DNA of 38,759 nt from Flavobacteriales bacterium (lineage in GTDB: Bacteria > Bacteroidota > Bacteroidia > Flavobacteriales_D > Sanyastnellaceae): the NCBI GenBank assembly GCA_029242765.1, contig JAQWTJ010000016.1, forward strand, positions 1-38,759, read 5' to 3'. The position numbers and the translations under genes are program-made. Of the stretch, positions 1 through 38,759 are shown one piece after another (the stretch's first letter is position 1; every line of letters starts with the position of its first letter). Below the pieces are notes generated by a model that saw nothing but the letters and a program-made list of their open reading frames with translations, ran no database searches and was not told the DNA's origin.

Positions 1-1
1 G

Positions 2-43
2 CTGCAAACAGGGGCTGTTCGTGCAAGTGCCCTTTATTTGCAG
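2..43. other. Imperfect stem-loop at left edge
   Basis: An outer arm CTGCAAA (2-8) pairs with TTTGCAG (37-43), and an inner arm AGGGGC (10-15) pairs with GCCCTT (29-34, one G-T pair), leaving a loop of about 13 bases. No T-run follows on the plus strand, so a classical intrinsic terminator is not clear. It may be the 3' end of a transcript from a gene left of the window, or part of a small RNA. The rest of 44-221 holds no gene I can support. Confidence 0.35.
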
Positions 44-221
44 AGTCTTGAGCTTTATAATGTTCTCCCGTGTCTTGGTGACCTTCTGTGACAAGCCCAT
101 TAGACACCCAATGTCTTGTTGTCCAGCAACATTCAGTAAGGCAAAAAAACACGAGTGAGCCCCAATATCGGTTATGGTAATAATTGCGAATCAGCTCGGA
201 CACGTCCTGCTCCTTTGCGAG

Positions 222-229
222 TAATTTCG
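222..229 (+). promoter_or_regulatory. -7 promoter box TAATTTCG of receptor gene
   Basis: TAATTTCG matches the Bacteroidota -7 consensus TAnnTTTG at all but one position and lies 9 bases before ATG 239. It supports that ATG as the start and implies a very short leader. No -33 TTG is visible at normal spacing. Confidence 0.45.
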
Positions 230-238
230 CAGCCCAAC

Positions 239-2629
239 ATGAGACTGACCTTCGCTCTGCTTTTCGCCCTCATTGTCACCGCAGTCCCGGCACAAGAGTC
301 GACGACCCGCACCATCAGCGGGCGTGTAATTGACAGCGAGACCGGCGAATATATTTTGGGGGCTAGCGTCGTGGATCTCACCACCGGCCAAGGCACTTCG
401 ACGAATGTCTTCGGCTTTTTCTCCCTGACCCTGTCCCAAGAAGAACAAGAACTGATGTGGAGCTTTATCGGTTACGAACCGAAGAGACAAAAAATCCAAC
501 GCGATGCGGCGGTGCATCTGGAGCTGACCGTTGAGCTGCAGCCGCTGACCATACAAATTGCCGAAGCGGAAGTTCTCGGAGAGCGCACGGAGCATGTGGA
601 CGACACGAAGATGGGGCGGGCCATAGTCGATGTTGAGACCATCAAAGCGCTGCCAGCTCTGTTGGGCGAGGTGGACATCCTCAAGGTTATCCAACTGTTG
701 CCCGGTGTGCAAAGTGCGGGCGAAGGAAATGCCGGTTTCTATGTGCGTGGAGGCGGCCCCGATCAGAACCTGGTGCTGGTCGACAACGCGGTCGTGTACA
801 ATGCGGCCCATTTATTTGGGTTTTTCAGTGTGTTCAACCCCGACGCCGTCCAAAGCGTGGAACTCACCAAGGGCGGCATGCCAGCCCGGTTTGGAGGCCG
901 CGTTTCTGCCGTACTGGAGATTGCGATGAAGGAAGGCAATGCCAGGGAGATGAGAGCCAGCGGGGGTATTGGGCTGATCAGCAGCCGGCTCATGCTCGAG
1001 GGCCCGATCAAGGAGGATACGGCAAGTTTCACCGTATCGGCCCGCCGAACTTATCTCGATGTACTGGCAAAAGCGGTGACCGATTCCGAGGGGGAGATGA
1101 GCGGCTCGGGCTACTTTTTCTACGACTTGAATACGAAGGTGAATTGGCGCATCAGCCCGAAGGACCAAGTGTACTTGAGCGGATATTTCGGTCGCGACGT
1201 GTTCAGTTTTGCAAATTCCACAGCCGACTTTCAAACACGCATTCCTTGGGGCAATGCCACCGGCACGCTTCGCTGGAATCACCTGTTCAGCGACCGCGCC
1301 TTCTTGTCCACCACCACCACGGTGAGCGATTACGACTTTGCTTTTGAAGCGCGGCAAGACAGCTTTTTATTCGGCTTTCGCAGCGGCATCAAGGACGTAT
1401 CATTCCGACCGCAACTCACGCTGTACCCGAACCCGCGGCACACCATCCGCACCGGGGTGGACTATACTTTGCACCGGTTCATTCCGACGGAAGTGTACGT
1501 CGAGAACAACGGGGTGGCCTTCGACCTGGGCGACGCAGAAAAGACGTTTAGCCATGAGGTTGGCTGGTACATTGAAGACGAGTTCGATGTGAGCGACCGG
1601 GTGCGCGTTTCGGCCGGGCTGCGCTACGGGGGCTTTGCGCACGTGGGGCCGTTCACCCGTTATACCCAAGATGTGGAGGAAGACCCGCTTGGGGGAGCGG
1701 GTGTGATGAGCGAATTGCATTTCGCCCCAGGTGAACTGGTGGCTTGGCACGATGGGATGGAGCCGCGACTCGGGTTGCGTGTAAAAACTGGCCCGCACAG
1801 CTCGATCAAGGCCGGCTACAGCAAAAACCAGCAATTTGTCCACCTCACATCATTGGCTCCCACCTCCATGCCGGCTGACATATGGGTGCCGAGCTCCGAT
1901 CGTGTGAAACCGCAACGCGGGACCCAAGTTGCCGCCGGCTATTTTACCCAATGGGGGGAGCAGCAGAAGTGGGAGGCCTCCCTCGAGGTCTACCACAAGG
2001 GTCTGCACAACTTGGTGGCCTACGCCGACGGTTCCATGCCAGAAGACAACATCCAAAACAACGTCGACAACAACCTGGTCTTCGGTGAAGGCACATCCTA
2101 TGGCGCAGAATTTTTCCTTAAAAAACGCCTCGGTGAGGTGACGGGCTGGCTCGGTTACACTTGGTCGAAAACGGACCGCCTCTTTGAAGAGCTGAACAAC
2201 GGCAACCGCTTCCCCGCCCGTTACGACCGGCGACATGATCTGAGTTTGGTGGCCCAATACGAGCTGAACGAGCGCTGGCAATTCAGCGGAACATTTGTCT
2301 ATGGAACAGGCAGCTCGATCACCGTCCCCATCCAGCGCTACTTTCTCGACGGCCAAATCATCAACGTCTACGGCGACCGAAACGGGTACCGCATGGCCCC
2401 TTACCATCGCGCTGACATTGGCGCAACGTACACGCCCCGACCCAAAAGCGGCAAGGCCCGCCCAGGCCAGTGGGTGTTCTCCGTTTACAACCTTTACAAT
2501 CGCAAGAACCCGTACTTCATCTATTTCGGCAATGAGGGCTCCATTGATACGGGCGATTTAACGATCAAAGCCTATCAGGTCAGCCTCTTCCCAATCCTGC
2601 CGTCGGTGGCTTGGAACTTTTCGTTTTAA
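239..2629 (+). CDS. TonB-dependent receptor with carboxypeptidase-like N-terminal domain
   Basis: Outer-membrane, TonB-energised import receptor of unknown substrate. The ATG at 239 begins a clear signal peptide (MRLTFALLFALIVTAVPAQ); an in-frame GTG at 155 would add 28 polar residues before it and is rejected. Residues about 24-105 form a carboxypeptidase-regulatory-like beta domain (TISGRVIDSETGE...), common at the N terminus of Bacteroidota receptors. The plug domain follows (about 130-235, with LPGVQ, FYVRGGG, LVLVDN and FGGRVSAVLE). The rest is beta-barrel, ending in the aromatic SVAWNFSF typical of outer-membrane barrels. At 796 residues it is of ordinary length. No SusD partner is present, so it is not a SusCD glycan system. 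An ABC exporter gene begins 18 bases downstream and could be co-transcribed. The family is firm; the ligand cannot be told. Confidence 0.92.
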   Translation: MRLTFALLFALIVTAVPAQESTTRTISGRVIDSETGEYILGASVVDLTTGQGTSTNVFGFFSLTLSQEEQELMWSFIGYEPKRQKIQRDAAVHLELTVELQPLTIQIAEAEVLGERTEHVDDTKMGRAIVDVETIKALPALLGEVDILKVIQLLPGVQSAGEGNAGFYVRGGGPDQNLVLVDNAVVYNAAHLFGFFSVFNPDAVQSVELTKGGMPARFGGRVSAVLEIAMKEGNAREMRASGGIGLISSRLMLEGPIKEDTASFTVSARRTYLDVLAKAVTDSEGEMSGSGYFFYDLNTKVNWRISPKDQVYLSGYFGRDVFSFANSTADFQTRIPWGNATGTLRWNHLFSDRAFLSTTTTVSDYDFAFEARQDSFLFGFRSGIKDVSFRPQLTLYPNPRHTIRTGVDYTLHRFIPTEVYVENNGVAFDLGDAEKTFSHEVGWYIEDEFDVSDRVRVSAGLRYGGFAHVGPFTRYTQDVEEDPLGGAGVMSELHFAPGELVAWHDGMEPRLGLRVKTGPHSSIKAGYSKNQQFVHLTSLAPTSMPADIWVPSSDRVKPQRGTQVAAGYFTQWGEQQKWEASLEVYHKGLHNLVAYADGSMPEDNIQNNVDNNLVFGEGTSYGAEFFLKKRLGEVTGWLGYTWSKTDRLFEELNNGNRFPARYDRRHDLSLVAQYELNERWQFSGTFVYGTGSSITVPIQRYFLDGQIINVYGDRNGYRMAPYHRADIGATYTPRPKSGKARPGQWVFSVYNLYNRKNPYFIYFGNEGSIDTGDLTIKAYQVSLFPILPSVAWNFSF

Positions 2630-2647
2630 CGCATACGCCACGCCCTG

Positions 2648-4429
2648 ATGTCCTCGCTGAAACGCCTCAACGCCTATTTCTGGAAGTACAGATGGCATTT
2701 TTCCGGCGGCATTTTTTTCATCACGTTGACGAACATCCTGGCCGTATACGCACCCGCGGTGGTGGGCGAAGGCATCAACGAAATGCAGGCAGCCTACGAA
2801 GACAACCGGCTCGAGGCCATCTCCGCCATTGCCACCCGACAGGCTCTGTTGTATCTCGGTGTTTACCTTGTGAAGGGCGTCTTCAGCTTTTTCACGCGGC
2901 AGACCATCATCGTCATGAGTCGCCACATTGAGTACGACCTCAAGCGATTGATTTACAGCCAATACCAACGCCTTTCCTCTGCATTTTACAAACGCAATGA
3001 AACGGGCGACCTGATGAACCGCATCTCTGAAGATGTCTCTCGCGTTCGGATGTACTTGGGGCCGGCTGTTCTGTACTCTCTGTCTCTGCTAATAATGGTG
3101 GTGATGACGGTGACGGTGATGGCCCGAATCGACCTGGAGTTAACGCTCTGGTCCTTGGCACCACTGCCCTTTATGAGCGTCGGCGTGTATTACGTTAGTT
3201 CGGTCATCCACCGCCGCAGCGAGCAGGTGCAGGCTCAGCAAAGCTCGCTTTCCTCCATGGTTCAGCAGAATTTTTCCGGCATCCGCGTGCTCATAGCCTA
3301 TGCCCGAGAATCGATGGCACACGCTCGATTTTCAGACGCCGCCGACCAGTACAAAACTCGCTCTTTGGCATTGGTCAAGGTCGAGGCCCTGTTCATCCCC
3401 CTCATTGTCATGCTCGTGGGTTTGTCGACCATTTTGACGATTTACATCGGCGGCGTAAAGGTCCTCGATGGCCAGCTCGAACTTGGGCATATTTTTCAAT
3501 TCATCTTTTACATCAACCTGCTAACCTGGCCCTTTGCCTCCGTCGGCTGGGTGACCTCTTTGGTGCAAAAGGCAGCGGCCAGCCAGGAACGCATCAATGA
3601 GTTTTTAGACATTGAGCCGGAAATCACGTCGGACGCTCCCCCCCACAAGATCGAGGGCCGTATCACCTTCGACAAGGTCAGCTTCACTTACCCTGAATCA
3701 GGCATCCGGGCTTTGGACGAGCTGAGCTTTGATTTGCTGCCCGGTCAAACCTTGGGAATCGTGGGACGAACAGGCAGCGGCAAATCCACCGTTGCTCAGC
3801 TCATCGCCCGCTTGTACGATGCGGACGAAGGAGAAATCCGGATCGATGGACGGCCGATTGCCGATTGCAACCTGTCGAGCCTGCGCAGCGCAATCGGCTA
3901 CGCGCCCCAGGACGTATTTCTATTCTCTGACACCATCGCAGGTAACATCGCGTTCTCCAGTGACCGCCCGGCATCGGACGACGACCCGCAGCGGGGACTC
4001 GTAGAAGACGCCGCACGCAAGGCAGCCATCCACGACGAAATAGAGGACCTTGAAAACGGTTACCAAACCCTGCTAGGCGAGCGCGGCGTCAATCTCAGCG
4101 GCGGACAACGCCAACGCATTGCCATCGCGCGAGCATTGATGGGCTCGCCCCAAATACTGCTACTCGACGATGTGCTTTCGGCCGTGGACACGGCTACAGA
4201 GGCGCGCATTCTACAAGCATTCAAAGAGGCTAGGCGAGGAAGAATGGCCGTGGTGATCTCGCACCGCATCAGCACGGTCCAGGGCGCAGATCAATTGATC
4301 GTGTTGGATGCGGGGCGCGTTGTGGAGTCGGGCAGTCATGTCGAGTTGATGGCCCAAGGCGGAGTGTACGCCGAGATGCACCGCCTGCAGTCCATAGACG
4401 ACAGTGACGGCCAAGGCGAAGAACTTTAA
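2648..4429 (+). CDS. ABC exporter, fused membrane and ATPase domains (MsbA/multidrug type)
   Basis: Half-transporter of the ABC exporter family, expected to work as a homodimer in the inner membrane and to move lipid, drug or peptide outward. About six membrane segments occupy residues 1-320. The ATPase domain follows (about 340-575) with Walker A GRTGSGKST (about 373-381), Q-loop YAPQDVF, signature LSGGQRQR (about 483), Walker B ILLLDD (about 504-509) and the H-loop in ISHRIS (about 536). The length of 593 residues is typical. It begins 18 bases after the receptor gene, so an operon is likely. Its TAA stop overlaps the TAA of the convergent downstream gene by two bases, leaving no space for a terminator between them. 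The family is certain, the substrate unknown. Confidence 0.93.
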   Translation: MSSLKRLNAYFWKYRWHFSGGIFFITLTNILAVYAPAVVGEGINEMQAAYEDNRLEAISAIATRQALLYLGVYLVKGVFSFFTRQTIIVMSRHIEYDLKRLIYSQYQRLSSAFYKRNETGDLMNRISEDVSRVRMYLGPAVLYSLSLLIMVVMTVTVMARIDLELTLWSLAPLPFMSVGVYYVSSVIHRRSEQVQAQQSSLSSMVQQNFSGIRVLIAYARESMAHARFSDAADQYKTRSLALVKVEALFIPLIVMLVGLSTILTIYIGGVKVLDGQLELGHIFQFIFYINLLTWPFASVGWVTSLVQKAAASQERINEFLDIEPEITSDAPPHKIEGRITFDKVSFTYPESGIRALDELSFDLLPGQTLGIVGRTGSGKSTVAQLIARLYDADEGEIRIDGRPIADCNLSSLRSAIGYAPQDVFLFSDTIAGNIAFSSDRPASDDDPQRGLVEDAARKAAIHDEIEDLENGYQTLLGERGVNLSGGQRQRIAIARALMGSPQILLLDDVLSAVDTATEARILQAFKEARRGRMAVVISHRISTVQGADQLIVLDAGRVVESGSHVELMAQGGVYAEMHRLQSIDDSDGQGEEL

Positions 4430-6465
4430 GGGCAGGCATCACCGAAAACGGTGAGCATGATGAGAATATCCGCCACGCCGACGAGTTGATCGAAGTTCAT
4501 GTCGGCCGTGAGCATGCCCTGAGCGCCGTATTGATTGAGCATTTCCAAGAGGTCTTGGATGGTGACCCAGTCGTCAATAACAATGTCTTGAACGCAGAAG
4601 TTGGGGCCATTTTCGTAGCCATACACCGTACCGTTGCAGTCGTTGTCCAAGCCCATGCCCATTGCAGGGGCTCCAGGGAACATGGTGGGATCCAGGTCAT
4701 TGCAATCGTCCCCAATCTCATACCAAAAGGCAGGATAATCACACGCTGAGAAGCCCAACATCCCCGCGTAGCCGTCCCCGTCGATGTCCATATAAAAGGT
4801 CACGGATTGACCGTCCTCGTCGGTCATTTGGTCGCAGTCGTTGTTTACACCGTCGCAGGGGTCCTCAAGACCCGGGTGCACATCAGGATCATTGTCATTG
4901 CAATCCCCGCCGACCAAGGAATAGCCCGCGCCAACGCCGCAGCCCTGCACCGCATTAACGTAGGTGCCGTAACCGTCGCCATCCGCATCGGGGTAGTGCA
5001 TTACGTCGTCGGTGACATCCACATACACGCGCGTGGCGCACGGCATTCCGAAGGTCGTTCCTCTAAAAATGTAGCCGTGGGGTCCGTCCACTGGAAATCC
5101 ACTGGCTTGAACCGTCCATACGCCCGGCCCCAGAAGGGTATCCACAGACATCCACGACGGCGCAGGTGATATGTCAAGCGCGATTGGGCCGGTAAGCGAA
5201 GAGTCCACCGTCACCTCAAAGGACAGCGTGTCCTCAAAGCAGGTCTCGCTGTAGAACGGCGTCACGCTCAAAAAGGTCGTGCGAATCAAAAACAGCCCTT
5301 GATCCAAGTCAGTGACTGCGATTGTGCCCGATTCGAAAAACGGATAATTGCTCCAACTGCCCGAAAAACCAGGATCATCCGTATCAGGGTGGGTGTCAAA
5401 AAATGCGACCTCTTCCAACGTCACATCCGCCGCTGCTGAGCCGTCGAGCATTCGAAATCCAGCCTTGTAATTGGACTGAAACAGCCAGGGGCCACGGGTG
5501 TAGAGGTTGTGATCGGAGGCCTCGGTGTCGTGATCCCATCCACCTAGAAAAAAAGGATTGTCCACGTCTTGCACGTCGAAAATGAGGGTCCGTGTGTGGC
5601 TCACAAGTCCGCCCGATTCATCGATTTCATCGCCGACAAAAAAGTAGCGTTGATCCGCGCTCAGCCAGCCTTGGTGCACATAGCCAACCGTGTCATGGGT
5701 AGCGGTAGCAATCAATTCAACATCGGTGGGGTCGCTCACATTGGCAATGGCGATGTGCGTCTCATTCGCACTGAAGGCCAGCGTCTCACCCAACCAATCT
5801 ACATCCGGCCCAGCATACGTGACGACTTGTGCATCGTGGATGTAACCGCCTTCATCAAACGTGCCCAGCAGCTCCGGCAATGCATCGTCATAATGCTGGA
5901 ACATAACAAAGCCCGGATGGTTGCTCGCCCCGCAGACATACACCATCTGAGAATCCTCGTGAACGGCAATGTTGTGCGCCCTGGAGAATCCGCCAATCTG
6001 GGCATCGTGGGGCAAGACCACGGGCGGGTTGGTGACATCACGCAGGCCTGTCAGGTCAAAAACTTGCAGTCCTGACTGAGGTATTTCGGTCACAACGTAG
6101 GCCTTGTTGCCCACCACCTTCACATCACGCCAAGTGCTGCCCGATCCCATGCCTGCTGTGGGCATATGTCCGAGAATAATCGGCGACGAGGGCTGAGTGA
6201 CATCAACAAACCAGAGCCCGCCGTACTTGCCCAACAATACATACTCAGAGCCGTCCAATGGGTCGGTCCACCCCCAAATGTCATTGCTCAGTAAATTGTC
6301 AAACTGAGCGTTGGGTAGATGCGCGAGAAGTTCCACATTTTCACAGGGATAGGTTTCCAGAACCATACCGTCCACGCAGGGAGATTGAGCGTGCAGGCCC
6401 CAAGCACTTCCCAAAAGGAGCGCTGAGATCGCGGCGGCACGGAGCAAGATGCGCGGACAATTCAT
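4426..6465 (-). CDS. Secreted choice-of-anchor-B protein with MopE-like and dockerin-like C-terminal parts
   Basis: A signal peptide (residues 1-26, ending GLHAQ) is followed by about 370 residues resembling the choice-of-anchor-B/LVIVD family: repeated blade-like units such as GGLWFVDVTQPSSP, LQVFDLTGL and THIAIANVSDPT. A beta-rich stretch follows at about 395-480. Residues about 485-615 carry MopE-type Cys/Asp repeats (DADGDGYG, GDCNDNDPDVHPG, GVNNDCD, then DIDGDGYAG, GDDCNDLDP, GLDNDCNG), likely metal-binding, probably calcium. The C-terminal 50 residues contain two dockerin-like halves (DDWVTIQDLLEMLNQYG and DMNFDQLVGVADILIMLTVFG). I see no type IX secretion C-terminal domain. In this family the variable C terminus is thought to act as a surface anchor or sorting module; the precise role here is unknown. 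It is convergent with the ABC exporter gene and its stop codon overlaps that gene's stop. Confidence 0.85.
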   Translation of the reverse strand: MNCPRILLRAAAISALLLGSAWGLHAQSPCVDGMVLETYPCENVELLAHLPNAQFDNLLSNDIWGWTDPLDGSEYVLLGKYGGLWFVDVTQPSSPIILGHMPTAGMGSGSTWRDVKVVGNKAYVVTEIPQSGLQVFDLTGLRDVTNPPVVLPHDAQIGGFSRAHNIAVHEDSQMVYVCGASNHPGFVMFQHYDDALPELLGTFDEGGYIHDAQVVTYAGPDVDWLGETLAFSANETHIAIANVSDPTDVELIATATHDTVGYVHQGWLSADQRYFFVGDEIDESGGLVSHTRTLIFDVQDVDNPFFLGGWDHDTEASDHNLYTRGPWLFQSNYKAGFRMLDGSAAADVTLEEVAFFDTHPDTDDPGFSGSWSNYPFFESGTIAVTDLDQGLFLIRTTFLSVTPFYSETCFEDTLSFEVTVDSSLTGPIALDISPAPSWMSVDTLLGPGVWTVQASGFPVDGPHGYIFRGTTFGMPCATRVYVDVTDDVMHYPDADGDGYGTYVNAVQGCGVGAGYSLVGGDCNDNDPDVHPGLEDPCDGVNNDCDQMTDEDGQSVTFYMDIDGDGYAGMLGFSACDYPAFWYEIGDDCNDLDPTMFPGAPAMGMGLDNDCNGTVYGYENGPNFCVQDIVIDDWVTIQDLLEMLNQYGAQGMLTADMNFDQLVGVADILIMLTVFGDACP

Positions 6466-6470
6466 CGCCT

Positions 6471-6478
6471 AAAAGATA
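6471..6478 (-). promoter_or_regulatory. Candidate -7 box TATCTTTT
   Basis: On the minus strand TATCTTTT lies 5 bases before ATG 6465 and matches TAnnTTTG at seven of eight positions. It would give an almost leaderless mRNA. No convincing -33 element is seen. Confidence 0.35.
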
Positions 6479-6567
6479 CAAAATAAACTTGTGTTTTTGG
6501 CCTTTCGTCGTGAATTATTAATGCTTAGTCGATTTTATTGTACGCACAAAGGCTGGGCATCGATGCT

Positions 6568-6575
6568 TAAATTCG
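6568..6575 (+). promoter_or_regulatory. Candidate -7 box TAAATTCG
   Basis: TAAATTCG is 4 bases before the GTG start at 6580, in the 114-base divergent spacer. It is the same TAnnTTCG form seen before several other genes in this window. The nearest upstream TTG (6538-6540) is 27 bases away, longer than usual spacing. Confidence 0.4.
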
Positions 6576-6579
6576 GCAG

Positions 6580-7674
6580 GTGAACAATGCTCTTTTCTCT
6601 AATGACGCCCCCCTAAAGGGTGTTCGGGTACTGGAGTTGGCTACGGTGTTAGCCGGGCCGATGGCCGGCTCGTTTTGGGCGGCCCTGGGCGCCGATGTGA
6701 TCAAGGTAGAACGACCTGAAACCGGTGATGTGACAAGAAGCTGGCGCGTAAAAGACGAGGGCACCAATCAATCGTCGGCCTACTACGCCTCAGCCAATTC
6801 AGGCAAACGCGTGGTGCGCTGCGACCTTGCAAGCGTTGAGGGCCGTAAATGGCTCGAGGGGGAATTGGCCGTGAGCGATGTGGTCGTTCAGAATTTCAGA
6901 ACCGAGAGCGCAGCACGTCTGAAGCTGGATCCGGAGCATTGGTGTGGGCGACATCCACGCTTAATCCACGTCCATTTGAAGGGCTTTGCCCATGAGCCGG
7001 GCCGTAGCGCCTACGACGTCGTGGTCCAGGCTGAAGCTGGATTCATGGCCATGAATGGGGAACCCGACGGCGGGCCCTTGCGTATGCCGGTCGCCTTTAT
7101 GGACGTGTTGGCTGCTCATCAGATGCAAAGCGCAGTGCTGGCCGCATTATACGCTCGAGAAAAATCAGACCGCGGAGCCTCAATTGAAGTTTGGCTGGAC
7201 GCGGCAGGTCTGACCGGTCTTGTGAACCGGGCATCAGCCCATTGGATGACCGGCCAGCCGCAAAAGCGTACCGGATCAGCCCACCCGCAAATTGCACCCT
7301 ACGGTGACGTATTCAAAACACGCGACGGAGCTGTGGTGACCGCCGTGGGCAACGACGCACAATTCTCAGCACTCTGCCAATCAATCGGTGCGCCACAGGA
7401 CCCCCGGTTTTCAAGCAATCCGCGGCGGGTCAACTTGCGTCAAGAATTGCTGGACTTCCTGGCGCCCTATTTTCTACAACAATCGACGAGCGACTTGCTG
7501 GTTCGCGCTAAAGAATCGCACATTCCGCTGGGAGAAATCCGCAGTGTTGCCCAAGCTCTGGAGTCACCCCTTGGCCGCAGTATGCTGCTCGAAGAAATGC
7601 AAGACGGCGCACCCACAAAACGGGTTCGCCCCACCGCATTTCGCATTCAGTCCAGCGGCAGGTCGAGCACATAA
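6580..7674 (+). CDS. CaiB/BaiF family (class III) CoA transferase
   Basis: Transfers CoA between carboxylic acids in the cytoplasm; family members act in carnitine, bile acid, oxalate and alpha-methylacyl-CoA metabolism. The N terminus shows the family pattern GVRVLELATVLAGPMAG, then LGADVIKVERPETGD, and later VVQNFR, HPRLIHVHLKGF and YDVVVQAEAGFM. The Asp expected in the catalytic position would be around the RSAYDVVVQA segment, in line with the family. At 364 residues it is slightly short. The start is GTG at 6580; no in-frame ATG lies nearby, and a -7-like box sits just upstream. Its last 28 bases overlap the 3' end of the convergent transglycosylase gene. It has no metabolic neighbours, so the substrates cannot be inferred. 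Confidence 0.88.
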   Translation: MNNALFSNDAPLKGVRVLELATVLAGPMAGSFWAALGADVIKVERPETGDVTRSWRVKDEGTNQSSAYYASANSGKRVVRCDLASVEGRKWLEGELAVSDVVVQNFRTESAARLKLDPEHWCGRHPRLIHVHLKGFAHEPGRSAYDVVVQAEAGFMAMNGEPDGGPLRMPVAFMDVLAAHQMQSAVLAALYAREKSDRGASIEVWLDAAGLTGLVNRASAHWMTGQPQKRTGSAHPQIAPYGDVFKTRDGAVVTAVGNDAQFSALCQSIGAPQDPRFSSNPRRVNLRQELLDFLAPYFLQQSTSDLLVRAKESHIPLGEIRSVAQALESPLGRSMLLEEMQDGAPTKRVRPTAFRIQSSGRSST

Positions 7675-8588
7675 GATTGCCCCTCAGTCACGTTCAAGTG
7701 ATCAGCGATGAGCCAAGGGTTCAAGGACTTCAGCTCATTGTAGGACAGGTCCGCTGCAGCTGCAAAATCAGCCAAACTTGAGATGCTTGCATCGATGAGC
7801 GTGTCACGCGATGAACGACCGCCCCACAAATCATAGCGAGCCAGATAGAATCCATGGGCCTCGGGGTCGACCATGATTTGCTTGGTGGCGTATAAACGAT
7901 AGACGTACCGTGCCGTTTCGCGGTTCAGGTGCAAATCCCAATACGAGCTGCCGCGCTGTTCCTCAAGCGCGCTTTCCACGCCTTTCATCCCCATGTTGTA
8001 CGAGGCTGCAGCCATAAGCCAATCCCCAAAGCGAAGGTGGGCTTCATTGAGGTAAGCGCACGCTGCACGGGTGGCCTTCTCCACATGATAGCGTTCGTCC
8101 ACATCGGCGTTCACTTCGAGCCCAAACTCATGCGCGGCGTCCGGCATGAACTGCCAAAACCCCTTGGCACCAGCCGGTGAAATCGCCTGGGACAACCCGC
8201 TCTCTATCACCGCCAGATACTTGAAGTCGGCCGGGATTCCAGAGTCCACCAAAATGGGCTCGATCAAGGGAAACCAACGGCTGGCCCGCTTAAGCGTCAA
8301 AATCGTCGTGCTGTGGCGAAAACACCCCGCGAGTAATTCCCGGTCCATCCTTTCTCGCACACCGAGCCGCTCCAAAGGCAAGATTGTCCCGGCAAAGTCC
8401 AGGCCCGCATCAATGCGCGGAGCGCTCACATGTTGCACGGCCTGCCCAGGTGAGACAAGTTCGGGCTGTTCCACCATCTGATCAGCAGAAGTCAGCAGCA
8501 GCACAGCCCCAAAAGAGAGGCCGAGCATCAACACGGCCACCCCCCATTTCCAAGAGGCGCGAATAAAACCACTCACTTCAACGGGCAT
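7647..8588 (-). CDS. Membrane-anchored lytic transglycosylase (Slt/MltD-type)
   Basis: Cleaves peptidoglycan glycan strands in the periplasm, leaving 1,6-anhydro ends. An N-terminal membrane segment or uncleaved signal (about residues 12-33) leads to the transglycosylase fold at about 100-245: KYLAVIESGLSQ with the catalytic Glu at about 129, then SPAGAKGFWQFMP, ASYNMGMKGV and ETARYVYRLYA. The C-terminal 45 residues (SLADFAAAADLSYNELKSLNPWL) resemble a LysM-like glycan-binding unit. ATG 8588 is preferred over GTG 8591 because it forms a TGATG stop/start overlap with rmlC, implying translational coupling. It is the last gene of a wza-like/rmlC/transglycosylase operon, where it might open the wall for polysaccharide export (inference). 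Its 3' end overlaps the CoA transferase gene by 28 bases. Confidence 0.88.
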   Translation of the reverse strand: MPVEVSGFIRASWKWGVAVLMLGLSFGAVLLLTSADQMVEQPELVSPGQAVQHVSAPRIDAGLDFAGTILPLERLGVRERMDRELLAGCFRHSTTILTLKRASRWFPLIEPILVDSGIPADFKYLAVIESGLSQAISPAGAKGFWQFMPDAAHEFGLEVNADVDERYHVEKATRAACAYLNEAHLRFGDWLMAAASYNMGMKGVESALEEQRGSSYWDLHLNRETARYVYRLYATKQIMVDPEAHGFYLARYDLWGGRSSRDTLIDASISSLADFAAAADLSYNELKSLNPWLIADHLNVTEGQSYVLDLPLD

Positions 8589-9163
8589 CACGGCGTGAAA
8601 TTGAAAGGGGAATGAAAGTCATCGAACAAGGGCGCCTCAGCATCCTTCTCTGAAAGCTGGGGGCGCTGGTCAAGCCCATAATCGGCATGCGACCAGTCGA
8701 TATTGAGCGCGGCGTCATCCCAACGAATCGAACGTTCCGCGTCCGCATCGTAGCGCACCGTGCATTTGTAGCAAAAGGTGGTGGCGTCCTCAAGCGAGAG
8801 GAAGCCGTGTGCAAATCCGGGGGGGATCCACAGTTGCCGGCCATTTTCTGCGCTCAAAACCACCTTTTGATGCTGACCGTAGGTGGGGGAACCCAACCGC
8901 AAGTCAACCGCCACATCTAGCGCCGCGCCTGCTGCAACACGCACGAGCTTCCCCTGGGCGAAGGGGGGAACCTGCAGGTGCAGACCCCGCAATACTCCCG
9001 CATTAGAGACGCTTTGATTGTCCTGTACAAAGGTCACTGCATGGCCCACAGCAACGTGAAATTGCTCGGCATTCCACGTTTCTTCAAACGCACCACGCCG
9101 GTCGACAAATCTGCGAGGAATGAGCTCGAGAAGCCCCGAAATCGAATGGGTTTGAATTTTCAA
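8588..9163 (-). CDS. rmlC: dTDP-4-dehydrorhamnose 3,5-epimerase
   Basis: Cupin-fold epimerase that converts dTDP-4-dehydro-6-deoxyglucose to the rhamno form during dTDP-L-rhamnose synthesis for surface polysaccharide. Family signatures are RFVDRRGAFEETWN, FVQDNQSVSNAGVLRGLHLQ with the catalytic His at 62, GKLVRVAAGAALDVAVDLR and IPPGFAHGFLSLED. Its 191 residues are standard length. It starts 9 bases after the Wza-like gene and its TGA overlaps the next ATG. The rmlA, rmlB and rmlD partners are not in this window, so the pathway must be completed elsewhere, or the enzyme may serve a related deoxysugar. Confidence 0.92.
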   Translation of the reverse strand: MKIQTHSISGLLELIPRRFVDRRGAFEETWNAEQFHVAVGHAVTFVQDNQSVSNAGVLRGLHLQVPPFAQGKLVRVAAGAALDVAVDLRLGSPTYGQHQKVVLSAENGRQLWIPPGFAHGFLSLEDATTFCYKCTVRYDADAERSIRWDDAALNIDWSHADYGLDQRPQLSEKDAEAPLFDDFHSPFNFTP

Positions 9164-9172
9164 GAGGATGGA

Positions 9173-9955
9173 TTAGAGAACGCCAATGAGTGATAGAATA
9201 ACTGTAACGCCAGAAATCAGCCCCAGCAATGGGGTCATGTCCTGCAAAAATTCAGAGGCGTACTCAGGCAAGGGCTCAATGTAAATGATGTCCCCGGCCT
9301 GCACCGTTGTGCTCGCGACGGATAGACCTTCGATGGTGGACAAGTCGAATTGATACACCCTCTGGGTGTGATCCACGCGACGAATCAACTTCACGTTGCG
9401 CGCATCACCGCGCTGGCGAATTCCGCCGGACAAGGCGATCACCTCGATAAGCGTCATATTCGGATTGGTCAGCGGAATCACTGTGGCTTGGCCCGGCGCG
9501 CCTGTAAAAATTAGCGCGCGCTTGTTCGTCACTTCTATTTGGGCAAATGGCGAGATATAAAATTCAGTGTACAGCTCTTGCAGAATGGCTTGGGCCTCGC
9601 GAATTGTTTTTCCTGCCACCACAACACGGCCAATCTCAGGCAGCTCCACCTCCCCGCTCGCCTCAACCTCAAAGAGAGAGACCGCCTGATTTCTAAACAA
9701 CAAGGCCCCTCCACTTTTTGAGTCGGTCGTACCGGCCGTTTGAGCAAGTAAGCGCTGTCCGTGGTTAGAAAAGAGCTGAAAGCTCAGCATGTCGTTAGGC
9801 GCAATACGGTACTCGGTTGACAGTTCAACCGGCAACGCATCAAAGGTGAACCCCTTGGGTGTGGAGAACATGACATTGCGATTGATCGAGCAGGAACTGA
9901 TCGTTGCGGCGAGCACTGTAAAGAAAAGAATGCGAAGAATCGTGGACCGGAGCAT
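9173..9955 (-). CDS. Wza-like polysaccharide export lipoprotein
   Basis: Outer-membrane polysaccharide exporter of the Wza/poly_export family. A lipoprotein signal ends at ISSC with Cys22 as the lipidated residue. The polysaccharide export motif begins YRIAPNDMLSFQLF (about 49-62); a SLBB-like part follows (GEVELPEIGRVVVAGKTI, FYISPFAQIEV, NMTLIEVIALSGGI, VQAGDIIYIEPL). The extreme C terminus is a hydrophobic helix (about 240-258), a feature seen in short Bacteroidota members. It heads a three-gene operon with rmlC and a transglycosylase. A minus-strand TATTTTCG box lies only 4 bases before its ATG, so the mRNA may be leaderless. No Wzc-type tyrosine kinase is next to it. Confidence 0.9.
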   Translation of the reverse strand: MLRSTILRILFFTVLAATISSCSINRNVMFSTPKGFTFDALPVELSTEYRIAPNDMLSFQLFSNHGQRLLAQTAGTTDSKSGGALLFRNQAVSLFEVEASGEVELPEIGRVVVAGKTIREAQAILQELYTEFYISPFAQIEVTNKRALIFTGAPGQATVIPLTNPNMTLIEVIALSGGIRQRGDARNVKLIRRVDHTQRVYQFDLSTIEGLSVASTTVQAGDIIYIEPLPEYASEFLQDMTPLLGLISGVTVILSLIGVL

Positions 9956-9959
9956 AGGG

Positions 9960-9967
9960 CGAAAATA
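9960..9967 (-). promoter_or_regulatory. -7 box TATTTTCG of polysaccharide operon
   Basis: Minus-strand TATTTTCG lies 4 bases before the ATG at 9955. It shares a 33-base spacer with the TACTTTCG box of the divergent GNAT gene, so the two polymerase sites must overlap physically. Confidence 0.45.
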
Positions 9968-9974
9968 AGCGGGC

Positions 9975-9982
9975 TACTTTCG
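9975..9982 (+). promoter_or_regulatory. -7 box TACTTTCG of GNAT-mltG unit
   Basis: TACTTTCG lies 6 bases before ATG 9989. With the opposing TATTTTCG box it forms a compact divergent promoter whose upstream elements must extend into the neighbouring coding sequences. Confidence 0.45.
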
Positions 9983-9988
9983 CTCGGG

Positions 9989-10510
9989 ATGTCAAAAACG
10001 TCAGAACTTTTACAACGCGGAGCAATAGCACTTCGAATGGTCGAGCCGAGCGATGCGGAAATGTTGCTCAAACTCGAGCTTGAATCTGGCGAAAAAGCCT
10101 TGACAGTCAAGCAAATGCAAGATTTTTGCAAGGGCCACCAGGACCTGTACACCATGGAACAATTGCGGCTGATTGTAGAACATGAAGGGGCCGCCGTGGG
10201 CGCAGTGGACCTGTTTGACTACCAACGGCAACACCTGCGAGCTGGCGTGGGCATTGCGTTGGCCGTAGAAATGCGCGGCATGGGCCTGGCGGTGGCCGCC
10301 TTAAAAGCGCTTATCAACTACGCTCAACACACGCTCCACCTTCGATCGCTGTACGCCCACACCCCATTGGATAACCCGGCAAGCGTGGCGAGTTTCGCCT
10401 CGGCGGGCTTCACCCGGGTGGGCCTGATGTCGGACTGGGTTCGACGAGAACAAGGCTGGGTTGATGCGGCCGTCTACCAATTCATCTTCCCCAACCTGCA
10501 GGACGGATGA
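9989..10510 (+). CDS. GNAT family N-acetyltransferase
   Basis: Predicted acetyl-CoA-dependent acetyltransferase, closest in layout to the RimJ/RimL/SpeG-like group. It opens with the usual ALRMVEPSDAEMLLKLE. The acetyl-CoA binding region is GVGIALAVEMRGMGLAVAALKALINYA (split here into VGIALAVEMRGMG and the following helix), followed by LRSLYAHTPLDNPASVASFASAGF, the characteristic Asn-and-second-helix region where the new side chain is placed. It has 173 residues, standard for the group. The TGA overlaps the ATG of mltG (ATGA), so the two genes are probably co-translated. The acceptor substrate is unknown; linkage to mltG is the only context. Confidence 0.85.
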   Translation: MSKTSELLQRGAIALRMVEPSDAEMLLKLELESGEKALTVKQMQDFCKGHQDLYTMEQLRLIVEHEGAAVGAVDLFDYQRQHLRAGVGIALAVEMRGMGLAVAALKALINYAQHTLHLRSLYAHTPLDNPASVASFASAGFTRVGLMSDWVRREQGWVDAAVYQFIFPNLQDG

Positions 10511-11535
10511 CGCGAAAAAGCAATGGGCGCGGCAGGCGCAAAGGACGGAATATCTTATTGGTCGCTTCTGTGCTCCTACTGAGCGGCTTGGCGTGTGCAG
10601 TGCTGATTGCAAGCTGGACTTTCAAGGTCAATTCAACCGGCGCTCATCATAGCGAGCGCTTCATCGTACAGCCGAACGAGCAGGCCAGCAAGGTGATCGA
10701 CCGGCTTCTTGAGGGCGGCTGGATTGAAGATGATCTCTCACTCAGACGCTATATCGCGCTGCGCCAATGGGAAAATGCGATGCGGGCGGGGCGCTATGAA
10801 ATTGAAGGCGGACTGGACAACCGCGCCTTGGCGAGGCGTTTGTTGAGCGGCTCACGCGAGGCGGTCCAAGTGCAGTTCACGGGCGTACGCTTGCCGGAGA
10901 CTTTGGCGGGTATTGTCGCAGGTCAAATATCTGCTGACAGTGCCGAATTGGCCTCACTGCTGGGCCCTGAAAATGTGCGCACCCTCTGCATTCCGAACAC
11001 GTACGAACTGTGGTGGAAGACCTCTGCCGAGGAATTTGTGGAGCGTATGGAAGGCGAGTGGAACAAGTGGTGGACCCCGGCCCGGCGCGCGCAAGCTGAG
11101 GCTATCGGACTGAGCCCCGCAGAGGTGCACGTGTTGGCTTCAATCGTCAAGGCCGAGGTGTCGAAAACGGACGAAGCGGATGTGGTGGCCGGCCTGTACT
11201 TGAACCGGCTGAACAAAGGCATGCACTTGCAAGCTGACCCCACCTTGGTGTACGCCTTAGGTGATTTCACAATCCGGCGGGTGCTGGATGTGCACCGCGA
11301 AATCGATTCGCCCTACAACACGTACTTGCATACCGGACTGCCGCCGGGCCCGATCAACTACCCGGAATCGGTGTACCTCGAAGCGGTGTTGAACGCGAAA
11401 GACCACAAGTACCTGTACATGTGCGCACGAGACGACTTTTCGGGCTACCATGCTTTTGCAAAAACCTACCGCGCTCACTTGCGCAATGCCAAGCGCTACC
11501 ACCGCGCCTTAAACAGCGAACGGATATACAGATGA
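10507..11535 (+). CDS. mltG: Endolytic murein transglycosylase MltG
   Basis: Inner-membrane endolytic transglycosylase (YceG family) that cuts nascent glycan strands and is thought to end their polymerisation. A basic N terminus leads to one membrane helix (about residues 13-35). A LysM-like region (FIVQPNEQASKVIDRLLEGGWI) precedes the catalytic domain with IPNTYELWW, LASIVKAEVSKTDEAD (the Glu of KAEV aligns with the catalytic Glu of ASIVEKET in E. coli), LYLNRLNKGMHLQADPT, SPYNTYLHTGLPPGPI and the C-terminal YHAFAKTYRAH. The 342 residues match the family. The start codon overlaps the GNAT stop by four bases. Confidence 0.95.
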   Translation: MTRKSNGRGRRKGRNILLVASVLLLSGLACAVLIASWTFKVNSTGAHHSERFIVQPNEQASKVIDRLLEGGWIEDDLSLRRYIALRQWENAMRAGRYEIEGGLDNRALARRLLSGSREAVQVQFTGVRLPETLAGIVAGQISADSAELASLLGPENVRTLCIPNTYELWWKTSAEEFVERMEGEWNKWWTPARRAQAEAIGLSPAEVHVLASIVKAEVSKTDEADVVAGLYLNRLNKGMHLQADPTLVYALGDFTIRRVLDVHREIDSPYNTYLHTGLPPGPINYPESVYLEAVLNAKDHKYLYMCARDDFSGYHAFAKTYRAHLRNAKRYHRALNSERIYR

Positions 11536-11687
11536 TATTATCGTTATTGGCACACTTGAAGCCTCCGCATCTCGCAGTGGACGCCGGCCTCTAGTTTCCC
11601 TTCGCTTTGATTGCTCAAGGCGCCCAATGAACCGCCGCTATACAATTAAAGCATCTCTTGAGTCAATACGCTCTAACAGACTGATAA

Positions 11688-11701
11688 TCTGACGAGTCAG
11701 A
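11688..11701. other. Perfect inverted repeat between convergent genes
   Basis: TCTGAC-GA-GTCAGA directly abuts the TAG stop of the M23 gene (11702-11704, minus strand). It sits in a 166-base convergent spacer that holds no gene. It lacks a T-run, so it is only a weak terminator candidate; the short loop also allows a protein-binding palindrome. Confidence 0.35.
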
Positions 11702-13519
11702 CTAATTGTCCGAGTCAATTTTTGAAGCGTCCGATGAGGGTGTAACGGACGGTAAAGCCCAAGCTATTTCGGTGTAATGACCGGCCTTGTCAACGGCCCA
11801 AAAACGCACTTCCCCTGCCTTGCCTGCTTGCGTATCGGCCGAGGTGTCCCCTACGCGATCGTCCGAAAACTGGTAGGTCAGCCAGCCCTTGTCGCGCGCA
11901 ACGCGCAGCCACTTCCCTTCGAATATTCCTCCGTGCCGAGCAAGGCCACTGAGTTCGTCCTCGACCTTTACTCGCAACACGCGCCCAGCCCCTTCCCCGC
12001 TCAACACAGGCGTTCCAAAGACCGGTGGCAAGCTGTCTTGACGCAAGGCGAACCGGCCGAATTGCTTGACGCTAAATTTGACACGCCCCAAGAAGGGGTC
12101 GGCCGTCCAAGCCGCATTCACCTCCCCGTCGTCGTCCAAAGCGCACAACACCCACGGGTCCTGCGACTTCCCGGGTGCAGCAGGAATGTCGCAACTCAGA
12201 ACGTAAGGCGATCGCAAAGCAGCGTCTCCACTGCGAACTTCAAACGTTAACGAGTCCAGCGACTGCAGTTGCGCCCAGGTGTCTTGGTAAAAACAGCCCC
12301 CGGGAAAGTCAGCCGAGATACGGCCGTAGCGGTCGGATGCGGCTGAAACAGTGAAGGGCTGCCGGTGATCTGAGGCGGCGGGGTGAGGTGCGCAACAGGA
12401 GTCGACCTGCGTCGAATCGCTAGGCAAGCTACCGGTCAAGCCCAGTTCGACTGTGCTTTGATTGCCCGCATGGTCCAAAAGGACGACGCGCAAATGCAGC
12501 GAATCACCAGGAGCCACCGTGATGGGGGCCATGCCGGCTGGGCACTTATAGATGCGCAAGCGATTGCCGGGGAGGCGATGCAGCCGGTGGATACGCGCCT
12601 TTTGCTCGCGCCATCGACTGTAAATGGTGTGGGCGGCTACATCCTTATTCGTGGAGAAACTGAGTTCATCCATCCGGTGACTGTGAAGCAGCTCAAGCGA
12701 ATCGCCCACCGCATAGACATCCAGGCCGTACAGCCCGTGCACGAAGCCCGTGCCGTCCATGCGGTCAAAGGCCTCCACCCCTAGCCGTACCGGACCTTCC
12801 ACACGGGCCCAAGCCCCCTGTTCAGGCGTCCAGCGCAGCGTTTCGGTCGAATTGATGGCCGCACCACTCGAGTCGGCGGCCGCGTCAACGGGGATAAGCC
12901 AGAGCGCCTTGAAAGCGGGCGGAACGACGTCCTCATCGGTCAGCCCCCAAGCCAATGGGTTCAGCGGATGTTGGGTGGCGCGGTCGCGCACTTCAAAATG
13001 TAGATGCGGCCCGAAACTGCCACCTGAATTGCCCGACCAGCAGATGGTGTCGCCCGCTGAGAAACGAAACGCCGTGTCCGCCCAAGCCGCATCAGGCCGA
13101 ATGTCAATCGCCCAGCTTTTTCGCGCGTACTGCTCGGCCATCAGCCAAGCCTCCAGCTTAGGATGAAAGGCGCTGAGATGGGCGTAAACCAAGGTCACAG
13201 GGGCCGTCCGAACGCTGTCCCCACCAAGCGAGTCGCTGTCAAAATACAGCGCCTTGCCATAGCCGCTGGACTTAACTGCTAGGCGAGATATGACGCCATC
13301 TGCTGCCGCCAAAACAGGCAACCCCTCACGACCCTGCGTTCGAATATCCATCCCCGTATGAAAATGCCCCGTGCGGATTTCTCCGAAATTTCCGCTGTAT
13401 TGGAGCGGAATGGCCAGCGGGGCGCGAAGTTGCCCCAGAGCAGAAGACGAAGACAAGCCAAACATCAGCACCGACACCGCAGCCAACAAAAGCCATCGCA
13501 AGCCTGTACCAATTTTCAT
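11702..13519 (-). CDS. M23 family metallopeptidase (LytM-type), secreted
   Basis: Predicted zinc endopeptidase acting on peptidoglycan cross-links, or a catalytic-site-bearing regulator. A signal peptide ends near SSSALGQ (residue about 30). The M23 domain lies directly after it (about 40-195): HTGMDIRTQGREGLPVLAAADG (split: HTGMDI contains the first zinc ligands His and Asp), VYAHLS and SFGPHLHFEVRD with the HxH motif. About 400 residues of beta-rich sequence follow without a recognised domain; similar long C termini are common in Bacteroidota M23 proteins. All zinc ligands are visible, so it is probably active. It is transcribed away from the zapB-like/zapA unit; the 69-base spacer carries boxes for both directions. 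Confidence 0.9.
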   Translation of the reverse strand: MKIGTGLRWLLLAAVSVLMFGLSSSSALGQLRAPLAIPLQYSGNFGEIRTGHFHTGMDIRTQGREGLPVLAAADGVISRLAVKSSGYGKALYFDSDSLGGDSVRTAPVTLVYAHLSAFHPKLEAWLMAEQYARKSWAIDIRPDAAWADTAFRFSAGDTICWSGNSGGSFGPHLHFEVRDRATQHPLNPLAWGLTDEDVVPPAFKALWLIPVDAAADSSGAAINSTETLRWTPEQGAWARVEGPVRLGVEAFDRMDGTGFVHGLYGLDVYAVGDSLELLHSHRMDELSFSTNKDVAAHTIYSRWREQKARIHRLHRLPGNRLRIYKCPAGMAPITVAPGDSLHLRVVLLDHAGNQSTVELGLTGSLPSDSTQVDSCCAPHPAASDHRQPFTVSAASDRYGRISADFPGGCFYQDTWAQLQSLDSLTFEVRSGDAALRSPYVLSCDIPAAPGKSQDPWVLCALDDDGEVNAAWTADPFLGRVKFSVKQFGRFALRQDSLPPVFGTPVLSGEGAGRVLRVKVEDELSGLARHGGIFEGKWLRVARDKGWLTYQFSDDRVGDTSADTQAGKAGEVRFWAVDKAGHYTEIAWALPSVTPSSDASKIDSDN

Positions 13520-13522
13520 GTT

Positions 13523-13531
13523 CGAAAGTTA
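13523..13531 (-). promoter_or_regulatory. Candidate -7 region of M23 gene
   Basis: Minus-strand TAACTTTCG lies 3 bases before ATG 13519. Read as TAnnTTTC it matches the -7 consensus except the last base, and it ends TTCG like other boxes in the window. Confidence 0.35.
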
Positions 13532-13564
13532 CTCGCAGTCGCCGGCCGTAGCGCAATCAATTCC

Positions 13565-13572
13565 TACTTTAG
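13565..13572 (+). promoter_or_regulatory. Candidate -7 box TACTTTAG of cell-division unit
   Basis: TACTTTAG lies 16 bases before ATG 13589, matching TAnnTTTG at all but one position. It would start the long zapB-like to yggS transcript. Confidence 0.4.
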
Positions 13573-13588
13573 CCATATAGCTACGAAC

Positions 13589-13879
13589 ATGAAATCTTCG
13601 ATAAAATTGCTGAATGAGCTGCTTTTGGACGTCAAGTCAAAGACCGCCCATTTGATTGAGGACCGCGACCGATTGCAACAATTGTGCACGTCTTTAGAGT
13701 TGCGCGTCACCGCATTGGAATCAGAATTGGAATCGGCATTGGAGTCCAAGCCAGAAGCGGTTTCAGAAGACCCCGTAGCCCGCGAACGCATCCGCAACTT
13801 GGTGAACGAGATTGACGCCTGCATCGCCATGATGCCCCAGCGAGACCAAGTCGAAACCATTGAACCCGTCACGGCATGA
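13589..13879 (+). CDS. Small coiled-coil protein upstream of zapA (ZapB-like)
   Basis: A 96-residue protein. ATG 13589 is chosen over in-frame upstream codons because they would read through the divergent promoter region. Residues about 5-60 are a heptad-rich coiled coil (LLLDVKSKTAHLIEDRD, LCTSLELRVTALESELE), and the C terminus is acidic with RERIRNLVNEIDACIAML-like spacing. Its stop overlaps the zapA start (ATGA). A short coiled-coil gene directly before zapA is a common Bacteroidota arrangement; by position and form it is a candidate FtsZ-ring partner of ZapA. Homology to E. coli ZapB is not evident, so the function is inference. Confidence 0.75.
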   Translation: MKSSIKLLNELLLDVKSKTAHLIEDRDRLQQLCTSLELRVTALESELESALESKPEAVSEDPVARERIRNLVNEIDACIAMMPQRDQVETIEPVTA

Positions 13880-14139
13880 GTGAAGTTTCCATCCAAGTGA
13901 CCATCGCCGGTCGCCCTTATCCATTGACTGTGAGCGAGAATGATGCGGAGCGCATCCAAGCCTGCGCAGTGCAGATCAATGATTTCGTACAGCAATTTGG
14001 CCACGATTTCTCGGTGAGTGACAAGCAAGATCTGCTGGCTATGGCCGCCTTGCATTTGACCTCGCAAGTCGAGCCGGACTACAGCACAGCCATCAAAGGC
14101 CTTGAAGAAATTCGATCGCTGATAGGCGACGCCGAGTGA
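13876..14139 (+). CDS. zapA: Cell division protein ZapA
   Basis: Small FtsZ-ring associated protein that bundles FtsZ protofilaments. Its 87 residues show the family layout: an N-terminal beta part (VSIQVTIAGRPYPLTVSENDAERIQACAVQIND) whose core is ITIAGRxYPL-like, then the helical dimerisation part with DKQDLLAMAALHLTSQ. The start overlaps the preceding coiled-coil gene by four bases. The TGA overlaps the GTG start of the flippase gene (GTGA), so cell-division and surface-polysaccharide genes are translationally linked here. Confidence 0.88.
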   Translation: MSEVSIQVTIAGRPYPLTVSENDAERIQACAVQINDFVQQFGHDFSVSDKQDLLAMAALHLTSQVEPDYSTAIKGLEEIRSLIGDAE

Positions 14140-16082
14140 GTCGGCAAGAACAAAAAATGGGGCGATCGGTGCGTTGGCAATCGATCAATGTGGCGACGCA
14201 AGTCGTGCTGCAAATTGTATTTCTACGTGTATTGGGCGCGTATTTGGTGCCCGGAGAGTGGGGCCTGATGGGCATCGCCTTAGCCATTGTGGGCATCATT
14301 GAAATCTTCGCGCAAATCGGCGTTGGGCCCTCGCTCATTCAACGCAAAAATCTTGAAGAACGGCACATTGCCGCTGCGTTCTGGCTCTCAACTTTGCTTG
14401 GGATTGTCTTTACGGCGGCCATCTATTTTGCAGCGCCAGCGGTAGCAAATATCTACGGTGACATGGCGCTGGTGCCCGTCCTGCGCTGGATTGGACTGAG
14501 CTTCACCCTGGCTGGTCTGGCGCTGGTCCCGCGAAGCATTCTGCTGCGCCGCATGGACTTCCAAAGCCTCTTTTGGTCCTCGCTTTCCTCCATGCTACTG
14601 GCCAACTGGGTGGTCGGTATCGGAATGGCCATTGCGGGCTACGGGCTCTGGTCGTACGCCGTCGCATTAATTGTACAGAACGCTTTGCTCGGCGTGAACT
14701 TCTGGTGGCGAGCCCGCGTTCGCATTCGCGGCGGAATGCCGTGGGCGGCGCTCCAACCTTTGCTCCGATACGGCACGGGCAGCACGCTGTTCAACGTATT
14801 CAACTACGGCGCCACCAAACTTGACGTCCTGGTGCTGGGCTACTTTCTACCCGGGACGGCTGAGTCGCGCATGGCCCGCACGGGGCTGTACGAGCGCGGC
14901 ACCTACGTCATGGGCTTGCCCATCACCATGCTGGGAAAACTATCAGACAGCGTTCTTTTTTCGGGCATGTCTTCAGTCCAATCCGACCCCAAAGCACTGG
15001 AACGCATCTTCCTTGCCGGTGTCTATTACGTGATGTGGTTGGTGGTGCCGGGCGTGGTCTTGCTTGAATTGTACAGCCGAGAAGTGGTGCTGCTCCTGCT
15101 GGGTCCAGCGCTGTTGGGCAGCGTGCCCATTGTTCAAATCCTGATGCTCGGCGTACTGGTGCGCGGACTGGTGAAGGTCTGCGACGCTTTGGTGCGCGCG
15201 GTAGATGCTGTGTGGGCAGCGGCGGCAATCAAGGGCGGCTTTATGCTCTGGGTGACCGCCGCAGCATGGTGGGGCGCAACGATTGGGCTGGAAGCGGTGG
15301 CTTGGGGCGTGGTGGCTGGGACGGTGCTTCAATGCGCCTTCATGCTAGGGTTGACCTCACGCAGGGTGGGCGTTCGGGCTGGGCGCATTTTACGCAAGGC
15401 CATTCCGGGGCTGGTGGTCGGAGCGCTGGCTGGCTTGGGCGGTGTGGCTGGCTATGCCTTGCCCGAAGACTGGGGTGTGGCGCGACTCGCCTTGGGCAGC
15501 GCGGCGGCCGGGCTCGTGCTGCTGGGCGGAACAATTGCTGCACCATGGATTTTTGCTCAAGGCGAACATGCTTTGCTGGCCGACTTGGCTGGCAAGCTGC
15601 CGGACGGCCGGCTAAAATCCCGTTGGAGCCGCCCAAGTAAAGCAGGAGGTGCTGCCGCTGCACTGGGCATGTTGTTAGCGCTGGGAAGCCCCGAATTGTC
15701 TGGCCAAAGTGCCACGCCGACTGCTATAACAACTCCAGAGCCTGTACTGATCGGGCCACCCGAGCCGGGGCAATGCAGCCCGGCCGTGGACCGACTGCAA
15801 GTGACGGCCTTCGAAACTGAATTGCAGGGCATCCCCTTTCAAGAAAAGCGATTGGAAGCCATGTTCACTTGGACCCAAAATCGGTGCTTGACGACCTATG
15901 CAGCCACACGTTTGCTGCACAACTTAGACGACGAAGTGCAGAAACTCGATCTCGCTTGCCACATTGTCAGCAAGATGAAGCACCCTGAGCAAGCCTCAGA
16001 ACTGGCCTCAACTTTTAATTTAAAGAGATACCGCCAACGCTTTGAAACGTGGCTTGGACAGACGAATTTTGCACCATGGTAA
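14136..16082 (+). CDS. Polysaccharide flippase (Wzx/MATE-like) fused to a secreted DUF4476-like domain
   Basis: Residues about 1-490 form a multi-pass membrane protein of the oligosaccharide flippase superfamily, which moves lipid-linked sugar units across the inner membrane (VRWQSINVATQVVLQIVFLRVLG, split here at about residue 25; GPSLIQRKNLEERHIAAAFW; LVPRSILLRRMDFQSL). After a basic linker (DGRLKSRWSRPSK) comes a signal-peptide-like hydrophobic stretch (about 505-522, ALGMLLALGSPELSGQ), then about 100 residues resembling DUF4476 (FETELQGIPFQEKRLEAM, CLTTYAATRLLHNLDDEVQ, LDLACHIVSKMKHPEQASEL, a Trp/Arg-rich end). By the positive-inside rule the last domain would face the periplasm. The frame is open throughout. 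The start is GTG 14136, coupled to zapA; ATG 14157 is an alternative. It overlaps serC by 7 bases. Confidence 0.85.
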   Translation: MSRQEQKMGRSVRWQSINVATQVVLQIVFLRVLGAYLVPGEWGLMGIALAIVGIIEIFAQIGVGPSLIQRKNLEERHIAAAFWLSTLLGIVFTAAIYFAAPAVANIYGDMALVPVLRWIGLSFTLAGLALVPRSILLRRMDFQSLFWSSLSSMLLANWVVGIGMAIAGYGLWSYAVALIVQNALLGVNFWWRARVRIRGGMPWAALQPLLRYGTGSTLFNVFNYGATKLDVLVLGYFLPGTAESRMARTGLYERGTYVMGLPITMLGKLSDSVLFSGMSSVQSDPKALERIFLAGVYYVMWLVVPGVVLLELYSREVVLLLLGPALLGSVPIVQILMLGVLVRGLVKVCDALVRAVDAVWAAAAIKGGFMLWVTAAAWWGATIGLEAVAWGVVAGTVLQCAFMLGLTSRRVGVRAGRILRKAIPGLVVGALAGLGGVAGYALPEDWGVARLALGSAAAGLVLLGGTIAAPWIFAQGEHALLADLAGKLPDGRLKSRWSRPSKAGGAAAALGMLLALGSPELSGQSATPTAITTPEPVLIGPPEPGQCSPAVDRLQVTAFETELQGIPFQEKRLEAMFTWTQNRCLTTYAATRLLHNLDDEVQKLDLACHIVSKMKHPEQASELASTFNLKRYRQRFETWLGQTNFAPW

Positions 16083-17155
16083 GCACCACTCAAATTCACA
16101 ATTTCTCTGCGGGCCCTTGCATTCTACCCCAATCCGTTATGATTGAGGCCGCCGAGGCTGTGCGGGAACTCGACGGATCCGGACTGTCCTTAATCGAAAT
16201 CTCGCATCGAAGCCCGGCCTTTGTCGCCATCATGGAAGAGGCTCAGGCCAATGTGCGCAAGCTTTTGAACGTTCCAGACCGCTTTGAAGTGCTGTTCCTG
16301 CAGGGCGGAGCGAGTTTGGGGTTTTTGACCACGGCGTCAAATTTCATGAGCACCAACGGTTCACTGGACTATGCTATCACGGGCACGTGGTCGAAAAAGG
16401 CTTTCGCCGAAGCGAAGCACGTGGGACCGGTTCACAAGATCACTGACGGAAGCGAATTGGGCTTTCGCAGCATCCCCGCATTGCCCGCAAGCTCGAGCGC
16501 GGACGCCGTCCACATCACCACCAACAACACGATTTTCGGGACCCAATACGCAACCGACCCCGCCACCGACAAGCCCCTGATTGGCGACATGAGCTCGGAC
16601 ATTTTCTCTCGCTCAATCGACTTTGACAAGTACGCCTGCGTGTATGCTGGAGCACAGAAGAATATGGGCCCTGCCGGCACGGTGATGTACATTTTTGACC
16701 CGTCGTTAGTCGCTGAAAATGAGCTACCTCTCCCCTCCTACCTCGACTTGAAGTTGCACGCCTCGAAGGACAGCATGTTCAACACGCCACCCGTCTTTGC
16801 CGTGTACACCAGCATGCTCAATTTGCGTTGGATGCTAAAGAACGGGGGGCTCGAAGCGGTCGAGCAGCGCAACCGCGCCAAGGCGCAGACGATGTACGCC
16901 GAGATTGACCGCAACGCATTGTTCACAGGCTTTGCCGAGACGGATTCGCGCTCAGTAATGAACGCCACGTTTACCGCGGTAGACGCGGCTGTCGAACCGG
17001 CCTTCAAGAAGATGTGCGCTGAGGCATGCATCAACGGGGTGAACGGCCACAAAAGCGTGGGCGGCTACCGGGCTTCGATGTACAATGCTTTGCCACTTTC
17101 AAGTGTAGAGGCACTGGTGGATGTGATGCGAGAATTGGAACGCACACACGGTTGA
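16076..17155 (+). CDS. serC: Phosphoserine aminotransferase
   Basis: PLP enzyme of L-serine synthesis: 3-phosphohydroxypyruvate plus glutamate to phosphoserine. ATG 16076 gives the usual N terminus (HNFSAGPCILPQSVM). Other signatures are LSLIEISHRSPAF, VLFLQGGASLGF, the Schiff-base Lys195 in AGAQKNMGPAG, TPPVFAVYTSMLNLRWM and the C-terminal GHKSVGGYRASMYNAL that binds the phosphate. The 359 residues match Bacteroidota SerC. The start overlaps the flippase C terminus by 7 bases; serA follows after 27 bases. Confidence 0.96.
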   Translation: MVSTTQIHNFSAGPCILPQSVMIEAAEAVRELDGSGLSLIEISHRSPAFVAIMEEAQANVRKLLNVPDRFEVLFLQGGASLGFLTTASNFMSTNGSLDYAITGTWSKKAFAEAKHVGPVHKITDGSELGFRSIPALPASSSADAVHITTNNTIFGTQYATDPATDKPLIGDMSSDIFSRSIDFDKYACVYAGAQKNMGPAGTVMYIFDPSLVAENELPLPSYLDLKLHASKDSMFNTPPVFAVYTSMLNLRWMLKNGGLEAVEQRNRAKAQTMYAEIDRNALFTGFAETDSRSVMNATFTAVDAAVEPAFKKMCAEACINGVNGHKSVGGYRASMYNALPLSSVEALVDVMRELERTHG

Positions 17156-17182
17156 TTTGATCATTTTTGAATCCAAATTCTC

Positions 17183-18133
17183 ATGAAGATTTTAGCAAAC
17201 GACGGCATCGCAGAAGCGGCGAAAATTCGCCTAGAAAGCGAAGGCATCACAGTGCATACCGACCACATTGAGCAGTCATTGCTCGTGGATGCGATTAACC
17301 GTGAAGGCTACGAAGGGCTGCTGGTTCGCAGCGCCACCAAGGTGCGCGAGCCGCTGATCGACGCCTGCCCCGATCTGCGATTCATTGGCCGCGGTGGCGT
17401 GGGCGTGGACAACATCGATGTGGAGTACGCGCGATCGAAAGGGCGGGTGGTCTTCAACACACCGGCAGCCTCCTCGCAAAGTGTGGCTGAGCTGGTTATG
17501 GCCCACTTGTTCGGCATGGCGCGCTTTCTGCCGTCAGCCTACCGGGTAATGCCCGAGCAAGGCGCCACAGAGTTCAAGAAATTCAAGAAGGCATTTGGCG
17601 GGGGCATTGAACTGCGGGGAAAAACACTGGGCATTATCGGCTTCGGGCGCATCGGACGCAGCGTAGCTCAATACGCATTGGGCTGTGGCATGGAGGTGGT
17701 GGCCAGTGACCTGAGCGGAACTGAACACACGGTGAACCTTGTGATCGGCGGACAAACGGTGGCTGTCAAAGTGCCGAGCATTCCGCTCGACGAACTCCTC
17801 AAACGTTCCGACGCGATCAGCCTGCACGTGCCTTCGCAAGCCAATGGAAGAGCGGTGATTGGAACAGACGAACTGGCGAAAATGAAACGCGGCGCCATGC
17901 TCGTGAACACAGCTCGGGGAGGAACCGTTGACGAAGCAGCCATTTGTGCTGCGCTGGAAAGCGGTCAACTCCGCAGTGCTGCGTTGGACGTTTTCAGCGG
18001 CGAGCCCAACCCCAACCCGAAGGTGCTCAGCGCCGTCGGTTTGGCCCTCACACCCCACACCGGTGCGGCAACGGTGGAAGCCCAGGATCGCATTGGCGAC
18101 GAACTTGTTGAGCAAATCCTAGCACTGCGTTGA
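17183..18133 (+). CDS. serA: D-3-phosphoglycerate dehydrogenase, short form
   Basis: First enzyme of serine synthesis, NAD-dependent oxidation of 3-phosphoglycerate. The Rossmann motif GIIGFGRIGRSVA starts at about residue 150. The catalytic trio is visible as Arg in VNTARGGTVDE, Glu in LDVFSGEP and His in LTPHTGAAT. At 316 residues it lacks the C-terminal ACT domain, so serine feedback through ACT is not expected. Placement after serC supports SerA over other 2-hydroxyacid dehydrogenases. Its TGA overlaps the ATG of the DUF1015 gene. Confidence 0.93.
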   Translation: MKILANDGIAEAAKIRLESEGITVHTDHIEQSLLVDAINREGYEGLLVRSATKVREPLIDACPDLRFIGRGGVGVDNIDVEYARSKGRVVFNTPAASSQSVAELVMAHLFGMARFLPSAYRVMPEQGATEFKKFKKAFGGGIELRGKTLGIIGFGRIGRSVAQYALGCGMEVVASDLSGTEHTVNLVIGGQTVAVKVPSIPLDELLKRSDAISLHVPSQANGRAVIGTDELAKMKRGAMLVNTARGGTVDEAAICAALESGQLRSAALDVFSGEPNPNPKVLSAVGLALTPHTGAATVEAQDRIGDELVEQILALR

Positions 18134-19404
18134 TGAAGGGTCCAAGAGAGTCGGCGGTGCTGCGACCCTTTGCTGCTTTGCGTCCGGCAGCGGACAAACC
18201 CCACCTTGTCGCGACCCGATCGTATTTGTCTTACTCAGATTACGAGCTCAGTGACAAACTCGAGCACAACCCCTATTCATACTTGCACGTAATCCACCCG
18301 GCGGGGATGAAAGACGACGAGTGGTCTGAGCCCTCGGCCAAGTTCTCAGCGGTGCGTTCGGCCTTGGAAGACTTTGTGGCGCGAGGTTGGCTCGTGGCTG
18401 ACGAGGCGCCGCATTTGTACGTCTACCGCCAAGCTTTTGACGGGCACGTGTGCACAGGGGTGGTGGGCATTGCAGGCGTGGACGTTGACCGCGCAGGTGC
18501 AAACCCAGGGGGCATCCGCGTACACGAGTCCACCCTCAGAGCACGGGAAGAACTTTTCGCCACCTACTTGACGCATGTGGGTGTCAATGCCGAACCGGCC
18601 CTACTGGCATTTCACAGCAACGCGGACACCACAAGTGCTTTGGCCACAGTGACCGCCGGGCGACCTTGTTCCGATTTCTCTACAGTGGACGGCGTGCGCC
18701 ACACCCTCTGGATGCCAAACCCTGCTGAAGAATCCACCTTGCTAACCGCTATCGGCGGCTGGGGCGATTTATACGTGGCGGATGGACACCATCGACTCGC
18801 CTCTTCCAAGCTCGTGGCAGAACGCAACCCGAAGGCCGTCCACGCCCACGGCTTCATGGCCTACTGTGTCCCACACACTGACCTGGTAGTGAAGGGCTTC
18901 CATCGCGTGGTGAAATCTGAAGACTTGCCCGATGTAAACGAGCTGATTAGCCGTATTGAACAGCTGGGCGTGAAAGTCTGCGACATCACCGATGAAGCAG
19001 GTGAAGTGCAGGCCGACTGCGGGCCTCGAAAAGCGCGCGAAATGGATTGGTACGCAGGCCTTGACACAAACGGTCGACCGCGAATTTTACGCCTGAGCAT
19101 TCCGGGGGAGGAACCCGTCCCTTCTTGGCTCAACAATCACTTTCTGGCGCCCTTGGTCGGCATCGTAGAGCCCCGCGATGACAACCGCCTGAGTTATTTG
19201 GGCGGCGACGCCAGCCCAGCTGAAATTCGCAAGGCCGCCGCTGCTGCCGACACGTGGGTCTTTGCTTTGGAGGCGATGACATTTGACGAACTCGCCCGGG
19301 TAGCTGACCGCGGCGGGGTGCTTCCACCCAAGTCCACATGGATTGCCCCGAAGCTCCGCAGCGGACTGCTCTTGTTTGATTTCGGACCATTGAATGCCGT
19401 GTGA
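18133..19404 (+). CDS. DUF1015 family protein
   Basis: Protein of unknown molecular function, 423 residues, the usual size for DUF1015. The family features are the opening LRPFAALRPAADKPHLVATRSY, read here as LRPFAALRPAADK, and the strongly conserved YVADGHHRLASS (about residue 213-224). The ATG at 18133 overlaps the serA stop (TGATG); a TTG at 18130 is an inferior alternative. DUF1015 genes commonly sit beside serA/serC in Bacteroidota and in some Clostridia, which suggests a role near serine or phosphoserine metabolism; a kinase-like role has been suggested but the sequence alone cannot show it. Confidence 0.9.
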   Translation: MKGPRESAVLRPFAALRPAADKPHLVATRSYLSYSDYELSDKLEHNPYSYLHVIHPAGMKDDEWSEPSAKFSAVRSALEDFVARGWLVADEAPHLYVYRQAFDGHVCTGVVGIAGVDVDRAGANPGGIRVHESTLRAREELFATYLTHVGVNAEPALLAFHSNADTTSALATVTAGRPCSDFSTVDGVRHTLWMPNPAEESTLLTAIGGWGDLYVADGHHRLASSKLVAERNPKAVHAHGFMAYCVPHTDLVVKGFHRVVKSEDLPDVNELISRIEQLGVKVCDITDEAGEVQADCGPRKAREMDWYAGLDTNGRPRILRLSIPGEEPVPSWLNNHFLAPLVGIVEPRDDNRLSYLGGDASPAEIRKAAAAADTWVFALEAMTFDELARVADRGGVLPPKSTWIAPKLRSGLLLFDFGPLNAV

Positions 19405-20078
19405 TGTCTGTGATTTCAGAGCATCTTCTTGAGGTTCGACAGGCCCTGCCCCCCGGTGTGGAATTGGTTGCTGTGAGCAAGACACGCACGGTAGAGGAAA
19501 TTCTTGAGGCCCTGGACACAGGCCAATTGGACTTTGGTGAGAACCGTGTACAAGAGCTTTTGACTAAAGTCGACGCGCTGCCCACCGCGCTGCGCTGGCA
19601 CCAAATTGGCACACTGCAGCGAAACAAAGTCAAGGCCATCGTGCCGTTCGTGCACCTGATTCACGCGGTGGATTCAGTGAAACTGCTCGAGGAAGTCGAA
19701 AAGCAAGCTGCAGCGGCAGGCCGTACAGTCACAGTGCTTCTGCAGGTGCACATTGCGACCGAAGACACCAAGCACGGCTTCACCCCCGACGAGTTGCGCA
19801 CTTTTTGTGAAAGGGAGGCCGAGAGCGGTGAAGGCGCTGTCGCTCACCCTCACGTACGCATCGCCGGGCTCATGGGCATGGCCAGCAACACGAAGTCTCG
19901 ACCACTTATCACGCACGAATTCAGCAAGTTGAATTCATTGTACGAAGAGCTCGGCGAGAGTTGCCCGGTGCCGTGGAAAACGCTTTCGATGGGCATGAGT
20001 TCGGACTGGAAAATCGCCGTGGATTGTGGCAGCACCCTGGTGCGCGTGGGCAGCGCCATCTTCGGCTCAAGAAGCTGA
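19404..20078 (+). CDS. YggS/PLPBP family pyridoxal-phosphate homeostasis protein
   Basis: Single-domain alanine-racemase-fold protein that binds PLP without known catalysis and buffers free PLP and amino-acid levels. Family landmarks: LVAVSKTRTVEEI with the PLP Lys at 26, FGENRVQELL, WHQIGTLQRNKVK, LLQVHIATEDTKHGF, IAGLMGMA and the C-terminal LSMGMSSDWKIAVDCG then VRVGSAIFG. At 224 residues it is full length. ATG 19404 overlaps the DUF1015 stop (TGATG). Being last in a run with PLP-dependent SerC fits its role. It is convergent with the flavin oxidase gene, 13 bases apart. Confidence 0.93.
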   Translation: MSVISEHLLEVRQALPPGVELVAVSKTRTVEEILEALDTGQLDFGENRVQELLTKVDALPTALRWHQIGTLQRNKVKAIVPFVHLIHAVDSVKLLEEVEKQAAAAGRTVTVLLQVHIATEDTKHGFTPDELRTFCEREAESGEGAVAHPHVRIAGLMGMASNTKSRPLITHEFSKLNSLYEELGESCPVPWKTLSMGMSSDWKIAVDCGSTLVRVGSAIFGSRS

Positions 20079-20091
20079 ACAGACGAAATCC

Positions 20092-21240
20092 TCAAACGGC
20101 CAAAACGGCCGGTGACCCGTAGAGACTCGGCCGTGATGAGGCGAAACGCTCTATGGAGATGGACGGGGGACGATCCAAGGCCAATTCCGCCAGCGTCCGT
20201 CCGATGAGTGGAGCGAACTTGAAACCGTGCCCAGAAAAGCCCGTGCCCAGAATGACACCCGACTCCGTACGCTCGAGAATGAAGTCCCGATCGCGGGTTC
20301 CAGTGTAAAAACAGACGTGCGTACGCTTGACTTGGGCACCGGCCAAGGCAGGATGGTAACGCGCCAAAAACTTACGCGCTGCGTTAATAAATGCAAGGTC
20401 TACAGCGCGGTCGTCTCCATCGGGATGCCCAGCGGGGCCAGGGTGATGATTGGCAATTTTCAAAAACCCATCGTGCCGAGTCGGGATGCCATAGAAGCCG
20501 GACTCCATATGAGAAAAGACAGGCAGATGTGAAATGTCGCGGCCCAAGGCAGACGCGGCGTCAAAATACACAAGCTGCTGGCGCGTCGTGTCAATGGGGG
20601 GCGTATTGGGAGCGAGGAGCTGCTTTGCCCAGACACCAGCCGTGACGACGACAGCGTCATAGCTCTTTCGCCCTCCATCGTCTTGGACCCATCGGCCGTC
20701 CACTGCTTCGGCGCGCCCACGGCGAATCAGACCGCGGGCGGTGAGTGAGGCGGCAAGGTGGAGTAGAATGCGGTCGGGCGAAAGGACACCGCCATAAGGG
20801 TCGAGAACGGCTGAATTCGCCTGGAAGCCGTAACGCTCGGTGGCTTGTTCGGCCGAGAAATCTCGGGCGAGCAGACCGTGGCCTCGCATAGCGTTACCGC
20901 ATGCTTGTGCATAGATGTCACCGGCGTCAGCCAGCAGAAGTTTGCCGCAGGGATGAAACCAGGGGCTGCCTTCGGGGTCAAGGCCTGCGTCGGCCTGCAT
21001 TTTGCGCCACATCGCTCGGCTCTCAAGCGCCATATTCATCATCTCGAGGTCCTCGCCGTAGTGCACACGAAAGCTGCGGCCCGTGTCATTGCTCGAGTTG
21101 ACCGAATTGGTCAGTGGCAATGGATCGTAGAGGGTCACACGGGCGCCGCTTTCGAGCAAACTGTGAGCGGTCATTGCGCCCATGATGCCGCCACCGACGA
21201 CGGCCACATGACGCTGAATGGGGTGGGATTGAACCGTCAT
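20092..21240 (-). CDS. FAD-dependent amine oxidase of the monomeric sarcosine oxidase/N-methyltryptophan oxidase type
   Basis: Predicted flavoenzyme that oxidises a secondary or primary amine, releasing H2O2. The N terminus carries the dinucleotide motif VVGGGIMG (residues 14-21), then the family patterns VTLYDP and GRSFRVHYGED. Late in the protein, THVCFYTGTRDRDFILE places Cys310 where monomeric sarcosine oxidase has the Cys that binds FAD covalently (315) and N-methyltryptophan oxidase has Cys308, followed by GTGFSGHGFKFAPLIG. The size of 382 residues is typical. Its ATG overlaps the stop of the upstream ATP-grasp gene (ATGA), so the two products likely act together. The substrate could be a free N-methyl amino acid or a conjugate made by the ATP-grasp enzyme (inference). 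Confidence 0.88.
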   Translation of the reverse strand: MTVQSHPIQRHVAVVGGGIMGAMTAHSLLESGARVTLYDPLPLTNSVNSSNDTGRSFRVHYGEDLEMMNMALESRAMWRKMQADAGLDPEGSPWFHPCGKLLLADAGDIYAQACGNAMRGHGLLARDFSAEQATERYGFQANSAVLDPYGGVLSPDRILLHLAASLTARGLIRRGRAEAVDGRWVQDDGGRKSYDAVVVTAGVWAKQLLAPNTPPIDTTRQQLVYFDAASALGRDISHLPVFSHMESGFYGIPTRHDGFLKIANHHPGPAGHPDGDDRAVDLAFINAARKFLARYHPALAGAQVKRTHVCFYTGTRDRDFILERTESGVILGTGFSGHGFKFAPLIGRTLAELALDRPPSISIERFASSRPSLYGSPAVLAV

Positions 21241-22205
21241 GAGGCGCGATTGTTTGACCAGCTGACATTCACACGTAAGCGCTCGACTTCTAGAAAACGG
21301 GCCAATTCACCCATGCCCGAAAGCCCAGCGGCAGAACGGCGTTCAGCAGCGGCATTGTAATTCGTGTTGATATTCACGTCGTAAAAGCGCAGGACGCCCT
21401 CGGCATCGCGGACGGCCTCCATGGCGGCGACTTCCATGCCCGAGGCAGCGAGGTAAGCCTCGCATCTGGCACGCTCTTGGAAGGTGTAATCTGGCTCCAC
21501 TTCGAACTTGTGGGCGTTGCCCTGAGAGGCCGGGCAAAAGGCATTGCCAACCTCCGATGGCAATTGGCACGAATCCGCCGGGCAAAGCTCGAAGCCCCCC
21601 GAAGCGTCCACATGAACGGCATAGTAAAAACGGCCGCCTATGAACTCGTGACGCGTTATACGGCCGTCAGCAGGCTGGATGTATTCCTGAAGCAGGACCG
21701 TGCCATCCAAGGTCAATTCATCGAATGAATCGGCCATACGGCGCACGTCATCGGCATTGCGGACAAGTTCGACTCCGGCTCCCTTGCCACCTCGATTTGG
21801 CTTGACGATGAAGGGGAAGCTCCAGCGAGCAGCCGCCTTGACGAAGGCCCCAGCTCCGGTGACTGCCACGGTGTGAGGAACTGAAATTCCATATGCTTGC
21901 AACCCGATGATTTGCTCCACTTTGCTAACCTCAAGACCGATAGCCCGCCTGTCGTTCACCACCCTGCGGCCGTGAGCGGTCAACCAGGCCATCAGTCCAC
22001 GCGTCGCTTCCACAGCGTACCGATGATCTCGGGTGTGGGACGAAGCACTCATGCGGTTGTAGAACACGCCCTGAGGCGGAGCCGAAGAAAGGTCCAACTG
22101 AAGCTCATCAATGAACCATTCTGTAAAGGGTGCACCGATGGCCAACAGTGCTCGACGCAAGGGCTCGACCCAGGCGTCATTTTCGTGGATGATGTAGATG
22201 TGCAT
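21237..22205 (-). CDS. ATP-grasp ligase, RimK/glutathione-synthetase-like
   Basis: Predicted ATP-dependent carboxylate-amine ligase of unknown substrates, 322 residues. A pre-grasp N-terminal domain (MHIYIIHENDAWVEPL) is followed by the ATP-grasp fold: FPFIVKPNRGGKGAGVELV (Lys and Gly-rich loop), VLLQEYIQP (hinge Glu), DGRITRHEFIGGRFYYAV, and the metal-binding end FYDVNINTNYN, where D-x-N-x-N replaces the usual E-x-N. An unusual insertion between them (FELCPADSCQLPSEVGNAFCPAS, about residues 207-229) holds three Cys. It is first in a two-gene operon with the flavin oxidase. No -7 box is obvious upstream; the priA terminator lies 33 bases before its ATG. Confidence 0.85.
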   Translation of the reverse strand: MHIYIIHENDAWVEPLRRALLAIGAPFTEWFIDELQLDLSSAPPQGVFYNRMSASSHTRDHRYAVEATRGLMAWLTAHGRRVVNDRRAIGLEVSKVEQIIGLQAYGISVPHTVAVTGAGAFVKAAARWSFPFIVKPNRGGKGAGVELVRNADDVRRMADSFDELTLDGTVLLQEYIQPADGRITRHEFIGGRFYYAVHVDASGGFELCPADSCQLPSEVGNAFCPASQGNAHKFEVEPDYTFQERARCEAYLAASGMEVAAMEAVRDAEGVLRFYDVNINTNYNAAAERRSAAGLSGMGELARFLEVERLRVNVSWSNNRAS

Positions 22206-22237
22206 ATTCTATTGTGATAATTGGAGGGTGAATGGGC

Positions 22238-22264
22238 AAAAAAAAAGCCCGGCAAAGGCCGGGC
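22238..22264 (-). terminator. Intrinsic terminator downstream of priA
   Basis: On the minus strand the stem GCCCGGC (from 22264) pairs with GCCGGGC across a 4-base loop and is followed by nine T residues (A-run at 22238-22246 on the plus strand). It separates priA from the ATP-grasp operon. The remainder of the spacer, 22265-22471, shows no gene or RNA I can support. Confidence 0.85.
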
Positions 22265-22471
22265 AATTCAAGTGTGCAAGTTGGAAGTGGGGTCAGTTCA
22301 TCTATTCAATACTATGCACAGGAAGCCCGGGCTCGAAAGAGCATAGACAACAACAAGTGCAAGGATTTACGATGAACATAAACTGAATATACGACGCAAA
22401 TCTCATATTTCCTACTTGACGGGTAGGATAACTTACAAATGCAATGGGCGCGCGGTGGAGACGGCCGGTCG

Positions 22472-24976
22472 TCAATACGGGTCGACGTCAACGATGACGC
22501 GGATCGACTTCCACGCCTTTACTTTTGAGAGCGCCTCCACGTCTCGGGCCAAGGCCTCCTTGAACGTGGTCGCTGAAGATTCCCGTTCAAGCTTGATTAA
22601 GACGTTGCGTATATACGTGTCATTCACGCGCGGGACAGGCGGCTCTTCTGGCCCCACCACCCGGTCGCTGTAGCGTTCGCGTAGGCGTTGGGCAAAGGCC
22701 GCAGCGGCAATACGCAGCAAGTAAGGATCACGATGTCGCAAAGAGATGCGGAACAACCGCGTATGCGGCGGGTAGGCATAGGCCTGTCGCTCGTGCATCT
22801 CCGCATCGGCCATCCGCTGGGAATCATGGGTCAGCACATGTTGCAAGACCCAATGTTCAGGATCGAAGGTTTGTACCAAGACAAGACCTCGCGTATTTCG
22901 GCGACCGGCGCGACCTGCGACCTGCGTTAGCAATTGGAATGTCCGCTCGAAAGCTCGGAAGTCTGGAAAATGTAGCAAGCGGTCAGCTTGTAGGACGCCG
23001 ACCAATCCCACACCATCAAAATCCAGACCTTTGGTCACCATCTGCGTGCCGACCAATACGCGCGTCTCCCCTTGTTCAAAGCGTTCAATAATGCGTTCAT
23101 GGCCTCGGGCCGAACGGGTCGTATCCAGGTCCATCCGCTCCACGCCGTGGTCAGGGAATTTTGCCTGCACCTCTTCAACAATGCGCTCGGTTCCCAGTCC
23201 TTTGGAAATCAAATCCTTCCCCTTGCATCGAGGACACTCCGGCGGAACACTCTTGCGGTAACCGCAATAATGGCAATGCAAATCCTCCAAGCGCTTGTGA
23301 TACGTTAAGCCTACATCGCATCGCTCACACTCGGGCGTCCAACCGCACAAGTGACATTGGATTGTGGGGGCGTAGCCGCGACGGTTCTGGAACAGAATGA
23401 CCTGGCGCCCGGCCTTGAGCGTTGAATCGATGGCCTCCATGAGCTCCTTCGAAAAATGGCCCTCCATTGTGCGGCGCTTGTAGTGTGCTCGAAGGTCGAC
23501 GATGCGCACCTCAGGCAACACAGCCCCACCAAAACGTTCGCTGAGCAGCACGTGATGCATCCGATTCACCTGAACCAATCGCCGGGATTCAAGTGAAGGT
23601 GTCGCCGAGCCGAGCAGCACACGTGCACCGTGCAATTGGGCAAGCTTCAAAGCGGCATCACGGGCTTGGTAGCGCGGAGCAGGGTCCTGCTGCTTATAAC
23701 TCGCGTCGTGCTCCTCGTCCACCACAATCAGACCGAGATTAGAGAAGGGCATGAAAATGGCCGAACGAGCACCTACCACCAAGCGCCCGCCCTTCTCCCC
23801 TGCCGAAATCCGGGCGTGGGTCGCTGTGCGCTGGCGCGGGCTGAAGCGGCTGTGATAGACCTCAAGGTGGCGCCCAAAGAACTTTCGCAGTCGCACGATG
23901 AGCTGGGCCGTCAATGCAATCTCGGGCACGAGAAAGAGCACGTCTCGACCCTGCCTGAGCTCCCGGTCGATGGCGTGCGTGTAGACCTCTGTTTTCCCCG
24001 AACCCGTAACGCCCTCAAGCAGCACGTTCAGGTCTTTTTCAAAGCCCAGCTCCACGTCTTGAAGCGCCTTCAATTGGGCCGGACTGAGTGCAGCCAAGGC
24101 CACCACGCTCTCTCCTTGGGGGGCAGCCCAAGGGTCGCGCTCAAACTTCACGAGTACGCCACGCGTCACAAGCCGTTGAATTCCCCCTCGAATTTGGGCG
24201 TCGGTGGCACCTTCAACAGCTTTGAGCAAGGGGGAAAGCGGTGCCCCCTCGAGCAAGTCGTCAAACTTCGCGGCCAAGGCCACCAGCAAGTGATGCTGAA
24301 TGGGCGCCTTGCGAGCGGTCAACTCCATCTGTTCAGCGAGCCAAGGTTCGTCAGAGGCAGCCCTTTGTGACCAGCGCACCATAGCAACCTTACGCGGCTT
24401 GGCTGCGGTCTTCAGCTCCTCAGTCGACACAACCCATCCCGCATCCACAAGGCGCTGGACGGCTTGTGCCGGGTGTGGAACGTTCAGCGCGCGGCCCAAC
24501 TCCACCAGCGTCATGCTGCCGCGTATGCGCAATGCCTCCACCACGTCGAAGGCGGAGTCGTCCAAGCCCGCCTCATCAAACTCTTTATTCTCTAACGTAG
24601 ATGCAGCCAATTCCACGCGCGTCTCGCTGCCCAGCCTCAAACCAGCTGGCAAAGCTGCCAGGGCCACCTCCCCTAAACCGCACATGTAGTATTCAGCAAT
24701 CCAATCCCAGAATTTGAGCGCCTGAATCGGCACCACAGGACGCTCGTCGAGGACCGCCTCGATGGGCACGACCTTGTATGCGGGGGCGTCAAGGCGAGCG
24801 TGATGGACAATGGCCGTGTAAAGTCGTCGGCCTCGCAATGGAACGACCACGCGAACACCCGGCTGGATTGAATTGAAAGGAACACCCTCTGGAACTGCAT
24901 AGGTCAGCAAGCCTGGAAGCGCCAAAGGCAGCACCACCTCCACCCAAAATTTCTCGCTTGTCGACGCCTCGCCCAT
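22472..24976 (-). CDS. priA: Primosomal protein N' (replication restart helicase PriA)
   Basis: 3'-5' DNA helicase that recognises stalled forks and reloads the replisome. A DNA-binding N-terminal domain (WVEVVLPLALPGLLTYAVPE) leads to the helicase core with Walker A EGVTGSGKTEVY (about residue 318-329), the DEEH box in VVDEEHDASYK and LLGSATPSLES. A zinc region with eight Cys at about 535-585 follows (CHLCGWTPECERC; CHYCGYRK; CPRCKG). The helicase C domain has LVGTQMVTKGLDFDG and QVAGRAGR. ATG 24976 is preferred over the in-frame ATG 25000: a TAATTTCG box sits 5 bases upstream of it, and the longer form would overlap the divergent bcp start. Confidence 0.95.
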   Translation of the reverse strand: MGEASTSEKFWVEVVLPLALPGLLTYAVPEGVPFNSIQPGVRVVVPLRGRRLYTAIVHHARLDAPAYKVVPIEAVLDERPVVPIQALKFWDWIAEYYMCGLGEVALAALPAGLRLGSETRVELAASTLENKEFDEAGLDDSAFDVVEALRIRGSMTLVELGRALNVPHPAQAVQRLVDAGWVVSTEELKTAAKPRKVAMVRWSQRAASDEPWLAEQMELTARKAPIQHHLLVALAAKFDDLLEGAPLSPLLKAVEGATDAQIRGGIQRLVTRGVLVKFERDPWAAPQGESVVALAALSPAQLKALQDVELGFEKDLNVLLEGVTGSGKTEVYTHAIDRELRQGRDVLFLVPEIALTAQLIVRLRKFFGRHLEVYHSRFSPRQRTATHARISAGEKGGRLVVGARSAIFMPFSNLGLIVVDEEHDASYKQQDPAPRYQARDAALKLAQLHGARVLLGSATPSLESRRLVQVNRMHHVLLSERFGGAVLPEVRIVDLRAHYKRRTMEGHFSKELMEAIDSTLKAGRQVILFQNRRGYAPTIQCHLCGWTPECERCDVGLTYHKRLEDLHCHYCGYRKSVPPECPRCKGKDLISKGLGTERIVEEVQAKFPDHGVERMDLDTTRSARGHERIIERFEQGETRVLVGTQMVTKGLDFDGVGLVGVLQADRLLHFPDFRAFERTFQLLTQVAGRAGRRNTRGLVLVQTFDPEHWVLQHVLTHDSQRMADAEMHERQAYAYPPHTRLFRISLRHRDPYLLRIAAAAFAQRLRERYSDRVVGPEEPPVPRVNDTYIRNVLIKLERESSATTFKEALARDVEALSKVKAWKSIRVIVDVDPY

Positions 24977-24981
24977 AGCGC

Positions 24982-24989
24982 CGAAATTA
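24982..24989 (-). promoter_or_regulatory. -7 box TAATTTCG of priA
   Basis: Minus-strand TAATTTCG lies 5 bases before ATG 24976, identical to the box before the TonB receptor gene. It decides the priA start and falls in the 22-base gap between priA and bcp. Confidence 0.45.
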
Positions 24990-24998
24990 GCCCACAAC

Positions 24999-25475
24999 AT
25001 GCACCATCTTAAGCCCGGCGACTGCGCTCCTTCATTTTCCGCCCTTGATCAGAGCGGTGTCGAACACAATCTCGCAGACTACAAGGGCCAGCGGCTGGTC
25101 ATCTATTTCTACCCACGGGACAATACGCCCACCTGCACCGTGCAGGCTTGCAACCTTCGCGATGGCTTGGACGACTTGAAAGAATCAGGAATTGAAGTCC
25201 TTGGCGTGTCCACTGACTCGGCCGCCAAGCACGTAAAATTCATCAACAAGCAAAACCTGTCGTTTGACTTGCTGGTCGACGAAGACCACACGATTCACGA
25301 AGCTTTCGGAGTTTGGGGCGAAAAGAAATTCATGGGGCGCACCTTCAACGGCACGCACCGCACGACCTTCTTGATTGATGAGGCGGGTGTGATTGCAGCG
25401 GTAATCCGCAAGCCAAAGGCAAAGATCCACACCGAGCAAATTTTGGAGGGCTACGGACTGAAGACTGCGGTCTGA
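24999..25475 (+). CDS. bcp: Thioredoxin-dependent thiol peroxidase (Bcp/PrxQ)
   Basis: Peroxiredoxin that reduces H2O2 and lipid hydroperoxides using thioredoxin. YFYPRDNTPTCTVQACNLRD, shown here as PRDNTPTCTVQAC, holds the peroxidatic Cys46 and the resolving Cys51, matching Cys45/Cys50 of E. coli Bcp. Other signatures are VLGVSTDSAAKHVKFI, FDLLVDEDHTIHEAFGVWGEK and RTTFLIDEAG. The 158 residues are normal. It is head to head with priA; no TAnnTTnG box precedes its ATG, so its promoter probably lies within the priA 5' end. Confidence 0.95.
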   Translation: MHHLKPGDCAPSFSALDQSGVEHNLADYKGQRLVIYFYPRDNTPTCTVQACNLRDGLDDLKESGIEVLGVSTDSAAKHVKFINKQNLSFDLLVDEDHTIHEAFGVWGEKKFMGRTFNGTHRTTFLIDEAGVIAAVIRKPKAKIHTEQILEGYGLKTAV

Positions 25476-25548
25476 AATTCTAGAACGCAACGAACCGCAC
25501 TGAATCGAATCGCGTCTATAAACGTGAACGCTACGTGTACAAATAACT

Positions 25549-25579
25549 GGGGCAACGTAAATCCATTACGGTCTGCCCC
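25549..25579. promoter_or_regulatory. Inverted repeat abutting recA promoter
   Basis: GGGGCA (25549-25554) pairs with TGCCCC (25574-25579) and CGTAA (25556-25560) with TTACG (25566-25570), around the loop ATCCA. It ends 3 bases before the TACTTTGG box of recA and so covers the -33 region. It could be an SOS operator or the bcp terminator, though no T-run follows. Confidence 0.45.
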
Positions 25580-25582
25580 GTC

Positions 25583-25590
25583 TACTTTGG
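25583..25590 (+). promoter_or_regulatory. -7 box TACTTTGG of recA
   Basis: TACTTTGG lies 19 bases before ATG 25610 and matches TAnnTTTG at all but one position. The expected -33 site falls inside the adjacent inverted repeat. Confidence 0.4.
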
Positions 25591-25609
25591 CCCTATCAAT
25601 CACAACAGC

Positions 25610-26650
25610 ATGGCTAACGACAAGCTCAAAGCGCTCCAACTGACGCTCGACCGCCTCGACAAAACCTACGGCAAAGGCACCGTAATGAAACTCGGCGATT
25701 CGCCGGTTGAAAACCTTGACTCCATCTCAACAGGCTCACTCTCATTGAATGTCGCACTTGGCATTGGCGGCTTCCCCCGCGGACGCGTCGTGGAAATCTA
25801 TGGCCCGGAGAGTTCAGGCAAGACTACAGTGGCCATCCACGCAATCGCCGAAGCCCAAAAAGCCGGCGGCATTTGCGCCTTCATCGATGCCGAACACGCC
25901 TTCGACAAGTTTTACGCCGAAGCACTCGGAGTGGACACGGAGAACCTCTTGATTTCGCAGCCCGACAACGGAGAGCAAGCGCTCGAAATTGCCGACAACT
26001 TGATCCGCAGTGGCGCGCTTGACTTGTTGGTGATCGACTCTGTAGCTGCTTTGACGCCTCGTGCTGAAATCGAAGGCGAGATGGGCGACTCGGTTGTGGG
26101 ACTCCACGCCCGCCTTATGTCCAAAGCCATGCGAAAGCTCACAGCCACCATTCACAAGACGGGCTGCTGCTGCATTTTCATCAATCAGTTGCGCGAGAAG
26201 ATTGGCGTGATGTTCGGAAACCCAGAAACCACCACCGGCGGTAACGCACTTAAGTTTTACTCCTCCGTGCGCCTGGACATCCGTCGCAGCACACAGATCA
26301 AAGACGGCGACACGGTTTTGGGCAACAAGACGCGTGTGAGAGTCGTCAAAAACAAAGTGGCACCACCCTTTCGAAAGGCTGAGTTCGACATCATGTACGG
26401 CAAAGGCATATCTCGTTCTGGCGAAGTCATTGACCTCGGCGTTGAACATGGCATCGTCAAAAAGAGCGGTTCTTGGTTCTCCTATGGGGAAACCCGCTTG
26501 GGCCAAGGGCGCGACGCGGTCAAGGTTCTTCTCGAGGACAACCACGAGCTGATGACCGAAATCGAAGCGAAGGTTTTTGCCGCGCTTAGCCCGCAAACCT
26601 CTGAGAAATCGAACACCGATGTGGAGGCGGAAGCGCTGCTTGCCGATTGA
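25610..26650 (+). CDS. recA: Recombinase RecA
   Basis: DNA strand-exchange ATPase and SOS co-protease. Walker [10 protein letters not shown] starts at about residue 65, Walker B is [10 protein letters not shown], the catalytic Glu lies in [10 protein letters not shown], and the DNA-binding loops are in [17 protein letters not shown] and [19 protein letters not shown]. The short C-terminal domain has [15 protein letters not shown]. The 346 residues are standard. The TGA overlaps the ATG of the TPR lipoprotein gene (TGATG), so that protein is made from the recA transcript. Confidence 0.98.
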
Positions 26651-27717
26651 TGCTGACCAAGCAATATTCGCAAGCTAAACGCGTGCAGAAGTTGACCCAA
26701 CGCTGGCTTGTCGCCGTCGCATGCATCGCCGTGTTGTCGTCCTGTGGCACGGGCGACTCGGTCGGCAGCGCGACCAATTCGCTGCCCAATTCGGCCACCC
26801 GACTCGACAGCTTGAACGCTGCAATTCTTGCAGCGCCTAGGGTTGCGGCCGGCTATGCCGACCGGTCGTTATTTTACAAAGAGACCGGACGCATAGCCGA
26901 CGCCATTGCAGACATAGAACTGGCCTTGGAGCTGTCACCTGATGATGCGGACCTGTGGCATCGTCTAGGTGCGCTGCGCTATGATGGACAGGACTTCCAA
27001 GGAGCTGTGCGCGACTGGAAATCAGGCTTGGAGGCGCAGCCCGACCACGTGGCCATCTTGCTATCTCTAGCTGAAGTGGACATTCATTTGAGGCAATATG
27101 AACGAGCGATGGGTCGGCTGAACGAAGCACTGAAGACCGACGTCAAGCTCGATGCCGCTTACTACATGAAAGGGCGGATTTACAAGGAAACGGGTGACTC
27201 AGCAAAGGCGGCTTCTTCGCTGCAAACTGCAGTCGAGGTGAACCCTGAGCGATACGACGCTTACATCGAATTGGGGCTGCTGTACGGAGCCGCCCGAAGC
27301 GACATGGCCCTGGAGTATTACCGCACGGCGAAAGCACTGCGGCCTCAAAGCGTGGAGGCCTTGTACAATGAGGCGATGTACTTGCAGGAGCACACTGACC
27401 CCCAGAACTGGCAGCGTGCTTTGCAGAACTACGACCGCATTTTGATGCTCGACCCGCAGAATGCCTCGGCAGCATTCAACAAAGGGTACGTGCACATGAT
27501 CAACCTCGCCGCATTTGACAGCGCAGCCTTTTGGTTTTCAAAAGCCATCGAGGTGTTGCCTCATTTTCACCAGGCCCATTACAACTTAGGGCTGGCCTTG
27601 GAAGGGCTCGGTGCGTACGGCGATGCACTGCAAGCCTATGACAACGCACTGTCTTTTGCGCCGACCTACGACGAGGCCGCGCTGGCCAAAGGCCGGTTGC
27701 TCAACAACAACAAGTGA
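26650..27717 (+). CDS. TPR-repeat lipoprotein
   Basis: A lipoprotein signal ends at VLSSC with Cys32 as the lipidated residue; the region before it is basic and unusually long for a signal. The remaining 320 residues are tetratricopeptide repeats, about eight, for example AGYADRSLFYKETGRIADA, AAYYMKGRIYKETGDSAKA and AHYNLGLALEGLGAYGDA. Such proteins scaffold other proteins at the cell envelope. Its ATG at 26650 overlaps the recA stop, an unexpected pairing for a periplasmic scaffold. No enzymatic motif is present and no specific partner can be named. Confidence 0.88.
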   Translation: MLTKQYSQAKRVQKLTQRWLVAVACIAVLSSCGTGDSVGSATNSLPNSATRLDSLNAAILAAPRVAAGYADRSLFYKETGRIADAIADIELALELSPDDADLWHRLGALRYDGQDFQGAVRDWKSGLEAQPDHVAILLSLAEVDIHLRQYERAMGRLNEALKTDVKLDAAYYMKGRIYKETGDSAKAASSLQTAVEVNPERYDAYIELGLLYGAARSDMALEYYRTAKALRPQSVEALYNEAMYLQEHTDPQNWQRALQNYDRILMLDPQNASAAFNKGYVHMINLAAFDSAAFWFSKAIEVLPHFHQAHYNLGLALEGLGAYGDALQAYDNALSFAPTYDEAALAKGRLLNNNK

Positions 27718-27750
27718 GCCCGCCGTCTGAAACGATGTTAGCGCATAACA

Positions 27751-27780
27751 AGAAGGGCCGCCCTTTCGGACAGCCCTTCT
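27751..27780. terminator. Hairpin between convergent TPR gene and rplT
   Basis: AGAAGGGC (27751-27758) pairs with GCCCTTCT (27773-27780) with a 14-base loop. It lies between two converging genes and could end transcription in both directions, although the T-runs are poor. Confidence 0.5.
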
Positions 27781-27788
27781 CAATTCAT

Positions 27789-27805
27789 CCGGCGACAAGC
27801 GCCGG
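27789..27805. terminator. Second hairpin next to rplT stop
   Basis: CCGGCG (27789-27794) pairs with CGCCGG (27800-27805) around ACAAG. An outer TCAT/ATGA pairing (27785-27788 with 27809-27812) extends it across a 3-base bulge. It starts right after the rplT stop codon and probably protects or ends that transcript. Confidence 0.45.
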
Positions 27806-27814
27806 CTGATGAGG

Positions 27815-28159
27815 TTACTTCACCTTGTCCACGACCTCCTTGAAGGCCTCGGGGTGGTTGAGTGCGAGGTCCGCGAGGACCTTGCGGTTGAGCTCGATGC
27901 CTTTGGCGTGGAGCTTGCCCATAAACACGCTGTAGCTCATGCCGTATTGGCGAGAACCTGCGTTGATACGCGTGATCCACAAAGAGCGGAATTGGCGCTT
28001 CTTTAGTTTACGCCCTACGTAGGCGTAAAGGAGGGCTTTGTCGACGGCGTTCTTTGCGACCGTCCAGACGTTTTTGCGAGCACCGTAGTACCCTTTGGCC
28101 ATCTTCAGGACCCTCTTGCGACGAGCCCGACTTGCGACGGCATTTTTTGTTTTAGGCAT
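27815..28159 (-). CDS. rplT: 50S ribosomal protein L20
   Basis: Large-subunit assembly protein that binds 23S rRNA. The N terminus [20 protein letters not shown] is followed by [28 protein letters not shown] and [17 protein letters not shown], all typical of L20. It has 114 residues. It is the last gene of thrS-infC-rpmI-rplT. The 88-base spacer from rpmI carries a hairpin over the rpmI stop; L20 is known to repress its own operon in other bacteria by binding mRNA, so this spacer is where such control might act (inference). Confidence 0.98.
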
Positions 28160-28235
28160 AGTTTCTGAAATTCGGTGAGAAGCGGCTCAACTTGCGAAGA
28201 ACACTTAGGGGCTAAGCACCTGTTATCTAAATAAT

Positions 28236-28257
28236 CTGTTCTAACGATTAGATACAG
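28236..28257. other. Hairpin spanning the rpmI stop codon
   Basis: CTGT-TCTAA pairs with TTAGA-(T)-ACAG around the loop CGA: nine base pairs with one bulged T. The rpmI TAA stop (28248-28250, minus) is inside the stem. It may modulate readthrough from rpmI to rplT or L20 binding; the function is not shown. Confidence 0.4.
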
Positions 28258-28442
28258 AGTTGCTTTTTAATGTTCGGCACATCAGCTTTAGAGACCAACC
28301 CTGAATGCGTCAAATTGCGCTTCTGCTTGGTGGTCTTCTTGGTCAAAATGTGCGACTTAAATGCATGCTTACGCTTAATCTTCCCCGTACCAGTAACGGT
28401 GAAGCGTTTCTTAGCGCTGCTTTTTGTCTTCATCTTAGGCAT
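28248..28442 (-). CDS. rpmI: 50S ribosomal protein L35
   Basis: Small basic large-subunit protein of 64 residues with the family patterns [35 protein letters not shown] and [17 protein letters not shown]. It lies 36 bases after infC and 88 bases before rplT in the conserved translation operon. Confidence 0.98.
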
Positions 28443-28478
28443 GGCCGTTTGTATAAAGTTCGGGACAAGCCCGAGGGT

Positions 28479-29039
28479 TTACTTCTTCTTCGGTTTGAGC
28501 GTAATGAACATCCGCTTGCCCTCCATTTTAGGCATCAATTCCACGATTCCCACTTCCTCCAACTCCGTCGCAAAACGCAAGAGTAGGATTTCGCCGCGCT
28601 CCTTGAAAACGATGCTTCTTCCGCGGAAGAAAACGTGCGCCTTCAATTTGTTGCCGTCCTCGAGGAACTTCCTCGCGTGTTTCACCTTGAAGTTGAAATC
28701 GTGATCGTCCGTATTCGGACCGAAACGAATCTCCTTCAAACTGACCTTTGCGTTATTGGCCTTGATCTCCTTCTGCTTCTTCTTCTGGTCGTACAAGAAT
28801 TTCTGATAATTCAGAATCTTGCAAACCGGAGGATCCACCTTCGGTGAGATTTCACACAAGTCCAATTCCATTTCTGTCGCCATAGCCAACGCATCGGGAG
28901 TGGAAAGGATGTCCACACCTTCAGGAAGGTTATCGCCCACCAAACGAACATTAGGCACACGAATCTCTGAATTGATTCGGTGCGGATTTTTCTTGATTAC
29001 CCGGGCAGGGCCCCGGAATCTTCTTCTTCGAATAGCGAT
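28479..29039 (-). CDS. infC: Translation initiation factor IF-3, probable AUC start
   Basis: Binds the 30S subunit and checks start codon-anticodon pairing. The body is clear: [20 protein letters not shown], the linker with [14 protein letters not shown], then the C domain with [33 protein letters not shown] and [15 protein letters not shown]. Bacteroidota IF-3 normally begins MAIRRR-like; here that position is ATC-GCT-ATT-CGA. The thrS stop (29047-29049) is 7 bases before the ATC, and no ATG, GTG or TTG exists in frame between them. AUC at 29039, or AUU at 29033, is therefore the probable start, matching the rare-start autoregulation known for infC (AUU in E. coli). In-frame TTG and ATG codons inside thrS would add 13 to 26 alien residues. 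Confidence 0.9.
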
Positions 29040-29046
29040 AACGTAC

Positions 29047-31008
29047 TCAGTTAGGTTGTTCAATGTTCTCACTGCCTTCAAGCATTGCAGCCATTTCCTT
29101 GCGGAGATGATTTGCAAACTCTTCGGTCAGCATACCTCCCAAATCGCCTTCCCCGTGCTTGCGCACGGAAACGGTTCCTTGTTCGGCCTCGTTGCCTCCC
29201 ACAATCAGCATGTAGGGCACTTTTGAAATCTCCGCTTCACGGATCTTTTTGCCCACCTTTTCATTGCGGCCGTCAACGAGGGCGCGAATATCGGCATTTT
29301 CTAGGGACTTTGAAACCTCATTTGCGTAGTCATTGAACTTATCGCTCACCGGCAGCACCCGCGCCTGTTCTGGGGTGAGCCATAACGGGAAACGGCCTTC
29401 GCAATGCTCAATCAAGATTGCCATGAACCGCTCCATAGAGCCAAAAGGCGCCCGGTGGATCATCACCGGCCGATGCCGCGCGTTGTCCGCGCCCACGTAT
29501 TCAAGCTCGAAACGGTCCGGTAAATTGTAGTCGATTTGCACCGTTCCCAGCTGCCACTTCCGCCCGATCGCATCGCGCACCATAAAGTCGAGCTTTGGCC
29601 CATAAAATGCCGCCTCCCCCAATACGGTCACCGTCTCAAGCCCTTTTTCTTCAGCCACCTCGGCGATTGCGCGTTCGGCTTTATCCCAATTCTCATCTGA
29701 ACCGATATACTTCTCGGGTGTCTCAGGGTCTCGCAAAGAGATTTGGACCACAAAGTCCTTGAAGTCTAAGGTGCGGAATATGTAAAGCACCAAGTCAATC
29801 ACCTTGCTCACTTCTTCCTTCACCTGGTCGGCCGTACAAAAGATGTGTGCATCGTCCTGGGTGAAGCCCCGGACGCGCGTCAAACCGTGCAGCTCACCGC
29901 TTTGCTCATAACGGTACACCGTCCCGAACTCAGCAAAACGCACAGGCAAGTCGCGGTAGCTGCGGGGTCTCGCCTTGTAAATCTCGCAGTGATGCGGACA
30001 ATTCATAGGCTTGAGCAAGTACTCCTCCCCATCAGCGGGCGTCTTTATCGGCTGGAAACTATCAGCTCCATACTTGTCGTAATGTCCCGAGCACACGTAC
30101 AATTCCTTGTGGCCGATGTGCGGAGTAATCACCGCCTCGTACCCCATTTTTCTCTGCGCGTCTTTGAGGAAATCCTCCAGCCGCATCCGCAAATCAGCCC
30201 CCTTCGGCAACCACAACGGCAAGCCCTGCCCCACCTTTTCGCTGAAGTGGAACAGGTCGAGCTCTCGGCCGAGTTTGCGGTGATCGCGTTTGCGCGCCTC
30301 TTCAATCAGCTCCAAATGCTCGGTCAGCATTTTCTTTTTAGGAAAAGCGATGCCGTAAATGCGCGTGAGCTGCTGCAGAGTGTCGTCGCCCTTAAGATAT
30401 GCGCCGGCCACCTTCATCAGCTTGACCGCCTTGATATGACCGGTATGCGGGATGTGTGGACCGCGACACAAATCGGTAAATTCTCCTTGGGTGTAAAACG
30501 TGATTTCACCGTCAGGCAAGTCGGCGAGCAAATCGAGTTTGAAATCATCCCCCTTTTTCTCAAAATAGGCAATCGCGTCCGCCTTGGAAATTTCCTTGCG
30601 CTCATACACCGACTTGCTTGACGCCAATTCCAACATCTTCTTTTCGACGGCCGGGAACTCATTTTCGCTGAAGGTGTGGTCACCGAAATCCACATCGTAA
30701 TAGAAGCCGCCCTCTACCGCTGGACCCACCCAAAATTTGATGCCGGGATACATCGCCTCAAGGGCTTCGGCCATAAGGTGGGCTCCGCTGTGCCACATGG
30801 TGGAGACGGCAACGGGGTCGCCCCAGGTCAAGAGTTTAAGTGCGACGTCGCCACCAAGAGGGCGCTGGGCATCGCGGACTTCGCCGTCGACTTCGGCCGC
30901 CAATACGTTGCGGGCAAGCCCCTCGCTGATATCGAGGGCTACGTCCAGGGCGGTGGCGTCATCGGCGGCTTGGCGGATGGAACCGTCGGGCAGTGTGATG
31001 TTAATCAT
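29047..31008 (-). CDS. thrS: Threonine-tRNA ligase
   Basis: Charges tRNA-Thr. ATG 31008 begins the TGS domain ([14 protein letters not shown]); upstream in-frame codons would add 84 residues of unrelated sequence. The editing domain has [13 protein letters not shown] and the class II core has [29 protein letters not shown], then [15 protein letters not shown] with the zinc-ligand Cys and His. [19 protein letters not shown] and [18 protein letters not shown] are motifs 2 and 3. The anticodon domain ([15 protein letters not shown]) closes the protein. The 653 residues are normal. It heads the thrS-infC-rpmI-rplT operon, with a TATCTTCG box 47 bases before the ATG. Confidence 0.97.
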
Positions 31009-31055
31009 GGCGTCGTTTGGTGGCGTCGTGCAAGGTCGCCTCAAGTCGGCGAGCG

Positions 31056-31063
31056 CGAAGATA
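31056..31063 (-). promoter_or_regulatory. -7 box TATCTTCG of thrS operon
   Basis: Minus-strand TATCTTCG lies 47 bases before the thrS ATG. The intervening leader contains the 8-base direct repeat ACGACGCC, the second copy touching the start region, which could matter for thrS control. Confidence 0.4.
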
Positions 31064-31172
31064 AGCCGAGAGTCGCGTGCGGCGCGACGACCGATGGGGG
31101 CGTTTTGCCACCAAAGCATTGCGAACAACCGAGGAGGGGCATAAAATTGGACGGAATGAACGTCATGAAAAT

Positions 31173-31886
31173 ATGAATTTGAAACCCATCCCCCTCTCCT
31201 TATGCCTCGTTCTGATGGCCAGTTTGACCGCAGCCAAGGCATATGCTGCAGCATCCCCAATGCCGCAAGACCTGCAAAAATTCGACCACTTCATCGCCTA
31301 TGTGCATCAGCAGGCTGAGACGCTCGATCAGGACGCGTTGTTGAATTGTTTTGCCCCCATGCTTTTAGCTGAATTGGCCGTGCCGCCCGATGGGACATTG
31401 GCCACAACGCCTCAGACCGAGATGCTGAGCCGTGACATTGAGCGCTACGGCTTTGCTCGCTTTGCTCGTGATGTAGCCCGTTATGCCGATGGCTTCGCGC
31501 TAATCGACCAAGACGGCACCATGCAAAACATGCACGCTTCAGCCTTTGATCGGCCCGACCACCTGTTGATACTCGGTGACCGCGTCAAACTGCGCCGCCG
31601 CCCAGGAGGAGATGTAATCTGTCTGCTCGACCAAGGCACTTACACCGGCGGCACCAACCCAGCCGAGTTTGCCATTTCAGGCGACGGTCATATCTGGCGA
31701 CCCGTGGTGCTGCAGCACCCTGAATTGGGGCGTATCAAGGGGTTCATAAGCGACGATTATGTGCGATTCCCCGCACCGGCCGGCCCCATATCACTTCGTG
31801 TGAAGCACAACGGCAAGCGGTGGGCCTTCACAGGGTTCAAACGCGACGGTTCGGCGCTCACCGCTTCGCACGACTGTGATCACTAA
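31173..31886 (+). CDS. Secreted protein with SH3-like domain
   Basis: A 237-residue protein I do not recognise by name. ATG 31173 begins a signal peptide ([18 protein letters not shown], cleavage near AYAA, about residue 25). Residues about 30-125 are helical, with a conserved-looking [18 protein letters not shown]. Residues about 128-205 resemble a bacterial SH3 fold: [20 protein letters not shown], then [25 protein letters not shown] split at [12 protein letters not shown], a pattern often found in wall-associated proteins. A weak box TAAAATTG (31142-31149) precedes it. It is divergent from thrS and convergent with the DUF4442 gene. A role at the cell wall is only inferred. Confidence 0.75.
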
Positions 31887-31923
31887 CGGGGGCGCGACAG
31901 AGCGCTTCAGCAGACGCTGAGGA

Positions 31924-32427
31924 TCACTTGCCAACCAAGTCCCAGCGCTTGAGCTGCCAATGGACTTTGGCCTCTGCCACTTTCCGGCCCTCATTGTCGT
32001 GCAGCACGGCGGTGAGGGCCGTTCGCGCGACTCCCTTTTCAGAAAGTTCGGCTAAAAACGCACCGTCCACACCGCCGGGAACAGTGGACCGGCACGAGCC
32101 TTGGGGACGAGCCAAGTAATCAACCTCGATGCGGGACATGATGATGCGGTAGGCGCTCATGTTTTCACTCATCAAAATCGTCACGCCAGAGCAGAACTCA
32201 AGAGCTGTAGCGATGGCGCAGGCGTGCATACCCCCAAAATGGTTCTTGTTGGAACGGCGGCTCGGCAAGCCCACAACCACCCCATCTTCGCCTGCCGACA
32301 CAATATCGATGCGATGAGGGCGATTGAAAGGCAGTGCAACTTTCAACACACGATTCAAACGAAAAGGGCGGCCAGCACGCGCCAAGTCAACAGCTCGCTC
32401 AAAGATCTTCTCCTTGCCTGGACTCAT
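31924..32427 (-). CDS. DUF4442 hotdog-fold protein (thioesterase-like)
   Basis: A 167-residue protein with the DUF4442/YiiD-C type hotdog pattern: NKNHFGGMHACAIATALEFCSG (central helix; the key part is NHFGGMHACA), SRIEVDYLARPQG and VHWQLKRWD at the end. Members of this superfamily are related to acyl-CoA thioesterases, but DUF4442 has no firmly assigned reaction. The start overlaps the stop of the MazG-like gene (ATGA), so the two are co-translated. Confidence 0.83.
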   Translation of the reverse strand: MSPGKEKIFERAVDLARAGRPFRLNRVLKVALPFNRPHRIDIVSAGEDGVVVGLPSRRSNKNHFGGMHACAIATALEFCSGVTILMSENMSAYRIIMSRIEVDYLARPQGSCRSTVPGGVDGAFLAELSEKGVARTALTAVLHDNEGRKVAEAKVHWQLKRWDLVGK

Positions 32428-32867
32428 GACGAGGCATCTTCTGCAACGGTCGTCGGCTCAGGCACCGTCACCCCGTGGCTCTCAAGCACAGCCTTCAAAT
32501 CAGGCGTAAAAAAGTTCGGCCCCTTCATCACTTTGCCGTCTGTACGGTAAATAGGCCGACCGTCTGCTCCAAGCTTGGACATATTGCTCTGCTGAATGGA
32601 GCGAAAAACATCGGCAATCACATCCTGCATACCGTGGCAAATGATGGTTCCGCACAGGATATACAACTGATCACCAAGTGCGTCAGCGATTTCTACCATA
32701 TCCCCATTGCGAGCGGCTTCGACGTACTCTTCATTTTCCTCAGCCATCAAACGATGCCGCAAATCAATCTGGTCGGCAGGCAACACTGCCAGCGGCTCTT
32801 TTTCTACGCGCAATCCAAACGCCGTGTGGAAGGCCTCAACGCCACCAACAATTTCTCCAAAATCCAT
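32424..32867 (-). CDS. MazG/HisE-like NTP pyrophosphohydrolase
   Basis: All-alpha NTP pyrophosphatase superfamily protein, 147 residues, predicted to hydrolyse a nucleoside triphosphate (or a related compound) to the monophosphate. The metal-binding motif EExxE (Glu43, Glu44, Glu47) is followed 12 residues later by ExxD (Glu59, Asp62) in EIADALGDQLYILCG. A second family block reads SKLGADGRPIYRTDGKVMKG, ending in PNFFTPDL. It may clean damaged nucleotides (inference). The gene leads a two-gene unit with the DUF4442 protein. Confidence 0.88.
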   Translation of the reverse strand: MDFGEIVGGVEAFHTAFGLRVEKEPLAVLPADQIDLRHRLMAEENEEYVEAARNGDMVEIADALGDQLYILCGTIICHGMQDVIADVFRSIQQSNMSKLGADGRPIYRTDGKVMKGPNFFTPDLKAVLESHGVTVPEPTTVAEDASS

Positions 32868-32871
32868 GCTA

Positions 32872-32879
32872 CAAAAGTG
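32872..32879 (-). promoter_or_regulatory. Candidate -7 box CACTTTTG
   Basis: Minus-strand CACTTTTG lies 4 bases before ATG 32867 and matches TAnnTTTG except the first base. A TTG stands 17 bases upstream. The 182-base spacer (32868-33049) otherwise holds only this and the opposing moxR promoter. Confidence 0.35.
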
Positions 32880-32992
32880 GGAAAAATTGGTCCAATCAAT
32901 GGCCTAAATGAATTGTAAGTTGACAACAAGGATTCAACAAATTCAAGAAACAAGAGCCTGAGGAGTTCAACATATTTTGGGGAGCCGAGTGC

Positions 32993-33022
32993 TTGGTCGA
33001 ACAAGGCTTGGGTTTATTTTTG
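32993..33022 (+). promoter_or_regulatory. Promoter of moxR-bat operon
   Basis: TTG (32993-32995), a 19-base spacer and TATTTTTG (33015-33022), a perfect TAnnTTTG, form the best canonical Bacteroidota housekeeping promoter in the window. The moxR ATG is 27 bases further on. Confidence 0.6.
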
Positions 33023-33049
33023 TGAACGACAAAAACTGCATTGCACGCT

Positions 33050-34108
33050 ATGGATCAACCCTTGAACACCCCCTCCGATATGGCAGATGCTCAGCCCCCT
33101 CAAGCGCAGGCCCATCAGGCGCCCGATATTCAAGCGTTAAACGAGAAGATTGCGGCGGCTAGCGGATTTGTAGAGGCCATCCGGCACGAAATTGGCAAAG
33201 CCATTATTGGCCAGCACGATATGGTGGACAAACTATTGATTGGCCTACTCGCCGACGGCCATGTGCTGCTTGAGGGTGTGCCCGGTCTTGCTAAAACACT
33301 GGCCATACAGTCGCTCAGCAACTGCATCAATGTGGATTTTTCACGTATTCAATTCACGCCGGACTTGTTGCCCGCCGATGTGGTGGGCACGCAGATTTAC
33401 AACCAGAAGAAGGAGGAATTTAGCGTGCGCAAGGGACCGATTTTTGCCAATTTCGTGCTCGCCGATGAGATCAACCGTGCCCCGGCGAAAGTCCAATCTG
33501 CTCTGCTTGAAGCCATGCAAGAACGGCAGGTGACCATCGGAGGTGAAACGTTCCCATTGCCTGAACCTTTCTTGGTGCTCGCCACGCAAAACCCCGTGGA
33601 GCAAGAAGGCACCTACCCCCTGCCTGAGGCCCAAGTTGATCGCTTTCTTTTAAAAGTGGTCATCGGATACCCAACACCGGACCAGGAGCAGGCCATCATA
33701 CGGCAACAAGTGGCCTCCGGCAGCAAAGCGACGGTGCAGGCCGTTGCCAAACCTGCCGAAATCCTCAAAGCACGCGCGCTCATCCGCGAAGTGTACATGG
33801 ACGAGAAAATTGAGCGCTACATCGTGTCACTCGTGTATGCCACCCGCACGCCCGAAGAGTATGGCCTAGGCCACCTCAAGCAGCTGATTGGATTTGGAGC
33901 TTCGCCCCGCGCTTCAATAGGACTGGCCCTAGCTGCCAAAGCCAACGCCTTCATGAACCGCAGAGGGTTCGTCATCCCGGAAGATGTTCGGGCAGTGGCC
34001 ATGGACGTGATGAGGCACCGGATTGGCCTGACGTTTGAAGCCGAAGCTGAGGAGATCCGCCAGGAGCAAATTGTAACGGAAATCCTCGACCAGGTTGAGG
34101 TCCCTTGA
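33050..34108 (+). CDS. MoxR family AAA+ ATPase
   Basis: Chaperone-like ATPase that works with VWA-domain partners, first gene of the bat (aerotolerance-type) operon. After a Gln/Ala/Pro-rich N terminus come Walker A GVPGLAKT (about residues 76-83), IQFTPDLLPADVVGTQIYN, Walker B FVLADEINRAPAKVQSALLEAMQE (key part LADEINRAP, about 137), FLVLATQNPVEQEGTYPLPEAQ and the sensor 2 region GFGASPRASIGLALAAKA. ATG 33050 is preferred to TTG 33041. The TGA overlaps the TTG start of the DUF58 gene. The 352 residues are usual. Confidence 0.95.
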   Translation: MDQPLNTPSDMADAQPPQAQAHQAPDIQALNEKIAAASGFVEAIRHEIGKAIIGQHDMVDKLLIGLLADGHVLLEGVPGLAKTLAIQSLSNCINVDFSRIQFTPDLLPADVVGTQIYNQKKEEFSVRKGPIFANFVLADEINRAPAKVQSALLEAMQERQVTIGGETFPLPEPFLVLATQNPVEQEGTYPLPEAQVDRFLLKVVIGYPTPDQEQAIIRQQVASGSKATVQAVAKPAEILKARALIREVYMDEKIERYIVSLVYATRTPEEYGLGHLKQLIGFGASPRASIGLALAAKANAFMNRRGFVIPEDVRAVAMDVMRHRIGLTFEAEAEEIRQEQIVTEILDQVEVP

Positions 34109-34989
34109 CTGCAAACAAGTTGGAAACTGCAGAACTGATACGAAAAGTCCGACGCATTGAGCTGAGGACACGTGGTCTAAGCAACCGCATTTTTTCGGGA
34201 GAGTACCACAGCGCCTTCAAAGGACAAGGCATGGCTTTCCGAGAGAACCGCGCCTACCAACCCGGAGATTCCATTCGGGCCATCGATTGGAATGTGACCG
34301 CTCGGATGAACAGCCCGTTCATCAAAGTTTTTGAGGAAGAGAGGGAGTTGACTGCGATGCTTCTGGTGGACGTGAGCGCTTCAGGGGCGATGGGGAGTCG
34401 AGGCGGCACGGTTCGTCAAATGGCTGCAGAACTAAGCGCTGTGCTGGCTTTCAGTGCTATGCAAAACGGCGACAAAGTGGGGGCGCTGTTGTTTTCGGAC
34501 CGCGTAGAGAAGTTTATTCCCCCGAAGAAAGGGCGCAGCCATGTCTTGCGAATCATACGCGAGTTGTTAGAATTCACACCCGAAGGGCGCGGCACGGACT
34601 TGAATTTGGCGCTGGAGCATTTTGCGCGCGCCATGAAGAAGCGCACCATTTCCTTTTTGATCAGCGATTTCCAAGACAAGAACTTTGAAAAGACCTTGCA
34701 GCGAGTTGCGCGCAAGCACGACTTGGTGGCGCTGCAAATGACAGCGCCCTTTGACCGGGAAGCTGTCGAGACGGGCTGGGCGATGACGCGCGACCCTGAG
34801 ACGGGTGAACAGGGCTTTGTTCGGACCGGGGGCAAGCGATGGAAGGCGCGCTTTGAATCCGCAATTGCAGAGCACCAATCGGGCCTGGAGGAGCATTTCA
34901 AGCGCTGTGGTGTGGACCATGCACGGCTGTGGACTGATCGCCCTTATGTAGAACCGCTCATGCAATTGTTTGATCGCCGTGGGAAGTAA
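34105..34989 (+). CDS. DUF58 domain protein of bat operon, TTG start
   Basis: MoxR-partner protein with a VWA-like fold, 294 residues. ELIRKVRRIELRTRGLSNRI, IFSGEYHSAFKGQGMAF and GDSIRAIDWNVTARM are the DUF58 hallmarks, followed by the MIDAS-like LLVDVSASGAMGS. There is no ATG near the N terminus: the start is TTG at 34105, overlapping the moxR stop (TTGA), or a second TTG at 34120. Coupling to moxR translation would allow such a weak start. The 3' end overlaps the next gene. Confidence 0.93.
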   Translation: MTANKLETAELIRKVRRIELRTRGLSNRIFSGEYHSAFKGQGMAFRENRAYQPGDSIRAIDWNVTARMNSPFIKVFEEERELTAMLLVDVSASGAMGSRGGTVRQMAAELSAVLAFSAMQNGDKVGALLFSDRVEKFIPPKKGRSHVLRIIRELLEFTPEGRGTDLNLALEHFARAMKKRTISFLISDFQDKNFEKTLQRVARKHDLVALQMTAPFDREAVETGWAMTRDPETGEQGFVRTGGKRWKARFESAIAEHQSGLEEHFKRCGVDHARLWTDRPYVEPLMQLFDRRGK

Positions 34990-36007
34990 GCGCACAATAC
35001 AGGCCGTGGCTTTATGGGCTTCGATGGGCCTTGGATGCGGTGTGCTCCACTCCCAATCCGTGGGCGCTATTGAGGCGAGCAGCACGGCGGGAGCTGAAGT
35101 GGAAGCGAACGTCGACACGAAAGAAATTGCTGTGGGCGAGCGCGTAAGACTGGCTATTCGCTTGGACCATGATTTGGCAGATGATGCGCGGTGGCGTTGG
35201 CCCGCGTTTGCAGTCGGCGACACGCTAGGCAATGGATGGGAAGTGCTATTGACGAGTTCGGTGGACACCCTGATGTCGGATGCCTTCGCTACGGGAAGGC
35301 AGCTATTGCAGCGCCTGGAGATCACGCATTGGGACAGCGGATTTCAGACGGTGCCGAGCTTGGTGTTTTTGGATACTGTTGGGGAGGGTCTGCTCGAGAC
35401 GAGTGAAATTCAAGTGCGGGTGACAGTGCCAAAGGTGCCACCGCAAGTGGCTCTGACTGACATTCAAGGCTATGTGCCAATTGCGTGGACATTCGGTGAA
35501 CGCCTGATGCAAGCCCTGCCGTGGCTTGGAGGGCTGGCATTGCTGGGGGTAGTGCTGTGGCAGTTCTTGCGCTATTTGAAAAGAAGGACGCCCGCCGAAG
35601 TGCTGGAGCGCGCAAAACCGGCAGCGCCTGTTGAACCGCCTCACGTGGTGGCTTTGCGCGCCTTGCGTGCCTTGGATGCAGAGCAATTGTGGCAGGGCGG
35701 AGATTCAAAAGGGCACCACAGCCGATTGACCTCTGCCGTGAAGACGTATTTTGAATCGGCCTTTGACGTGCCAATGGTTGACCGCAGCTCATCCGAAGTT
35801 CGCCGATCCATGCACGTCCCGCCGGTGGGTGTTTCGAAGGTCCAAGCCGCCGAGTTGATGGCGCTTCTCGACGGCGCTGATGCGGTGAAGTTTGCCAAGC
35901 ACAAGCCCAGCGCCGACGTGCACGAGCGCGCACTGCGAAAAGCCATCGGCTTGGTTGAAGAGCTTTCAAACGAGGCTGAAACAAACAATGACCATGGGAC
36001 GGCTTGA
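34979..36007 (+). CDS. Bat-operon single-pass membrane protein
   Basis: A signal peptide (about residues 4-27, ending LHSQS) is followed by a beta-rich periplasmic domain with KEIAVGERVRLAIRLD, the kind of opening seen in BatD-like domains. One membrane helix stands at about 178-200 (LGGLALLGVVLWQFL). A cytoplasmic tail of about 140 residues follows with RRTPAEVLERAKP and HVVALRALRALDAEQLW. This layout fits the protein that lies between DUF58 and batA in Bacteroidota, often left unnamed or called DUF4381/BatD-like. Start is GTG 34979 or TTG 34970; both overlap the DUF58 gene. I am sure it belongs to the operon but not of its name. Confidence 0.8.
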   Translation: MGSKRTIQAVALWASMGLGCGVLHSQSVGAIEASSTAGAEVEANVDTKEIAVGERVRLAIRLDHDLADDARWRWPAFAVGDTLGNGWEVLLTSSVDTLMSDAFATGRQLLQRLEITHWDSGFQTVPSLVFLDTVGEGLLETSEIQVRVTVPKVPPQVALTDIQGYVPIAWTFGERLMQALPWLGGLALLGVVLWQFLRYLKRRTPAEVLERAKPAAPVEPPHVVALRALRALDAEQLWQGGDSKGHHSRLTSAVKTYFESAFDVPMVDRSSSEVRRSMHVPPVGVSKVQAAELMALLDGADAVKFAKHKPSADVHERALRKAIGLVEELSNEAETNNDHGTA

Positions 36008-37094
36008 TCGTGTGCATCGCAGTGCGCTCCGCATGGGGCTGCGCGAATTAACCGGTCAGGCCGTGGCCTGGACTGCCATAGCGGGAGCATGGCGTGCGGC
36101 CACCGCTCAGTTTGAGTGGAGCCATAGCGAGTACTTGTGGGGATTGGTGATTGTGGGGTTGTGGAGCCTGTATGCTGTGCTCAAGCCCGGTCGCAGCCCC
36201 GTCAGGCTGCAGAACACCCGCCATTTGAACATCGCCTTTCCTGCCGGCCCCCAATGGACGGTGGTCCTGCCCAGCGCCTTGCGCACGGCCGCCATGGGCC
36301 TGCTCTTGATTGCCGCTGCTGGGCCGCAGTCCACTTCGAGCGTGGAGAACATGACGCGGGAAGGGATTGACATCATATTGGCCATGGATGTCTCCGTGAG
36401 CATGCTCAGCAAAGACCTCAAACCGAACCGCCTCGAAGCCTCGAGAAGCGTGGCGCACGAGTTTGTTTCGAGCCGCCCCCACGACCGTGTGGGGCTGGTG
36501 GTTTATGAGGGCGAGAGTTATACCCAAGTGCCATTGACCACCGACCATCGCATCGTGCTGGACGGCATCGACAACATCAACTCGGGACGGGTTGAGGGGG
36601 GCACTGCAATCGGAATGGGATTGGCCACAGCGGTGAGCCGGCTTAGAAAATCCGAAGCAAAAAGCCGGGTCATCATCCTGTTCACAGACGGCGAAAACAA
36701 TGCAGGACAGGTGAATCCCCGAGATGCAGCTCAACTGGCGAAGATTCAAGGCATCCGTGTTTATACCATCGGACTGGGCAGCATCGGAAAGGCAAAAAGC
36801 CCTGTGCGCATGAATCCGGACCGTACATACCAATACGATTGGGTGGATGTGAAAATCGACGAGCCGGTCCTGCGCGACATCGCAAGCGCCACGGGGGGAC
36901 GGTATTTCCGAGCCACATCCAAGAGCAAATTGCGTGAGATTTACTCGGAGATTGATGCGCTTGAAAAGACACGATTCAACGTCTTCCGCTACAACAAACG
37001 GACGGAGAAGTTCGCTCGATTCGCTTGGATCGGCCTGTTGCTCTTGGGGCTGGAAGCCTTGCTACGTCACACTTTATTTCGCGAGTTACCATGA
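35988..37094 (+). CDS. batA: BatA-like VWA-domain membrane protein
   Basis: Membrane-anchored von Willebrand A protein of the aerotolerance-type operon. ATG 35988 (or 35994) overlaps the preceding gene by about 20 bases. An N-terminal extension of about 35 residues precedes the usual opening FEWSHSEYLWGLVIVGLW. A second membrane segment precedes the VWA domain with the MIDAS motif DVSVS (residue 134 on), LTTDHRIVL, EGGTAIGMGLATA and ILFTDGENNAG. A C-terminal membrane helix (FAWIGLLLLGLEALL) closes it. Its TGA overlaps the start of batB (ATGA). Confidence 0.92.
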   Translation: MTMGRLDRVHRSALRMGLRELTGQAVAWTAIAGAWRAATAQFEWSHSEYLWGLVIVGLWSLYAVLKPGRSPVRLQNTRHLNIAFPAGPQWTVVLPSALRTAAMGLLLIAAAGPQSTSSVENMTREGIDIILAMDVSVSMLSKDLKPNRLEASRSVAHEFVSSRPHDRVGLVVYEGESYTQVPLTTDHRIVLDGIDNINSGRVEGGTAIGMGLATAVSRLRKSEAKSRVIILFTDGENNAGQVNPRDAAQLAKIQGIRVYTIGLGSIGKAKSPVRMNPDRTYQYDWVDVKIDEPVLRDIASATGGRYFRATSKSKLREIYSEIDALEKTRFNVFRYNKRTEKFARFAWIGLLLLGLEALLRHTLFRELP

Positions 37095-38759
37095 GTGAAA
37101 CACGGCGTGATTACAAAGTCTTCGGGCACTTGATGGGGCTGATGCTGCTGGAGTTGTTATTCTGGGGAACGGTGTTGAGCATTGGGCTGGTTGCCGGGCA
37201 AGTTGCGCCAAATTTAGACCTTCATTACCCCGAACATTGGCCCGCATTGCTAGTGGCGCCGCTGGGGCTGCTGATCTTTGCTGGGCATTACCATTGGAAG
37301 AGCCGCGTAATGTCCAAGTGGATGAATGCGGACGAGGGGCGGACGATTTGGCCTAGCGGGGCGCCGAGGCGCTCGGTGACGCGGTTTGTGCTTTGGCGCA
37401 CGGGCGTGGCCTTGATTGGGGTCGCACTGCTCGACCCGGTGGTGGGTATGCGCCGCGAAGAGGTGGAGGCCGAAGGCATCGATGTGATGATTGCCCTAGA
37501 CGTTTCGCGGAGCATGCTAACTGAGGATGTGGGCATGGACCGATTGGCCTTGGGAAAGCGTACCATTGAGCGCCTTATGGACCAATTTGAAGGCGACCGC
37601 GTCGGGTTGGTCGTATTTGCCGGCGACGCTTTTGTGCAAACGCCAATCACCATGGACCTAGCAGCGGTGAGCTTGTTTTTAGACGCCATCGACACGGAAA
37701 CCATCCCCACCCAAGGGACGGCCATCGGCTGGGCCATCGACGAATGCGTCCGGTCGTTCGACCCGGAAAGCGAGGCCAGCCGAGTCATTATAGTATTGAC
37801 AGACGGTGAAAACCACGAAGACGATGCAGTGGAACGGGCCTTAGCCGCCCACCAAGACGAGGTGCAAATTCACACAATTGGAATGGCCAGCGAGGCGGGG
37901 GGGGCTATTCCTGAATTTGACATGTACGGTCGGCAACACGGCTTCAAAGTGGGGCCCGACGGACAACCCATTGTCTCGATGCTCGACGAAGCGCTGCTGA
38001 TTGCTGTGGCCAATGCGGGTGCCGGAACCTACACGCGCGCCACATCAGGCTACGTAAATATCGACCCTGTAATCCAAGCCATCGGTGCGCTTGACGGCAA
38101 GGCGACGGCAAAAGTGACGTACACCGCATTCAGCCACCGCTTCGCCCCATTCATCGGGCTGGGGCTGTTCTTCCTGCTGCTCGAGATGTGTTGGCCGGCG
38201 GCTCATTTTCGGCGGAGGAATGGCCGATTAGCAGCGCTCGCAGCGCTTCTATTGATGGGGTCGAGCGCCTCAGCACAAAGCGACAAGGCAGCAGCCGTTG
38301 CAGGTTCGGAGGCCTTCCAGTCGGAGCGGTTCAGCGAAGCTGACAGCCTGTTTGAAAGCGCCGGTGACATCCAAGGCCTAGCTGCTCGGCTGGCTATGAA
38401 CCGTGGGCACGCCCAATTTCGCGATGGCGATGCCGAAGGCGCTGTCCGACAATTCCAACAAGCCGCCCAACGCTCAGAAAATCCGATCATGCAAGCCGAC
38501 GCTTGGTCCAATATCGGCAATGCACTGGCCGAGAATGAGATGTACCCAGAAGCACTCGAAGCCTTCAAGCAATCGCTTCGAATCGACCCCAGCGACCAAG
38601 ACACCCGTCAAAACCTCGCCGCTATGATGCAACTTATACAGCAGCAGGAACAACAGGAGCAAAACGAAGACGGCGAGCAAAACGAAGACGGAGAGCAACA
38701 GGAGCAGAACGAAGACGGCGAGCAACAAGAACAGGACGGCGAGCAGAAAGAAGACGGCG
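37091..38759 (+). CDS. BatB-BatC fusion: VWA membrane protein joined to TPR protein (partial, runs off right end)
   Basis: One open frame of 556 codons from ATG 37091 with no stop before the window ends. Residues 1-375 are BatB: two N-terminal membrane helices, the VWA domain with MIDAS DVSRS (137-141), TQGTAIGWAIDE and VLTDGENHEDD, then a C-terminal helix (FIGLGLFFLLLEM). A basic stretch FRRRNG leads to a signal-peptide-like segment (LAALAALLLMGSSASAQ, about 380-396). BatC follows: TPR units at about 400-510 (AEGAVRQFQQAAQ, WSNIGNALAENEMYPEA) and a Gln/Glu/Asn/Asp/Gly tail with NEDGEQ repeats from about 516. BatB and BatC are often separate genes in Bacteroidota. I translated the junction codon by codon and found no stop or frame change. 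The true C terminus is not visible. Confidence 0.92.
   Translation, partial: MSETRRDYKVFGHLMGLMLLELLFWGTVLSIGLVAGQVAPNLDLHYPEHWPALLVAPLGLLIFAGHYHWKSRVMSKWMNADEGRTIWPSGAPRRSVTRFVLWRTGVALIGVALLDPVVGMRREEVEAEGIDVMIALDVSRSMLTEDVGMDRLALGKRTIERLMDQFEGDRVGLVVFAGDAFVQTPITMDLAAVSLFLDAIDTETIPTQGTAIGWAIDECVRSFDPESEASRVIIVLTDGENHEDDAVERALAAHQDEVQIHTIGMASEAGGAIPEFDMYGRQHGFKVGPDGQPIVSMLDEALLIAVANAGAGTYTRATSGYVNIDPVIQAIGALDGKATAKVTYTAFSHRFAPFIGLGLFFLLLEMCWPAAHFRRRNGRLAALAALLLMGSSASAQSDKAAAVAGSEAFQSERFSEADSLFESAGDIQGLAARLAMNRGHAQFRDGDAEGAVRQFQQAAQRSENPIMQADAWSNIGNALAENEMYPEALEAFKQSLRIDPSDQDTRQNLAAMMQLIQQQEQQEQNEDGEQNEDGEQQEQNEDGEQQEQDGEQKEDG
38660..38759 (+). repeat. NEDGEQ-coding minisatellite in BatC-like tail
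   Basis: Imperfect tandem units based on aacgaagacggcgagcaa encode NEDGEQ with QEQ insertions, running to the window edge. Low-complexity acidic/Gln tails are usual in BatC; the near-identical DNA units suggest recent slippage expansion. Confidence 0.7.

Follow-up and report, generated by a model that had tools for sequence, protein, structure and literature searches.

Two adjacent genes, predicted to encode an ATP-grasp ligase and a flavoprotein oxidase of the monomeric sarcosine oxidase (MSOX)/MTOX family, were found to be a fixed, conserved unit in one genus and one sister genus of Flavobacteriales. The pair was located on the minus strand of the window, by which we mean the whole analysed stretch of 38,759 nucleotides, and the two enzymes are probably co-translated. 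Both superfamilies are already known, and the pairing of the two is a new combination. A literature search confined to open-licence papers returned no paper on this gene combination. The original prediction had named these enzyme classes and an operon and had matched them to no named pathway, and this assignment was upheld. In the wider survey described below, the ligase was the constant element, and its neighbour varied by lineage.

The ligase gene (21237..22205, minus strand) encoded 322 aa, and the oxidase gene (20092..21240, minus strand) encoded 382 aa. The stop of the first and the start of the second overlapped in an ATGA (21237..21240, minus strand). Both genes, their strand and their overlap had been predicted with correct coordinates (ORFs 22205..21237 and 21240..20092). 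The gene upstream of the ligase was priA, whose stop ended at 22472. An intrinsic terminator was located between priA and the ligase (22238..22264, minus strand), with a stem of seven pairs, all GC, a loop of four and nine T; the strong terminator proposed for this place was therefore real. The 40-nt stretch containing it had a folding energy of −16.8 kcal/mol (z −4.2), and none of 200 shuffles was equally stable. The wider region held 3 terminator-like sites against 2.9 expected, a count that is uninformative by itself, and the priA/ligase terminator was distinguished by its stem. The distance from its T-run to the ligase start was 32 nt. A scan for sigma-70 promoters, the only type within its reach, gave no minus-strand site from priA to the ligase. 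On the other side, a YggS-like gene convergent with the oxidase ended at 20078, leaving a gap of 13 nt to the oxidase end. This gene belonged to a serC-serA-DUF1015-yggS-like block (window 16049-20078) convergent to the pair, and the block was called beside the pair in other loci of the genus too. The window's genome (2.22 Mb, 110 contigs) contained one match to the ligase and one to the oxidase.

The conservation of the pair was examined in 60 genomes including the window's own, namely 17 of the genus, one of a second genus (G018), 19 of the family and 23 of the order. A full-length ligase (>400 bits) was present in 14 of the 17 genus genomes and in G018 of the sister genus. The remaining 42 genomes of the family and order gave weak ATP-grasp matches in eight cases (E 9e-5 or worse) and none in 34, and the three genus genomes without the ligase were 67, 74, and 78% complete. 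The oxidase was present in exactly the 15 ligase-bearing genomes, and no genome among the 60 had one gene without the other. Moreover, in 15/15 the oxidase was the next gene after the ligase and shared its strand (the contig of G008 ends inside the oxidase). The ATGA was found at the ligase stop in all 15, although in seven of them the start best matching the window's protein was further in. Among the 13 loci compared, priA was immediately upstream in 12, the exception being L026 of G018, and the ORF calls included a downstream YggS-like gene in 7. The sequences of L016 and L023 stop at or within the oxidase, and the simple ORF caller picked other frames in L018, L019, and L024; serA was still called in L018. 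The pN/pS values against the nearest relative (L016) were 0.17 for the ligase and 0.25 for the oxidase, and those of two other pairs of the genus ranged from 0.13 to 0.17, all of them rough values since synonymous sites were near saturation. Together with the order and junction kept in 15/15, the values of 0.17 and 0.25 indicate that the pair is more than chance.

The oxidase is almost certainly a member of the MSOX/MTOX family. It matched Pfam DAO with 172.7 bits over residues 11-353, and its best solved sequence relatives were monomeric sarcosine oxidases (E 3e-30). The sequence scores were 108.8 bits for MSOX, 65 bits for N-methyl-L-tryptophan oxidase (MTOX/SolA, 2uzz), and 43.8 bits for NikD (2oln). 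An AlphaFold model built from nine sequences had a mean pLDDT of 79 and superposed on Bacillus MSOX/SoxB (1zov) with Z 35.3 and an rmsd of 3.2 over 355 aligned residues; NikD (Z 34.1) and MTOX (Z 34.0), of the same fold and superfamily, were barely behind. The oxidase thus shared the whole fold with MSOX, and its identity to the MSOX structures (1zov, 1el5) was 24-27%. In MSOX, Cys315 is the attachment site of the covalent FAD and Lys265 is the O2 site. The MSOX positions were mapped onto the oxidase through a phmmer alignment. Nine catalytic or carboxylate-binding residues were checked, and all were kept and invariant in 9/9 clade sequences of a nine-row alignment. MSOX R49, R52, Y55, Y254, K265, H269, C315, Y317, and K348 corresponded to R55, R58, Y61, Y250, K261, H265, C310, Y312, and K341 of the oxidase; these included the active-site Tyr and His, and C310 was the covalent-FAD cysteine of the original prediction. 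His44 and His45 of MSOX were not retained.

In PMC12582975, Arg52, Tyr55, and Lys348 of the Sox family are described as binding the carboxyl group of the substrate, and Phe100, Met245, and Tyr254 as forming the pocket. Two of these three pocket residues differed in the oxidase and Tyr254 alone was kept: the Met245 position was Phe in 9/9 clade oxidases, and the Phe100 position was Tyr, His or Ser. Sarcosine itself may therefore not be the substrate. The score was also under both NCBIfam cut-offs, with 158.4 against 479.65 bits for soxA_mon and 166 against 257 bits for N-methyltryptophan oxidase; judged by its sequence, the enzyme is not an evident sarcosine oxidase. It differed from MSOX further in being coupled to an ATP-grasp gene. 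The substrate is probably an N-substituted amino acid. NikD converts a cyclic amino acid into a cyclic imine or an aromatic acid. A small natural-product pathway was considered on this model, in which the oxidase would make such a product and the ligase would couple the acid to an amine. The common fold (Z 34.1, close to the 35.3 of MSOX) and the altered pocket agree with it, but NikD scored below MSOX in sequence and the two genes stood without further biosynthetic genes adjoining. We regard this pathway as very unlikely.

The ligase very probably belongs to the RimK/LysX-like ATP-grasp enzymes. Its Pfam RimK score was 23.1 bits, above the gathering score of 21, and 16 of 18 ligase relatives matched the same family at E 0.01. 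A profile of these 18 relatives recovered chains of RimK (E 7e-14) and also ArgX (E 3e-10). The ligase was below the NCBIfam cut-offs of rimK_fam (60.8 vs 143.4), LysX_arch (42 vs 275.6), and PRK10446 (17.3 vs 331), and the three family members scanned (from the window, Pediococcus, and Spirosoma) were under every NCBIfam cut-off listed. The model had a mean pLDDT of 76, with residues 55-59 and 207-232 below 50. Its nearest structures were ArgX (Z 13.0), LysX (12.3), and RimK (11.1), over about 190 residues; DcsG, AMdnB, and DdlA reached Z 12.0-12.2, so the ranking of the structural relatives is not firm, other ATP-grasp ligases being within 1 Z of the closest. Residues before 86 were barely covered by this comparison. 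ArgX and LysX, the ligases of the amino-group carrier protein (3vpb, 3vpd), and RimK (5zct) shared the ATP-grasp fold, the core and the metal-site positions with the ligase, but the identity over the aligned part was 17-24%. The enzyme is a putative amino-acid ligase by fold and distant sequence likeness alone, and it apparently represents an uncharacterised family of a known superfamily. With these scores and identities, close orthology to any characterised enzyme was ruled out for either protein in the libraries searched. Such orthology would have counted against the original prediction, but the oxidase was 24-27% identical to MSOX and the ligase gave weak RimK-type matches.

The family had a signature of its own. 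In an alignment of 32 ligases (9 of the clade and 23 from outside), K95, K135, E263, D276, and N278 were invariant (32/32), and N50, S55, R59, and N282 were each present in 31/32. Residues E263, D276, and N278 aligned with D, E, and N of RimK, which we take to be its metal-binding positions. C208 and C213 were each found in 31/32, the exception being the divergent protein of G1097, which was without the signature. The strict pattern F-x-L-C-P-x-[DE]-x-C was present in 30/32 and missing in L103 and L105; the latter (the G1110 protein) carries YNLCPANSC and so misses it. The window ligase carried FELCPADSC together with N50, S55, R59, D276, N278, and N282. The predicted Cys-containing insertion was therefore real and was the family signature. 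A D-x-N-x-N metal site had been claimed as well, and this was partly right: D276-V-N278-I-N280 was present, with D276 and N278 conserved throughout, but N280 was not conserved and N282 was the near-invariant asparagine. In the RimK alignments, the signature was located between the two pieces that matched, where the sequences did not align; from this position outside the RimK-aligned pieces, we infer that the FxLCPx[DE]xC stretch may shape the acceptor or carboxylate site.

Ligases of this family were also found far from the clade. The search recovered the ligase in 10 of 395 genomes of a phylum sample (E 1e-20, one being the window's own) and in 3 of 398 genomes of a Pseudomonadota sample, the phylum of an Anaplasma record. 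In the orders around the three Pseudomonadota genomes, it was found in 4/197, 6/128, and 4/87 genomes, centre included (E 1e-25). The genome searches covered these samples of Bacteroidota and Pseudomonadota. Plasmid matches came from five Pediococcus records, of which one was opened, and one Spirosoma record. In total, 25 distinct ligase loci outside the clade were collected. No MSOX-like tblastn match was found in the fetched flanks of the 25, those of the nine phylum loci being 1.5 kb for G252 and G256 and about 1 to 9 kb for the others. The co-conservation of the pair, which had been proposed for checking across Bacteroidota, was complete within the clade (15/15 ligase-bearing genomes) and, in the genomes and loci sampled, was seen only in the genus and one sister genus. 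A pair general to Bacteroidota was ruled out, the nine other ligase genomes of the phylum having no MSOX-like match in their flanks.

The commonest neighbour outside the clade was an SfnG-like LLM monooxygenase, encoded next to the ligase and in the same direction in 11/25 loci (G204, G252, G256, G401, G445, G444, G223, G129, G675, G1080, and G1089). A sodium:dicarboxylate-family symporter was beside the ligase in 3/25 (Pediococcus, G789, and G1110). In G719, the ligase gene shared 4 nt with the gene of a cystathionine gamma-lyase (L052 9981-12040; PRK07582, 470.9 bits against a cut-off of 440), and the Spirosoma plasmid ligase had as neighbours two permeases for amino acids and one SsuD-like LLM (1/25). 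No evident partner was found in 8/25 (G366, G930, G962, G857, G998, G1018, G1111, and G1168), with contig ends near the ligase in G857 and G1168, and the G1097 locus was left unclassed. The eight loci indicate that the ligase does not need a fixed neighbour to work. The symporter was followed by the ligase at L029 6733-8918 (a Pediococcus acidilactici plasmid), L053 8805-10960, and L105 6779-8897 (the small Pseudomonadota genomes G789 and G1110).

In a FastTree phylogeny, the window clade fell with ligases from Pseudomonadota and Pediococcus whose partner was a lyase, a symporter or absent, and it was separated from the LLM-linked ligases (f47) found in its own phylum; the joining nodes had local support of only 0.66 to 0.78. 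Acquisition of the clade ligase from outside Bacteroidota would fit this placement. An LLM gene elsewhere in the window's genus would speak against a swap of partners; no match was obtained in 40 genomes, but this set contained no positive control and we draw no conclusion from it. Spread by phages or viruses was considered and rejected: the phage collection gave no match at E 1e-5, and none of 76 viral_contigs pattern matches was confirmed.

The oxidase was distributed differently outside the clade. It was detected at E 1e-25 in 17 of 296 phylum genomes, one being the window's own, and the best outside relative scored 199 bits against 622. At the stricter E 1e-40, 1 of 200 Pseudomonadota genomes had a match. 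Eight outside loci, comprising 7 of the 16 other phylum genomes with a match and G591, were inspected in stretches of 13.5-20 kb, and no ligase-profile match was found near the oxidase in any of them; an oxidase always accompanied by the ligase was thereby ruled out. The plasmid matches of the oxidase (144 records) were all below 60% identity, with about 26-30% in the 40 of the 144 matches listed. In G311 and G192, the MSOX-like oxidase adjoined a gene of the ornithine-cyclodeaminase/mu-crystallin family (L081 9114-11177; L087 8389-10427). The separate occurrence of either gene, the ligase being alone in 8/25 outside loci and the oxidase having no ligase-profile match nearby in 8/8, agrees with plain salvage. 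The oxidase would then break down N-methyl amino acids as a nitrogen or carbon source, and the role of the ligase would be separate, with no common intermediate. However, the ATGA coupling was fixed in 15/15 and the two genes shared an identical presence and absence over 60 genomes, and we consider plain salvage unlikely.

Our preferred reading is that the oxidase supplies an amino acid and the ligase couples it, although we put its chance somewhat short of even. R58, Y61, and K341 of the oxidase would bind a free alpha-amino acid that is N-alkylated (or cyclic). Covalent FAD and O2 would oxidise the C-N bond to an imine, and hydrolysis would yield an aldehyde and the primary amino acid, with H2O2. 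Using ATP and Mg, the ligase would convert a carboxylate into an acyl phosphate and join this to an amine. The amino acid freed by the oxidase would be one of these two substrates, and the product would be a small dipeptide or a gamma-glutamyl-type amide. In other bacteria, a different neighbour or the general pool would provide the amino acid for ligases of this family. This reading was preferred because a symporter, a cysteine-freeing lyase and an oxidase with the MSOX carboxylate residues could each supply an amino acid. Possible suppliers of this kind were found at 5/25 outside loci (the symporter at three, the cystathionine gamma-lyase at one, and the two permeases at one). The LLM is not an obvious amino-acid supplier and fits less clearly; this poor fit of the commonest neighbour and the eight partnerless loci account for the low confidence.

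The original prediction had placed conjugation before oxidation. In that order, an amino acid or amine would first be conjugated by the ligase; oxidation of a C-N bond of the conjugate by the oxidase, or recycling of the conjugate, would follow. The ligase gene does lead the operon, and a different flavin oxygenase directly downstream of the ligase in 11/25 outside loci would fit a later oxidative step. However, the residues with which MSOX holds a free carboxylate are retained in the oxidase, and the symporter and lyase neighbours elsewhere resemble supply steps. To our knowledge, an amide nitrogen is not a substrate of MSOX, so the conjugate would have to form through a side chain. The predicted order thus appears less likely than the reverse, and we judge it rather improbable. 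The replacement of one neighbour by another, be it a flavoenzyme of an unrelated type, a C-S lyase or a transporter, offers a natural hint at the ligase substrate. Furthermore, both enzymes of the window pair can be examined in a joint assay, so that the substrate question is directly testable.

A more specific product can be imagined, although it is a long shot. The ligase family might make a Cys-containing small molecule, such as a gamma-glutamyl-cysteine-like or other dipeptide thiol, with each lineage adding its own cysteine source. These sources would be the cystathionine gamma-lyase in G719, the importer in Pediococcus, G789, and G1110, and a sulfur-compound monooxygenase in the LLM lineages. 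In the window, the oxidase would free cysteine from thioproline, its formaldehyde adduct, or from N-methyl-cysteine. The evidence is circumstantial and consists of the sulfur-type partners, the two conserved cysteines in a stretch absent from RimK, and the weak activity of SoxB on thioproline. In PMC12582975, Bacillus SoxB is described as acting weakly on L-thioproline, with a kcat/Km of 0.17% of that for sarcosine. If true, this would be an unrecognised low-molecular-weight thiol route in very different bacteria. The ATP-grasp family with its own signature was found in Bacteroidota, Pseudomonadota and a Pediococcus plasmid.

The ligase and SfnG-like LLM pairs (Bacteroidota families f47 and f20; G675, G1080, and G1089) resembled the window pair in combining a ligase of the same family with a flavoenzyme that follows immediately on the ligase strand, but their flavoenzyme was a monooxygenase of the bacterial-luciferase type, with no relation to the sarcosine-oxidase fold. 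Such pairs, apparently uncharacterised, were located at L042 6957-9004, L044 6920-8950, and L045 6852-8874, and further ones at L046 7628-9758, L047 7477-9514, and L054 8680-10601. The LLM protein of L042 was close to PDB 3rao (453 bits), which is named 'Putative Luciferase-like Monooxygenase'.
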